Positions 1-64,000 of a stretch of 64,000 bases of DNA are shown piece after piece. The notes below the pieces were generated by a model. That model made no database searches and was not told the DNA's origin. It saw only the letters and a list, made by a program, of their open reading frames with translations. Location of the stretch: positions 3,038,001 through 3,102,000 of the forward strand of contig NZ_CP035495.1 in assembly GCF_004135345.1 (NCBI RefSeq), given 5' to 3'. A program made the translations under genes and the position numbers. Position 1 is the stretch's first letter; each line of letters begins with the position of its first letter. This stretch comes from Xylanimonas allomyrinae (GTDB lineage Bacteria > Actinomycetota > Actinomycetes > Actinomycetales > Cellulomonadaceae).

Positions 1-170
1 AGGTCGACGACGCCGGGCCTGCCGCGCTCGTGGGTCGCACCGCGGGCGGGCAGTTCCGTGACGCGGGCCTCGCCCTGCACTGGTTCCGCAAGAAGGTCCG
101 TGACGTGCTGCCGCACGCATTCGCCCCCCACCCCCCGACAGCGCCGTCGAACCCCGAGGAGACACCATGA
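1..170 (+). CDS. cse1: Cse1/CasA (Cas8e), C-terminal fragment
   Basis: Only the last ~55 codons of the gene lie in the window; it is read in the frame starting at base 3 and ends at TGA 168-170. The tail contains A-L-H-W-F-R-K-K-V-R, the kind of basic helix found at the end of Cse1 (Cas8e), the large Cascade subunit that recognises the PAM and recruits Cas3. The stop overlaps the ATG at 167 in an ATGA junction, like the other cas gene junctions downstream. Identity is inferred mainly from its position directly upstream of cse2 and from this tail. Two C6 runs near 125-138 are possible places for base-count errors. Confidence 0.75.
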   Translation, partial: VDDAGPAALVGRTAGGQFRDAGLALHWFRKKVRDVLPHAFAPHPPTAPSNPEETP

Positions 171-876
171 GCCATCCGCTCGCACCGATCACCGCCGCAG
201 GCGGGCCAGACGGGCGGGGACCTGCCCCGGGTCGACGCCGCCCCGGGACCGCGTGCGGAGCCTCGTCGCGTCTCGCGCCTCCGCGCTGGCGGCGTCACGG
301 CACCGGCCTCCGACGATCGCGATGCTCGCGCGCCTGCGGGCGAACCTGGGCCGTGAGCCCGGCGTCGACCCCACGATCTGGGCGATGACGATCGACGACG
401 TGTCGAACGAGGCGAAGAGCGACACGCCCACGCGTGAGGAGCGTTCGGTGCACCTCGCGATGACCTTGTTCGCGGCGCACCAGCAGTCGCGTCCGAACGG
501 TGTGCACCTGCCCAGCGTCGGTCTCGGCCAGGCGATCGCCCGCCTCGACCGGGCCGTCACCGGGGGTGACGGCGACGGGACGTCGTCCGTGCGACGCCGG
601 TTCGACGCCGCCGTCACCAGCGCCACCCTGCCCGAGATCGCCCACCACCTGCGTGGTCTCGTCGGGCAGCTTCGCAGCGCCGACGTCGGGCTCGACTACG
701 GCCTGCTCGCGCAGGACCTGTGGGACTTCCAGCAGCCGGGTCGCACCGACGACGTCCGGCGCCGCTGGGCACGCCAGTACTACCGCCTCGACCGTCAGGC
801 CGCGGCAGACGATTCGAGCACCACCGAGAGCACCACTGAGAGCACCACCGAGAGCACCGCCGAGGAGCACTTGTGA
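167..876 (+). CDS. cse2: Cse2/CasB small Cascade subunit, reading frame broken near the 5' end
   Basis: Cse2 forms the dimeric belly of type I-E Cascade and stabilises the crRNA and R-loop. The body reads in the frame of base 253, from V-R-S-L-V-A-S through L-A-R-L-R-A-N-L-G to a Ser/Thr/Glu-rich tail made of repeated S-T-T-E units. The best start, ATG 167, has a GAGGAG ribosome binding site and overlaps the cse1 stop, but it lies in another frame. Joining the two needs one extra base between about 200 and 250, a stretch of short G and C runs. The alternative is a start at GTG 253, giving 207 residues, within the family's range but without the usual N-terminal tail. The stop overlaps cas7e (GTGA at 873). 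Confidence 0.8.
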
Positions 877-2021
877 CCCGCACGATCGTGGACGTCCACC
901 TGCTGCAGACCGTCCCCCCGAGCAACCTCAACCGTGACGACACCGGATCGCCCAAGACGGCGACCTACGGCGGCGTCCGGCGCGCCAGGGTGTCGTCCCA
1001 GGCATGGAAGCGCGCCACCCGCCAGGCGTTCCGTGACCACCTGGACGCCTCCGAGCTCGGGGTGCGGACCAAGCGCGTCGTCGAGCTTCTCGGCGAGAGG
1101 ATCGGCACGATCGACGCCGACCTCGCCGGTGACCAGGCCCTGGCCGCGGCACAGAGCGTGCTCACGGCGGCCGGCATCTCCGTGAAGGAGCCGCGCACCA
1201 AGAAGGGCGCCCCCGCCGAGTCGGGGTACCTGCTCTTCCTGTCGGAGCAGCAGATCGACGCCCTCGCCCACCTGGCGGTCGAGGCTGCCGTGGCCGGGCA
1301 GGCGCCCGCCAAGGCGGATGCGCAGGCGCTCGTCAAGGGCAAGAACTCGATCGACCTGGCCCTGTTCGGCCGTATGGTCGCCGACGTCACCGACCTCAAC
1401 GTGGACGCCTCGTGCCAGGTCGCGCACGCACTGTCGACCCACGCCGTCGAGACGGAGTACGACTACTTCACCGCCGTCGACGACCACAAGGCCGCCGACG
1501 CCGAGGAGGACCACGGCGCCGGGATGATCGGCACGGTCGAGTTCAACTCGGCCACGCTCTACCGCTACGCGACCGTCGACGTCGACCTCCTGGCCGCGAA
1601 CCTGGGGGACGTCACCGCCACCGAGCGTGCCGTGCGCGCGTTCCTCGAGGCGTTCGTGAAGTCGATGCCGACCGGCAAGCAGAACACCTTCGCCAACCGG
1701 ACGCTGCCCGACGCCGTCGTGATCAGCGTCCGCGAGGACCAGCCGGTCTCGTACGTGGGCGCCTTCGAAGAGGCGGTCACGGAGACGATCGACGGCGGCC
1801 GCGTGCGCCGATCGGCGCAGAAGCTCGCCGACTACGCGCGCGACGTCGCGGACGCCTACGGCGACGGCTCCGTCGTCAAGACGTGGGTCGTCGGCATCGG
1901 GTCGGCCGCGGAGCCGCTCGAGGCGCTCGGCGAGCGTGCCGGGTTGGACGCCACCATCGACGCGGCCGTCTCACTGGTGTCCGCGCGGCTGGCTCCCGCG
2001 AGCGACGCCGTGCCCGCATGA
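873..2021 (+). CDS. cas7e: Cas7e (Cse4/CasC) Cascade backbone protein
   Basis: 382 residues. The N-terminus reads V-D-V-H-L-L-Q-T-V-P-P-S-N-L-N-R-D-D, then R-R-A-R-V-S-S-Q-A-W-K-R, the recognisable opening of Cas7e, whose copies form the helical filament along the crRNA spacer. K-S-M-P-T-G-K-Q-N-T-F-A-N-R near residues 265-278 is the conserved thumb-side segment. The gene starts with GTG 873, overlapping the cse2 stop, and its own TGA overlaps the cas5e ATG at 2018, so translation is probably coupled. Length and motifs are normal and no frame defect is visible. Confidence 0.95.
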   Translation: MTRTIVDVHLLQTVPPSNLNRDDTGSPKTATYGGVRRARVSSQAWKRATRQAFRDHLDASELGVRTKRVVELLGERIGTIDADLAGDQALAAAQSVLTAAGISVKEPRTKKGAPAESGYLLFLSEQQIDALAHLAVEAAVAGQAPAKADAQALVKGKNSIDLALFGRMVADVTDLNVDASCQVAHALSTHAVETEYDYFTAVDDHKAADAEEDHGAGMIGTVEFNSATLYRYATVDVDLLAANLGDVTATERAVRAFLEAFVKSMPTGKQNTFANRTLPDAVVISVREDQPVSYVGAFEEAVTETIDGGRVRRSAQKLADYARDVADAYGDGSVVKTWVVGIGSAAEPLEALGERAGLDATIDAAVSLVSARLAPASDAVPA

Positions 2022-2743
2022 GCACGCTCGTGCTCCGGCTCGCCGGGCCGATGCAGGCGTGGGGTGGCTCGTCACGGTTCACGCGGCGAGCCACCGACCA
2101 CGCGCCGACGAAGAGCGGCGTCGTCGGACTGCTCGCTGCGGCGCAAGGGCTGCGACGGACAGACCCTCTGGAGGATCTGCTCTCGCTGCGGTTCGGCGTC
2201 CGCCTGGACCAGCCCGGACGGGTCGAACGGGACTTCCAGACGACCCGGAGCGCCGACGGCGGCAAGTCGTTCCCCCTGACCGAGCGTTTCTACCTCACCG
2301 ACGCCACCTTCGTCGCCGCGGTCGAAGGGGACGCGGCCCTCGTCGCAGCCCTCGACGAGGCCGTGCGCCGTCCGGCGTTCCCGCTGTACCTGGGGCGCCG
2401 GTCCTGCCCCCCGGCGGGTCCGCTCACGATGGGCGTCCGGGACGCCGACCTGTGGTCGACTCTGACCGACCTGGATGCCACGCCCTGGCAGGCGGCCACC
2501 TGGTGGCGCCGCAAGCAGGCGAACGACGTGCGCGTCGAGGTGCGCGTGGACGCCGAGGCCGTGCCTGCCGCGCTGCCCGACCGTGACCGCGTGACGCTGA
2601 ACCAGCAGGACTCACCGGTCAGCTTCGACCCGCGCATGCGCGAGTGGGGCTGGCGGTCCGTCGTCCAGACGTCCGTCCTCGTTCCGAACCCCGACGGCCA
2701 CCGTCACCGTCACGACCCGATGGCCTTGCTCGGAGGCGCCTGA
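2018..2743 (+). CDS. cas5e: Cas5e (CasD) Cascade 5'-handle-binding protein
   Basis: 241 residues starting M-S-T-L-V-L-R-L-A-G-P-M-Q-A-W-G, the signature N-terminus of Cas5e, a RAMP protein that caps the 5' handle of the crRNA and contacts Cse1. F-T-R-R-A-T-D-H-A-P-T-K-S-G-V-V-G-L follows and is typical of the family. The start was chosen at ATG 2018, overlapping the cas7e stop; an open frame extends further upstream but is only a shadow inside cas7e. The stop at 2741-2743 overlaps the cas6e ATG by one base. Confidence 0.95.
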   Translation: MSTLVLRLAGPMQAWGGSSRFTRRATDHAPTKSGVVGLLAAAQGLRRTDPLEDLLSLRFGVRLDQPGRVERDFQTTRSADGGKSFPLTERFYLTDATFVAAVEGDAALVAALDEAVRRPAFPLYLGRRSCPPAGPLTMGVRDADLWSTLTDLDATPWQAATWWRRKQANDVRVEVRVDAEAVPAALPDRDRVTLNQQDSPVSFDPRMREWGWRSVVQTSVLVPNPDGHRHRHDPMALLGGA

Positions 2744-3429
2744 TGCATCTGTCGCGAATCCAGATCAACCCCGCCCGGCGCGGGGGCCGCAAGCTCCTCG
2801 GATCGCCGCAGGCGATGCACGCGGCCGTGCTCGCGGCGTTCCCGCAGCCGGACGGCGAGCGCGGGCGCGTCCTGTGGCGTGTCGACCGCGACACGCACCA
2901 GTGCTGGCTGTACGTGGTGAGCGCGCCCGCGCCGGACTTCGCCCACATCGTCGAGCAGGCGGGATGGCAGACGACCGAGGACACCTGGGCGGTGCGCCCC
3001 TACGCACCGCTGCTCGACAGGCTTGAGGAGGGGCAGACCTGGGCCTTCCGGCTCACCGCGAACCCCACCAGGGCGAGCCGCGCCACCACGGTGGCCGACG
3101 GCGTCCCGGTGCCGCCCGCCACCAAGGACGGACGTTCGCGCAGGTACGGCCACGTGACGGTCAGCCAGCAGGTCGAGTGGCTGACGAGCCGTGCCGCGGG
3201 CTGGGGGTTCGCTCTCCTGCGGAACGACGCGACCAGGGACGTCGTCGTCCACGACCGGCGTGTGGAACGGTTCCACCGCGCTGGCGCCACCGTGACGATC
3301 GCCAAGGCGACCTACGACGGCGTACTCACCGTCACCGATCCTGGTGCGCTCCGGCACGTCATGACCGCGGGCGCAGGCCCGGCGAAGGGGTACGGGTGCG
3401 GCCTCCTGACGCTGGCGCCGGCATCCTGA
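2743..3429 (+). CDS. cas6e: Cas6e (Cse3/CasE) pre-crRNA endonuclease
   Basis: 228 residues from ATG 2743, overlapping the cas5e stop. Cas6e cuts pre-crRNA at the 3' base of the repeat hairpin. The N-terminal M-H-L-S-R-I, the His at residue 26 in S-P-Q-A-M-H-A-A-V (the position of the catalytic His in characterised type I-E Cas6 proteins) and the C-terminal glycine-rich G-P-A-K-G-Y-G-C-G-L-L all fit the family. The repeats downstream have the matching stable stem (CCCCGC/GCGGGG). The gene ends one base before cas1e begins. Confidence 0.95.
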   Translation: MHLSRIQINPARRGGRKLLGSPQAMHAAVLAAFPQPDGERGRVLWRVDRDTHQCWLYVVSAPAPDFAHIVEQAGWQTTEDTWAVRPYAPLLDRLEEGQTWAFRLTANPTRASRATTVADGVPVPPATKDGRSRRYGHVTVSQQVEWLTSRAAGWGFALLRNDATRDVVVHDRRVERFHRAGATVTIAKATYDGVLTVTDPGALRHVMTAGAGPAKGYGCGLLTLAPAS

Positions 3430-3430
3430 C

Positions 3431-4388
3431 ATGATTCCCGGCGCGCGGCCGCCGTCGGTCCCGGACCTCGTGCGAGCCCAGGACCGCCTGACGTTCCTCT
3501 ACCTGGAACGGTGCGTCGTCTCGCGCGACGCCAGCGCGATCACGGCGACCGACGAGCGCGGCACGGTGCACATCCCCGCAGCGACGCTCGGAGCGCTGCT
3601 CCTGGGCCCAGGCACCAACGTCACGCACCAGGCGATGGTCCTGCTCGCCGAGAGCGCGTCCACCGTCGTCTGGGTGGGCGAGCGAGGCGTGCGCTACTAC
3701 GCGCACGGAAGGTCGCTCGCTCGCTCCTCGCGGCTTCTCGAAGCCCAGGCCCAGCTCGTGACAAGGCGAGACACCCGCCTCACCGTCGCGAGGAAGATGT
3801 ACGAGATGCGCTTCCCAGGGGAAGACGTCGCGTCGCTCACGATGCAGCAGCTGCGCGGACGCGAAGGCGCCCGCGTGCGCCGCACCTACCGGGAAGAGTC
3901 CCGCCGCACCGGCGTCGCCTGGACCGGCCGCGACTACCGGCCAGACGACTTCGCCGCATCCGACCCCGTCAACCAAGCACTCTCCGCAGCCACGACCTGC
4001 CTGTACGGGATGACGCACGCGGTCATCGTCGCGCTGGGCTGCTCACCCGGGCTCGGCTTCGTCCACACCGGCCACGAACGATCGTTCGTCTACGACATCG
4101 CAGACCTGTACAAGGCGGAGCTCGCGATCCCCGTCGCGTTCGACGCCGCCACGCTCAACCTTGCCGACATCGGCGGTCACGTCAGACGCGAGATGCGCGA
4201 CCGCATGGTCGCCGCACACCTGCTCGAGCGCTGCGTCCGCGACGTGACATGGCTGCTGACAGGCGAGGACGCCGACACGGGGCAAGACGCGGAGGAGTGG
4301 GCCGACGTCGTCATGCTCTGGGACGGGCAGGGCTCCGCCGTCGCCGGGGCACGTCTACGGGACCGAGCACGAGGACCCCGGCTGGTGA
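3431..4388 (+). CDS. cas1e: Cas1e integrase; frame slips near the 3' end and runs into cas2
   Basis: Cas1 is the metal-dependent integrase that, with Cas2, inserts new spacers. The catalytic positions are visible: Glu in L-R-G-R-E-G-A-R-V, and His and Asp in G-F-V-H-T-G-H-E-R-S-F-V-Y-D-I-A-D. The frame is good to D-G-Q-G-S-A-V-A-G (about 4348). After the GGGG run at 4346-4349, a one-base shift gives H-V-Y-G-T-E-H-E-D-P-G-W and a TGA at 4386-4388 that overlaps the cas2 GTG at 4385, the usual cas1-cas2 arrangement. As written, the frame continues without a stop to 4846, producing an apparent 471-residue Cas1-Cas2 fusion. A sequencing slip is the simplest cause, but a real fusion cannot be excluded. 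Confidence 0.9.
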
Positions 4389-4846
4389 TCGTCGTCGTGC
4401 TGTCCGTGACACCGGAGAAGCTCCGCGGCGAACTGACACGGTGGCTGCTCGAGATCAGCGCGGGCGTCTACGTCGGACACCTGCCGGCACGGGTCCGCGA
4501 ACGCCTGTGGACTCGGATCGTCGACGACGTCGGCCGCGGAAGAGCGCTCATGGTCTGGTCGGCACGCACCGAACAGCGACTCGCGTTCCGCGTCCACAAC
4601 CACGCGTGGTCCGTCGAGGACTTCGACGGGATCGCGCTCATGCGACGACGTTCCGTGCGGCGCGATCCCGCGAGCGCCGCAGACCTCCCGCCCCGGCAAC
4701 CGGGCGAGAAACCCGAGGACCACGAATCGTCGGGAGGCACGCGCACCTGGAGCAACGCCGGCCGACGCCGCCGGTACCGCTCCAGCGTCGAACAACGCCG
4801 AATCACGCTGAAAGGTCAAGACAGAGACCCCGAGGCGGACGAGTGA
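4385..4846 (+). CDS. cas2e: Cas2e, spacer-acquisition partner of Cas1
   Basis: From GTG 4385, 153 residues: V-I-V-V-V-L-S-V-T-P-E-K-L-R-G-E-L-T-R-W-L-L-E-I, then A-G-V-Y-V-G, the Cas2e core. Cas2e bridges two Cas1 dimers and measures the prespacer. The core ends near residue 90. A polar linker follows, and then a basic tail (W-S-N-A-G-R-R-R-R-Y) that I recall as common in actinobacterial Cas2e. In the sequence as given, this frame is continuous with cas1. The stop lies only 44 bp before the first CRISPR repeat, so the 3' end of the gene probably overlaps the functional leader. Confidence 0.9.
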   Translation: MIVVVLSVTPEKLRGELTRWLLEISAGVYVGHLPARVRERLWTRIVDDVGRGRALMVWSARTEQRLAFRVHNHAWSVEDFDGIALMRRRSVRRDPASAADLPPRQPGEKPEDHESSGGTRTWSNAGRRRRYRSSVEQRRITLKGQDRDPEADE

Positions 4847-4890
4847 ACGCGAATGATGGCGGGAGGCGATAGCGTCCCTGGTCAGGAAGT
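4847..4890 (+). promoter_or_regulatory. Short CRISPR leader
   Basis: Only 44 bp separate the cas2e stop from the first perfect repeat at 4891. New spacers should enter here, because the opposite end of the array carries the degenerate repeat. No AT-rich leader of the usual 60-100 bp is present. The somewhat less GC-rich cas2e 3' end (around 4800-4830) may carry part of the leader or the array promoter. No convincing -10/-35 pair is visible. Confidence 0.5.
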
Positions 4891-6424
4891 GTGTTCCCCG
4901 CGCGAGCGGGGATGAGCCCGCGCCTGCCGAGGACCGAGCGCGAGCCGATGGGTGTTCCCCGCGCGAGCGGGGATGAGCCGGCGTCGCGTGCGGCGTCGTC
5001 CAGGCCGTGCCCGTGTTCCCCGCGCGAGCGGGGATGAGCCCCGCGAGTGGCCGCCCGAGATCGAGGGGTGGCTGTGTTCCCCGCGCGAGCGGGGATGAGC
5101 CCGAGTCGGGCGAGGGTTCGGGACGCGCGACCGGGTGTTCCCCGCGCGAGCGGGGATGAGCCCTACGTCCAGGCCCACCTCGGCCACGAGTCCATGTGTT
5201 CCCCGCGCGAGCGGGGATGAGCCCTGCTCGATGCTGATGACGGCCAGGTCCTCGTAGTGTTCCCCGCGCGAGCGGGGATGAGCCCCTGCGGCGACAGCCG
5301 GGGTGACCACGGTGCGCGTGTTCCCCGCGCGAGCGGGGATGAGCCCCGGAGCGCAGGTCCCTGAGGTACCGGGCGTGCGTGTTCCCCGCGCGAGCGGGGA
5401 TGAGCCCCCACACTTTGTGGGGGTGCAAGCCCAAGAGGGGTGTTCCCCGCGCGAGCGGGGATGAGCCGCTCGAACACCTGACGCGCGAGCATGGCTGCGA
5501 GTGTTCCCCGCGCGAGCGGGGATGAGCCCTGGCCGGCGGCGACGATCACGCCGGACGCCGTCGTGTTCCCCGCGCGAGCGGGGATGAGCCCAGGCCGAAG
5601 GGGACGGCGCTGACGGGCCACTGGTGTGTTCCCCGCGCGAGCGGGGATGAGCCGGTGATGAAGTCGGTCTCGCCGAAGCGCATGGGGTGTTCCCCGCGCG
5701 AGCGGGGATGAGCCGCCGACCGCGTCGGTGGCGGGCAGGAGGTCCCAGTGTTCCCCGCGCGAGCGGGGATGAGCCTGCTCTGACGCTCGCCGGGGCCTAC
5801 CAGTACCGGTGTTCCCCGCGCGAGCGGGGATGAGCCCTCTGTGGTCGACTGATTCGACCACGGGGAGGCGGTGTTCCCCGCGCGAGCGGGGATGAGCCGG
5901 CTCTGGCCGACAATGGCGCGACGCTCGACATGTGTTCCCCGCGCGAGCGGGGATGAGCCGGCAGCCATCCGCGCCGGACGCCGCGACGTGCTGTGTTCCC
6001 CGCGCGAGCGGGGATGAGCCCCAGATCGCCCTGCGCTTGGAGATCGTGTTCGGGTGTTCCCCGCGCGAGCGGGGATGAGCCTGTCGGCAACCCAGTCGGC
6101 ATCGTCGCCTCGAGGTGTTCCCCGCGCGAGCGGGGATGAGCCGGCGAGCGACGCCTTCCTTGCGTCACTCGGGATGTGTTCCCCGCGCGAGCGGGGATGA
6201 GCCTTGCTTCGTTGAGGCCGAGACGGACACATAGGCGTGTTCCCCGCGCGAGCGGGGATGAGCCCGTAACCGCCCGCAGCCGCCCGAACGCGAGCTCGTG
6301 TTCCCCGCGCGAGCGGGGATGAGCCTCAAAGGCGGGCACCCGCGTGATCCCCCTCGTAGTGTTCCCCGCGCGAGCGGGGATGAGCCGGAGTGACCCATGG
6401 CTGGGACCAACATCCCCTCGTGTT
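4891..6424 (+). CRISPR. Type I-E CRISPR array, block 1 (leader-proximal, 25 repeats)
   Basis: Twenty-five 28-nt repeats begin with GTGTTCCCCGCG and end with GGGGATGAGCC, with a hairpin CCCCGC-GCGA-GCGGGG; the first is at 4891 and the last full one at 6359-6386. Spacing is 61 nt, with spacers of 33-34 nt and one of 35 (5591-5625). I see no mutated repeats in this block, consistent with recent acquisition. The block ends in a 33-nt spacer followed by GTGTT, the first five bases of the next repeat, where an IS256 element interrupts it. The spacer at 5899-5931 recurs at 11901-11933. Confidence 0.98.
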
Positions 6425-7860
6425 GGTCAAGCCCCAGCAGGTGGTGTAGCGCGTTGTGATCCTTCGTCGTGTCGGTCAGGTCAGGCGGCGGCTCCGAGGG
6501 TCAGCGGCTGGGCGGGGACGACGTCGGTGGAGACGGCCAGAGGGGTGCGTGCCTTCTTGAGGGCGTCGAGGGAGAAGTAGCGGCGCCCTTCGGCCCACTC
6601 GTCGTGCTGTTCGGCCAGGACGGCGCCGACGAGCCGCACGATGGCGTCACGGTTAGGGAAGATGCCCACGACGTCGGTGCGACGGCGGATCTCCTTGTTG
6701 AGCCGTTCGTTGGGATTGTTCGACCAGATCTGTCTCCAGATCTCCTTGGGGAACGCGGTGAACGCGAGGATGTCGGCGCGGGTGGCGTCGAGGTGGTCGT
6801 GCACGTCGGGCAGCGGGGTGGCGACCATGTCGAGGAGCTGGTCGAACTGCGTGGTCACCGCCGCGGGGGTGGGCTGGTCGTAGACAGAGTGCAGCATCGC
6901 CTTGACGGCCGGCCAGGACGCCTTGGGGCACACGCTCATGAGGTTCGCGGCGTAGTGAGTGCGGCAGCGTTGCCAGGTCGCTCCGGGCAGGTTCGCCGCG
7001 ATCGCTTCGACCAGGCCGCGGTGGGCGTCCGAGGTCACCAGGCGCACCCCGGTCAGGCCGCGGGCGACGAGGTCGGCGAAGAACTCGTTCCACGCCGCGC
7101 CGGTTTCCGAGGTCACCACGCGGGTGCCGAGGACCTCACGGTGCCCGTCACCGTTGACGCCCGTGGCCACGAGCACGACGGCGTTGATCACCCGGCCGGC
7201 CTCACGGACCTTCATCGTCAAAGCGTCCGCGGCGACGAAAGTGAACGGGCCGGACTCGTCCAGCGGGCGGTGGCGGAACGCGTCGACCTGCTCGTCCAGG
7301 TCGGCGGCCATGCGGGAGACCTGCGACTTCGAGAGCCCGTCGATCCCGAGGGTCTTGACGAGCTTGTCCATCCGGCGCGTCGAGACGCCTGCCAGGTAGC
7401 AGTCCGCGACCACGGTGGTCAGGGCGGACTCGGCCCGCTTGCGGCGCTCGAGGAGCCAGTCTGGGAAGTAGGTCCCCTCGCGCAGCTTGGGGATCGCCAC
7501 GTCGATCGTCCCGACCCGGGTGTCCAGGGGCCGGTGCCGGTACCCGTTGCGCTGTGTCGTGCGCTCGGGCGAGCGTTGGCCCCACTCGGCGCCGACGACC
7601 GTGTCGGCGTGCTCGGAGAGCAGGGCGTTGATGATGTTGCCCAGCATCGTGCGCATGAAGTCCGGGGAGGACTCGGCCAACGCTTCGTGAAGCAGGCGGG
7701 CAGGGTCGATCATGTGAGGTGCGGTCATCGCGGGTACTCCGTTCGAGCGAACTTGGGAAGGTTCAACTCGAAGGATCACGCGGTGGCCGCCTCTCATCTC
7801 CCGGCTGTCACGCCGGCGACGGCCACCTGGCCGACCTACACCACTCTGCGGGACTCAACT
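6425..7860 (-). mobile_element. IS256-family element, copy A, inserted in the CRISPR array
   Basis: 1,436 bp bounded by imperfect terminal inverted repeats of about 24 bp (GTCAAGCCCCAGCAGGTGG at one end; the complement of GTTGAGTCCCGCAGAGTGG at the other). It is flanked by the 8-bp duplication CTCGTGTT at 6417-6424 and 7861-7868, which spans the last three bases of a spacer and the first five of a repeat. It encodes one transposase on the minus strand and is the mirror image of copy B at 9267-10702. The insertion separates block 1 from the rest of the array, so spacers beyond it probably lose the leader transcript unless the IS supplies an outward promoter. Confidence 0.95.
6481..7728 (-). 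CDS. IS256-family (mutator-type) transposase, copy A
   Basis: 415 residues from the ATG at 7728 (M-T-A-P-H-M-I-D-P), preceded by an ACGGAG ribosome binding site. It is a DDE transposase: Asp in [10 protein letters not shown], Asp in [10 protein letters not shown], and Glu in [13 protein letters not shown] fit the IS256/MULE catalytic triad, with C-R-T-H-Y-A-A-N-L between them. The protein is the same as that encoded by copy B, which implies recent activity. An overlapping long frame on the opposite strand is a codon-bias shadow. Confidence 0.95.
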
Positions 7861-7863
7861 CTC

Positions 7864-9266
7864 GTGTTCCCCGCGCGAGCGGGGATGAGCCCTCGACGCA
7901 CAATCTCGCGAGCAAGCTCAAGGTGTGTTCCCCGCGCGAGCGGGGATGAGCCCAAGGAAGCCCCCCACCTGACTGTGCAGGTGGGGTGTTCCCCGCGCGA
8001 GCGGGGATGAGCCGACCTTCCAGCAGATCGGGTCGAGCGCGTCGTGGTGTTCCCCGCGCGAGCGGGGATGAGCCCGTGAACTCGGTCTTGGCGGCGAGCT
8101 TGCGGTTGTGTTCCCCGCGCGAGCGGGGATGAGCCTGCCTGCGCCTCGGAGCGGTGCTTGCGGTCGATGTGTTCCCCGCGCGAGCGGGGATGAGCCCGTG
8201 CTCGGCGCGACTCCGAGAGCGTCCGCGAGGTGTTCCCCGCGCGAGCGGGGATGAGCCTGAGGGTTTGAGATGACTGACTTCCTGCCCATCGTGTTCCCCG
8301 CGCGAGCGGGGATGAGCCGTCCCCGACATCGCGCCCGGTCCGGAGGTCGACGTGTTCCCCGCGCGAGCGGGGATGAGCCCCGAGATCGGAGCGCTCAGCG
8401 CGCCGCCCGGATGTGTTCCCCGCGCGAGCGGGGATGAGCCCGGCCCGCCACCTGCATTATGCGAGGTGGCGGGGTGTTCCCCGCGCGAGCGGGGATGAGC
8501 CCCCGCGCCGAGTGCCGTGCTCGATGCGCTCGACGTGTTCCCCGCGCGAGCGGGGATGAGCCCGACTGCGCGTAGCCCGAGCGCACCTGGCCGGTGTGTT
8601 CCCCGCGCGAGCGGGGATGAGCCCGACCAGACGAATGGCAGGGGGTGACCGTCCATGTGTTCCCCGCGCGAGCGGGGATGAGCCTCGCTCGACCTGCTCG
8701 GCCTCAGCGGGCAGCAGGTGTTCCCCGCGCGAGCGGGGATGAGCCGATGCCGCGACGATCCTCGTCAAGGATCATCCGGTGTTCCCCGCGCGAGCGGGGA
8801 TGAGCCCTCGGGCAAGAGCCTGCGCGACGCGATCGACCTGTGTTCCCCGCGCGAGCGGGGATGAGCCCCACGGTGTCGCTTCCATCAGAGAGTCCTCCAT
8901 GTGTTCCCCGCGCGAGCGGGGATGAGCCCTGCACCTGCGTGATCGGGGCGTCAGCGTTCTCGTGTTCCCCGCGCGAGCGGGGATGAGCCCGGCTAGCGCC
9001 TCCGCCGAGAACGAAAACGGTGGTGTTCCCCGCGCGAGCGGGGATGAGCCCCAGGCGCTCGACGAGGCGTCCGGCAAGGCCCGGTGTTCCCCGCGCGAGC
9101 GGGGATGAGCCCGACTTGCTCGACGCCCTCGGCTACACGTCGCTGTGTTCCCCGCGCGAGCGGGGATGAGCCTGCCGACGCCGTCGTGCCGGTCAGTCCG
9201 TGCGCGTGTTCCCCGCGCGAGCGGGGATGAGCCCGTCGAGCACCCCGGCAGGGGGATCTGCTCACC
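7864..9266 (+). CRISPR. Type I-E CRISPR array, block 2 (23 repeats between two IS256 copies)
   Basis: Twenty-three repeats of the same sequence and orientation as block 1 (first 7864, last 9206-9233), followed by a 33-nt spacer at 9234-9266 whose last eight bases are the target duplication of IS256 copy B. No mutated repeat is apparent. Several spacers are self-complementary, notably 8441-8473 (10-bp stem) and 7953-7985 (8-bp stem). The spacer at 8685-8717 is repeated exactly at 16594-16626. The unchanged orientation shows that the inverted IS pair has not flipped this block. Confidence 0.98.
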
Positions 9267-10702
9267 AGTTGAGTCCCGCAGAGTGGTGTAGGTCGGCCAG
9301 GTGGCCGTCGCCGGCGTGACAGCCGGGAGATGAGAGGCGGCCACCGCGTGATCCTTCGAGTTGAACCTTCCCAAGTTCGCTCGAACGGAGTACCCGCGAT
9401 GACCGCACCTCACATGATCGACCCTGCCCGCCTGCTTCACGAAGCGTTGGCCGAGTCCTCCCCGGACTTCATGCGCACGATGCTGGGCAACATCATCAAC
9501 GCCCTGCTCTCCGAGCACGCCGACACGGTCGTCGGCGCCGAGTGGGGCCAACGCTCGCCCGAGCGCACGACACAGCGCAACGGGTACCGGCACCGGCCCC
9601 TGGACACCCGGGTCGGGACGATCGACGTGGCGATCCCCAAGCTGCGCGAGGGGACCTACTTCCCAGACTGGCTCCTCGAGCGCCGCAAGCGGGCCGAGTC
9701 CGCCCTGACCACCGTGGTCGCGGACTGCTACCTGGCAGGCGTCTCGACGCGCCGGATGGACAAGCTCGTCAAGACCCTCGGGATCGACGGGCTCTCGAAG
9801 TCGCAGGTCTCCCGCATGGCCGCCGACCTGGACGAGCAGGTCGACGCGTTCCGCCACCGCCCGCTGGACGAGTCCGGCCCGTTCACTTTCGTCGCCGCGG
9901 ACGCTTTGACGATGAAGGTCCGTGAGGCCGGCCGGGTGATCAACGCCGTCGTGCTCGTGGCCACGGGCGTCAACGGTGACGGGCACCGTGAGGTCCTCGG
10001 CACCCGCGTGGTGACCTCGGAAACCGGCGCGGCGTGGAACGAGTTCTTCGCCGACCTCGTCGCCCGCGGCCTGACCGGGGTGCGCCTGGTGACCTCGGAC
10101 GCCCACCGCGGCCTGGTCGAAGCGATCGCGGCGAACCTGCCCGGAGCGACCTGGCAACGCTGCCGCACTCACTACGCCGCGAACCTCATGAGCGTGTGCC
10201 CCAAGGCGTCCTGGCCGGCCGTCAAGGCGATGCTGCACTCTGTCTACGACCAGCCCACCCCCGCGGCGGTGACCACGCAGTTCGACCAGCTCCTCGACAT
10301 GGTCGCCACCCCGCTGCCCGACGTGCACGACCACCTCGACGCCACCCGCGCCGACATCCTCGCGTTCACCGCGTTCCCCAAGGAGATCTGGAGACAGATC
10401 TGGTCGAACAATCCCAACGAACGGCTCAACAAGGAGATCCGCCGTCGCACCGACGTCGTGGGCATCTTCCCTAACCGTGACGCCATCGTGCGGCTCGTCG
10501 GCGCCGTCCTGGCCGAACAGCACGACGAGTGGGCCGAAGGGCGCCGCTACTTCTCCCTCGACGCCCTCAAGAAGGCACGCACCCCTCTGGCCGTCTCCAC
10601 CGACGTCGTCCCCGCCCAGCCGCTGACCCTCGGAGCCGCCGCCTGACCTGACCGACACGACGAAGGATCACAACGCGCTACACCACCTGCTGGGGCTTGA
10701 CC
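9267..10702 (+). mobile_element. IS256-family element, copy B (inverted relative to copy A)
   Basis: 1,436 bp, the reverse complement of copy A as far as I can compare. It is flanked by its own 8-bp duplication TGCTCACC at 9259-9266 and 10703-10710, which lies at the very end of a spacer; a complete repeat starts at 10711. Because the duplication differs from that of copy A, the two were separate transposition events rather than the ends of one composite transposon. Confidence 0.95.
9399..10646 (+). CDS. IS256-family transposase, copy B
   Basis: Same 415-residue DDE transposase as copy A, here on the plus strand, starting at ATG 9399 with ACGGAG about eight bases upstream. The reading frame is complete and carries the expected acidic triad, so the element should be able to transpose. 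The upstream 130 bp to the IS end contains no other gene. Identity between copies is the main sign of recent spread. Confidence 0.95.
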
Positions 10703-10710
10703 TGCTCACC

Positions 10711-12483
10711 GTGTTCCCCGCGCGAGCGGGGATGAGCCCGCCTGCGCATCCTGACGTCAGTTCCATCCGAGGTGTTCCCCGCGCGAGCGGGGATGAGCCG
10801 GGAGGCCATGCTGCCGAGCAGGCTTCCGACGCGGTGTTCCCCGCGCGAGCGGGGATGAGCCCGGGTTGGTGATCCGGGTCGCGTACCCCTTGCCGTGTTC
10901 CCCGCGCGAGCGGGGATGAGCCGGCACGCGGCGTGGAGCCGCTGACGGCCGACCCGTGTTCCCCGCGCGAGCGGGGATGAGCCGCACTACAGCGCTGACA
11001 ACCTGCCGCCGTCGTGGTGTTCCCCGCGCGAGCGGGGATGAGCCTCTGGCGTGGACAGGGCGGCGATGGTCGAGCCGTGTGTTCCCCGCGCGAGCGGGGA
11101 TGAGCCCGGAAGCCCCTTCCGATGGGAGGAACTGTCCGCGTGTTCCCCGCGCGAGCGGGGATGAGCCGCTCCTCCCCGATTGGAAGGGCCCGGCGGAGGT
11201 GTGTTCCCCGCGCGAGCGGGGATGAGCCGTCCTGGGCCTCCGTCACCACCATGGTGATGCAGTGTTCCCCGCGCGAGCGGGGATGAGCCTGCGGTGTCGG
11301 TGAGTTCCCGGTCGAACACGACGTGTTCCCCGCGCGAGCGGGGATGAGCCTGCGTCGGCGGTGACAGCGAGCCCGACGCCAGGGTGTTCCCCGCGCGAGC
11401 GGGGATGAGCCCACCAACTGGTCGCCCCGCCCGGGCTTCCCGAGGTGTTCCCCGCGCGAGCGGGGATGAGCCGTGGTCGTGCAGGTGCGAGGAGTGGGAC
11501 GCCTCCGTGTTCCCCGCGCGAGCGGGGATGAGCCTGCGTCACCGAGCCGCGTACCAATGTCATCCATGTGTTCCCCGCGCGAGCGGGGATGAGCCTGTCG
11601 CCACCGTCGCATCGCCCTCATAGAGCGCGTGTTCCCCGCGCGAGCGGGGATGAGCCCTCCTCGATGGCATCGACCTCGGAGCGCACCCGGTGTTCCCCGC
11701 GCGAGCGGGGATGAGCCGCTCTCGGACGACTTCTACGACCACCCGAAGTTGTGTTCCCCGCGCGAGCGGGGAAGAGCCAACCGCGACACCGTCTCGTCGT
11801 CCAGAGTGTGCGTGTTCCCCGCGCGAGCGGGGATGAGCCCGGGGAGTACACGTCCCTGTCCAGGTCGAACGCGTGTTCCCCGCGCGAGCGGGGATGAGTC
11901 GGCTCTGGCCGACAATGGCGCGACGCTCGACATGTGTTCCCCGCGCGAGCGGGGATGAGCCCTCGGGGAACGAGTAGACGTCCGAGTGCCCCTCCGTGTT
12001 CCCCGCGCGAGCGGGGATGAGCCCTTGGCCCGCACGCCCGCGCCCTGACCGCCGAGGTGTTCCCCGCGCGAGCGGGGATGAGCCGTCGGTGATCGCGAGC
12101 GCAGAGTCCGGCAGCGAGTGTTCCCCGCGCGAGCGGGATGAGCCGTCGAGGCCGAGCGCCTCGACGAACGGCTTCAGGTGTTCCCCGCGCGAGCGGGGAT
12201 GAGCCCCACCCCGACGTCGACCACCTGCAGGCGGACATGTGTTCCCCGCGCGAGCGGGGATGAGCCGACGGTGGTTGGGCAGGTGCCGCCGCATCGCGCG
12301 TGTTCCCCGCGCGAGCGGGGATGAGCCGAGACGGTGGCGGCGCACGCGCAGCCCGAATGCGTGTTCCCCGCGCGAGCGGGGATGAGCCCGCGAGCGCGTG
12401 CCCGCCGGGGCGCAGCACGCGGTGTTCCCCGCGCGAGCGGGGATGAGCCCGCTGTCGACGACGCCTGAAGTCTGGACGGTTGC
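10711..12483 (+). CRISPR. Type I-E CRISPR array, block 3 (29 repeats)
   Basis: Twenty-nine repeats from 10711 to 12449 in the same orientation, followed by 34 nt of spacer-like sequence (12450-12483) up to the IS21 end. This block begins to show repeat decay: GGAAGAGCC at 11751, GAGTC at 11873, and a 27-nt repeat lacking one G at 12118. Increasing decay away from the leader supports one array with its oldest end at 17020. The spacer at 11901-11933 is identical to that at 5899-5931 in block 1. Confidence 0.98.
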
Positions 12484-12495
12484 GACGCTCGAAAG

Positions 12496-12877
12496 GTGAA
12501 CACTCACGACGATCGGAGAGTGATCACTTTGGAGGACTGGGCGTTGATCCGGCGGTTGGCCGGCGAGGGCGTTCCGAAGGCTCAGATCGCGGCGCGGTTG
12601 GGGATCTCGCGCACGACGGTGGTCAAGGCGGTGGCCTCTGCCGGGCCGCCGAGGTACGAGCGGCGGGCAGCGTCGACGGCGTTCACGCCGTTCGAGGCGG
12701 CGGTGCGGCGGTTGCTGAACGACACCCCGGACATGCCGGCTACGGTGATCGCCGAGCGGGTCGGGTGGACGGGGTCGATCACGTGGTTTCGGGACAACGT
12801 GCGGCGGTTGCGGCCCGAGCAGGCGCCGGTGGATCCCGCTGACCGGTTGACGTGGCTGGCCGGGGACGCGTGCCAGT
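12496..12877 (+). pseudogene. istA: istA 5' fragment (IS21 transposase N-terminus)
   Basis: Starts at GTG 12496 inside the IS end: I-T-L-E-D-W-A-L-I-R-R-L-A-G-E-G-V-P-K-A-Q-I-A-A-R-L-G, the helix-turn-helix region of IstA. It continues to D-R-L-T-W-L-A-G-D-A-C-Q, where the IS110 insertion stops it. The rest of the gene resumes at about 14258. Joining the two ends after removing 1,380 bp restores the conserved Q-C-D-L-W-F-P-P segment in frame. Confidence 0.88.
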
Positions 12878-12894
12878 GACTCTCCTATGTCTCG

Positions 12895-13965
12895 TCAAGT
12901 CGTGAGCAGTGGCACGGCGGCCGCGTTGAGGTAGCGGTAGATGTGCCGTGCGAGGTAGCGCTTGAGGCACCTGCGGATCTCGCGCGTCGTGGATCCTTCG
13001 GCGGTGCGTCGAGCGACGTAGGCGCGGGTGGCCGGGTCGTGCGCCATGCGTGTGATCACGGCCATGTGGAGGGCGCGGTTCAGGCGTCGGTCGCCTCCGC
13101 GGTTGAGGCGATGCCTGGTGGTGTTTCCCGACGATGCGGGGATCGGGTTGACTCCCGCGATCGCCGCGAACGCGGCCTCAGACCGTACGCGTCCCGGGTG
13201 CGACCAGACAGTGAGTGCGACGGCTGCCGTGACTGGCCCGATCCCGGCCTTCTCCAGCAGTCCGGCCGCAGGGGTGGTCCGCACGAGGGCGTCGATCCGC
13301 GTGGCGTTGGTCGACAGGTCGTCGTCCAGGGCTTGGACTCGGCTGGCCAGCCGCACGGCCTCCGCGCGAGCGGTGGCAGCGCCGATCTCTTCCTTCCGGG
13401 CGCGCCAGCGCGAGACCTCGGTGATCTGCTTGGCAGACAAGGGTCGGCGGGCGTCGACTCCGAGGTCCATGGCGCGCACCAGAGCGGTCAGCGCATTGAT
13501 GGCAGCGGTGCGCTCGGTCGTCATGTGCTCGCGTGCGGTGACGAGAACCCGCAGCGCTGCCCGCTCACCGTCGCTGGTGCGAGGAACTCGCAGTTCGTTC
13601 TCCGTCAGAGGCAGGGCCGCCGCTGCGATCCTGCGGGCGTCGAGCTCGTCGGACTTCCCGAGTCCCCGGTTGCTGCGCGCCGCCATGCGTGGAGCCTCTA
13701 CGGCGTCGTATCCGGACTCGAGCACGGCACGGCAGAGCAGCGCCCCGTAGGTACCGATGCCTTCGATGACCCACAGTGCATCGAGATCACCAACAGTCCG
13801 GCGGGCCGCCCAGGCGATTGCTCGCTTGAGTCCTGCGGGCGTTGACGGGAACTGGGCCGAGTCTATGAAGCCTCCCGTCGGAGCCTCCAGGACGCTCAGC
13901 GTGTGGGTGCGGGCGTGGGTGTCCACGCCGATGACGTAGGGGCGGGCCTGCGCGACGATGGTCAC
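12895..13965 (-). CDS. IS110-family transposase (RuvC-like DEDD, RNA-guided recombinase family)
   Basis: 356 residues from GTG 13965. The N-terminal RuvC-like DEDD domain is visible: Asp in V-I-G-V-D-T-H-A-R-T-H, Glu in W-V-I-E-G-I-G-T-Y-G, and two Asp in K-S-D-E-L-D-A-R-R-I-A. The C-terminal Tnp domain holds G-I-G-P-V-T-A-A and A-I-A-G-V-N-P-I-P-A-S-S-G-N with the conserved serine, then R-G-G-D-R-R-L-N-R-A-L. A coiled-coil-like stretch links the two. In this family (for example IS621) the protein acts with a bridge RNA encoded in the non-coding end. Here that end is upstream of the gene. Confidence 0.93.
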   Translation of the reverse strand: MTIVAQARPYVIGVDTHARTHTLSVLEAPTGGFIDSAQFPSTPAGLKRAIAWAARRTVGDLDALWVIEGIGTYGALLCRAVLESGYDAVEAPRMAARSNRGLGKSDELDARRIAAAALPLTENELRVPRTSDGERAALRVLVTAREHMTTERTAAINALTALVRAMDLGVDARRPLSAKQITEVSRWRARKEEIGAATARAEAVRLASRVQALDDDLSTNATRIDALVRTTPAAGLLEKAGIGPVTAAVALTVWSHPGRVRSEAAFAAIAGVNPIPASSGNTTRHRLNRGGDRRLNRALHMAVITRMAHDPATRAYVARRTAEGSTTREIRRCLKRYLARHIYRYLNAAAVPLLTT

Positions 13966-14257
13966 GGCGGTCGTGCTTCCTTCCAGATCGGGAACTGAAC
14001 GGCCGTCGAGGGCCGGCGCCGGTCTGGGGAAGAGTCACTCCGGGGCAACACTGTGATGGGCCACGACCCGCAGGTCGGGCAGTCTCCTGATCAGGACACC
14101 GAGGTGGGCCAGAGCGGCGCCGGCCGCCTGCTCGTGCGGACAAGTCACTGCAACGACACCCAGAGCCGGGGTCAGCGATCTGTCGAGTCACACACGGGCA
14201 GGACGGCCAGCACCACCCTGACGAGCCGATCCCAGATCAGCCACCGGGATACTCACA
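13966..14257 (-). ncRNA. Candidate IS110 bridge RNA region
   Basis: A 292-bp gene-free stretch upstream of the IS110 transposase, where characterised IS110 elements encode the bridge RNA. It contains CAGCGATCTGT (14173-14183), an exact 11-nt copy of the right junction sequence at 14256-14266. On the minus strand this reads ACAGATCGCTG, as expected of a left-target guide plus core. About 20 nt downstream in RNA direction, CACTGCAACG (14146-14155) matches the other side of the target, CACTGGCACG, at eight of ten positions, a possible right-target guide. I could not assign donor guides. The RNA ends are unknown, so the interval is the whole candidate region. Confidence 0.55.
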
Positions 14258-15111
14258 GCGATCTGTGGTTCCCGCCGCGCAAGATCCCGCTCGAGGACGG
14301 GTCGATGACGTTGCTGCCGGTGCTGGTGCTCACGTGCGCGTACTCGCGGTTCATGCTCGCCACGATGATCCCGACTCGGCACACGCAGGATCTGCTGCTG
14401 GGGATGTGGGTGCTGCTGCAGCAGCTGGGCCGGGTTCCGCGGCGGCTGATCTGGGACAACGAGTCGGGCATCGGGCGCGGCAAGCGGCATGCCGAGGGGG
14501 TCGCGGCGTTCACCGGCACCCTGGCCACGACGTTGCTGCGCCTGAAGCCGTATGACCCGCAGTCCAAGGGCGTGGTGGAACGACGCAACGGGTTCTTCGA
14601 GACCTCGTTCATGCCCGGGCGCGACTTCGCCTCTCCGGGCGACTTCAACGACCAGTTCGCCGACTGGCTGACCGGGGCGAACGCGAGGATCGTGCGCACG
14701 ATCCGGACCAGGCCGTTGGACCTGCTCGAGGCCGACAAGGCCGCGATGCTGCCGCTGCCGCCGGTGGCGCCGGCGGTGGGCTGGGTCAACCGGATCCGGC
14801 TGGGCAACGACTACTACGTGCGTGCCGGTACAAACGACTACTCGGTCGACCCGGCGATGATCGGCCGGTTCGTGGACGTGCACGCCGACCTGGCCCGGGT
14901 CGAGGTCCGCCACGCCGGGCGCGTGGTGGCCGCCCACGACCGGGTCTGGGCGCGCGGCATGACGATCACCGACCCGGCCCACGTGGCGACCGCGAAGATG
15001 CTGCGCGAGCGGTTCCAGGCGCCCCGCCCGGCACAGGCCGAGTCGATGGTGCGGGACCTGGGCGAGTACGACCGCGCGTTCGGCATCATCACCGGCGAGG
15101 TGGCGGTCTGA
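14258..15111 (+). pseudogene. istA: istA 3' fragment (IS21 transposase catalytic part)
   Basis: Resumes at C-D-L-W-F-P-P-R-K-I-P-L-E-D-G and contains the integrase core: W-D-N-E-S-G-I-G-R with the second Asp, and Y-D-P-Q-S-K-G-V-V-E-R-R-N-G-F-F-E-T with the catalytic Glu. It ends with the C-terminal beta domain at TGA 15109-15111, overlapping the istB ATG. The N-terminal portion lies at 12496-12877, separated by IS110, so this IS21 copy should no longer be autonomous. Confidence 0.9.
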
Positions 15112-15917
15112 TGGCGGCCGCGGCCAAGCCCGCGGCGGGCGAGACGCTCAAGCAGCTGAACTACCTTGCCGCCGCGCTCAAGGCACCACGGATCACCGAG
15201 TCCGCCGCCCGGCTGGCCGACCACGCCCGCGATGCCGGCTGGACCCATGAGGAGTACCTCGCCGCCGTCCTCGAACGCGAAGTCGCCGCACGCAACGCCT
15301 CCGGCGCTCAGCTACGCATCCGTGCCGCCGGGTTCGCCGCCCGCAAGGCGATCGAGGAGTTCGACTTCGACGCCCAGCCCGCCGTGCGCCAGCCGATCGC
15401 CGCGCTGGCCTCCGGCGGGTTCCTGACCGAGGCACGCAACGTCGTGCTGCTCGGGCCACCCGGCACCGGCAAGACCCACCTGGCCATCGGTCTGGGCATC
15501 GCCGCCGCTCATCACGGCTACCGGGTCCTGTTCGCGACGGCAACCGGCTGGGTCACCCGCCTGACCGACGCCCACCGCGCCGGCAAACTGCCCCAGGACC
15601 TGGCGAAACTGCGCCGCTACGGTCTGATCATCATCGACGAGGTCGGCTACCTGCCCTTCGAGCAAGACGCCGCGAACCTGTTCTTCCAACTCGTCTCGGC
15701 CCGCTACGAACACGCCTCGCTGATCCTGACCTCCAACCTGCCCTTCAGCGGCTGGGGCGGCGTCTTCGGCGACCAAGTCGTCGCCGCAGCGATGATCGAC
15801 CGCATCGTCCACCACGCCGACGTCCTGACCCTCAAAGGCGCCAGCTACCGGCTACGCAACCGCGGCCTCGACACCCTGCCCAGCATCCGCGAGACCACCG
15901 ACCCCCAGCCGACCTAG
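15111..15917 (+). CDS. istB: IstB-like ATPase, IS21 transposition helper
   Basis: 268 residues, intact. It carries Walker A G-P-P-G-T-G-K-T-H, Walker B L-I-I-I-D-E-V-G-Y-L-P-F, sensor I L-I-L-T-S-N-L-P-F, and the family's F-G-D-Q-V-V-A-A-A-M-I-D-R-I-V-H-H-A arginine-finger region. IstB oligomers load onto target DNA and stimulate IstA. The ATG at 15111 overlaps the istA stop. With istA split, the protein could act only in trans for another IS21 copy. Confidence 0.93.
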   Translation: MAAAAKPAAGETLKQLNYLAAALKAPRITESAARLADHARDAGWTHEEYLAAVLEREVAARNASGAQLRIRAAGFAARKAIEEFDFDAQPAVRQPIAALASGGFLTEARNVVLLGPPGTGKTHLAIGLGIAAAHHGYRVLFATATGWVTRLTDAHRAGKLPQDLAKLRRYGLIIIDEVGYLPFEQDAANLFFQLVSARYEHASLILTSNLPFSGWGGVFGDQVVAAAMIDRIVHHADVLTLKGASYRLRNRGLDTLPSIRETTDPQPT

Positions 15918-16015
15918 GCTGGCCCCACACCGTTCACTTTTCGAACGCCGAAAGTGTTCAGTTTTCGAGCGTCGTCGACACCCGCTCGCCCGGAGGACAT
16001 GGCCGCGGCATGCGA

Positions 16016-17020
16016 GTGTTCCCCGCGCGAGCGGGGATGAGCCGGGCCTCACTGCACTGCAGGTCAAGGCGTTGCGGTGTTCCCCGCGCGAGCGGGGATG
16101 AGCCGCAGTACGAGCAGGTCGGTAACGCCGTCCCGCCGGTGTTCCCCGCGCGAGCGGGGATGAGCCGGCGGCGCGGGCCCGGGTGCTGCGGCCCGCCAGG
16201 TGTTCCCCGCGCGAGCGGGGATGAGCCGTTCAACGAGCGCGCCCACCGCTACTGGCTGGAGTGTTCCCCGCGCGAGCGGGGATGAGCCGGCCCTGTTCGA
16301 CCGGTACGGCGACAAGCGTGGGTGTTCCCCGCGCGAGCGGGGATGAGCCGGCCGGTGCCCGCGGAGTCCGCGAGGATGCCGTGTGTTCCCCGCGCGAGCG
16401 GGGATGAGCCGTTGACGATCGCCATGGGTCGGCCCTCCTGGGGGTGTTCCCCGCGCGAGCGGGGATGAGCCCGCAATCGAGGAGATGGCGAAGGCGGGCG
16501 TCTCGTGTTCCCCGCGCGAGCGGGGATGAGCCCCCCGTCACGAGCGACGCCTGCTTGCCGTACACGTGTTCCCCGCGCGAGCGGGGATGAGCCTCGCTCG
16601 ACCTGCTCGGCCTCAGCGGGCAGCAGGTGTTCCCCGCGCGAGCGGGGATGAGCCCCGTGTCAACCCGAGACGGGCAGCAGTTTCGCTGTGTTCCCCGCGC
16701 GAGCGGGGATGCGCCGCGCGAGATGACCGCCACCTTCACAGCCACCCTGTGTTCCCCGCGCGAGCGGGGATGAGCCGCCGGTTGAGACGAAGGCCGCGCC
16801 GGCGCCAACGTGTTCCCCGCGCGAGCGGGGATGAGCCCGGTGCCGGCTTCCCCGTGGTCACGCGCTGGCGGTGTTCCCCGCGCGAGCGGGGATGAGCCCG
16901 TGATCGCGACGTACGCCTTGATCGTCGAGGAGTGTTCCCCGCGCGAGCGGGGATGAGCCGCCCAACGGGTCCAAGGCCCCCGCGATCGGCATGTGTGCCG
17001 CGCCCGATCGGGCGTGAGTC
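16016..17020 (+). CRISPR. Type I-E CRISPR array, block 4 (leader-distal end, 17 repeats)
   Basis: Sixteen recognisable repeats from 16016 to 16959 plus a strongly degenerate terminal repeat at 16993-17020 (GTGTGCCGCGCCCG…GAGTC), the normal sign of the leader-distal end. One internal repeat (16688) has GATGCGCC. The orientation matches blocks 1-3. The spacer at 16594-16626 duplicates 8685-8717. Several spacers can be read as open protein sequence (for example 16228-16260), compatible with phage coding origins, but no source can be named without a search. Confidence 0.97.
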
Positions 17021-17139
17021 GAGCACCCTCGAGCGTCCCCTGCGTCAGCGGTGGGAAAGCCGTCGGTCGGGCGGTCTCCCCATCGCCTTCCCCGGCCGCA
17101 CCCAGTGCTGCTGGATTCTCAGCCCTCGGCGTCCGAGGT

Positions 17140-17730
17140 TCAGAGGTACTGCCCGGGCGAGGGCCGCCCGTCTTCCGCGCCGTGTGGCAGCCCGTGCGCT
17201 TCGGCTCCGCGGACGGCTTCGGGTCCTGCGGGTCCGGGGAATGCCCCGGGCGGGAGCCCGCGTCGCATCTGTGAGAGCTGCGCCTGTGCCGCCATCTGTT
17301 GTGCGACGAGTGCCGTCTGGATTCCGTGGAACAGTCCTTCGAGCCATCCGACGAGTTGCGCTTGCGCGATGCGTAGCTCGGCGTCCGACGGCGGTGTGCC
17401 GTCGTCGGCGAACGGCAGGGTGATGCGGTGGAGCTCGTCGACGAGGTCGGGGGAGAGGCCGCCCTCGAGCTCGTGCAGCGAGCGTTCGTGGATTCCGGCG
17501 AGGCGCGCGCGGGCGGCGTCGTCGAGCGGCGCGTCTCGGACCTCGTCGAGCAGTCGCTTGATCATGCCGCCGATGCGCATGACTTTGGCGGGCTCCTCGA
17601 TGCGCGAGACCTCGTCGTCCTCTTCTTCGGGTTCGGGGGGTGTCTCGGCGGGCACGTCTTCGCCTTCGGGTGTGACGACGCGGTGCTCGTGTGGTTCGCC
17701 GCTGCTCGGGGTCTGCTCAGGCTCCGTCAT
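17140..17730 (-). CDS. bpa: Bacterial proteasome activator Bpa (PafE)
   Basis: 196 residues. The N-terminal tail is acidic and disordered. The four-helix core runs from about residue 48 (V-M-R-I-G-G-M-I-K-R-L-L-D-E-V-R) through L-D-E-A-like helices to W-L-E-G-L-F-H-G-I-Q-T-A-L-V-A-Q-Q-M. The C-terminus ends G-Q-Y-L, the motif that docks into the 20S proteasome. Bpa is an ATP-independent ring activator of actinobacterial proteasomes that helps remove misfolded proteins such as HspR. The N-terminal tail is somewhat longer than in mycobacteria. It lies just beyond the CRISPR end and is transcribed toward it. Confidence 0.92.
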   Translation of the reverse strand: MTEPEQTPSSGEPHEHRVVTPEGEDVPAETPPEPEEEDDEVSRIEEPAKVMRIGGMIKRLLDEVRDAPLDDAARARLAGIHERSLHELEGGLSPDLVDELHRITLPFADDGTPPSDAELRIAQAQLVGWLEGLFHGIQTALVAQQMAAQAQLSQMRRGLPPGAFPGPAGPEAVRGAEAHGLPHGAEDGRPSPGQYL

Positions 17731-17811
17731 GGCTCCATCCTCCCGCGCGCTCGCTCGCCTCGCCCTCGCCCGTTGGGGTTGGCGCGTGGTGGTGGGTCGT
17801 CTGCCGGCGCG

Positions 17812-18789
17812 TCATGGTTTCAGCAGGACCTTGCCGAAGGCTTCGCCGCTCTCCAGCAGTGCGAGCGCCGTGTCGGCGTCGGCGAGCGGCAGGCGGGCGT
17901 GGATCACGGGCCGCACACGTCCGTCGGCGACCATCGGCCATACGTGATCGCGCACGGCTGCGACGATCGCAGCCTTTTGTGCTGCGGTGCGGGAGCGCAG
18001 CGTGGTCCCGGTCACGGTGGCGCGTTTGGTCAGCAGGGCGTTGAGGTCGAGCTCGCCGCGCCGGCCCTGCTGCAGGCCGATGACGACGAGTCGTCCCTCG
18101 GGCGCGAGCGCTCGCACGTTGTCGGGCAGTGCGCGTCCGCCCAGGACGTCGAGCACGACGTCGGCGCCGCGGCCGGACGTGGCGGCGCGCACGGCGGCGA
18201 CGAAGTCCTCACGGCGGTGGTCGACGACGACGTCGGCGCCGAGCGCGCGGACGCGTGCGGCCCGTTCGGGGCCGCCGGCGGTCGCGACGACATGTGCCCC
18301 GAGCGCTTTCGCGAGCTGGACTGCGATGGTCCCGACGCCGCCCGACCCGCCTTGGACGAGCACCCACTCGCCGGGCTTCAGGCGCGCGGTGTCGACGAGG
18401 TTGGTCCAGGCGGTGCACACGGCTTCGGGTAGCCCGCCGGCGTCCACGAGGTCGACGCCGACGGGCGCCGGCAGGGTCTGGGCGGCGCGTGCGACGGCGA
18501 GCTCGGCGTAGCCTCCGCCCTCCAGCAGCGCGACGACCGGGTCGCCGACACGCGGCCACGACACGCCGTCGCCTGTTGTGGCGACGATCCCTGCGATCTC
18601 GAGGCCCGGCCGGTCGGGCGCCCCGGGTGGCGGCGGGTATTTCCCGGCGCGTTGTAGCAGGTCAGCCCGATTCACGCCAGCGGAAGCGACGGCGATGACG
18701 ACGTCGCCGCTGCCCGGTTCGGGTGTGTTTGCGTGAGAAAGGAGGAGTTTCCCTCCGTCGCCTTGGGACGATATCGTGACCGCTCGCAC
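17812..18789 (-). CDS. NAD(P)H:quinone oxidoreductase, medium-chain dehydrogenase (QOR/PIG3 type)
   Basis: 325 residues from GTG 18789. The N-terminus holds the G-V-N-R-A-D-L-L-Q-R-A-G-K-Y-P-P-P-P-G segment typical of the quinone oxidoreductase/PIG3 branch. The NADPH-binding Rossmann motif is L-V-Q-G-G-S-G-G-V-G-T-I-A-V-Q-L-A-K-A-L-G near residue 147, and the end is G-E-A-F-G-K-V-L-L. No zinc-binding cysteine cluster is visible. The likely role is one-electron or hydride reduction of quinones or other alpha-beta unsaturated carbonyls; the substrate is unknown. It lies divergent from cvnA with ~100 bp between. Confidence 0.85.
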   Translation of the reverse strand: MRAVTISSQGDGGKLLLSHANTPEPGSGDVVIAVASAGVNRADLLQRAGKYPPPPGAPDRPGLEIAGIVATTGDGVSWPRVGDPVVALLEGGGYAELAVARAAQTLPAPVGVDLVDAGGLPEAVCTAWTNLVDTARLKPGEWVLVQGGSGGVGTIAVQLAKALGAHVVATAGGPERAARVRALGADVVVDHRREDFVAAVRAATSGRGADVVLDVLGGRALPDNVRALAPEGRLVVIGLQQGRRGELDLNALLTKRATVTGTTLRSRTAAQKAAIVAAVRDHVWPMVADGRVRPVIHARLPLADADTALALLESGEAFGKVLLKP

Positions 18790-18892
18790 ACCCGGAGCCT
18801 ACCCACGCGCGCCTCGGATCAGGCGTTTCGCGCCGGGCGTGTGCACGGACCACGTGCCGCGGACGTGCCGCGGGCAAAGGAAGGCAGGCCAC

Positions 18893-21800
18893 ATGCTCCG
18901 CCGGTTGGGTGTTCGCGGGAAGTTCCTTGCGACCCTTGCGATGCCGATCTTCGTGCTCGCGCTCGGTGCCGGATGGCTCTCGTGGTCATCGTTGAGGGAA
19001 TCGTCCGTCGCCGCGCAGACTTCCGCGCTCGTCAACTCGCTCGCGCAGCAGGACCGCGCCGGGTCCGCGGTCGCTGCGGAGCGCTCGCTCAACCTCGCGG
19101 CGTCGATGGGCGTCCCTGGCGCCAAGGAGGGCCTGGCCGCGGCGGTCGAGGAGACGGGCGACGCGCTCGACGAGCGTACGAAGGCGTTCGCGGCTCTCCG
19201 CATCGAGGCCCTCGACCCGCGTGTGCGGGGCGCCGTCGCGAAGACGCTCGCGGACCGCCCGCGGATCGAGCAGCTTCAGAAGCAGGTCGTCGAAGGCACG
19301 ATCTCGGAGTCCGCCGCGACGGCCGCGTACACGGAGTTCATCGAGAACGCGCTCGACGTCGCCCGTGAGGTCGCGGGCACGACGGCCGACCGTGAGCTCG
19401 CGCGGCGCCTGGGGGCGTACGTCGACGCGGACGAGGCGATGCTCGCGATCGTGCTGGAGCGCCCGATCGTGGGCGGGCTGCTGGCGAGTGCGGATGCCGG
19501 CCCGTTGTCGGCCGCTGCGATGGCGCGTGTGACGTCGGCGATCGAGACCACGAACGCCAAGGTCGCCGTCGCGCAGCGCGAGCTCGTTCGCCTCCCCGGC
19601 TACCACCAGCTCCCACCGATCGACGGCCGCCTGGGGACGGTCCGCAGCGCGCTGGTCCGTGCGGACCTGGAGAGCGCTCGCCCGTTCCTCGTCGCCCAGG
19701 GGTGGAACGAGCTTTCGGAGCAGTGGGTGGGTGCGGCTCAGCCCGTGCGTGACACGGTCCGCAACGAGACCCGCGACTACGCCTCGGGGAGCTCGGACGA
19801 CTCGCGTGGCCGGGCGCTGCTCACGGTGGTCGGCGCCTTCGGCATCGTCGGGTTCTCGCTGCTGATCGCCCTGGTCATCGCGGGCCGGATCGTCCTGCCG
19901 CTGCGCCGTCTGACTGCGGCGACCGCCGAGATCCGCGACCGCCTTCCGCGCATGGTCGAGCAGATGGCGGTCCCTGGTCAGGCGCCGTCGGTGGATCTGT
20001 TCGAGGTCCCGATCGAGTCGCGTGACGAGATCGGACGCCTCGCCCAGTCCTTCAACGACGTCAACGCGACCACGATCGCCGTGGCACGGGAGCAGGCCGC
20101 GCTGCGCGGCTCGATCGCCGAGATGTTCGTCAACGTCGCTCGCCGCGACCAGGTGCTGCTCAACCGCCAGCTCGCGTTCCTCGACGAGCTGGAGCGCTCG
20201 GAGGAGGACCCGACGACGCTGTCGAACCTCTTCCGCCTCGACCACCTCGCGACGCGGATGCGCCGCAACGCCGAGTCGCTGCTGGTGCTTGCGGGGATCG
20301 ACTCGGGGCGCCGCGTGCGCCAGCCGATGCCGGTGTCCGACGTGATCCGCACCGCATCGTCCGAGATCGAGCTCTACGACCGCGTGCGGCTCGACCTGCA
20401 GACGGACCCGTTGATGCTCGGTCACAACGCCCTGACGGCGGCCCATCTGCTGGCGGAGCTGCTGGAGAACGCGACGTTGTTCTCCGAGCCGCACACCCAG
20501 GTCGAGGTCTCTGCCCTTCGCGACGAGCGCGGCGTCGTCGTCACGGTGCGTGACCACGGCCTCGGGATGACCGCGCAGGAGGTTGCGGACGCGAACGCCA
20601 AGGTCGCCAGCCGCGCCGCGCAGGACGCCGTCGGGGCGCAGCGCCTGGGCCTGTTCGTCGTGGGCCGGCTCGCGGACCGCCTCGGGGCGGTCATCGGCTT
20701 CGGCCCCGGTCCCGACGGCGCGGGGACGCTCGTCACCGTCGTGCTGCCCGCGGGACTGTTCGTCCCGGACGGCTCGATGCCGCTGCCGCAGCCGACCGAC
20801 CCGCTCGACGTGAGCACCCAGCGCACGGTCGCGGACCTCGGTCAGGCCGTCGCCTTCGACGAGGTCACGTCGGCCGCGTTCGGCCAGGTCGCTCCTGCCG
20901 AGCCGGCCGTCGCGCCAGCCGTGGCAGTCCCTGAGCCTGTCGTGCAGCCGGAGGCTCCGGTCGCCGTCCCGGTGGACCTCGACGCGCTCACGGACGGCAC
21001 GACGGCGGCGGGCATGCCGCGTCGGCGCACGACCCGCGCCGAGCCCGGGCCGGCCACCGGTCCCGTCCTGCCGCCGATCTCGGCGCCGGACCTCGCCCCC
21101 GACCTGGGCGGCGGGGAGGAGTGGGTGCCGGCGTCGAGCCCGCAGGCGGGGGAGGGTGCGCTGCCGAGCCGTCGGCGTACCGAGGTCCGGACGACGTCCG
21201 AGCCCGTGTCCTCGCCGGTCGTCGCGGTCGATCAGCGCACGGGCCTGTTCACGAGCTTCCGCTCGCTCACGGACCTTGAGTCGACGTCGGCCGCCGCGGA
21301 CTCGATGCACCTCGGGGCGGCAGACGACGGCCCGACGACGCTGCCCGGCGCGTGGGCCACGTCGCCGAGCGCGGCAGCACCGAGCACCGCGGGCGCGACC
21401 CCGGCCCACCAGCAGGCAGGGATGCCGTTCGCCGACCCGACCGGCGTGACGCCTGGGCTCGAGGTTGCGCCCGAGACGCACACGACCGCCCCGGAGCCGG
21501 CTGAGGCCACGGAGGTCGTTCCGCTCGCCGTGGAAGCGTCGGTGACGCCAACTGCGGCACCGACTGCGGCACCAACTGCGGCACCGAGTGTGGACGGCGT
21601 CGCCGACATCGCGGCGTTCGACGACATCATCTCCGACGCCCCCTCCGGCCGGACCGCCAGCGAGCAGCGCGGCCACGCGCGGCGACGGCGCGGGCTGTTC
21701 GGTCGGCGCCCGGACGACGCGGCGACGCAGCCGGACCCGGCCGTGCCCGGCGTGGCACGGACCGTCGACGAGCGGACGGTGCCCCAACCGCATGCGACGC

Positions 21801-22666
21801 TCGCCGAGACCGCGGGCGCCGCAGGAGAGACTGCGGCCGGCTTCTCGCTGGAGCCGCCGGCAACGCCGTCCGTCTGGACGGCGCCCGCGTCGGCATCCGA
21901 GCGGGGCGACCTCTACGCGGCGGCGCCGGTTCCGCCCCAGGCGGGTGCGCCCGACTCCGGTGCGTTCGCTCCCGCCTCGGCCGGATCGCAGACGCCGGCG
22001 CGGCCCTCCTCGGAGGCGGACGCGAGCCTCGGTGTCCCGGGCGCGACGCTCGCACCGGCGGTCGGCCCGGGCACCCGCGTTCGGCCCTCCGCACCTGAGG
22101 AACAGCGCAGCACCACGCCCGCTGAGACCGCTGCGGTGCCTCCGGTGTGGGACGGCGACGTGGCGACGTCGCTGGACCCTTCTGCGAACGCAGGGCGCTG
22201 GGAGACCTCCGACGAAGGGGACTCGTCGAGGTTGACGTGGCTCGGGGCCAGTTCGAGTGCCGGGCGCGGCGGGTCGGTGCTGCCGTTGCGCTCCGCGCAG
22301 CCCGACGTTCCGGCGGTAGGCGGGCTCGACCCGTACGACGTCCCCGACACCGTTGAGGCGCGCTCGGAGTGGATGGCCTCGGCCGTCCTGTATGAGGAGA
22401 TGTCGGCGTTGCTGCGTCGAGGCGCTTTCGCCGAGGCCAGGGCCACGTCCGGGCCTGGGGACGTCTACCAGCCGGTGGCCGTCGCGGTGGCTGCGCCCGC
22501 GGGCCTCGCACGCCGCATCGGCCGCACCACGGCCGGCGCGGCCGTTGACCGTTTCACGGCCCGCATCGAACGAGACCCAGAGCAGCTTCGCGCACGATTG
22601 ACGGCTTACCAGGCCGCGACGGCGCGCGGCCGGGCAGCGGACGAGGGTCAGGGCCCCTCGACGTGA
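18893..22666 (+). CDS. cvnA: CvnA-type sensor histidine kinase-like protein of a conservon
   Basis: 1,257 residues from ATG 18893 with AAAGGAAGG upstream. An N-terminal membrane segment (F-L-A-T-L-A-M-P-I-F-V-L-A-L-G-A-G-W), a ~270-residue extracellular nitrate/nitrite-sensor-like helical domain, and a second membrane helix near residue 310 precede a HAMP region. The histidine-kinase-like core has N-box E-L-L-E-N-A-T-L-F-S and G-box D-H-G-L-G-M-T. The C-terminal ~600 residues are Pro/Ala-rich and probably disordered. In Streptomyces conservons this kinase-like protein works with roadblock, DUF742 and GTPase partners at the membrane. The stop overlaps a GTG in a GTGA junction. Confidence 0.88.
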   Translation: MLRRLGVRGKFLATLAMPIFVLALGAGWLSWSSLRESSVAAQTSALVNSLAQQDRAGSAVAAERSLNLAASMGVPGAKEGLAAAVEETGDALDERTKAFAALRIEALDPRVRGAVAKTLADRPRIEQLQKQVVEGTISESAATAAYTEFIENALDVAREVAGTTADRELARRLGAYVDADEAMLAIVLERPIVGGLLASADAGPLSAAAMARVTSAIETTNAKVAVAQRELVRLPGYHQLPPIDGRLGTVRSALVRADLESARPFLVAQGWNELSEQWVGAAQPVRDTVRNETRDYASGSSDDSRGRALLTVVGAFGIVGFSLLIALVIAGRIVLPLRRLTAATAEIRDRLPRMVEQMAVPGQAPSVDLFEVPIESRDEIGRLAQSFNDVNATTIAVAREQAALRGSIAEMFVNVARRDQVLLNRQLAFLDELERSEEDPTTLSNLFRLDHLATRMRRNAESLLVLAGIDSGRRVRQPMPVSDVIRTASSEIELYDRVRLDLQTDPLMLGHNALTAAHLLAELLENATLFSEPHTQVEVSALRDERGVVVTVRDHGLGMTAQEVADANAKVASRAAQDAVGAQRLGLFVVGRLADRLGAVIGFGPGPDGAGTLVTVVLPAGLFVPDGSMPLPQPTDPLDVSTQRTVADLGQAVAFDEVTSAAFGQVAPAEPAVAPAVAVPEPVVQPEAPVAVPVDLDALTDGTTAAGMPRRRTTRAEPGPATGPVLPPISAPDLAPDLGGGEEWVPASSPQAGEGALPSRRRTEVRTTSEPVSSPVVAVDQRTGLFTSFRSLTDLESTSAAADSMHLGAADDGPTTLPGAWATSPSAAAPSTAGATPAHQQAGMPFADPTGVTPGLEVAPETHTTAPEPAEATEVVPLAVEASVTPTAAPTAAPTAAPSVDGVADIAAFDDIISDAPSGRTASEQRGHARRRRGLFGRRPDDAATQPDPAVPGVARTVDERTVPQPHATLAETAGAAGETAAGFSLEPPATPSVWTAPASASERGDLYAAAPVPPQAGAPDSGAFAPASAGSQTPARPSSEADASLGVPGATLAPAVGPGTRVRPSAPEEQRSTTPAETAAVPPVWDGDVATSLDPSANAGRWETSDEGDSSRLTWLGASSSAGRGGSVLPLRSAQPDVPAVGGLDPYDVPDTVEARSEWMASAVLYEEMSALLRRGAFAEARATSGPGDVYQPVAVAVAAPAGLARRIGRTTAGAAVDRFTARIERDPEQLRARLTAYQAATARGRAADEGQGPST

Positions 22667-22719
22667 ACCCGAGCACCGTGAATGATGGCGACCACCCGGC
22701 GCCACGACGAGGAGGAAGC

Positions 22720-23169
22720 GTGACTCTCAGCACCGAGGCAACCAATTTCGGATGGCTTCTCGACAACTTTGTGCGCACCGTCCCCGGCAGTCGGCACACG
22801 CTGGTGGTCTCCGCCGACGGCCTGCTCATGGCGATGTCCGACCAGCTCGACCGCACAAGTGGCGACCAGCTCGCCGCCATCGTCTCCGGCATGTCGAGCC
22901 TGACGCGTGGGGCGTCGCGTCAACTGCACGGTGGCAACGTGAGACAAGCGATCGTCGAGATGGACAACGGTTTCCTGTTCTTGATGAACGTCTCGAACGG
23001 CTCGGTCTTGGCAGTCATTGCGGAGTCGTCGTGCGACATCGGCCTGATCGGCTACGAGATGGCTCTGCTCGTGACCCGTACGGAACAGACGCTGACTCCT
23101 CAGCTCATTTCCGAGATGCGCGGCAACCTGCCCGTCGAGGGCGCGCAGCGCGCGGCGACAGTGGGATGA
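22720..23169 (+). CDS. cvnB: CvnB roadblock/LC7-domain protein
   Basis: 149 residues from GTG 22720, chosen for the GAGGAAG ribosome binding site and because M-T-L-S-T-E-A-T-N-F-G-W-L-L-D-N-F is the usual family start; GTG 22663 would add a 19-residue non-conserved tail. The roadblock fold is visible in H-T-L-V-V-S-A-D-G-L-L-M-A and G-S-V-L-A-V-I-A-E-S-S-C-D-I-G. These proteins act as regulators of small Ras-like GTPases, here presumably the CvnD protein downstream. Confidence 0.9.
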   Translation: MTLSTEATNFGWLLDNFVRTVPGSRHTLVVSADGLLMAMSDQLDRTSGDQLAAIVSGMSSLTRGASRQLHGGNVRQAIVEMDNGFLFLMNVSNGSVLAVIAESSCDIGLIGYEMALLVTRTEQTLTPQLISEMRGNLPVEGAQRAATVG

Positions 23170-23179
23170 GGTAGCGCCG

Positions 23180-23602
23180 ATGCCCTACGGTCCTCCCGGC
23201 CCGGCAAGCCACGCTTCTCGCGCGGCGGACGGCTACGAAGCAGCGACGGTGCGTCCCTACGCCGTCACCGGCGGACGGGTGCGCTCGGCCCTGTCCGATC
23301 TTCCGTTGGAGGCTCTCGTCGAGGTCCTCCCGGGCGCCGTCGCGAGCCGCGGGCTGACGCCGGAGAAGCGTGCCATCTTGCAGCACGCTGCTCACACCTA
23401 CGTCTCGGTCGCCGAGCTCTCGGCCCTGCTGCGCCTGCCCGTCGGAGTCGTGCGGATCCTCGTGGCCGACATGCAAGAAGACGGGCAGCTCACCGTGCAC
23501 ACGTCGGCGCCGGTCAACGTCCACACCGGGCACGGCAACACCCAGTCAGGGCTGTCCCTGAGCGTCTTGGAGAGTGTTCTCAATGGCATTTCCGCCCTCT
23601 GA
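23180..23602 (+). CDS. cvnC: CvnC, DUF742 protein
   Basis: 140 residues. The winged-helix-like DUF742 core contains V-R-P-Y-A-V-T-G-G-R, L-T-P-E-K-R-A-I-L-Q, a helix-turn-helix-like stretch V-A-E-L-S-A-L-L-R-L-P-V-G-V-V-R-I-L-V-A-D-M, and L-E-S-V-L-N-G-I-S-A-L at the end. DUF742 proteins are the third partner of cvn operons; their molecular role is not established. The gene overlaps cvnD by 20 bp. Confidence 0.9.
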   Translation: MPYGPPGPASHASRAADGYEAATVRPYAVTGGRVRSALSDLPLEALVEVLPGAVASRGLTPEKRAILQHAAHTYVSVAELSALLRLPVGVVRILVADMQEDGQLTVHTSAPVNVHTGHGNTQSGLSLSVLESVLNGISAL

Positions 23603-24667
23603 CCGCGCGAACGGCCAGGCGAGCGGCGGTCTCGCTCCGGCGTGGGCCCCGGTCAGCGGGGGCACGTCCTCGGGCCCCCAGTCGGCAGAGGCGCCGTCCG
23701 CCCCTGCGAACGCGCCCGCTGCCCCCCTGAGCGGACGAGCGTCCTGGGCGGTGCCGCGACGCCGTCGCCGCCCCCCGCGACGTCGGCCCGGAGCGTAGGT
23801 GCGACAGCGCCCGTTGCACCCGCTTCTGCGGTGCCGGCTTCTGCGGTGCCGGCTTCTGCGGTGCCGGCTTCTGCGGTGCCGGCGGCTGCCGTGCAGGCCC
23901 CGGTTGTGCAGACCCCCGTTGTGCAGGCCCCCGCGGGGCCGGCCCCCGCGGTGCAGGCCCCCGCGGTGCCGGCCGCTGCCGTTCAGTTCCCCGCGGTGCC
24001 GGCCCCCGCCGCCGCAGGCGTCGCCCCGCCGGTCCTGTCGCGACCGGCACCCGCGCGCGCGTCGACGGCGCCGGCGGCGCCTCCCGCCGCGAGCAACGCC
24101 GCGCGGGTCGCTCCGACCGTCGTGAAGATCGTGGTCGCGGGTGGCTTCGCCGTCGGCAAGACGACGTTCATCGGCTCCATCTCCGACGTCGAGCCGCTGA
24201 ACACCGAGGCGGCGATGACGGAGCACTCGGTGGGTGTCGACGACGCCGGCGGCGTCAGCGACCGCAAGACGTCGACGACGGTGGCCATGGACTTCGGTCG
24301 CGTCGCGCTACCCGGCAACCTGTGGCTCTACCTGTTCGGGACCCCGGGCCAGGACCGCTTCTTGTTCATGTGGGACGACCTGGTCCGCGGCGCGATCGGT
24401 GCCGTCGTCCTCGTCGACACCGATCGCCTGGAGCAGTGCTTCCCGGCGATCGACTACTTCGAGTCGCGCGGCATCCCGTTCGTCGTCGGCGTCAACTGCT
24501 TCGACGGCATCGCCAAGCACCGCCTGGAGGACGTGCGCGAGGCGCTCCAGATCCCGGCGCACGTGCCGATGCTCTACACGGACGCACGGTCGCGAGCCGC
24601 GACCAAGCAGACGCTGATCTCGCTGGTCCAGCTCGCGATGCGCCAGCTTCGCTCGGGCGGCCAATGA
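23583..24667 (+). CDS. cvnD: CvnD Ras-like GTPase, frame broken in the N-terminal linker
   Basis: The GTPase domain (from about 24118) is clear: P-loop V-A-G-G-F-A-V-G-K-T-T-F-I-G, switch region D-R-K-T-S-T-T-V-A-M-D-F-G, G3-like F-G-T-P-G-Q-D-R-F-L-F-M-W, and a V-N-C-F-D G4 variant in place of N-K-x-D, as is normal for this family. The expected start is ATG 23583 (M-A-F-P-P-S-D-R-A-N-G), overlapping cvnC, but that frame ends at 23798. Adding one C to the C6 run at 23722-23727 joins it to the GTPase frame through a Pro/Ala-rich linker. The linker contains tandem P-A-S-A-V units (23818-23900) that may be prone to change. Confidence 0.85.
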
Positions 24668-24844
24668 CGTGACGGCGCGGGTGGATTCGGTCGAGCGGAT
24701 CGGAGCCCCCCGCGTCCGCCCGCGGACGGCGACGCCATGGTCACCCTGGCGGTGCCGTGCGCTCGGCGCGACCTGCGGCACCCCGGCGCCGTCGCGCAGC
24801 ACGGACGGCGGGGGAGCCCGCGAAAGGCCGGTCGACCTGGCGTT

Positions 24845-24875
24845 TTGCCAGGTCAGAAGGCACGGCTGGTAGACT
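24845..24875 (+). promoter_or_regulatory. Probable tRNA-Ser promoter
   Basis: TTGCCA at 24845-24850 and TAGACT at 24870-24875 are separated by 19 bp and end 12 bp before the tRNA. TAGACT fits an actinobacterial -10 element; the spacing is slightly long. Confidence 0.45.
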
Positions 24876-24887
24876 GCCGGACCACCG

Positions 24888-24972
24888 GGAGGGCTGCCAG
24901 AGCGGCCGAATGGGACGGTCTTGAAAACCGTTGTGCAGCAATGCACCAAGGGTTCGAATCCCTTGCCCTCCG
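24888..24972 (+). tRNA. tRNA-Ser (UGA)
   Basis: 85 nt with a 7-bp acceptor stem (GGAGGGC/GCCCTCC), anticodon loop CTTGAAA with anticodon TGA, a long variable arm (TTGTGCAGCAATGCACC), and T-loop GGTTCGAATCC. The long variable arm is the class II hallmark of serine tRNAs. CCA is not encoded. Confidence 0.95.
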
Positions 24973-25067
24973 CAGAGCCCCGCCCGCCAGTGCCTGGCGG
25001 GCGGGGAAGGCGTTCGCCGAACGCCTCCGGCTCGCCGTCGCGGCCGGTCTCGGGCGATCATGACCCC

Positions 25068-26369
25068 GTGACCACCGAGGAGCCGCAGGGCGGCACGGCC
25101 GGCGAGGCCGGGCTTGAGCCAGTGGAACTGATTCGGCAGTCCGGGACGGTGCAGCGCACCGGCCGTCTTGCCCTCGCTGCCGGCCATGGCAGCTACCGCG
25201 TGAAGTCCCACATGGAACGCGTGGGCCGGGCGCTCGGTCTCGACGATGTCAAGGCGCACGTGGCCCTCACGGAGATCACGACGACGTCGGTGCGCAACCA
25301 CATCTTCCGCACCGAGGTGTCGGAGGTCCGCACCGTCGGCATCAACGCCGACCGGCTGGCCGAGCTCGAGATCTACATCGGCGACCTGCCCGCGAGAGAG
25401 AGCGTGCATCGCGTCGAGCGCGAGCTCGACCGCATCGCGAGCAAGCCTCCGCTGTACCCGCCGTGGGCCAACGCGCTGTCGGCGGGTGCCGCGTGTGCGG
25501 CGTTCGCGTTCCTCAACAACGGCGGCCCGCTGGAGTGCGCGGCCGTGCTCGTGGCGGCCTCGCTGGGCCAGTACGTGCGGCGCGGGATGATCCACAAGGG
25601 CATCAACCAGTTCGGCGTGACGATGCTGGCCTCGGCGGTCGCGTGCCTGGCCTACCTGGCGCTGGTGTTCGTGATCGGCAGCGCGATCGGGCTGCCCGGG
25701 CGGCACGTGGCCGGCTACGTGTCGGCGGTGCTGTTCCTGGTGCCCGGCTTCCCCCTCGTGACGGGTGCCCTGGATCTTGCGCGGCTCGACTTCTCGGCGG
25801 GCATCTCACGCCTGACGTATGCCGTGATGATCCTGTGTTCGGCCGCGCTGTCGTTGTGGGCGGTGTCCACCGTCGTCGGGCTGGAACCGAACCCGCCGGT
25901 GGCTGCCGCTCTCGATCCGGCGCTGCGCTGGTCGCTGCTCACGCTCGCGAGCTTCGTCGGCGTGCTCGGGTTCGCGCTGATGTTCAACAGTCCCTGGCGC
26001 ATGGCGCTGGGTGCCGCGGTCGTCGGCATGGTCGCCAACGTGCTGAGGCTGGCACTGGTCAACGACTGGGGGATTGCGCCGCAGGCGGCGGCGGCGGGTG
26101 CCGCACTGCTGGTGGGGCTGCTCGCACGATGGATCGCGACGCCCCTGCGCGTGCCTCGCCTGACGGTCTCGGTCCCCGCTGTCGTGATCATGGTCCCTGG
26201 CGTGGCGGCGTACCGGGCGGTCTTCGAGTTCAACGGGGGTGACTCGGTCGCGGCGCTCGGCTTCACGGCCGATGCCGGGCTGGTCGTGATCGCGCTGGCA
26301 ATCGGGCTTGCCGTCTCGCGGATGCTCACGGACAGGGAGTGGACCTTCGAGCAGCGACGCGGCCTGTAG
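25068..26369 (+). CDS. ThrE-family threonine/serine exporter-like membrane protein
   Basis: 433 residues from GTG 25068 (the nearby ATG 25060 is out of frame). An N-terminal soluble DUF1212 domain (R-T-G-R-L-A-L-A-A-G-H-G-S-Y-R-V-K, then L-T-E-I-T-T-T-S-V) is followed by about ten membrane helices, including A-C-A-A-F-A-F-L-N-N-G-G and V-M-I-L-C-S-A-A-L. P-G-F-P-L-V-T-G-A-L-D-L occurs midway and V-I-M-V-P-G-V-A-A-Y near the end, both typical of ThrE. The family exports Thr/Ser in Corynebacterium; the substrate here is inferred. Confidence 0.85.
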   Translation: MTTEEPQGGTAGEAGLEPVELIRQSGTVQRTGRLALAAGHGSYRVKSHMERVGRALGLDDVKAHVALTEITTTSVRNHIFRTEVSEVRTVGINADRLAELEIYIGDLPARESVHRVERELDRIASKPPLYPPWANALSAGAACAAFAFLNNGGPLECAAVLVAASLGQYVRRGMIHKGINQFGVTMLASAVACLAYLALVFVIGSAIGLPGRHVAGYVSAVLFLVPGFPLVTGALDLARLDFSAGISRLTYAVMILCSAALSLWAVSTVVGLEPNPPVAAALDPALRWSLLTLASFVGVLGFALMFNSPWRMALGAAVVGMVANVLRLALVNDWGIAPQAAAAGAALLVGLLARWIATPLRVPRLTVSVPAVVIMVPGVAAYRAVFEFNGGDSVAALGFTADAGLVVIALAIGLAVSRMLTDREWTFEQRRGL

Positions 26370-26603
26370 CGGGACCTCGCGACATCCTGTGACGCAGGTC
26401 GCCCCGCGCGGCTTTGACGCAAGGGCCCACCTGTGGCTAATGTTCTCGACGTTCGCCCGGCAGGGAGGAACGGACGCCGCGCTCAGCGCTGGTGGCCGGT
26501 CCCGGAGGGCGAGATCCTGACTCCTTCATCTCGAGGGTGCACTGCGCTCTCGGTCAGGGCCGGCACGTCCGGTGTCGATCTCCAAGCCTCACGGCGAGGG
26601 AGT

Positions 26604-26632
26604 TTGACCCGGAGAAACGGATCGGGTAAGGT
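26604..26632 (+). promoter_or_regulatory. rRNA operon promoter
   Basis: -35 TTGACC (26604-26609), 17-bp spacer, -10 TAAGGT (26627-26632), about 240 bp upstream of the 16S gene, a near-consensus sigma-70-type promoter. The rest of the gene-free stretch 26370-26603 shows no coding signal and may hold further rrn promoters, though I see no other pair as good. Confidence 0.75.
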
Positions 26633-26872
26633 TGAAGGGTTGCCCCGGACGGGGCCGGATCGCGGAAGCGGCTGGTCCTGATGGTGTGCGTCGGTTGTTT
26701 GAGAACTCAACAGTGCGTTTGATAGTCAATGCCAAATTTTTGAACCCGGGCCGCGCATGCTTTGGTGTGTGTGGTTTGGATTCCTTTGGACAAATCAAGC
26801 AGTTCAGCTTGGTTCTGTCAGTGTTGAATGAACCGTATGGTTGTTACCTCGTTCTCGGGGTGGCGCGATACT
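26633..26872 (+). other. rrn leader with antitermination/processing motif
   Basis: The stretch between the promoter and the 16S rRNA. TTTGAGAACTCAACAGTGCG at 26698-26717 is the characteristic actinobacterial leader motif and recurs in the 16S-23S spacer as TTGAGAACTGCACAGTGG (28740-28757). A similar position in other actinobacteria holds boxA/boxC-type antitermination and RNase III processing signals. Confidence 0.6.
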
Positions 26873-31946
<5,074 letters not shown>

Positions 31947-32015
31947 ACACTTCATGCAACGCGTCCACTGTGCGGTTCCCGAGAAACGGGCAACCAACCC
32001 GAACAACTCGATAAA

Positions 32016-32132
32016 GTTACGGCGGTCATAGCGTAGGGGAAACGCCCGGTCCCATTCCGAACCCGGAAGCTCAGCCCTACAGCGCCGATGGTACTGCCCT
32101 GGAGACGGGGTGGGAGAGTAGGACGCCGCCGG
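32016..32132 (+). rRNA. rrf: 5S ribosomal RNA
   Basis: About 117 nt from GTTACGGCGGTCATAGCGTA to GGACGCCGCCGGA. The ends pair (GGCGGT near 32021 with GCCGCC near 32126), and CCCATTCCGAACCCGGAAG is the typical loop B/C region. Confidence 0.95.
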
Positions 32133-32143
32133 ACACCCTTCAC

Positions 32144-32176
32144 GAAAGACCCCGCACCCACGGTGCGGGGTCTTTC
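32144..32176 (+). terminator. rrn operon terminator
   Basis: Perfect 15-bp stem GAAAGACCCCGCACC / GGTGCGGGGTCTTTC with a 3-nt loop, 11 bp after the 5S rRNA and ending in a short T-rich tract. Confidence 0.9.
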
Positions 32177-32236
32177 GCATGCCCGGAACTCGCATGCCCG
32201 GAGCTCGCATGCAGGCATGCTCGCATGCCCCGAGCG
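32174..32236. repeat. Short GCATGC tandem repeats after the rrn terminator
   Basis: Four to five degenerate copies of a ~15-bp unit around CTCGCATGCCCGGA, plus a GCATGCAGGCATGC palindrome. No protein-coding sense is apparent. The remaining ~110 bp to the DUF4235 gene end shows nothing recognisable. Confidence 0.6.
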
Positions 32237-32347
32237 CGTGCCGTCGACGGCGCGGGGAGGGCACGCACCCGGTCGCCGGCGCGGCCGACCGCCGCGACGC
32301 CGGCGCGGCCTGCGACCGCGACGTCGACGTGCGGGCGGGACGCGCGG

Positions 32348-32620
32348 TCAGTCGGTCGTCTTCGGCACGAACCGGGCCACCGCGCGGCTCGCACCCTGGT
32401 GTGCCAGCCGCCGGGCGAGCACCGCGACCCCGCCGGAGACGGCGGCGAACGTGACGGCCTGGATCACGGTGATGTCGTCGTCGTCGAGATCCTTCGGGGC
32501 GGCGTGGCCCGTGCTCTTCTCCCAGATCATGCCGACGAGGCGCTGTGCGAGCCATCCGGCGGCGAGGGTGAGCACCATCGTGCCCACTTTCACGGCGAGG
32601 GGTTCGTCGTGCTTGGCCAC
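32348..32620 (-). CDS. DUF4235 small membrane protein
   Basis: 90 residues from GTG 32620, preceded on its strand by GGAGG. Two hydrophobic segments, M-V-L-T-L-A-A-G-W-L-A-Q-R-L-V and A-V-T-F-A-A-V-S-G-G-V-A-V-L-A-R-R-L, flank a short charged loop with D-L-D-D-D-D. The arrangement matches DUF4235 proteins common in actinobacteria. The function is unknown. Confidence 0.75.
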   Translation of the reverse strand: MAKHDEPLAVKVGTMVLTLAAGWLAQRLVGMIWEKSTGHAAPKDLDDDDITVIQAVTFAAVSGGVAVLARRLAHQGASRAVARFVPKTTD

Positions 32621-32766
32621 GTGCGTCCTCCAGGTTGCGGTGCGGAGAGCCGGCCGGGAAGCCGACCGGATGCGTCGATGCCGAATCACCGTATCCCTCG
32701 TGTGTGCGAATGCCACGTGCGACGCACTCACGGTCCTCTCCGCGGCTCGCGGGGCGCGGAGCGGGG

Positions 32767-32772
32767 TAGGCT
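32767..32772 (+). promoter_or_regulatory. Possible -10 element before the TPP riboswitch
   Basis: TAGGCT lies about nine bases before the riboswitch core begins, the right distance for transcription to start at the aptamer. No convincing -35 hexamer accompanies it. Confidence 0.35.
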
Positions 32773-32780
32773 GAGCAGGA

Positions 32781-32867
32781 ACGACAGGGGAGCGCCACAG
32801 GCGCTGAGAGTGCGGTCCACCGCAGACCCTCGAACCTGATCCGGTTAGCACCGGTGGAGGAAGTCGG
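32781..32867 (+). promoter_or_regulatory. TPP riboswitch (THI element)
   Basis: The conserved THI-box pieces occur in order: GGGGAGC, GCTGAGA (from 32802), GACCCTCGAACCTGATC (from 32825), GGTTAGCACC and GGAGGAAGTC, with outer pairing CGAC 32782-32785 / GTCG 32863-32866. The aptamer binds thiamine pyrophosphate. It lies about 85 bp before the thiamine-type ABC transporter. The region between contains small GC hairpins and a GGAGGA ribosome binding site at 32940, so control may act on transcription or translation. Confidence 0.95.
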
Positions 32868-32952
32868 GCTTCTCGATCCCTGTGCAGTGCGTCGCGCCCT
32901 GAGGGCCGGCGGGCGGCACGGGCCCCTTCTCGACATCAGAGGAGGACACATC

Positions 32953-34038
32953 ATGACCACCCCATCGCGCCGCACCCTCGGGTGCGCGGCCGCCGTCGCC
33001 GTCCTGGGGCTTCTCGGCGCGTGCAGCGGCGAGGGCTCCCCGGATGCCGCCGGGTCTGCGAGCGCCGGAGCCAACACGGTCACGCTCGTCACGCACGACT
33101 CGTGGGCGGTGTCCGACGACGTCATCGCCGCGTTCGAGAAGGAGAGCGGCCTGACGGTCAAGCAGGTGCCCATGGGTGACGCGGGCACGCTCGCGAACCA
33201 GGTGGTGCTGACGAAGGACTCGCCGCTCGGCGACGTCGTCTTCGGCATCGACAACACGTTCGCGTCGCGCGTGCTCGACACCGACACGCTCAAGCCCTAC
33301 ACGCCTGCGGGGCTCGCGGAGTCGGCGCGGCAGTACGTCCTGGGCGACGGGGCGCTGAACCCGATCGACGTCGGCGACGTGTGCCTGAACACCGACACCG
33401 CGTGGTTCGCGGAGCACGGGCTGGCCGAGCCCGAGACGCTCGAGGACGTCGCCAAGCCCGAGTACAAGGACCTCCTGGTCGCGCTGAACCCGGCGTCGTC
33501 GTCGCCTGGCATGGCGTTCATGCTGGCCACGATCGGTGCGTTCGGTGACGACGGCTTCGGTGGCGAGGGGTGGACCGGCTACTGGGCGGCGCTGCGCGCC
33601 AACGGCGTCACGGTGTCGGACTCGTGGGAGGACGGGTACTACTCGGAGTTCTCCGGCGCGGGTGAGGGCGGGACGCGGCCGATCGTCGTCTCCTACGCGA
33701 CGTCGCCGGCGTTCACCGTGACGAAGGACGGTGCCGCGACGACGACGCGTGCGCTGCTCGGCACCTGCTTCCGCCAGGTGGAGTACGCCGGGATCTTCCG
33801 CGGGGCGCAGAACCCCGAGGGTGCTGCCAAGCTGGTCGACTTCCTCGTCTCGCAGCCGTTCCAGGCGGACGTCCCGGGGCAGATGTACATGTACCCGGCC
33901 GACTCGTCGATCGAGCTGCCGGCGGAGTGGACGCGGTTCGCTCCGCTCGCCGATGCGCCGTTCGACGTGCCTGCTGCCGACATCGCGGCGAACCGTGACG
34001 CCTGGATCGAGAAGTGGACGGCGACGGTCATCGGCTGA
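32953..34038 (+). CDS. thiB: Thiamine-type ABC transporter substrate-binding lipoprotein (ThiB-like)
   Basis: 361 residues from ATG 32953. The signal peptide ends in a lipobox L-L-G-A-C. The mature protein has T-L-V-T-H-D-S-W-A-V-S-D-D-V-I-A-A-F-E-K-E-S-G and P-L-G-D-V-V-F-G-I-D-N-T-F, and later P-A-S-S-S-P-G-M-A-F-M-L-A-T-I, all typical of ThiB/iron-type binding proteins. The TPP riboswitch upstream makes thiamine or a precursor the likely ligand. The TGA overlaps the permease ATG. Confidence 0.9.
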   Translation: MTTPSRRTLGCAAAVAVLGLLGACSGEGSPDAAGSASAGANTVTLVTHDSWAVSDDVIAAFEKESGLTVKQVPMGDAGTLANQVVLTKDSPLGDVVFGIDNTFASRVLDTDTLKPYTPAGLAESARQYVLGDGALNPIDVGDVCLNTDTAWFAEHGLAEPETLEDVAKPEYKDLLVALNPASSSPGMAFMLATIGAFGDDGFGGEGWTGYWAALRANGVTVSDSWEDGYYSEFSGAGEGGTRPIVVSYATSPAFTVTKDGAATTTRALLGTCFRQVEYAGIFRGAQNPEGAAKLVDFLVSQPFQADVPGQMYMYPADSSIELPAEWTRFAPLADAPFDVPAADIAANRDAWIEKWTATVIG

Positions 34039-35764
34039 TGCCCGCGGCCAGGGGTGCGACATCGAAGCCGACGACCCGTCGTCGAGCCCCACGTGTCGCA
34101 CCCCACGTCGTGGCGTGGGCGGCCGCCGCCGCCCTGCCCCTGGTGTTCCTGGGGGTGTTCTTCGCGTGGCCCGTCGTCGCGCTCGTCGGCAGGGGCTTCG
34201 TCGCCGACGACGGCGGGCTCGACCTGAGCGGGCTTGCGCACGTGCTCGGCGGGGCACGTACGTGGCGGCTGGTCGGAACGACGCTCGCGCAGGCGGCGGC
34301 GGGCGCCGCCGCGTCGGTCGTGCTCGGCCTGCCGGTCGCGTACCTGCTGTACCGGACGCGGTTCCGCGGACGGGCGCTGCTGAGCGGGCTCGTGACGGTG
34401 CCGTTCGTGCTGCCGACCGTCGTGGTCGGCGTTGCGTTCCGGGCGCTGCTGCGCCCTGACGGCCTGCTCGGGTTCGCGCACCTGGACGAGACGTTCACGG
34501 GCGTCGTGCTCGCGCTCGTGTTCTTCAACGTGTCGGTGGTGGTGCGGACCGTCGGGGGCTGTGGGAGCGGATCGACCCGCGCACCGAGCAGGCGGCGCGC
34601 GCGCTGGGTGCCTCGCCCGTGCGCGCGTTCCGGACGGTCACGCTGCCGGCGCTGGCCCCGGCCATCGCGTCGGCGGCCGCCGTCGTGTTCCTGTTCTGCG
34701 CGACGGCGTTCGGCGTCGTGCTGGTGCTCGGCGGGGCCGGGTACGGCACCGTCGAGACGGAGATCTACCGCCGCACCACGCAGTTCCTCGACCTGCGCAC
34801 GGCGGCCGTGCTCTCGATCCTCCAGCTCGTGGTCGTCTCGGTTGCGCTGTGGGTCGCGGGCCGCGCTCGCGCTCGTCGTGAGCGGGCGCTGCACCTCGAG
34901 GACGCGAGCGTCGCCGTGCACCGCTGGAGCTCGCGCAACGTGCCCGACGTCGCTGCGGCGCTCGCGACCGCCGTCGTCGTCGGCGGGCTGATCGTTCCGC
35001 TCGCCGGGCTGGTCGTCCGGTCCTTCCGTGGCGCGGACGGGGCCTGGACGCTGGAGAACTACGTCGCCCTCGGCACGACCGGGGGCCGCAACGCGCTCGT
35101 GGTGACGGTGTGGGAGGCCCTGGCGACCTCGATCCGCACGGCGCTGGTCGCGACGGTCATCGCGATCGTCGTCGGCGGGCTGGTGGCGCTCGTCGTGTCG
35201 CGGCGACCCCGCGGGCGCGCGGCGCGCCGGGCCGTGGGCGTGCTCGACGGGGTCGTCATGCTGCCGCTCGGCGTGTCGGCGGTGACCGTCGGGTTCGGGT
35301 TCCTCATCACGCTCGACCGGCCGCTGGGCCTCGACATCGACCTGCGCACGTCGGGGCTGCTGGTGCCGATCGCGCAGGCCGTGGTCGCGGTCCCGCTGGT
35401 CGTGCGGACCGTGCTGCCCGTGCTGCGTGCGATCGACCCCCGGCTGCGCGAGGCGGCCGCCGTGCTGGGCGCGGCGCCCGGGCGCGTGCTGCGCGACGTC
35501 GACCTCCCGCTCGTGCTGCGTTCGCTCGGGCTGGCCGTCGGGTTCGCGTTCGCGGTGTCGCTCGGGGAGTTCGGGGCGACGGCGTTCCTCGCGCGGCCCG
35601 ACGCGGCGACGTTGCCCGTGGTGATCTTCCGGCTCATCGGGCGGCCTGGTGCCCAGAACTACGGGATGGCCCTCGCCGCGTCCGTCGTCCTGGCCGTGCT
35701 GACCGCCGTCGTCATGATGGCCGCCGACCGGCTGCGCGCAGAGCGCACCGGAGGGGAGTTCTGA
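34038..35764 (+). CDS. thiP: Thiamine-type ABC permease (ThiP-like, two fused halves), frame broken at 34554
   Basis: About 575 residues if the break is repaired. Roughly twelve membrane helices lie in two homologous halves, each with an EAA-type loop (E-Q-A-A-R-A-L-G-A-S-P and R-E-A-A-A-V-L-G-A-A-P-G), the ThiP layout. The first frame runs to V-V-V-R-T-V-G-G at 34551. The second carries L-W-E-R-I-D-P-R-T-E-Q-A-A-R. Adding one G to the G5 run at 34554-34558 joins them seamlessly, so an assembly error is likely. The ATG overlaps the thiB stop, and the TGA overlaps the ATPase ATG. Confidence 0.88.
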
Positions 35765-36809
35765 TGGTGGACGTGGCGGCCGGCCCAGGCAGGGCCCGGG
35801 GACGCGGGCTCGCGGTGCGCGGCGCCGTCGTGCGCTACGGCGACGGCGGGCGGGGCGGGGAGGGCACGACGGCGGTGGCCGGCGTCGACCTCGACGTGGC
35901 CGAGGGCGAGATCCTGGCGCTGCTGGGACCGAGCGGTTGCGGCAAGTCGTCGCTGCTGCGGGCCGTCGCCGGGCTCGAGCCGCTCGCCGCCGGGTCGGTC
36001 GCGTTCGACGGCGACGACCTCGCCGGGGTGCCCGTACACCGCCGGGGGTTCGGGCTGCTCTTCCAGGACGGGCAGCTCTTCGCGCACCGCGACGTCGCAC
36101 GCAACGTCGCCTACGGGCTGGAGACGGCGCGGGTGCGTCGCCAGGGGCGGCTGGAGAGGGTGCGCGAGCTGCTGGACGCCGTCGGGCTCGACGGGTACGG
36201 GCGGCGGTCGGTGGCGACGCTGTCGGGCGGCGAGAGGCAGCGTGTGGCCCTGGCGCGGGCGCTGGCCCCGCGGCCGCGGCTGCTGCTGCTCGACGAGCCG
36301 TTCTCGGCGCTCGACAGGGGACTGCGCGAGCGGCTCGCGGTCGACGTTCGGGACGTGCTGCGGGCCACGGGCACGACGGCGGTCTTCGTGACGCACGACC
36401 ACGACGAGGCGTTCACCGTGGCCGATCGCGTCGGGGTCATGCAGGCCGGTCGGCTGCTCCAGGTCGCGCCCCCGAGGAGCTGTGGCGGTCGCCCGCGTCG
36501 CGGGCCGTGGCACGGTTCCTGGGGTATCAGGGGTTCGTCCCGGACGGTGACTCGCGCTGGCTCGCCGTCGGGCCCCGCGGCCTGGTGCTGCGCGAGGAGC
36601 GGTCTGGTCCCGCGTCCGGGAGGTCGTGGAGCGCGACGGCGGTGGCCACCGCGTTCCGGCGAGGCAGCGTGGAGGTCACCGTGGAGGTCGACCTCGGTGC
36701 GGGCCTCCAGCGGCTGGTCGCCCACCTCGAGGACGGCGAGGCGCCCCGGCCGGGCGCGACGGTGACGGTCGCCCTGGACGGGGCGGGCTGCGCCGTCGTC
36801 GGACCCTGA
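35764..36809 (+). CDS. Thiamine-type ABC transporter ATPase, frame broken at 36469
   Basis: Walker A G-P-S-G-C-G-K-S-S, Q-loop L-L-F-Q-D-G-Q-L-F, signature L-S-G-G-E-R-Q-R-V-A-L-A, Walker B L-L-L-L-D-E-P-F-S-A-L-D and the His-switch V-T-H-D-H-D-E-A-F are all present. After L-L-Q-V-A-P-P the frame is lost at a C5 run (36469-36473). One added C restores E-E-L-W-R-S-P-A-S-R-A-V-A-R-F-L-G-Y and a C-terminal regulatory TOBE-like domain ending at 36809. It energises the permease encoded upstream; the three genes overlap and must be co-transcribed. Confidence 0.88.
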
Positions 36810-36824
36810 GGGCGCCCAGAACGT

Positions 36825-36880
36825 CGAGCGGCCCGCTCCTGTCACGCCAGATCTCCGGCGTGACGGGAGCGGGCCGCTCG
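36825..36880. terminator. Bidirectional terminator
   Basis: 24-bp inverted repeat (left 36825-36848, right 36857-36880) with an 8-nt loop and one G-T mismatch, between two convergent genes. It can serve both the ABC operon and the aldo/keto reductase. Confidence 0.85.
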
Positions 36881-36888
36881 GCTCGGGG

Positions 36889-37752
36889 TCAGGCCGAGAG
36901 GCGGGCGATCTCCTCCGGGGTCAGCGTCAGGGACGCGGCGGCCGCGGAGTCCTCGATCGACGCGGGCCGCGAGGCACCCGGGATCGGGATCACCACGGGG
37001 GCCAGCGCGAGCTCCCACGCGAGCGTGACCTGGAAGGGCGAGACGCCGTGCGCCTGCGCCACCTCGAGGAACGGGGTGTACGCGTCGCCGAGGTCGCCCG
37101 AGCGGGCCAGCGAGATGCCGCCCAGCGGGCTCCACGGCAGGAATGCGATGCCGAGCTCGGCGCACAGCTCCAGCTCGGGCAGCGAGGAGCGGAAGCGCGG
37201 TGAGAACTGGTTCTGCACGGACGCGAGCCGCCCGCCGAGGATCTCCTGCGCCTGCCGGATCTGGTCCGGGTCGGCGTTGGAGATGCCCGCGAGCTCGATG
37301 ACGCCCTCGTCGAGCAGGTCGCGGATCGCGCCGACCGAGTCGGCGTAGGGCACCTGCGGGTCGGGGCGGTGGAACTGGTAGAGGCCGATGGCCTCGACGC
37401 CGAGCCGCTGGGCGGAGGCCTTGGCGGCCTTCTTGAGGTAGGCCGGGTCGCCGTTCTGCGTCCACGAGCCGTCGCCGGGGCGCAGGTGGCCGCCCTTGGT
37501 GGCGACCAGCACGTCGGAGGTGTCGGAGCCGTAGGTGCGCAGCGCGCGGGCGATGAGCTCCTCGTTGTGGCCGACCTCGTCGGCGTCGCGGTGGTAGGCG
37601 TCGGCGGTGTCGATGAGCGTGACCCCGGCGTCGAGCGCGGCGTGGATCGTGGCGACGGAGCGTGCCTCGTCGGGGCGGCCCTCGATCGACATCGGCATGC
37701 CGCCGAGGCCGATCGCGCTGACCTGGCGGTTGCCGAGGGTGCGGGTCTGCAT
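36889..37752 (-). CDS. Aldo/keto reductase
   Basis: 287 residues. The catalytic set is visible: Asp and Tyr in L-I-D-T-A-D-A-Y-H-R, Lys in V-A-T-K-G-G, and His in L-Y-Q-F-H-R-P-D. The C-terminal NADPH-binding part contains I-P-I-P-G-A-S-R-P-A-S-I-E-D. The A-C-terminal half resembles the AKR families that act on small aldehydes or sugars; the substrate is unknown. There is no obvious operon partner. Confidence 0.9.
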   Translation of the reverse strand: MQTRTLGNRQVSAIGLGGMPMSIEGRPDEARSVATIHAALDAGVTLIDTADAYHRDADEVGHNEELIARALRTYGSDTSDVLVATKGGHLRPGDGSWTQNGDPAYLKKAAKASAQRLGVEAIGLYQFHRPDPQVPYADSVGAIRDLLDEGVIELAGISNADPDQIRQAQEILGGRLASVQNQFSPRFRSSLPELELCAELGIAFLPWSPLGGISLARSGDLGDAYTPFLEVAQAHGVSPFQVTLAWELALAPVVIPIPGASRPASIEDSAAAASLTLTPEEIARLSA

Positions 37753-37849
37753 GGAAAGTCCTTCCGGTGTCGAAACGTTCCGATCCCGACTTTACGCCCA
37801 TGGCCGACCGTCGCCGGACATCGTGCGCGGCACCGCGCCGACGACGGCG

Positions 37850-37885
37850 TCAGGCCCGCGTCCGGTCACCCGGACGCGGGCCTGA
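37850..37885. terminator. Terminator after pgi
   Basis: Perfect 16-bp stem TCAGGCCCGCGTCCGG / CCGGACGCGGGCCTGA with loop TCAC, 30 bp past the pgi stop on the minus strand. Confidence 0.85.
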
Positions 37886-37914
37886 CGACTCCGAGCGGGG
37901 CCGGCCGCGAACGA

Positions 37915-39633
<1,719 letters not shown>

Positions 39634-39715
39634 GGAGCCAACCTACTGACGCGCGCGGCCATGTGCGCGGCCGTGTGGCGTCCTCCCGTGGACAACCTGG
39701 CCGCCCGACGGCAGG

Positions 39716-40507
39716 ATGCCGGGCGTGGCCCCCAACGACGCTCGCCCCACCGCCCCAGAGATCGCCTCTGAGATCTCCTCTGGGATCGCCCTTGAGATCG
39801 CCGTGCAGGACGTCGCAGGAGCGCTCGTCGCCGCACGGCACGGCGCTCAGCGCATCGAGCTGTGCGTGGCGCTCGCCGCGACAGGCGGCCTGACGCCGTC
39901 CGCCGGTCTCGTCGCCGCCGTCGCCGACGCGCTCGCCGGCACGGGCGTCGGCGTCCACGTGCTCGTCCGGCCCCGTCCCGGCGGGTTCGTGTACGACGAC
40001 GCCGAGGTCGACGTCCAGGTGCGCGACGTGCGCGCCGTGCTCGACGCCGGCGCCGACGGCGTCGTCGTCGGGGCGCTCACGGCCGACGGGCAGGTCGACG
40101 CGGCCGTGCTCGACGCGCTCGTCGCGGCGGCGCGCGGGGCGGACGTGACCTTCCACCGGGCGTTCGACGTCGTCGGCGACCGTGCCGAGACGCTGCGCGC
40201 GCTCCACCGCGCCGGGGTGCGGCGCGTGCTCACGTCGGGCGGCGCGCCGTCGGCGGGGGCGGGCGTCGCGGAGCTGGCCCGGCTCGCGCCGGTGGCGACG
40301 AGCCTCGGCATCGAGCTCATGGCGGGCGGCGGTGTGGCGCCCGACGACGTCGCCGCGCTCGTGGCGGCAGGCGTCGACGCCGTGCACCTGTCGGCGCGCA
40401 GGTCCGTGGCAGGCGACGGCGGTCCGGGCGGCGGCGACGGCGCCCGGGACGTCACCGACGCGGCCGTCGTCGCGGCGGCTGCGGCAGCCCTCGGAGCCGT
40501 GGCCTGA
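39716..40507 (+). CDS. cutC: CutC-family protein
   Basis: 263 residues. The TIM-barrel CutC signature is visible: R-I-E-L-C-V-A-L-A-A-T-G-G-L-T-P-S, V-L-V-R-P-R-P-G-G-F-V-Y, V-V-G-A-L-T-A-D-G-Q-V-D, V-T-F-H-R-A-F-D-V, R-V-L-T-S-G-G and I-E-L-M-A-G-G-G-V. CutC has been linked to copper homeostasis, but the biochemical role is unsettled. An N-terminal extension of ~28 residues is encoded by an imperfect GAGATCGCC-type repeat (39760-39800), so the true start may be further in. Confidence 0.88.
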   Translation: MPGVAPNDARPTAPEIASEISSGIALEIAVQDVAGALVAARHGAQRIELCVALAATGGLTPSAGLVAAVADALAGTGVGVHVLVRPRPGGFVYDDAEVDVQVRDVRAVLDAGADGVVVGALTADGQVDAAVLDALVAAARGADVTFHRAFDVVGDRAETLRALHRAGVRRVLTSGGAPSAGAGVAELARLAPVATSLGIELMAGGGVAPDDVAALVAAGVDAVHLSARRSVAGDGGPGGGDGARDVTDAAVVAAAAAALGAVA

Positions 40508-40560
40508 GCGGGCCCCGAGGAACCCCGACGGTGGCGAACCGTTCAGGAAGGTCTACGAGC

Positions 40561-41616
40561 TCACGCCTCGGGTGCCGCGCCCGGCGGCGGCGCCGTCGAC
40601 TTGCGGATCACCAGCTGCGAAGGGAGCTGCACGTGGGTCTCGATCCGGCGACCCTCGAGCAGCGCGATGAGCATCGTCACGGCGCGCATGCCCATCTCCT
40701 GGAGCGGCTGCGCGATGGTCGTCAGCCGCGGGCTGGCGCTCGCGGCCTCCGGGATGTCGTCGAAACCGACGACCGACAGGTCCTGCGGGACGCGCAGGCC
40801 GCGCTCGCGTGCGACCTCCATGACACCGAAGGCCGACAGGTCGTTGGCCGCGAAGATGGCGGTGGGCGGGTCGTCGAGCGAGAGCAGCTCGCGCGCCGCG
40901 TCCGTGGCCCACGCGGCGCGGTAGCCGCCGTCGCGCACGAGATCGGGGTCGTAGGGGATTCCCGCGTCCTCGAGCGACTCGCGGTAGCCCTGCTCGCGCA
41001 GGCGTGCCGACTCCAGGTCGGTGCGACCGCGCACGTGTGCGATCCGCCGGTGGCCGAGGTCGATGAGATGCCGGGTCGCCGCGCGCGCGCCCTCGATGTT
41101 GTCGCAGTCGACGGTCGAGGGTCCGCCCGAGCCGGTGTGCGGGTCGACGGCGACGACGGGAACGCTCGCCGTCGGCACGTTGACCGTCGGCGTGAGGATG
41201 ATCGCGCCGTCGATGAGCGTGCCGCCGAGGCGGGAGAGCGAACGACGCTCCCAGCCGACGGCGTTGTCGTCGCTGATCGCGCCCGAGTAGGCCAGCAGCT
41301 CGTAGCCCTTGCCGACCGCCTCGGCCGAGATGCCCTTGAGGATCTCGGTGGCGAACGGGTCGAAGCCGGCCAGGAGGATTCCGATGACGTTGGTTCGGCT
41401 GCGGCGTAAGGAGCTCGCGACCAGAGAGGTCTCGTAGCCGAGGTGCGCGACGACCTCCAGAACGCGTTCGGCCGTCGTTGCGGCGACACCGTAGCGTCCG
41501 TTGACGACCTTCGAGACGGTCGCGACCGAGACGCCCGCCGCACGAGCGACGTCCGTGATCGTTACGCGACCAGTGGTGGTGGGTGGGTTGTCTATGGGGT
41601 GGGCGTCCGTGCTCAC
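40561..41616 (-). CDS. LacI-family transcriptional regulator of the sugar cluster
   Basis: 351 residues from GTG 41616, chosen because the DNA-binding domain follows soon after: V-T-I-T-D-V-A-R-A-A-G-V-S-V-A-T-V-S-K-V-V-N-G. The periplasmic-binding-like effector domain has N-V-I-G-I-L-L-A-G-F-D-P-F and P-T-A-I-F-A-A-N-D-L-S-A-F-G. It is divergent from the ABC/GH3 operon, and an 18-bp palindrome lies between them, so it most likely represses that operon until an oligosaccharide is present. Confidence 0.9.
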   Translation of the reverse strand: MSTDAHPIDNPPTTTGRVTITDVARAAGVSVATVSKVVNGRYGVAATTAERVLEVVAHLGYETSLVASSLRRSRTNVIGILLAGFDPFATEILKGISAEAVGKGYELLAYSGAISDDNAVGWERRSLSRLGGTLIDGAIILTPTVNVPTASVPVVAVDPHTGSGGPSTVDCDNIEGARAATRHLIDLGHRRIAHVRGRTDLESARLREQGYRESLEDAGIPYDPDLVRDGGYRAAWATDAARELLSLDDPPTAIFAANDLSAFGVMEVARERGLRVPQDLSVVGFDDIPEAASASPRLTTIAQPLQEMGMRAVTMLIALLEGRRIETHVQLPSQLVIRKSTAPPPGAAPEA

Positions 41617-41739
41617 AATGCGAACACTAGAGGCCCCATCGAGACGTGTCCTAGTCAGGGTCGCCCCAAAGGCCCTCCTGAAACCTTGTCGAAGGGTGCC
41701 GTTCCCGAATCGTGACCATCGCAACAGGCGTGAGACGAA

Positions 41740-41757
41740 ATCGTTATCGACAACGAT
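41740..41757. promoter_or_regulatory. Probable LacI-type operator
   Basis: ATCGTTATCGACAACGAT is an 18-bp near-perfect inverted repeat (only one pair of positions unmatched) around a central TCGA, in the 224-bp divergent gap. A TTGACA hexamer at 41757-41762 overlaps its edge, so bound repressor would block a promoter there. I could not identify a clear -10. Confidence 0.7.
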
Positions 41758-41840
41758 TGACACACGACCGAGCATCCTGCGACAGTCCCGGTTGACAGAT
41801 TTCCCTGTCGACCCGTCGACGACGACCAAGGGGTTCCACG

Positions 41841-43169
41841 ATGACGAGGAAGATGCGCGGAGGGGCGATCCTCGCCCTCAGCGCGACGATCGCGCTGCTG
41901 GCCGCGGGCTGCGCCGGTTCTGGCAGCGACAACCCGGGCGGCGGCGGCTCGCCGACCGCCGCGGCGAACGCAGATGCCAAGACCATCACCTGGTGGCACA
42001 ACTCGAACACCGGTGAGGGCAAGGACTACTACGACAAGGTCGCCAAGGACTTCGAGGCGCAGACCGGCGTCCACGTCGAGGTCAGCGCCATGCAGCACGA
42101 GGACATGCTCACGAAGCTCTCGGCGGCGCTCCAGTCGGGCGACCCCGACCAGATCCCCGACGTGTTCATGTCGCGCGGTGGCGGCGAGCTCAAGAACGAG
42201 GTCGACTCGGGCGTCACGCGCGACCTGACCGACGTCGCCGCCGACACGATCTCGAAGATCTCGGCCTTCACCGGCCAGTACACGATCGACGGCAAGGTCT
42301 ACGCCCTGCCCTTCTCCATGGGCCTGGTGGGCTTCTGGTACAACAAGGACCTCTTCGCCCAGGCCGGCATCACCGACGTCAACCCGGCGCCGACGATCGA
42401 CGAGTTCAACGGCTACATCGACAAGCTCAAGGCCGCGGGCATCACGCCGGCGTCGGTCGGTGCGGGCGACAAGTGGCCGGCCGCGCACTACTGGTACTAC
42501 AACGTCGTGCGCGAGTGCCCGTTCGACACGGTCGAGAAGGCCATCGCCGACAAGGACTACTCGGACCCGTGCTTCGTCAAGGCCGGTGACCACCTCGAGG
42601 ACCTCGTGGCCAAGCAGCCGTTCAACGACGGCTTCCTGTCCACCAAGGCGCAGGAGGGCCCGACGTCGGCGTCCGGACTCCTGGCGACCGGCAAGGTCGG
42701 CATGGAGCTCGCGGGCCACTGGGAGCCCGGCGTGACCGGCGGTCTGACGGCCGACGGCAAGGTCCCCAGCTTCCTCGGCTGGTTCGCCTACCCGACCTTC
42801 CCCGGCCAGGGCGGCGACCCCAAGGACCAGATGGGTGGCGGTGACGCGTGGGAGGTCTCGACCAGCGCCCCCGACGCCGCGGTCGACTTCGCCAAGTACC
42901 TGCTGTCCGACGAGGTCCAGAAGGGCTTCGCCGAGCTCGACATGGGTCTGCCGACCAACCCTGCCGCCACCGACTCGATCTCCAACGAGACGCTCAAGCA
43001 GCTCATCCCCGTGCGTGACGCGGGCGGCAACACGCAGCTCTACCTCGACACGCGCCTCGGCTCGGCCATCGGCAACCCGCTGAACGACGCCATCCAGCAG
43101 GTGTTCGCAGGCAACCCCGGCCCGCAGGAGATCGTCGACGCGCTCCAGAACGCCGCAGACTCGGAGTGA
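41841..43169 (+). CDS. Sugar ABC transporter substrate-binding lipoprotein
   Basis: 442 residues. The signal peptide ends in lipobox L-L-A-A-G-C. The mature part begins T-I-T-W-W-H-N-S-N-T and contains D-P-D-Q-I-P-D-V-F-M-S-R-G-G-G and Y-A-L-P-F-S-M-G-L-V-G-F-W-Y-N-K-D-L-F, the family 1 (MalE-like) extracellular binding protein pattern. With two permeases and a GH3 enzyme downstream it probably binds a beta-linked oligosaccharide. No ATPase gene is in the cluster; such systems often share an MsiK-like ATPase encoded elsewhere. Confidence 0.93.
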   Translation: MTRKMRGGAILALSATIALLAAGCAGSGSDNPGGGGSPTAAANADAKTITWWHNSNTGEGKDYYDKVAKDFEAQTGVHVEVSAMQHEDMLTKLSAALQSGDPDQIPDVFMSRGGGELKNEVDSGVTRDLTDVAADTISKISAFTGQYTIDGKVYALPFSMGLVGFWYNKDLFAQAGITDVNPAPTIDEFNGYIDKLKAAGITPASVGAGDKWPAAHYWYYNVVRECPFDTVEKAIADKDYSDPCFVKAGDHLEDLVAKQPFNDGFLSTKAQEGPTSASGLLATGKVGMELAGHWEPGVTGGLTADGKVPSFLGWFAYPTFPGQGGDPKDQMGGGDAWEVSTSAPDAAVDFAKYLLSDEVQKGFAELDMGLPTNPAATDSISNETLKQLIPVRDAGGNTQLYLDTRLGSAIGNPLNDAIQQVFAGNPGPQEIVDALQNAADSE

Positions 43170-43173
43170 CGAC

Positions 43174-44211
43174 GTGACAGACGACGTGACCACCGCCGCG
43201 GTGGCCGCATCGCCTGCGACGTCCTCCGGCCCGGCTGGGCCCGCCACCCGCGCCTCGGCGCGGGGGGCGGGCCCAGCCCTGGGCGGACGCCGCAGGAGTG
43301 GTGCCGCAGCCTGGCGCAAGCGTGCGGAGATCACCTTCTTCGTGGCGCCCGCGCTGGTGCTCTTCTTCATGTTCGTGGTCTGGCCGATCGTCACGGCCGT
43401 CCAGATCTCGATGTTCAAGTGGAAGGGCATCGGCCCCCTGGTCGACTTCGTCGGCCTCCAGAACTACGTGTCGGTGCTCAAGAACACGCTGTTCACCGAC
43501 GCGCTGACCCACAACCTCATCATCGTGGTCGTGTCGATCGCGGTGCAGCTCCCGCTGGGCCTGGGCATCGCGCTGCTGCTCAACCGCAAGATGTGGGGCC
43601 AGGGCCTGCTGCGCACGCTGATCTTCGTGCCGTACGTCCTGTCCGAGGTCGTGGCCGGCGTCGTCTGGCGTCAGCTTCTCGTGCCCGACTACGGCGGGAT
43701 CGACGCCATCGCGCGCGCCCTGCACATCCCCACGCCCCAGCAAGGCTTCCTCGGCACGCCCGACATCGCCCTGTGGACGGTGCTGTTCGTGCTCACCTGG
43801 AAGTACCTGGGGCTGGCCGTGATCCTGTTCCTCGCCGGCCTGCAGGGCGTCCCCGAGGACCTCTACGAGGCCGCCCAGCTCGACGGCGCCTCCTGGTGGC
43901 AGGTCCAGCGCAAGATCACCGTGCCGCTGCTCGGCCCGACCCTGCGCACCTGGGCGTTCCTGTCGATGATCGGCTCGCTCCAGGTCTTCGACATGGTGTG
44001 GATCCTCACCGGCGGCGGGCCCGTCGGGCGGACCTCCACGATGGCGACCTTCCTCATCTACCAGGGCACGAAGAGCCAGGCGTTCGGCATCGCCAGCGCG
44101 GCCTCCGTGATCCTGTTCGTGATCGCGCTCGTCCTGGCCGTGCTGTACCAGCAGCTCATCCTGCGCCGTGACACGCACCCGGACCAGCCGCGGCGAAAGG
44201 CCAAGCGATGA
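43174..44211 (+). CDS. Sugar ABC transporter permease (MalF-type)
   Basis: 345 residues from GTG 43174, four bases after the binding-protein stop. An Ala/Pro-rich N-terminal tail is followed by six membrane helices (first F-F-V-A-P-A-L-V-L-F-F-M-F-V-V-W-P) and the EAA motif D-L-Y-E-A-A-Q-L-D-G-A-S-W-W-Q. Its stop overlaps the next permease (ATGA). Confidence 0.93.
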   Translation: MTDDVTTAAVAASPATSSGPAGPATRASARGAGPALGGRRRSGAAAWRKRAEITFFVAPALVLFFMFVVWPIVTAVQISMFKWKGIGPLVDFVGLQNYVSVLKNTLFTDALTHNLIIVVVSIAVQLPLGLGIALLLNRKMWGQGLLRTLIFVPYVLSEVVAGVVWRQLLVPDYGGIDAIARALHIPTPQQGFLGTPDIALWTVLFVLTWKYLGLAVILFLAGLQGVPEDLYEAAQLDGASWWQVQRKITVPLLGPTLRTWAFLSMIGSLQVFDMVWILTGGGPVGRTSTMATFLIYQGTKSQAFGIASAASVILFVIALVLAVLYQQLILRRDTHPDQPRRKAKR

Positions 44212-45095
44212 GCGCCTCGACCCTCACCCGAACCTCGGCCCCCGCGCCCCAGACGCTGCGGCACAGCAAGAAGTTCGACCTCAAGCCGTCGACGGCGGTC
44301 GTGTACTTCATCTCCCTCGTCGTCGTCGCGCTCACGCTCGGCCCCGTCGTCTACGGCGTGCTCGGGGGGTTCCGCACCAACGCCCAGATCGCCGAGAACC
44401 CGGCCGCCCTCCCGCGCCCGTGGGTGCTGTTCAACTACACGGGCGTGCTGACGAACCCCGACTTCTGGCGGTACGCGCTCAACTCGACGGGCATCGCCGT
44501 CATCACGACGGCGCTCGTCGTCGTGTGCGGGATCATGGCGGCCTACCCGCTCGCCCGGTACGACTTCAAGTACCGCGAGGGCGTCTTCATGGTGTTCGTC
44601 GTCGGGCTGCTGTTCCCGGCGTCGGTCGCGATCATCCCGCTGTTCATCCTGATCACGCAGAACTTCCACCTGGGCAACACGTGGATCGGCATCGCGCTGC
44701 CGCAGGCGGCGTTCGCGCTGCCCACCACGGTGGTCATCCTGCGGCCGTTCCTCCAGGCGCTGCCGCAGGAGCTCGAGGAGGCCGCGCAGCTCGACGGAGC
44801 CAGCCGCATCGGGTTCTTCTGGCGGATCCTGCTGCCGTTGTCCGGCCCCGGCATGGTGACGGTCGGCGTGCTCGCGTTCGTCGGCTCGTGGAACGCCTAC
44901 CTGCTGCCCCTGCTCCTGCTCGGTCCGCAGAACAAGACCCTGCCGCTCGGGGTCGCCGACTTCTCGTCGGAGCACGGCTCCGACACGGCCGGCGTCTTCG
45001 CGTTCACCAGCCTCGCGATGATCCCGGCGCTCGTGTTCTTCCTGGCGATGCAGAAGCGCATCGTCAACGGACTGCAAGGCGCCGTCAAGGGCTGA
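44208..45095 (+). CDS. Sugar ABC transporter permease (MalG-type)
   Basis: 295 residues, six membrane helices, EAA loop E-L-E-E-A-A-Q-L-D-G-A-S-R-I-G-F-F-W-R-I-L-L-P, and a C-terminal F-L-A-M-Q-K-R-I-V-N-G-L-Q-G-A-V-K-G, typical of the MalG partner. Translationally coupled to the MalF-type gene. Confidence 0.93.
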   Translation: MSASTLTRTSAPAPQTLRHSKKFDLKPSTAVVYFISLVVVALTLGPVVYGVLGGFRTNAQIAENPAALPRPWVLFNYTGVLTNPDFWRYALNSTGIAVITTALVVVCGIMAAYPLARYDFKYREGVFMVFVVGLLFPASVAIIPLFILITQNFHLGNTWIGIALPQAAFALPTTVVILRPFLQALPQELEEAAQLDGASRIGFFWRILLPLSGPGMVTVGVLAFVGSWNAYLLPLLLLGPQNKTLPLGVADFSSEHGSDTAGVFAFTSLAMIPALVFFLAMQKRIVNGLQGAVKG

Positions 45096-45096
45096 G

Positions 45097-45113
45097 AAAA
45101 CGATATCGACACG
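45097..45113. promoter_or_regulatory. Possible second operator half-site before the GH3 gene
   Basis: AAAACGATATCGACACG lies just after the permease stop. TATCGACA is shared with the palindrome at 41740-41757, and CGATATCG is itself palindromic. It may let the LacI regulator also control the beta-glucosidase. Confidence 0.4.
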
Positions 45114-45230
45114 GTGCCAGCGCACCGTCGTCGTCGGCGCCAGAACCCCAGCCATGTGGCGGACGGCCTCGTAGCGTGGTGATGCTACGGGGCCGTCCCG
45201 TGACCCTGATCGTGTCGAAGGAGATCCCCC

Positions 45231-47663
45231 GTGACCGACGCCCCGAACCCCGCCGCCGTGCGTGCCATGCCCGAGGTGTCCGAGCGTGTGCGCGCGTTGC
45301 ACGCGCAGATGACCCTCGAGGAGAAGCTGGCCCAGATCGTCGGGTACTGGCTCGACCAGGGCGGCAACACCGTCGCCCCGATGCAGGGCGAGATGGCGGC
45401 CGACACGGCCGGCACGCCGCTCGAGGAGATCACCCGGCACGGCCTCGGCCAGTACACGCGCGTCTACGGCACACGGCCCGTCGACCCCGCCTCGCGCGCG
45501 GCCTGGCTGTGGGCCGAGCAGCGCCGCCTCAAGCGCGAGACGCGCCTGGGCATCCCCGCGCTCGTCCACGAGGAGTGCCTCACCGGCCTCGCCGCCTGGC
45601 AGGCCGCGACCTTCCCGACGCCGCTCGCCTGGGGTGCGTCCTTCGACCCCGAGCTCGTGTACGAGGCAGGCCACGTCATCGGCGAGTCCATGCACGCGCT
45701 CGGCGTCCACCAGGGCCTCGCGCCCGTCATGGACGTCATCCGCGACCCGCGCTGGGGTCGCGTCGACGAGTGCATCGGCGAGGACCCGTACCTCGTCGGC
45801 ACCGTCGGCACCTCGTACGTGCGCGGCCTTCAGGACGCCGGCGTGCACGCCACGCTCAAGCACTTCGTCGGATACTCCGGCTCGCGCGCCGGGCGCAACC
45901 ACGCGCCCGTCTACGCCGGGCCGCGCGAGGTCGCCGACGTCTTCCTGCCCCCGTTCGAGATGGCCATCCTCGACGGCGGCGTCAAGTCGGTCATGAACTC
46001 CTACACCGACCTCGACGGCGTGCCCATGGCGGCGAACGCCGACTACCTGACGGGCGTCCTGCGCGAGAAGCTCGGGTTCGACGGCGTCGTCGTCGCCGAC
46101 TACTTCGCCGTCGCGTTCCTCGAGGTCATGCACGCCGTCGCCGCCGACCGCGGCGAGGCGGCCGCGCTCGCGATCGAGGCCGGCATCGACATCGAGCTGC
46201 CGACCGGTGACGCCTACCTGGCCCCGCTGGCGGAGAAGGTGCGCTCGGGCGAGGTCGACGAGGCGTTCGTCGATCGTGCCGTGCTGCGCGCGCTGCGCCA
46301 GAAGGAGGAGCTCGGCCTGCTCGACGCCGACGCCTTCGAGGACGAGCCGCCGGCGTCGATCGACCTCGACTCGCCCAAGCACCAGGACATCGCGCGGCGT
46401 CTCGCCGAGGAGTCGGTCGTGCTGCTGGCGAACGACGGCGTGCTGCCGCTCGGGCGCGGCACCGTGCCCGCACGCGTCGCCGTCATCGGCCCCAACGCGC
46501 ACCGCACCGAGGCGCTCCAGGGCTGCTACTCGTTCGCCAACCACGTGCTCGCGCACTACCCGGACCACGAGCCGGGCTTCCACATCCCCACCGTGCACGA
46601 GGCGCTCGGCACCGCGTTCGCCGAGGCCGGGCTCGCCCAGCCCGAGCTCGTGCACGTCGAGGGCTGCGCCGTCGAGGGCGAGGACCGCAGCGGGTTCGGC
46701 GCCGCCGTCGAGGCCGCGGTCGGCGCCGACGTCGCCGTCGTCGTCGTGGGCGACCAGGCCGGCCTGTTCGGCCGCGGCACCGTAGGCGAGGGCAACGACT
46801 CCGAGTCGCTCGAGCTGCCGGGCGTCCAGCGGGAGCTCGTCGAGGCCGTCCTGGCCACCGGCACCCCCGTCGTCATGGTGCTGCTGACCGGACGCCCCTA
46901 CGCGATCAACTGGGCGCTCGACGGCGTCGCGGGCCGTCGCCCCGGTGCCGTCCTGCAGGCGTTCTTCCCCGGCGAGGGCGGCGGCCTCGCGATCGCCGAC
47001 GTGCTCACCGGGCGCGTCAACCCGTCGGGCCGGCTGCCGGTGTCGCTGCCGCGCTCGACCGGGTCTCAGCCGTACTCCTACCTGCACCCGATCCTGGGCG
47101 GGCCGTCGGACGTCACCTCGACCGACTCCACGCCGCTGCGCCCCTTCGGGTTCGGCCTGTCGTACACGACGTTCGCCTACACCGACCTCGTCGTCGACCG
47201 CACCGTCGCCGCGGGCGGCACCTTCACGGCGGCGGTGACCGTGACCAACACGGGCGACGTCGCAGGCACCGAGCCCGTGCAGCTCTACGGCCACGACGTC
47301 CTCGGGTCGATCACCCGGCCGGTCGCCCAGCTCCTGGGCTACCAGCGCGTGTCGCTCGACGCGGGCGCCTCGGCGCGCCTCACCTTCGAGGTGCCGACGA
47401 CGCGGTTCGCGTTCTCGGACCGCCGCATGGTCAAGGTCGTCGAGCCGGGCGACGTCGAGGTGTGGGTCGCCTCGCACGCGACGGCGTCGGAGTCGACCGC
47501 GTCGGCACAGGAGTCGACGGGCGGCGCGATCACCAACGAGAAGGCGGCGACCCGGATCGAGATCCCGGGCGTGGCCACCGCGCGCGCGACCCTCACGATC
47601 GAGGGCCCGCTCCACGAGGTCACCAACGCCGACCCGCGTCGCGTCACGGCCACCGTGGCCTGA
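45231..47663 (+). CDS. Glycoside hydrolase family 3 beta-glucosidase-like enzyme
   Basis: 810 residues from GTG 45231 with GAAGGAGA upstream. Domains in order: a GH3 TIM barrel with L-A-P-V-M-D-V-I-R-D-P-R-W-G-R-V-D-E, the K-H-F segment (T-L-K-H-F-V-G-Y) and the nucleophile Asp in V-V-V-A-D-Y-F; the alpha/beta sandwich (V-V-L-L-A-N-D-G-V-L-P-L, F-F-P-G-E-G-G-G); and a C-terminal fibronectin III-like domain (L-V-V-D-R-T-V-A-A-G-G-T-F-T-A). There is no signal peptide, so the enzyme is cytoplasmic and would cleave imported oligosaccharides. Specificity (gluco- or xylo-) cannot be told. Confidence 0.93.
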   Translation: MTDAPNPAAVRAMPEVSERVRALHAQMTLEEKLAQIVGYWLDQGGNTVAPMQGEMAADTAGTPLEEITRHGLGQYTRVYGTRPVDPASRAAWLWAEQRRLKRETRLGIPALVHEECLTGLAAWQAATFPTPLAWGASFDPELVYEAGHVIGESMHALGVHQGLAPVMDVIRDPRWGRVDECIGEDPYLVGTVGTSYVRGLQDAGVHATLKHFVGYSGSRAGRNHAPVYAGPREVADVFLPPFEMAILDGGVKSVMNSYTDLDGVPMAANADYLTGVLREKLGFDGVVVADYFAVAFLEVMHAVAADRGEAAALAIEAGIDIELPTGDAYLAPLAEKVRSGEVDEAFVDRAVLRALRQKEELGLLDADAFEDEPPASIDLDSPKHQDIARRLAEESVVLLANDGVLPLGRGTVPARVAVIGPNAHRTEALQGCYSFANHVLAHYPDHEPGFHIPTVHEALGTAFAEAGLAQPELVHVEGCAVEGEDRSGFGAAVEAAVGADVAVVVVGDQAGLFGRGTVGEGNDSESLELPGVQRELVEAVLATGTPVVMVLLTGRPYAINWALDGVAGRRPGAVLQAFFPGEGGGLAIADVLTGRVNPSGRLPVSLPRSTGSQPYSYLHPILGGPSDVTSTDSTPLRPFGFGLSYTTFAYTDLVVDRTVAAGGTFTAAVTVTNTGDVAGTEPVQLYGHDVLGSITRPVAQLLGYQRVSLDAGASARLTFEVPTTRFAFSDRRMVKVVEPGDVEVWVASHATASESTASAQESTGGAITNEKAATRIEIPGVATARATLTIEGPLHEVTNADPRRVTATVA

Positions 47664-47721
47664 CCCGGCAGGGTTCGCCCGCCTCACCCGCGCGGGCGCA
47701 CCCACCTCGACCGAAGACGCG

Positions 47722-47772
47722 CGGCCGGGCCGCGAGACCGTGCACCGAGCGCACGATCTCGTGGCCCGGCCG
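47722..47772 (+). terminator. Terminator after the GH3 gene
   Basis: 22-bp inverted repeat (47722-47743 with 47751-47772), two mismatched positions and a 7-nt loop, about 60 bp past the stop. Confidence 0.75.
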
Positions 47773-47777
47773 CCGTC

Positions 47778-47860
47778 TGGCGGGCTGCCGGGCCGGGCTT
47801 CCGGGCCGGGCTCCCAGGGCCGGGCTTTCAGGGCGGGGTTCCCGGGGCGGGGCGGGGCCC
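47778..47860. repeat. Degenerate GC-rich tandem repeat
   Basis: Four to five imperfect copies of a ~16-bp unit resembling GGGCCGGGCTTCC between the GH3 terminator and the S4-domain gene. No open frame of interest. Confidence 0.6.
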
Positions 47861-47876
47861 GCCGTAGGGTGGGGGC

Positions 47877-48239
47877 GTGCGGGTGGACGTGTGGTTGTGG
47901 GCGGTGCGGCTGTTCAAGTCGCGCTCGGCCGCGGCCACCCTGCTGCGGGCCGGGCGGGTGCGCATCAACGGATCCCCTGCGAAGGCGTCCACCGCCGTCA
48001 AGCCCGGCGACCGCGTGACCTGGCGCGAGACCCTGCGCGAGCGGGACGTCGAGGTCGTCGAGCTGCTGCCCAAGCGCGTCGGCGCGCCCCTCGCCGTCAA
48101 GGCCTACACCGACCACAGCCCGGCCGTGCCGCCGCGCGAGGAGCGGCTCGCCGTCGGCGTCCGGGACCGCGGGACGGGCCGGCCGACCAAGCGCGAACGA
48201 CGCGAGATCGACCGGCTGCGAGGGGACCGGCGCGGCTGA
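47877..48239 (+). CDS. S4-domain RNA-binding protein (Hsp15-like)
   Basis: 120 residues from GTG 47877: M-R-V-D-V-W-L-W-A-V-R-L-F-K-S-R-S-A-A-A-T-L-L-R-A-G-R-V-R-I-N-G, the S4 RNA-binding fold opening, then V-K-P-G-D-R-V-T-W. The C-terminal third is basic (R-P-T-K-R-E-R-R-E-I-D-R-L-R). Hsp15 in E. coli binds stalled 50S-peptidyl-tRNA complexes; the same role here is an inference. Confidence 0.85.
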   Translation: MRVDVWLWAVRLFKSRSAAATLLRAGRVRINGSPAKASTAVKPGDRVTWRETLRERDVEVVELLPKRVGAPLAVKAYTDHSPAVPPREERLAVGVRDRGTGRPTKRERREIDRLRGDRRG

Positions 48240-48326
48240 GCGTCACCACCGCGTGCCGTCCCCGCGGCCACCGCATCGCGGCACGCGCCAGGCGGTGGGT
48301 ACCTCGACACCGCTAGCGTGGTCGCC

Positions 48327-48974
48327 ATGAACCCGGTCCGTGTGTTCCTGGTGGACGACCACGAGGTGGTCCGGCGCGGCGTCGCCGACCTGCTCGGCGC
48401 CGAGCCCGACCTCGAGGTGGTGGGGGAGGCCGGCACCGCAGCCGAGGCCGTCGCGCGGGTGCCGGCGCTCGCGCCCGACGTCGTCGTCCTCGACGTGCGG
48501 CTGCCCGACGGCGACGGCGTGACCGTGTGCCGCGAGCTGCGCGCCACGCTCGACGTGGCGTGCCTGATGCTCACGTCGTTCGACGACGACGACGCGCTGT
48601 TCGACGCGATCCTCGCCGGCGCGGCCGGGTACGTGCTCAAGCAGGTGCGCGGCACGGACCTCGTCGAGGCGATCCGGACGGTCGCCGCCGGTGGGTCGAC
48701 GCTCGACCCGCGCGCGGCCGAACGAGTCATGGCCCGGATGCGGTCACAGGCCCGCAACGACGACCCGCTGGCCGCGCTGACGCACCAGGAGCAGCGGATC
48801 CTGGCGCTCATCGGCCAGGGCATGACCAACCGGCAGATCGGCGCCGAGCTGTTCCTCGCGGAGAAGACCGTCAAGAACTACGTGTCGAGCCTGCTGGCGA
48901 AGCTGGGACTGGAGCGCCGGGTCCAGGCGGCCGTCCTGGCCACCAAGCTGGGACGCGCCGAACCGACGCGCTGA
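48327..48974 (+). CDS. DevR/DosR-like response regulator
   Basis: 215 residues from ATG 48327. The receiver domain starts [22 protein letters not shown] and has the phospho-acceptor Asp in [12 protein letters not shown]. The C-terminal LuxR/NarL helix-turn-helix reads [21 protein letters not shown] and [19 protein letters not shown]. The sequence follows mycobacterial DosR closely along its length. It converges on the matching kinase gene five bases downstream. Orthology to DosR is a strong inference from sequence pattern and pairing. Confidence 0.9.
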
Positions 48975-48979
48975 CGCCG

Positions 48980-50625
48980 CTACCGGGCCGGCAGCGGCGC
49001 CTGCCAGCGCAGGCAGGTGCCGAGACCGTCGGGGGGTGGGCCCACGCTCACCGACCCGCCGAGGTCGCGTGCGCGGTTGCGCAGGTTGGCCAGGCCGCTC
49101 AGCGTCGCGTCCGGGGGATCCCGATGCCGTCGTCGGACACCGTGAGGACCACGGCGTCCCCGGCGACCAGCAGGACGTCGACGTGCCGCGCGTGCGCGTG
49201 CCGGGCGACGTTCGACAGGCTCTCGCGCACCACGGCGACCAGGTGGTTCGCCGTCGTCGGCGGCACGAGCGTGTCGACCGGGCCCTCGAACCGCAGCGCG
49301 GGCGCGAACCCGAGCGTGCGCGAGGCGGTCTCGACCTCCGCGATGACGCGTGAGCGCACGCCGACACGGCGGTCGCCGCCGGCCGGGGGTTGCAGGCCCC
49401 GGATCGTGGTGCGGATGAGGCTGATGGTCTCGTCGACCTCGTCGACGGCGGACGCGACGCGTTCGGCGTCGACGGTGTCACCGGCGCGCTCCAGCCGCCG
49501 GGCCACGCCCTGCAGGCCGAGGCCCGTCGCGAACAGACGCTGGATGGCCAGGTCGTGCAGGTCACGAGCGATGCGGTCGCGGTCGCGCATGACCGCCAGG
49601 TGCTCGGCGTCGCGGCGCCGCTCCGCGAGCTCGAGCGCGACGGCCGCCTGGGAGGCGAACGCCCGCAGCGCGTCGACGACCACCGGGGAGAAGGCGAGCC
49701 TGCCGCGTTCGCGGCCCACCGACAGGACCCCGCGCGTCGCACCCGGGTCGCCCAGGGGGAGCGCCGCGAACGGTCCGATCGTGACGTGCGCGGCCTCGAA
49801 CGCGACGGACGACCGCGGGTCGGCGGCGGCGTCGGCGACCACCACGGGCAGCCCCGAGTCGTAGACCTCCGCGGCGAACGAGCCGTCGGGCGGCATGACC
49901 GTCCCCCGCACGTCGCAGGTCCCGACCGTCGCACGGACCTCCAGGCCGTCCTGCCCCTGGACGGTCAGCGCGGCCACGTCGGCGCGCGCGACGTTCGCGG
50001 CGTGCAGGGCGACGAGCTCGAGCACGTCGTCGGGGGCGTCGCCGGCGAGCAGGCGCCGCGAGATCTCGTCGCTCGCCACGGCCCAGCGCTCGCGCAGCAG
50101 CGCGTCGTCGTACAGGCGTACGTTCTCGACGGCGATGCTCGCGGCCGCGGCGAGCGCCTCGATGCGGCGCTGGTCGGCGTCGGTGAAGTCGCCGCCGCCG
50201 CGCTTGCCCGTGAGGTACAGGTTGCCGAACGGGGAGCCGTGGACGCGCAGCGGCACCCCGAGGAACGTGTGCATCTCGGGGTGGTTCGGCGGGAAGCCGG
50301 CGGCGCGCGGATCGGTGGTGAGATCGTGCAGGCGCAACGGGTGCGGGTGGCGGATCAGCTCGCCGAGGATGCCGCGCCCCGTCGGGTAGTCGCCGACGGC
50401 GTGCACCTGCTCGGCGTCCATCCCGACGGTGAGGAACTGCCCGATGCGCGACTCGGCGTCGAGGATGCCGAGCGCGGCGTAGCGCGCGCCGGTGAGGTCG
50501 GCTGCCGCCTGGACGAGCCGCTGCAGCGTGGTGCCCAGCTCAAGCCCGCGCCCGACGGCGAGGACGGCCTCGAGGAGGACGTCGACGTCGCTCGAGCCGG
50601 CGGTCTGCTCTCGCCCGTGCTCCAC
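48980..50625 (-). CDS. DevS/DosS-like GAF sensor histidine kinase, frame broken near the 3' end
   Basis: About 548 residues if repaired. The first GAF domain includes G-F-P-P-N-H-P-E-M-H-T-F-L-G-V-P-L-R-V, which strongly resembles the haem-GAF of mycobacterial DosS, with a His where the haem ligand is expected. A second GAF follows, then the HisKA_3 box R-I-A-R-D-L-H-D-L-A-I-Q-R-L-F-A-T-G and an HATPase domain with N-box N-H-L-V-A-V-V-R-E-S-L. The frame breaks at a G5 run (49113-49117). One extra base gives D-A-T-L-S-G-L-A-N-L-R-N-R-A-R-D-L-G-G-S and a stop at 48980. It probably senses O2/NO/CO or redox state. Confidence 0.85.
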
Positions 50626-50660
50626 GGGGCCAACCTATCGGCACCCGAGGTGTCGGGAGC

Positions 50661-50675
50661 GGGACCTTCGGCACC
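50661..50675. promoter_or_regulatory. DosR-box-like site
   Basis: GGGACCTTCGGCACC lies in the 152-bp gap between the divergent kinase and universal stress genes. It resembles the mycobacterial DosR half-palindrome GGGACTTTNGGCCC with two mismatches. Position and context fit; the match alone is weak. Confidence 0.45.
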
Positions 50676-50777
50676 TGCGGCGGGGCGGGCGGCCCTGGTC
50701 AGACCGCGCCTGTGCGGATGAACTGGGGGAGGCACCGGTGCATGGGCCGGCCACGACGGCGTCCGGAGGATGATGAC

Positions 50778-51661
50778 ATGGTCAGGTGGTGCCAGGGCGT
50801 CGTCGCCGGTGTGGACGGCTCCGAAGAGGGGTACCGGGCGCTGGACTGGGCGGCCGGCGCGGCCGACCGTCACGACGCACGCCTGACCGTCATCGGGGCC
50901 TTCGTCGTCCCCCTCGTGCCCGTCCCCGTCGGCGGCGTGATGTCCGCGGCAGGGCTGCACGCGGGGACCGACCGTGTGGTCGAGCGGGCCCTGGTGCGCC
51001 TGGGGGCGCGGCGGCCCGGGGGCCGCCAGGTCGCGACGGAGGTCGTGCCGGGGGCCGCCGCGCACGTGCTGGTGCAGCGCTCACGGCTGGCGAACCTCAT
51101 CGTCGTCGGACGGCGCGGGCTGGGCGCCGTCAACCGGCTGCTCGCCGGGTCGGTGTCGTCGGCCGTCGCCGCGATGGCACACGGGTAGGTCGTGGTCGTG
51201 CCTGGGGCCGCGTCGGGGACGGCGCCGCGCCGCGTCCTCGTCGGCGTCGCCTCGGACGAGAACCCGGAGCCGATGCTCGACGCGGCGTTCGACGAGGCCT
51301 CGCTGCTCGGGGCACCCATCGAGGTGGTCCATGCGGTCGACCCCGGGCCGCTCGAAGCGGTGCTCGACGCCTACGAGGGGTGGGGCGAGACCTGGCGGGC
51401 CGCGACCCTCGAGGGGGTGCGCGCGGACATCGCACGCTGGGCTGCCGCACATCCCACGGTGCCGTGCACGACCCATGTCGAGGACGGCAGGGCGGCCGAC
51501 GCGCTGCTGCGGATGGCGCGCGCAGACGACCTGATCGTCGTCGGGGGCGGTCCCACCTGCGCACGACCGGGCGCCTGCTGGGGTCGGTGCCTGACGAGCT
51601 GCTCCGCTCGGCGCCCTGCGCGGTGATGGTGGTCCACTCGGGGACGGCGCACGCCGCCTGA
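50778..51661 (+). pseudogene. Tandem universal stress protein, interrupted
   Basis: Two USP domains. The first (from ATG 50778) has V-V-A-G-V-D-G-S-E-E-G-Y-R-A-L and the ATP-binding V-V-G-R-R-G-L-G-A-V-N-R-L-L-A-G-S-V-S. It stops at an in-frame TAG (51186-51188) where A-H-x-P-V-V-V-V-P would be expected. The second domain continues in the same frame (V-L-V-G-V-A-S-D-E-N) and breaks at a G5 run (51543-51547), after which R-S-H-L-R-T-T-G-R-L-L-G-S-V-P-D-E-L-L-R-S reads in another frame. The homopolymer break could be an assembly error, but the TAG needs substitutions. USPs are classic members of the DosR regulon. Confidence 0.8.
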
Positions 51662-51666
51662 GCACG

Positions 51667-51933
51667 CTACTGCGCCAGGCGCCGCAGCTCCCAGCCGACG
51701 CCGAGCGAGTGCAGCACGTCCGCGCGGTCACGCTGGGTGGCGTCGGTGAACGCCCGCAGCGAGACCACCGACGCCGTGAGCATCGTCGTCAGGACGGCGC
51801 GGGCCAGGCGAGGGTCGGCGCTCGCCTCGTCCAGGAGGTCCTGGACGACGCGTGAGGCGACGCCCTCACCGCCCGGCTCCGAGCATGCCGTGAGCAGCGC
51901 GATGGTCAGCGAGCCCGCGTCGACCTCGTCCAT
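51667..51933 (-). CDS. Small helical protein of unknown function
   Basis: 88 residues from ATG 51933 with a GGGGG-type upstream site on its strand. The sequence (M-D-E-V-D-A-G-S-L-T-I-A-L-L-T-A, then A-R-A-V-L-T-T-M-L-T-A-S-V-V-S-L-R-A-F-T) is predicted helical and not clearly membrane-spanning. I do not recognise a family. It converges on the USP gene. Confidence 0.55.
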   Translation of the reverse strand: MDEVDAGSLTIALLTACSEPGGEGVASRVVQDLLDEASADPRLARAVLTTMLTASVVSLRAFTDATQRDRADVLHSLGVGWELRRLAQ

Positions 51934-52081
51934 GTGATCCCCCCGTTCCCGTGTCGTTCGAGGTCCACAGTTACCCCACGCGGTGCGCCGACGCATGTCA
52001 GATGTCAGCAACCCTGTCGCATCCGGAGCTACAGTGCGCGTGCCCAGCCCACGGTGGTGCCGGGACACCCGGGGGGACCAG

Positions 52082-54103
52082 ATGAGTGACCGTGTGCCGC
52101 GACGGCCGCGACGCCGCGGACTGCTCGTGCTCGCCGCGCTCGTGGCGACCATGGCGACCGGCACCGTGGGAGCCGGGCCTGCCGAGGCCCTCGACGCGGG
52201 CCTGGCGGTCGAGTCCCACGCGCACTACGTGATCGACGCCGCCGGCGGCCCCGTCCGGGTGAGCGTGACGATGACCCTCCGCAACCGGACCGTGGACACG
52301 GCCGGGTGGAGCTACTACTACGACGCGTTCGGACTGCCCGTCCCCGCGGGCGCGACGGCGGCGACGGCGACCAGCGACGGACGCGCGCTCACCGTGCGCG
52401 TCGAGGACACCGAGGACCCGACGACGCAGTTGGCCCGCGTCACCTTCGCGCCGCTGTACCAGGGCCGGTCACGGACCATCGAGTGGAGCTACCTCATCCC
52501 GGGAGCACCCGTGCGCTCCGCGAACCTCAACCGCGTCGGGCCCGGCTACGCGTCGTTCTTCGTGCAGGCGGTCGGGGACCCCGGCCAGGTGTCGGCCGAG
52601 GTGGTCGCCCCGACCTCGATGAAGGTCGACACGTCGGACGGCGACTTCCTGCAGCGGCCCGACGGAGACGTCGTGCGGTACGTCACCGAGACCTCGACCA
52701 ACGACGACGGGATCTGGGCCGTCGTCTCGGCGCGCGACCCGCACCTCGCGGACCAGGATGTCGTCACCGTCGGCGGCACGACGATCACGCTCGACAGCTT
52801 CCCGGGTGACACCGCCTGGGCGCAGTTCGTGTCAGCGCACGTCACCGAGGGGATGCCCGTGCTCGAACGGATCGTCGGCATGCCGTGGCCCGGTGGGCTC
52901 GAGTCGATCCGCGAGGACGTCGCGCCGCGGGCGCTCCGGTACGCCTGGTTCGACAGCGTGCACGACGACATCGTCGTCTCGGAGGACCTGGACGCGGACA
53001 CGCTCTACCACGAGATGGGGCACGCCTGGTTCGACTACGGACGGTTCACCGACCGCTGGCTGGCCGAGGGCCTGACCGAGGTCGTGGCGCAGCGGGTCGT
53101 CACCGAGACCGACGGGAACCCGACGCCCCGTCCGACGCCCGACCGGGCCGCGCCCGCCGCCGTCCCGCTGACGGCGTGGTCGGTCGACGACTGGGGGGCG
53201 TTCGACGTCGAGGAATACGCCTACGGGGCGTCGTTCACCGCGATGAGCGAGCTGTTGAACGGGCTCGACGAGAAGACCTTCGCGGCCGTCGTCTCGGCCG
53301 CGTACGCGGGGGAGAGCGGGTACGAGCCGGCCGGCTCGAAGGCCGAGACCAGCAGCACGATCGACTGGCGGCGCTTCCTCGACCTCGTCGAGGACCGGGG
53401 CGGCGTCACGAGCGCCGAGCAGACCTACCGCACCTGGGTCGTCACCCCGGACGAGGCCGCGGAGCTCGACGACCGGGCGGCCGCACGCACCGAGTACGCC
53501 CGCGTCGACGACGCCGACGGCGCGTGGCTGCCGCCTCTCGGACTGCGCCGAGCCATGACCGCATGGGACTTCCGCGATGCCGGTCAGGCCGTGGCCGCGC
53601 TGGGCGAGGCGCCCGAGGCGGCCGCCGCCGTCGCCGCCGCGGCGACGGCGGCCCGGCTGCCCGTCCCGCACGCGGCGCGCGAGGCGTACGAGTCGGCGGC
53701 GAGCACGACGCGGTACGGCGAGCTCGCGCCGCTGCTGCACCGCACCGCGACGGTGATGCCCGCCGTCGCCGAGGCCCGCGACGCGGCCGCGAGCGGTCGC
53801 GACCCGTTCTCCTGGGTGGGGCAGACCGTGCTGGGCGTCGACGATGTCGCGGCCGACGCCCAGGCGGAGCTTGCGCGCGGCGACGTCGAAGCGGCGGCTG
53901 CCTCCGCGGCGAGGGCGACCGCGCGGGCCTCGGCGGCGACCTGGGCGGGCGGCGTGTGCGTCGCGCTGCTGCTCGGCGTGTTCCTCGGGGCCACGGCGCT
54001 CGTCGTCGCACACCAGCGGTGGAGCATCCGGGTGCGAACGGTGCCGCCGGGGCCGGTGCCGTACCCGCCGGAAGCCGCGCGACGGCAGGTGCGCGGCTGG
54101 TGA
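52082..54103 (+). CDS. Secreted, C-terminally anchored M1-like metallopeptidase
   Basis: 673 residues from ATG 52082 with GGGGGACC upstream. A twin-Arg-like basic N-terminus and hydrophobic segment (L-L-V-L-A-A-L-V-A-T-M-A-T-G) form a signal peptide. A beta-rich N-terminal half precedes the zinc site H-E-M-G-H-A-W-F-D-Y-G near residue 315, with a downstream Glu in D-R-W-L-A-E-G-L-T-E, the gluzincin HExxH-18-E layout. The helical C-terminal half resembles M1 peptidases. A single membrane helix close to the end (V-A-L-L-L-G-V-F-L-G-A-T-A-L-V-V-A) anchors it. The substrate is unknown. Confidence 0.78.
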   Translation: MSDRVPRRPRRRGLLVLAALVATMATGTVGAGPAEALDAGLAVESHAHYVIDAAGGPVRVSVTMTLRNRTVDTAGWSYYYDAFGLPVPAGATAATATSDGRALTVRVEDTEDPTTQLARVTFAPLYQGRSRTIEWSYLIPGAPVRSANLNRVGPGYASFFVQAVGDPGQVSAEVVAPTSMKVDTSDGDFLQRPDGDVVRYVTETSTNDDGIWAVVSARDPHLADQDVVTVGGTTITLDSFPGDTAWAQFVSAHVTEGMPVLERIVGMPWPGGLESIREDVAPRALRYAWFDSVHDDIVVSEDLDADTLYHEMGHAWFDYGRFTDRWLAEGLTEVVAQRVVTETDGNPTPRPTPDRAAPAAVPLTAWSVDDWGAFDVEEYAYGASFTAMSELLNGLDEKTFAAVVSAAYAGESGYEPAGSKAETSSTIDWRRFLDLVEDRGGVTSAEQTYRTWVVTPDEAAELDDRAAARTEYARVDDADGAWLPPLGLRRAMTAWDFRDAGQAVAALGEAPEAAAAVAAAATAARLPVPHAAREAYESAASTTRYGELAPLLHRTATVMPAVAEARDAAASGRDPFSWVGQTVLGVDDVAADAQAELARGDVEAAAASAARATARASAATWAGGVCVALLLGVFLGATALVVAHQRWSIRVRTVPPGPVPYPPEAARRQVRGW

Positions 54104-54122
54104 ACGCGGGGCGGCGTGCCGG

Positions 54123-54782
54123 CTACGGCCGGCCCTCGCCCGTGTCGTTCTCGCCCGCCCCCTTCTCGCTCGCCCCCTTCTCGCCCGCCCCCTTCTCGCT
54201 TGCCCCGTTCTCGTTTGCGAGGCGTGGCTCGCGGCGCTTCGACGGGTCGTGGCCCGCCTTGTCGGCGTAGAAGGCGCGGATCACGTCCATGTCGGCGGGG
54301 ACGTCGCCCGTGAGGTCGATCGTCGGGCCGACGCCCAGGGTCATCGTCGTGCGGTCGACGAAGCCCAGCGTGACCGGCAGGTGTGCCTCACGGGCGATGC
54401 GGTAGAACCCGCTCTTCCACGGGCCCGACGCCGAGCGCGTCCCGTCGGGCGTGATGATCAGGTGGAACACGCGTCCCGCGGCGACCTCGGCCAGCACCTC
54501 CTCGACGACCCGGTGCGGGTGGGCTCGGTCGACGGCGATGCCGCCCAGGCGGCGCATGAGCGGGCCTCGCCACCCGGCGAACAGCGTGTGCTTGCCGAGC
54601 CAGCGGATCGGGGCGTCGTTGCGCCACGCGAGGGCCAGCATGTGCACGAAGTCCCAGTTGGAGGTGTGCGGGGCACCCAGCACGATGCCGGGCTGCCGCG
54701 GGAAGTCCTCGTCGACGGGTGTCCAGCGGCTCAGCCGCCAGAAGACCGAGGCGATCGCGCGGGAGAGCGAGGGGCGGGCCAT
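54123..54782 (-). CDS. 1-acyl-sn-glycerol-3-phosphate acyltransferase-like (PlsC domain)
   Basis: 219 residues. The acyltransferase H-X4-D motif is H-T-S-N-W-D with the preceding G-I-V-L-G-A-P. The glycerophosphate-binding region is T-P-D-G-T-R-S-A-S-G-P-W-K-S-G-F-Y-R-I-A. The family acylates glycerolipids or related substrates at the membrane; the exact acceptor is uncertain. The last ~30 residues are a low-complexity repeat of G-A-S-E-K / G-A-G-E-K units encoded by a 12-15-bp tandem repeat (54140-54220). Confidence 0.82.
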   Translation of the reverse strand: MARPSLSRAIASVFWRLSRWTPVDEDFPRQPGIVLGAPHTSNWDFVHMLALAWRNDAPIRWLGKHTLFAGWRGPLMRRLGGIAVDRAHPHRVVEEVLAEVAAGRVFHLIITPDGTRSASGPWKSGFYRIAREAHLPVTLGFVDRTTMTLGVGPTIDLTGDVPADMDVIRAFYADKAGHDPSKRREPRLANENGASEKGAGEKGASEKGAGENDTGEGRP

Positions 54783-54963
54783 CGGGTAACCCTAAGGGTT
54801 TCCCCGGTGCGTGCAGCCCTGCGCGAGCAGGCGTGCTCTGTTCGTGTCATGCGCGGGAACCCGGTGCGTCATTGCGCTGACCGCGCGGCGATCTCGACCT
54901 AGCGTCGCTCGCGCGCGGCGCTGCGGGCAGGCCGTCGGCCGCGCCTCGCCACAGGAGTTCGCC

Positions 54964-57344
54964 ATGCCCGTCCAGCGCGCCACGTTCCTCGTCCGTGGGG
55001 TGGTTCAGGGCGTCGGGTTCCGCCCGTTCGTGTACCGCACGGCGCGTGAGCTGGGCCTGGTCGGCTCGGTGCGCAACACCAGCGTGCAGGTCGTCGTCGA
55101 CGCGCAGGGAACCACCGACGCTCTCGACGACCTGGCGCGAAGGCTCGTGGCCGACGCCCCGGCGCTGGCCCACGTGACCGAGGTGCGCCGCGAGCACGGC
55201 CGCGTCGACCTCGACGTGCGCGACTTCGTCATCGTGCAGTCCGGCGGCGAGGACGGCGCGCGCACCCTCGTCTCGCCCGACGGCGCGACGTGCGACAACT
55301 GCCTGAGGGAGCTGTTCGACCCCGCCGACCGTCGCTACCGGCACGCCTTCATCACGTGCACCGACTGCGGGCCCCGGTTCACGATCATCCGGTCGCTGCC
55401 CTACGACCGGCCCCGCACCACGCTCGCGGACATGCCGCTGTGCCCCCGGTGTGCGGCCGAGTACGACGACCCGCTCGACCGGCGGTTCCACGCGCAGCCC
55501 GTCTCGTGCCACGACTGCGGCCCGCGGCTGTGGTGGGCCGAGCCCGGTGCCGGGCGGTGGGCGCGCGGCACGCCGTCGGGCGACGACGAGTGCCTGGACC
55601 GGGCGGTGGCCGCGCTGCGGGCCGGGCGGATCCTGGCGGTCAAGGGCGTCGGCGGGTTCCACCTGGCCTGCTCGGCGCTCGACGGCCTGGCGGTGCGCGC
55701 CTTGCGCCGGCGCAAGGGCCGCGACGCCAAGCCGTTCGCCCTCATGGTCCCGGACCTCGCCACGGCACGGTCGATCGCCGAGGTGGGCGAGGAGCAGGCC
55801 CTGCAGCTCACGCGCCCGGCACGGCCCGTGGTGCTGCTGCGCCGCCGTCCGGACGCCGCGCTGCGCGTGTCGGGCGAGGTCGCGCCCGGTACCGCCGAAC
55901 TGGGGATCATGCTCGCCTACGCGCCCGTGCACCACCTGCTGTTCGCCGACGGCGCGCCGCGCGTGCTCGTCATGACGTCGGCGAACCTGTCGGGCGAGCC
56001 GATCTGCTTCCGCGACGAGGAGGCCCTGGAGCGGCTGCACGGCGTCGCGGACGCCGTCCTCGGGCACGACCGGCCGATCGCGGTGCCGTGCGACGACTCC
56101 GTGGTGCGCGTGGTCGACGGCGCCGTCGTCCCGCTGCGCCGCTCGCGCGGGTTCGCCCCGCTCCCGGTCGTGCTCGACGGGCCCGCGACGGAGGAGTGGG
56201 AGCAGACGCCGACCGTGCTCGCCGTGGGCGGCGAGCTCAAGGCGGCCGCGTGCCTCCTCGCCGGTCGCCGCGCGTTCCTGTCCCAGCACCTCGGGGACAT
56301 GGAGTCGCTCGGGGGCAGGACGCGCTCGCGCTCGCGGCACGGCACCTGTCGGAGCTCTACGACGCTCGGCCCGAGGCATGGGCGTGCGACCTGCACCCCG
56401 ACTACCGCTCGACGCGCTGGGCCGAGCGCAACCACGGCCGCCTGCCGCTCGTGCGGGTGCAGCACCATCACGCGCACGCGGTGTCCCTGCTCGCGGAGCA
56501 CGGGCGTCTGGGCAGCCGCGCGCTCGTGCTGACGTTCGACGGCACGGGCTACGGCTCGGACGGCGACATCTGGGGAGGTGAGGCGCTGCTCCTGGGACCC
56601 GACGTCGGCCGGTTCGCGCGCGTCGGGCACCTGAGGCCGGTGGCGTTGCCGGGCGGGGACGCCGCGGTGGCCGAGCCGTGGCGCATCGCGCTGGCGCACC
56701 TGGAGGCCGCCGGCATCGCCTGGGTCGACGGCCTGGCACCGGTCCGCGAGGCGGGCGAGCGCGCCGTGTGGCTGCGCCGGCTGCTGCGCTCGGAGGTCTC
56801 GGTCGCCCGCTCGACGTCGATGGGGCGGCTCTTCGACGCCGTCGCCTCGTTGCTCGACGTCTGCCAGGCGCAGCGCTACGAGGCGCAGGCCGCGATCGAG
56901 CTGGAGCAGTGCGCCCGAGCGGCCGCCGGGGGCAACCTGCTGGACCACCCGCCGCTGGTGCTGCCCGTCGCGCTCGCGGAGCCGGGCGGGAGCGTGCTCG
57001 ACCCGGCGCCGATGCTCGCCGAGATCGTCGCGGCGCGACGCCGGGGAGTGCCCGACGGAGACCTTGCCTGGGCCTTCCACGCCTGGGTCGGGGCGTGCGT
57101 CGTGCGGTGGGCGGAGGTCACGCGTGCCCGTGCCGGGATCACGACGGTGGGGTTGTCGGGCGGTGTGTTCACCAACGAGCTCCTCGCCTCGGGCGTCCGC
57201 GCCATGCTGACCGCACGGGGCTTCGAGGTGCTCACGCACTCCGTGGTCCCGGCGGGCGACGGCGGGCTCGCGCTCGGGCAGGCGGTCGTCGCGGCGGCAC
57301 GGCTGCGTTCCGCCGCCGATCCCGACCGGTTCGACTGGCGGTAG
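54964..57344 (+). CDS. hypF: HypF carbamoyltransferase, frame broken at 56311
   Basis: About 793 residues if repaired, normal for HypF, which makes the CN ligands of the [NiFe] active site from carbamoyl phosphate. Domains in order: acylphosphatase ([15 protein letters not shown]), two zinc fingers (C-D-N-C…C-T-D-C-G and C-P-R-C…C-H-D-C-G), a YrdC-like domain ([15 protein letters not shown]) and a Kae1-like domain with V-Q-H-H-H-A-H-A-V and [11 protein letters not shown]. The frame slips at the G5 run 56311-56315; one added G gives [15 protein letters not shown]. It starts at ATG 54964 and lies seven bases before hypA. Confidence 0.92.
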
Positions 57345-57351
57345 GGGCGGC

Positions 57352-57741
57352 ATGCACGAGCTTGCGCTGTGCCGGTCGATCGCACGGATCGCCGAGCAGC
57401 ACCGGGCGGGGCGTGGCGTCGAGCGCGTCGGGGTGCGGCTGGGTGCGCTGCGCCAGGCCGTGCCCGAGGCGCTCGAGCGGTGCTGGTCCGTGGTCACGCG
57501 GGGGACCGGGCTCGCCGGGAGCGCGCTCGTCTTCGAGATCGTGCCGCTCGTGGTGCGCTGCACCGCGTGCGGCAGCCGCACGCGACTGCGCGAGGTGTGG
57601 CTGCGCTGCGACGCGTGCGGGAGCGTCGACGTCGACGTCGTCGCCGGGGACGAGTTCGTGCTGACCTACCTCGATCTCGCCGACGACGCGGGGTGCGCCG
57701 TCGACGCAGGACGGGCCGCCCGCCCGGGCGGCGGACACTAA
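57352..57741 (+). CDS. hypA: HypA nickel-insertion protein (copy 1)
   Basis: 129 residues beginning M-H-E-L-A-L-C-R-S-I-A-R-I, where M-H-E supplies the N-terminal nickel site. The zinc site is C-T-A-C-G-S…C-D-A-C-G-S. HypA works with HypB to insert nickel in hydrogenase. Placed between hypF and hypB with 7- and 9-bp gaps, so part of one operon. A second, clearly different hypA lies at 60242. Confidence 0.93.
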   Translation: MHELALCRSIARIAEQHRAGRGVERVGVRLGALRQAVPEALERCWSVVTRGTGLAGSALVFEIVPLVVRCTACGSRTRLREVWLRCDACGSVDVDVVAGDEFVLTYLDLADDAGCAVDAGRAARPGGGH

Positions 57742-57750
57742 GGAGAGACG

Positions 57751-58635
57751 ATGGGACGCTTCCACCGGCACGACGACGGCGACGGCCACCACGAGCACCC
57801 GCACGAGCACCTGCACGAGCACCTGCACGAGCACGGTCACCCGCACGAGCACTCGCACGAGCACTCGCACGAGCACGGCCAGCACCACGACGTGCCCGAG
57901 CCCGCGTCACGGCACGAGGACGTCGGCGACCACACGGGCTACGCGACCGGATCCGACCGCATCGCCGTCCTCGAGCGCATCTTCGACGAGAACGACCACT
58001 GCGCGGCGCACAACCGCGCCGACTTCGACGCCGCCGGGGTGACCGTCGTCAACGTGATGTCGTCACCCGGCGCGGGCAAGACGGAGGTGCTGGCCCGCAC
58101 GCTCGCCGCGCTCGACGCGAGCAGGGTCGGGATCATCGAAGGCGACGTCGAGACGGCGCTCGACGCGGACCGGCTCGCGGCCGGCGGGGCGCGGGTCAGC
58201 CTGCTCAACACGGCCGACGGGTTCGGCGGCGAGTGCCACCTGGACGCCCCGATGGTGCGCCACGCGCTCAGCCGGCTCCCGCTCGACGGGCTCGACCTGG
58301 TGTTCGTCGAGAACGTCGGCAACCTCGTGTGCCCGGCCGAGTTCGCCGTCGGGGAGCACCTGCGGGCCATGGTGTACGCGGTCACCGAGGGGGAGGAGAA
58401 GCCCGCCAAGTACCCGGTGATGTTCCGCTCGGCCGACGTCGTGCTGGTCAACAAGACCGACCTGCTGCCGCACCTCGACTTCAGCCTCGACCGGTTCTAC
58501 GAGTACCTCGCGCGCGTCAACCCCCAGGTGCGGACCATCGAGGTCTCGGCGCGCACCGGCGAGGGCATCGACGCGTGGGTCGCCTGGTTGCGCGAGAACA
58601 CCGCCGCCCCGCTCCGCAAACCCCTGGGCGCCTGA
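57751..58635 (+). CDS. hypB: HypB nickel-binding GTPase
   Basis: 294 residues. The first ~60 residues are His-rich (H-E-H-P-H-E-H-L-H-E-H repeats encoded by CACGAGCAC-type repeats at 57790-57880), suiting nickel storage. The GTPase core has P-loop M-S-S-P-G-A-G-K-T-E, E-G-D-V-E-T-A-L-D-A-D, V-E-N-V-G-N-L-V-C-P with the metal-site Cys, and N-K-T-D-L-L-P. It delivers nickel to hydrogenase with HypA. Convergent with hypC, 13 bp apart. Confidence 0.95.
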   Translation: MGRFHRHDDGDGHHEHPHEHLHEHLHEHGHPHEHSHEHSHEHGQHHDVPEPASRHEDVGDHTGYATGSDRIAVLERIFDENDHCAAHNRADFDAAGVTVVNVMSSPGAGKTEVLARTLAALDASRVGIIEGDVETALDADRLAAGGARVSLLNTADGFGGECHLDAPMVRHALSRLPLDGLDLVFVENVGNLVCPAEFAVGEHLRAMVYAVTEGEEKPAKYPVMFRSADVVLVNKTDLLPHLDFSLDRFYEYLARVNPQVRTIEVSARTGEGIDAWVAWLRENTAAPLRKPLGA

Positions 58636-58648
58636 GGCCCGGCCGGCG

Positions 58649-58879
58649 TCAGGGGCCGACGAGCCCCAGCTCGGCGAAGGCCGCGAGCGACTCGGCGGCG
58701 GCCTGCGGGTCGAGCAGGCTCACGGCGAACCCGTTCTGGACCAGCACGTAGTCGCCCACGACGGCGTCACGGTGGTAGGCGAGGCAGCACGGTTCGCAGC
58801 GGCCGGCGACGTCGACCAGCGCCATCGGCAGCTCGCCGGGGGTGATCTGCGTGATGCGGGCGGGGATGGCGACGCACAT
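58649..58879 (-). CDS. hypC: HypC hydrogenase assembly chaperone
   Basis: 76 residues from ATG 58879: M-C-V-A-I-P-A-R-I, with the essential Cys2, then G-D-Y-V-L-V-Q-N-G-F-A-V, typical HypC. HypC carries the Fe(CN)2CO group with HypD and hands it to the large-subunit precursor. The gene follows the large-subunit-like gene after one base, so it is probably co-translated with it. Confidence 0.95.
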   Translation of the reverse strand: MCVAIPARITQITPGELPMALVDVAGRCEPCCLAYHRDAVVGDYVLVQNGFAVSLLDPQAAAESLAAFAELGLVGP

Positions 58880-58880
58880 G

Positions 58881-60200
58881 TCAGCGTCCTTCCGGGGTGT
58901 CGGGGGCACCGGTGAGCGTGAGCCGCATCGCGCCGAGCGGGGCCGCGGTGCACGGCAGGCACGGGTCGGCCTCGCGGACGGCGCGTTCGAGCGGGCCGAC
59001 CGTGCCGTCCTGCGTGCTGTCCTTCGTGCCGTCGCCCTGCGTGCCGTCGCCCTGCGCCGCGGCGTGCAGCAGGTCGGCCAGCCACGGCTCGTTCTGCGCC
59101 GTGGGGGTGAGGATCGTCGCGGCGTGGAGCACGTCGTCGTCGCCCGTGACGTAGCGGTGCACGAGCAGGCCGCGGGGGCCGTCCACCCAGCCGACGCCGG
59201 ACGCCCCGGCGGGCAGCCCCGTGAGCGTGACCGCGACCGGCTCGGGCGGGGCGCACACGGCGCCGTCCGACAGCACCTCCGCGACGGCCTCGACGGCCGC
59301 GACGGCCATGATCGCGCGCGCGGGCGCCGCGGCGCGCGGACCGCGCGCCCACGAGTCCTGAAGGTCCGCGGCCTGCGGGGTGCGGAGCGGGCCGACGCCG
59401 AGCTGGGCGACCGGCCCGACCCGGTACCGACCGGCGTCGGGCCCGAGCATGCGCAGGTAGGGGCGCGGCGCCGCGGCCCCCGGATGCTGCTCGGCGAGCA
59501 CGGCGGTGAGACGTGCGGCCGGCTGCGCGTGGTGGAGCACCGTCCCGTCCGCGGCCACGGCGCGCAGGTGGGTGCCGAGCAGGTCGGGCCGCCCGTCCGC
59601 GTCGACCAGGGCGACGTCCGCCCCGGTGAAGGCGAGCGGGGCGGCGGCCGGGTCCGGGGCGTCGGCGAGGGCGCCGAGCGCGATCCGCCGGGCCGCCGCG
59701 ACGGCGTCGGGCACCGCGGCGAGCAGCGCCTCGCGGACCGGTGCGGGCACCGTCACGCGCACCCCTCCGGGCACGGCGGTCGCCGGGAAGTGCGACGGCA
59801 TGCCCGCCGCGGCGAGCGCGTCGGCGGCGAACCGCGCGAGCGCCGCGACGTCCGCCGGGTCACGGCCCAGGGTCGCGGCGCGCGCCGCGTGCGCCTGCAC
59901 GGCCGACGCGTGGTGCAGCAGGCGCCGGACGGCGGTCGCCTGCGCCGGCAGCGGTGCGGCACCGCCCAGCGCCTCGAGCGCGCGCACGCCGGCAAGGTGG
60001 TGTGCCGCGGGGCACAGCCCGCACAGCCGCTCCACGAGCGCGGGGATGCGCGCGACGGGGCGCCCCAGGAGCACCGGCTCGACACGCGGCAGGTCGCTCA
60101 GCGCGAGGCGGGCGCGCGCCACGCTCCCGTCCGCCGCCCGGTCGACGACGACGCGCACCTCGGACGGGTCGAGGAGCTCGTCGAGGACGAGACGCGTCAT
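58881..60200 (-). CDS. Divergent [NiFe]-hydrogenase large-subunit-like protein
   Basis: 439 residues. L1-type motif R-L-C-G-L-C-P-A-A-H-H near residue 58 and a C-terminal D-P-C-L-P-C-T-A-A-P supply all four active-site cysteines, but the His expected after C-x-x-C, where the C-terminal peptide is cut, is absent. A Gly/Asp/Thr-rich stretch with repeated G-D-G-T-K/Q units occurs shortly before the second motif. The gene is paired with hypC and lacks an adjacent small subunit. It may be an assembly scaffold of the HupK/HoxV kind or the large subunit of an unusual hydrogenase. It is much shorter than the canonical large subunit at 62308. Confidence 0.8.
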   Translation of the reverse strand: MTRLVLDELLDPSEVRVVVDRAADGSVARARLALSDLPRVEPVLLGRPVARIPALVERLCGLCPAAHHLAGVRALEALGGAAPLPAQATAVRRLLHHASAVQAHAARAATLGRDPADVAALARFAADALAAAGMPSHFPATAVPGGVRVTVPAPVREALLAAVPDAVAAARRIALGALADAPDPAAAPLAFTGADVALVDADGRPDLLGTHLRAVAADGTVLHHAQPAARLTAVLAEQHPGAAAPRPYLRMLGPDAGRYRVGPVAQLGVGPLRTPQAADLQDSWARGPRAAAPARAIMAVAAVEAVAEVLSDGAVCAPPEPVAVTLTGLPAGASGVGWVDGPRGLLVHRYVTGDDDVLHAATILTPTAQNEPWLADLLHAAAQGDGTQGDGTKDSTQDGTVGPLERAVREADPCLPCTAAPLGAMRLTLTGAPDTPEGR

Positions 60201-60241
60201 CGCACCCCCTCGCAGGTGAGATGCCGTGCCACGATCGCACC

Positions 60242-60598
60242 ATGCATGAGCTGACCCTGCTGCGCTCGGTCGTCGCCGCCGTCGAGCGGGTCGCGGCCGA
60301 GCGCGGCGCGACCGGTGTCGAGGAGGTCGGCCTGCGCGTGGGCACGCTCAGCGGGGCGGTGCCCGAGGCCCTGGCCGGGGCGTGGCCGATCGCCACGGCA
60401 GGCACGGTGCTGGCCGGGTCGCGGCTGGAGCTCGACGTCGTCCAGGCGGCGGTGCGGTGCGGGAGCTGCGCGCGCGACGTCCCCGTCGACGTGCTCTACG
60501 CGCTCGTGTGCCCGGAGTGCGGGACGCCGTCGGGGGAGCTGGTCGCGGGCCGCGAGCTCGCCGTCGCGTACGCCGACCTCGCCGACGCCCCGCGCTGA
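60242..60598 (+). CDS. hypA: HypA-like nickel-insertion protein (copy 2)
   Basis: 118 residues from ATG 60242: M-H-E-L-T-L-L-R-S-V-V-A-A-V, zinc site C-G-S-C-A…C-P-E-C-G. It differs widely from copy 1, so it may serve a different target, for instance the adjacent large-subunit-like protein. It is divergent from that gene (41-bp gap) and convergent with the endopeptidase gene (11 bp). Confidence 0.9.
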   Translation: MHELTLLRSVVAAVERVAAERGATGVEEVGLRVGTLSGAVPEALAGAWPIATAGTVLAGSRLELDVVQAAVRCGSCARDVPVDVLYALVCPECGTPSGELVAGRELAVAYADLADAPR

Positions 60599-60609
60599 GG
60601 TCTGCCGGG

Positions 60610-61095
60610 TCACGGATGCCCCGCGTCGTCGTCCTCGGCGAGCCAGCGCTCGACGACGCCGCGTGCCGTCGCGGTCGCCACGTCGAGGACGCCGGCGACG
60701 ACGTCGGACAGGCCGAGCCGCAGGTCGACGACCTCGGGCACGACGCCCACGACCTCCACCTGCCGTGGCTCGCGGCCCAGCAGGCGCGCGGCGGCCAGGA
60801 CGTCGAGCAGACCCACCTGGTGCGGGGACAGCTTGGTGGCGAGCAGACGCGGGACCTGGTCGCCCGTCAGGTGCACCACGGTGCCGGGGACGGGGCCCGC
60901 GACCGCGTCCAGGACGAGCAGCCGCTCGGCGTCCTGCACCACGGGCACGAGCTCCATGCCGCCGGTGCCGCCGTCCACGACCTCCACGCGAGGGTCGCCG
61001 GCGCAGGACCGGGACAGGCGCTCGGCGAGCGCCAGCCCGGTCCCGTCGTCGGCCATGATCGGGTTGCCGATCCCGAGCACCGTGACCGCGGTCAT
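60610..61095 (-). CDS. Hydrogenase maturation endopeptidase (HyaD/HupD family)
   Basis: 161 residues: V-L-G-I-G-N-P-I-M-A-D-D-G-T-G with the metal-binding acidic residue, L-V-L-D-A-V, and L-S-P-H-Q-V-G-L-L-D-V-L-A-A-A with His. It removes the C-terminal peptide of the large subunit after nickel insertion, here most likely after the His in D-P-C-M-S-C-A-V-H of the protein encoded upstream. The start lies seven bases past the cytochrome b stop. Confidence 0.92.
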   Translation of the reverse strand: MTAVTVLGIGNPIMADDGTGLALAERLSRSCAGDPRVEVVDGGTGGMELVPVVQDAERLLVLDAVAGPVPGTVVHLTGDQVPRLLATKLSPHQVGLLDVLAAARLLGREPRQVEVVGVVPEVVDLRLGLSDVVAGVLDVATATARGVVERWLAEDDDAGHP

Positions 61096-61102
61096 GCGCC
61101 CG

Positions 61103-62311
61103 TCACTCGATCGGAGGGCTGTCGACGGGGTGCGCGCCGCGGCGCACCCACACGCCGCCGTTGAGCATCGACGAGACGCCGCCGTGCCGTTCGAGGGAGT
61201 CGGCGCGGATCGCGAGGTAGATGTGCATCACGACGAACGCCCACAGGCCGAACATGATCGCGGCGTGGAGGAACCGGATCGTCGGGACGCCCAGCCAGGT
61301 GGTCGGCGCGGCGACCAGCGCCCAGAACGGCGACTGCACGTGGTAGAGCGCGTACAGCGTGAACCCGGTGGCCATCTGGAAGGCGCACGCCGCGTACAGG
61401 GCGGTGTAGGTGAGCTGCTGCAGCGGGTTGTGCGACAGGTACAGGGGCCCGTCGTTCTTGATGAGCGCGTAGTGCGCGACCGCGCCGCCGAGGTGACGCA
61501 CGTCGGACTTCGACCACAACGGCCAGAACGACTGCCAGCGCATGTTCCGGTAGCGCGAGGTGAACGTGAGCACGAAGCGCGTGACGCCGAGCACGAGCCA
61601 CGCGAACGCCGCGACGAAGTGGACGAGGCGGACCCAGCCCATGAGGAACCCGGACGCGGCGCCGTCGACCGGGGTGGGCCCGAAGAAGGGGTCCATGATG
61701 AAGTACCCGGTGCAGCTCAGCACGAAGATCAGCGCGACGTTGGCCCAGTGCTGCAGGCGCAGCGCCGCCGGCCACAGGGCGACCCGGGTCCAGCCGCTCT
61801 CGGCGGCGCCCGCGTCCGACGTGCCGTGGGACGCGTACGGCGTCACCGCGACGAACCCCTGCAACCGGAACTCGCCGACGACGTCGTCGGCGCTCACGGG
61901 CGCGGCGGCGATCGCCAGAGGGCGCTCGCCGCGCACGAACGCACGGTCGGCGTTCTTCTTGACCAGGGAGCGCTGCTGGCGCGAGCAGCGCGTGGCCGCG
62001 AGCACGTCGGGGATGGCCCCGCGCATGACGACGACGTCGCGGGTCGCGCCGCCCGGCTGGGCGAGGTCGCGGACGCGCACGAGCGAGTAGCGGCGGGTGC
62101 GCGTCGCGGGGTCGACGTCGCCCGGGTCGACGACGGGGACCGGGATCTCGTGGTGGTCGGCGACGAGCGCGGCGGCCGCGGCACCCACCACCGGGTCGGT
62201 GGCGTCCGCCGGGCCGGCGGCGGCGAGCGCCAGCAGGCGGCCGTGGCTCAGGCCGCCCGAGCTGTGGATCTCGCCGACGTGCAGGCCGGCCGGCGGGGCC
62301 GGGGCGCTCAC
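61103..62311 (-). CDS. Hydrogenase cytochrome b subunit with an extra N-terminal P-type-ATPase-like domain
   Basis: 402 residues from GTG 62311, overlapping the large-subunit stop (GTGA). Residues ~180-385 are a HyaC-type di-haem cytochrome b: four membrane helices with candidate haem histidines in R-L-Q-H-W-A-N-V, R-L-V-H-F-V-A-A, R-F-L-H-A-A-I and V-V-M-H-I-Y-L-A-I-R. It passes electrons from the hydrogenase to quinone. Residues ~20-157 are not part of HyaC. They read like a P-type-ATPase nucleotide-binding domain (D-P-V-V-G-A-A-A-A-A-L; D-P-A-T-R-T-R-R-Y-S; M-R-G-A-I-P-D-V-L; R-G-E-R-P-L-A-I-A; F-R-L-Q-G-F-V-A-V-T-P) with no phosphorylation or transport domain. Confidence 0.88.
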   Translation of the reverse strand: MSAPAPPAGLHVGEIHSSGGLSHGRLLALAAAGPADATDPVVGAAAAALVADHHEIPVPVVDPGDVDPATRTRRYSLVRVRDLAQPGGATRDVVVMRGAIPDVLAATRCSRQQRSLVKKNADRAFVRGERPLAIAAAPVSADDVVGEFRLQGFVAVTPYASHGTSDAGAAESGWTRVALWPAALRLQHWANVALIFVLSCTGYFIMDPFFGPTPVDGAASGFLMGWVRLVHFVAAFAWLVLGVTRFVLTFTSRYRNMRWQSFWPLWSKSDVRHLGGAVAHYALIKNDGPLYLSHNPLQQLTYTALYAACAFQMATGFTLYALYHVQSPFWALVAAPTTWLGVPTIRFLHAAIMFGLWAFVVMHIYLAIRADSLERHGGVSSMLNGGVWVRRGAHPVDSPPIE

Positions 62312-64000
62312 GACGTCACGACCTGGAGCTCGGCGCCCTCCACGTCCAGGACGTGCACGGCGCACGACATGCACGGGTCGAAGGAGTGGATGGTGCGCAG
62401 CGGCTCGAGGGGCTGCGCGGCGTCGTGCAGCGGGTGGGAGCCGGCGCCGGCCAGCGACTCCTCGTAGGGGCCCTGCTGGCCGTCGGCGTCGCGCCCGCCC
62501 GCGAGCCACGTCGTGGGCACCACGGCCTGGTAGCGCGCGACCTTGCCGTCCTCGACGGTCACCCAGTGGCTGAGGTTGCCGCGCGCCACCTCGACGAACG
62601 AGAACCCCTCGCCCTTGTCGGGCCACGTCGACGGGTCCCAGCGGGAGTTGTCGAAGACGTCGATGTCGCCCTTCTTGAGGTTGTCGACCAGCTGCGGGAA
62701 CGTCACCTCGGCCAGGGCCTCGGCGGAGATCATCGCCTCGACGGCGCGGGCCAGGGTGCGGCCCGCGGTCGAGTTGAGCTGGTCGACGGTGATGCCGAGC
62801 TTGCCGGCGGCGTCGTCGACCAGCTCGCAGGTGCGCTGGTGGCCCTGCGCGTAGGCGAGCAGGATGCGTGCGACAGGACCCACCTGGACGGGCTTGCCGT
62901 CGTAGCGCGGGGCCTTGCACCACGTGTACTTGTCGGCGTCGGCCAGCCACTCGAACGGGGGCTTGGGGCCCGTGTATTGCGGGGTCGTCTCGCCCTGGGC
63001 GGGTGCGAGGCCGGCGTCGTCGCCGTCCTGGTAGGTGTACCACGCCGATGCGATGTACTCGGCGATCTTCGTCGGGTCGAACGGGTGGACGGTGGACAGG
63101 TCGCCGTCGAGCAGCACGCCGGGCTTGACCTCGGTGTGGGCCGACGTCGTGCGCGACGCGCCCGGGTCGCCGCCGAACGTCGCGCCCGCCAGCCCGACCG
63201 CGAGGTAGTTCGGCTGGGCCGCGCCGATGTCGAAGTAGTCCTTGTACACGCCCATGATCGCGAGCGCGTCGGGCAGGTAGCACGACGCGACGAAGTCGCG
63301 CGTCTCGGCCACCCAGTCGGCGATCTGGTCGAGCTGGACCTGGTTGATGGACTCGGACCGGTCGAGGTCGATCGTGCACGCCATCCCGCCCACGAGGAAG
63401 TTCGGGTGCGGGTTCTTGCCGCCGAACACGGTGCCGATGCGGATCATCGACCGCTGGAACTCCAGCGCGTCCAGGTAGTGGGCGACCGCCATGAGGTTGG
63501 CCTCGGCCGGCAGCCGGTAGTCGGGGTGGTCCCAGTACCCGCCGGTGAAGATCGAGAGCTGCCCGGAGTCGAGGATCTGCTGCACGGTGTCGCGCACCGC
63601 CGTCATGCGCTCGATCGTGTTGCCCTTCCAGGTCGAGCCGATGGAGCGCGCGAACTCGACCGCCTTGGCGGGGTCCGCCGTCGCGGCCGACGGCACGTTG
63701 ACCCAGTCCAGGGCGTGCAGGTGGTAGAAGTGGATGACGTGGTCCTGGACCTCCTGCGAGGCCAGCACGATGTCGCGGATCAGGCGGGCCTGCCGCGGCG
63801 GGTTGGCGCCGATCGCGTTCTCCACGGCCACCACCGAGGCGATGGCGTGGACCGAGGTGCACACGCCGCAGATGCGCTGCACGAACGCCCAGGCGTCACG
63901 CGGGTCGCGGTCCTGGACGATCGTCTCGATGCCGCGGAACTGGGTGGTCTCGCTCCACGCCTTGCGGATCGCACCGCCCTCGGTCTCGAGCTCGATGCGC
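62308..64000 (-). CDS. [NiFe]-hydrogenase large subunit, N-terminus beyond the window
   Basis: At least 563 residues are inside the window; the start is past base 64000. L1 motif R-I-C-G-V-C-T-S-V-H (about 63870) and L2 F-D-P-C-M-S-C-A-V-H bind the NiFe centre. A 14-residue C-terminal peptide (V-L-D-V…V-V-T-S) follows the His and should be removed during maturation. Length and motifs match membrane-bound group 1 uptake hydrogenases, in line with the cytochrome b gene it overlaps. The small subunit is presumably just outside the window. Confidence 0.95.
   Translation of the reverse strand, partial: RIELETEGGAIRKAWSETTQFRGIETIVQDRDPRDAWAFVQRICGVCTSVHAIASVVAVENAIGANPPRQARLIRDIVLASQEVQDHVIHFYHLHALDWVNVPSAATADPAKAVEFARSIGSTWKGNTIERMTAVRDTVQQILDSGQLSIFTGGYWDHPDYRLPAEANLMAVAHYLDALEFQRSMIRIGTVFGGKNPHPNFLVGGMACTIDLDRSESINQVQLDQIADWVAETRDFVASCYLPDALAIMGVYKDYFDIGAAQPNYLAVGLAGATFGGDPGASRTTSAHTEVKPGVLLDGDLSTVHPFDPTKIAEYIASAWYTYQDGDDAGLAPAQGETTPQYTGPKPPFEWLADADKYTWCKAPRYDGKPVQVGPVARILLAYAQGHQRTCELVDDAAGKLGITVDQLNSTAGRTLARAVEAMISAEALAEVTFPQLVDNLKKGDIDVFDNSRWDPSTWPDKGEGFSFVEVARGNLSHWVTVEDGKVARYQAVVPTTWLAGGRDADGQQGPYEESLAGAGSHPLHDAAQPLEPLRTIHSFDPCMSCAVHVLDVEGAELQVVTS

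Follow-up and report, generated by a model that had tools for sequence, protein, structure and literature searches.

A P-type ATPase N-domain-like extension on the HyaC cytochrome b of an uptake [NiFe] hydrogenase in Xylanimonas allomyrinae and related actinobacteria

The hydrogenase locus and its extended cytochrome subunit

The window analysed here (the whole stretch of 64,000 nucleotides from Xylanimonas allomyrinae, NCBI RefSeq assembly GCF_004135345.1, contig NZ_CP035495.1, positions 3,038,001 to 3,102,000) ends within a hydrogenase operon of the order hyaA-hyaB-hyaC(fused)-hyaD, in which the cytochrome gene encodes an additional N-terminal domain. The features concerned are:

61103..62311, minus strand: HyaC-type [NiFe]-hydrogenase cytochrome b with an N-terminal extension, 402 aa (open reading frame and translation, TIGR02125, PF01292)
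61832..62290, minus strand: P-type ATPase N-domain-like domain, residues ~8-160 (AF2 model, Foldseek and VIA matches, HHalign)
61796..61831, minus strand: flexible linker, residues ~161-172 (low pLDDT)
61157..61774, minus strand: cytochrome b domain, residues 180-385 (Pfam/NCBIfam, AF2 full-length model, Foldseek, invariant His)
62308..64000, minus strand, starting beyond the window end: hydrogenase large subunit HyaB (PF00374, E 2.1e-203; full 580-aa reading frame in L108)
60610..61095, minus strand: HyaD-type maturation protease, directly downstream of the fused hyaC (PF01750, E 6.8e-25)

The remainder of the large subunit lies past the window end together with a 424-aa small subunit (with a twin-arginine motif and, at its C-terminus, a hydrophobic stretch), both genes being upstream of the fused hyaC in its own genome. 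The GTG start of hyaC and the TGA stop of the large-subunit gene overlap by 4 bases, and the HyaD-type protease scores above the cut-off of TIGR00072 and below that of TIGR00140 (125.2 vs 151.8).

Several other genes of possible hydrogenase interest were noted in the vicinity. Just upstream of the small subunit, L108 holds a 302-aa reading frame (5448-6356, minus strand) that looks by eye like an exported carbonic anhydrase. In the window, a 439-aa large-subunit-like protein (58881-60200, minus strand) carries the motifs LCGLC and DPCLPC, with PF00374 covering only its residues 40-105 (E 7.1e-12); it may be a HupK/HoxV-like maturation scaffold. A similar reading frame stands beside the L112 hydrogenase genes (PF00374, E 1.4e-10), and frames with DPCxxC occur near the hydrogenase genes in L109, L111 and L008, by pattern match only. 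Two HypA-type nickel chaperone genes also lie near the operon, at 57352-57741 (plus strand; PF01155, E 1.6e-25) and ~60242-60598 (plus strand; E 2.8e-23).

Residues 180-385 of the fused protein match TIGR02125 at 126.5 bits (curated cut-off 121.5) and PF01292 at E 2.1e-23. Since the alignments to hydrogenase cytochrome b models begin at profile position 2, 3 or 14, at least ~165 residues of HyaC are extra: the HyaC family models TIGR02125 and NF007551, of 212 and 235 positions, are matched from positions 3 and 14, whereas here a separate domain of ~165+ residues stands ahead of them. The cytochrome part has long predicted helices (182-206, 217-251, 296-324, 342-373) and His 188, 231, 294, 349, 363 and 376, invariant in 14 aligned rows, are putative haem b ligands. 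The full-length AF2 model finds the cytochrome b of E. coli Hyd-1 in Foldseek (4gd3_A, E 6.7e-5), and the E. coli HyaC (4gd3; TIGR02125) has in common with this protein both the cytochrome b fold and the place between large subunit and maturation protease.

The first-pass annotation had stated that no phosphorylation or transport domain accompanies the extension, and this is borne out: by eye the DKTGT phosphorylation motif is absent from the 402 residues and, with residues 180-385 being cytochrome b, the protein is on its sequence not a whole P-type pump. In 14 sequences, the Lys and Arg residues number 0-1 in loop 1, 6-9 in loop 2 and 0 in loop 3, a distribution that places the N-terminus, and hence the fused domain, probably on the cytoplasmic side, opposite the exported active site.

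Fold, sequence relationship and recurrence of the extension

Structure prediction and a fold search, proposed along with the original reading, give the extension as a P-type N-domain and not as an unrelated fold. In the AF2 model of the domain, the elements run E10-17, H23-30, H40-52, E75-84, E90-98, H100-106, H111-126, E130-139 and E149-158, and the N-domain topology (an antiparallel sheet with flanking helices) is present in this predicted model, which superposes tightly on copper-ATPase N-domains (2voy_J over 116 residues at 2.0 A; 5lbk_B over 115 residues at 2.3 A) and has KdpB among its structural matches. The pLDDT falls below 50 at residues 161-177 of the domain model and 163-171 of the full-length model, which has a pTM of 0.51 and places the N-domain relative to the cytochrome with low confidence. 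The domain, initially set at residues ~20-157, stands with slightly wider limits (~8-160, 61832-62290).

Single-sequence searches are blind to this relationship, and either a family profile or the fold is needed to reveal it: Pfam, NCBIfam and PDB phmmer searches with the single extension sequence gave no credible match (the best PDB row, at E 0.011, is a PAC2-like protein), and Pfam over 15 family members gave only three weak families, one member each. With HHalign, the family was compared with N-domains excised from 30 P-type ATPases of actinobacteria that resemble the P2/P3 types (the split between P2/P3-like and P1B sequences being our own, by motif and length). The two align colinearly along 111 columns with a score of 60.5 (probability 96, E 4.9e-9), whereas none of 100 column shuffles scored above 19.7 and the reversed alignment reached 19.8. 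When the same 30 proteins were taken whole, the match fell again on the N-domain. Five N-domains of KdpB did not match at the profile level (score 16.6), and none of 60 genomes passed the cut-off of TIGR01647 for P3A proton pumps, the comparison set thus holding no P3A sequences.

The ordered N-domain segments picked out by eye in the first reading are present, are for the most part conserved in 15 aligned rows (one of them a contig-truncated piece) and, on the HHalign controls, are colinear with pump N-domains beyond chance. D39, A44, R74, R97 and G98 are found in 15/15 rows and P40 in 14/15, while G128, R130 and L132 are conserved in the 14 rows that reach them. As for the closing G-F/L-x-x-x-x-P, the G-F/L-V is kept in the family, but among the aligned rows the final Pro stands at that place only in the window protein and L002. 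The P2/P3 N-domains of Pma1 (9ugb) and AHA2 (5ksd) share with the extension its predicted fold and the order of its elements: two helices with DPxx.A, PATxxRR in place of PFDxxRK, a strand ending in RGxxxxVL for KGAPExVL, a helix followed by GxRPLAVA for GxRVLAVA, and a final strand GFV. Unlike those pumps, it has no P-domain around it, no DKTGT, no pump transport helices and no stacking Phe, and Lys has twice become Arg. That a P-type N-domain is fused to HyaC is, in our judgement, close to certain.

How far the fusion extends was followed outwards from the genus. A search of 150 same-family genomes at 1e-3 gave matches in 6: the genome itself, two same-genus full-length copies (L002 with 76% and L003 with 51% identity), and three weak partial matches (L005, L006 and the MerR-like protein L004). 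Across the order, 14 of 396 genomes matched at 1e-10 including the own one; 10 of the 13 others have the extension (in one case split over two contigs, L018/L022), and the remaining 3, all of one genus, have the cytochrome part only, with a ~45-residue tail ahead of it in L020 (reading frame, by eye). The family to which those 10 genomes belong carries the extension in 10/18 genomes. A short-peptide-pattern scan of 84,980 species added 2 loci, in a Micrococcales MAG and a Propionibacteriaceae MAG.

At the level of the phylum, 37 of 396 genomes matched at 1e-5 (own included), and of the 44 match rows listed outside the own genome only 3 begin before residue 175 (at 141, 160 and 170) and 41 from there on, so that the rows cover essentially the cytochrome; many may be other b-type cytochromes rather than HyaC. 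Family-profile scans of the class (296 genomes) and of the phylum (396 genomes, where the own gene alone matched at 1e-5), sampled within Actinomycetota with the best 11 and best 8 candidates per genome scored where there were many, gave no other fused or free-standing copy, and the fusion may therefore also occur outside Actinomycetota. A search of plasmids gave no match.

In all 14 homologous loci (13 full-length and the L022 piece) the C-terminus of the large subunit lies directly upstream, the two genes overlapping by 4 bases in 13 loci and standing 2 bases apart in the other. This shared adjacency argues against an assembly error: the fusion recurs in 14 other genomes, and the possibility of a separate gene wrongly joined here finds no support. 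Mean p-distance is 0.49 for the N-domain and 0.34 for the cytochrome part, and across 91 non-independent pairs the distances in one part follow those in the other (correlation 0.85), which fits the view that the two were joined once, long ago. For 8 pairs selected among the 91, NG86 dN/dS is 0.17-0.55 in the N-domain and 0.05-0.49 in the cytochrome part (dS being high in some); as judged from these comparisons, the N-domain is constrained, but more loosely than the cytochrome.

The altered pocket and a possible regulatory role

The earlier suggestion of a nucleotide-binding N-domain on HyaC is supported as regards the structure (predicted fold, profile and recurrence); ATP or nucleotide sensing is no more than a possibility, the pocket being altered. 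We take the motifs PFDxxRK, KGA, GxRVLA and DPTE of the P-type family to correspond to the ATP-docking positions of the Na,K-ATPase, and these positions were carried onto the extension through the profile alignment, with Ser477, Gln482, Glu505 and Phe548 outside the mapping. PMC5354106 names as docking positions Phe475, Lys480, Lys501 and Glu446, Arg544 (in the title of a cited reference), and the four just mentioned. Where Phe475/487 stacks on adenine, 13 of 15 rows have Ala and 2 have Pro, none an aromatic; this column is placed across a gap in the alignment, and if residue 66 is taken instead, Phe is found in 2/15. The equivalent of Glu446/442 is Asp in 12/15 and Val42 in the window protein. 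The two pocket lysines (of PFDxxRK and KGA(P)) are replaced by Arg74 and Arg97, each in 15/15, charge being kept and identity changed, while Arg544 corresponds to Arg130 (14/14).

On this alignment the positive charges on the phosphate side persist as arginines, and there is no aromatic residue on the adenine side. With these changes (no stacking aromatic, Lys to Arg, Glu to Asp or Val) the domain may still bind a nucleotide in a modified way, may have switched to another ligand, or may have lost binding. Isolated pump N-domains themselves bind ATP weakly, with Kd of 0.7-25 mM in three according to PMC5089723, which also reports that no ATP binding was seen for the isolated N-domains of HMA6 and HMA8.

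Our tentative preference, which we hold just short of calling it probable, is a regulatory module in the cytoplasm, with a changed pocket for an anion or nucleotide, in which ligand binding would tune the cytochrome. A P-type N-domain, without the P and A domains, would have been recruited onto the cytoplasmic N-terminus of HyaC in what would be an exported, membrane-bound [NiFe] uptake hydrogenase. Tethered by a short flexible linker, it would lie on the cytoplasmic side, next to the haem b/quinone end of the electron path, and would retain an arginine-rich pocket where P-type pumps hold the phosphates of ATP, there being no domain with the catalytic Asp. Binding of an anionic ligand from the cytoplasm, on this reading most likely a nucleotide with an affinity in the millimolar range, might shift the domain relative to the cytochrome or a partner, turning electron flow from H2 to menaquinone up or down. 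Counting against this reading are the missing stacking aromatic, the Val at the Glu place in the window protein, the lack of ATP binding by the HMA6 and HMA8 N-domains, the copper-ATPase-like segment described below (for which an N-domain does not account), the loosely defined position of the domain relative to the cytochrome, its faster divergence and the failure of single-sequence searches to see it. In the narrower form of an energy-charge sensor, in which ATP/ADP or ppGpp at millimolar levels would occupy the R74/R97/R130 pocket and gate transfer from haem b to menaquinone, the proposal is unlikely.

The same fold may instead be a scaffold only, used without any nucleotide for assembly, oligomerisation or docking (to the small-subunit tail, a maturation factor or a respiratory partner), an explanation that is a serious contender while itself less than probable. 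The lack of the stacking Phe in every row, the lack of the pocket Glu in the window protein and the faster divergence of the N-domain than of the cytochrome would all fit it, as would a recurring PL.A(F/L)G tail seen by eye after the C-terminal hydrophobic stretch in 6 small subunits (L108-L112, L008), but against it, the three basic positions that hold phosphates in pumps are invariant in the rows that reach them.

Resemblance to copper ATPases, and what the fusion may mean

A further reading takes the extension for the decayed remnant of a P1B (copper) ATPase, with residues ~89-129 coming from the end of the P-domain and not from the N-domain. Against PDB sequences at E <= 10, the family profile gave 9 matches, all P1B-type ATPases (best E 4.3e-4), 8 of which run through profile positions 99-137, or part of them, onto the P-domain end '(D)vvlMR..L..V....SR......N..wA'. 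HHalign against 34 full P1B ATPases likewise prefers that segment (score 49.5), and P1B ATPases encoded in the same genome and in related ones (L053, L070, L071, L073) match it weakly by profile. With P1B N-domains alone, the N-domain start is matched instead (36.7, against a maximum of 20.3 in 100 shuffles). The stretch concerned (61925-62047, minus strand), reading DVVVMRG...SR......NA, resembles the copper-ATPase P-domain end, yet lies inside the predicted N-domain fold. Since that predicted fold superposes on whole N-domains, that of CopA included, the P-domain-end match is taken as a local resemblance, and origin as a fragment is improbable. The extension is like the copper-ATPase N-domains (CopA, HMA8) in compact size, tight superposition and the start 'LALAA....S..P...A'; unlike them it lacks the SEHP histidine, with D39-P40 at the HP place and Asp there in 15/15 rows, and over its second half the P2/P3-like N-domains give the better alignment.

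Least likely, and already contradicted by the fold match, the profile controls and the recurrence of the arrangement after the large-subunit gene in 14 other genomes, is that an alpha/beta domain of another kind resembles an N-domain by chance, or that the fusion is an artefact of assembly or of a frameshift. In favour of this, no curated family model covers the extension, and single-sequence or profile matches also fall on the non-pump proteins L004 (E 9.4e-5), L107 (4.9e-5) and L069 (5.0e-4). The first of these, a MerR-like regulator (L004 1429-2298, plus strand), pairs a short DVDPVTRYRRY....VR with residues ~65-82, and MerR proteins are absent among the fold-search rows shown; this match is regarded as chance. 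The other two, which lie where the local frames show no DKTGT by eye, are treated likewise.

We know of P-type ATPase N-domains only within pumps, and of no allosteric domain described on a HyaC cytochrome subunit; among the titles and abstract openings retrieved from the literature, none concerned a fusion of an N-domain to a hydrogenase cytochrome. Retained outside any pump, on the hydrogenase subunit that faces the quinone, such an N-domain amounts to a natural experiment on the role of the fold when no phosphorylation takes place. If the regulatory reading is true, a domain borrowed from ion pumps would provide allosteric control of a respiratory hydrogenase, and if its energy-charge form is true, H2 oxidation would be throttled directly by the nucleotide status of the cytoplasm. 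This gives a concrete, testable proposal for the cytoplasmic control of bacterial H2 oxidation, and the presence of the fusion in an actinobacterial group suggests that these organisms may adjust their use of H2 in response to an intracellular signal.
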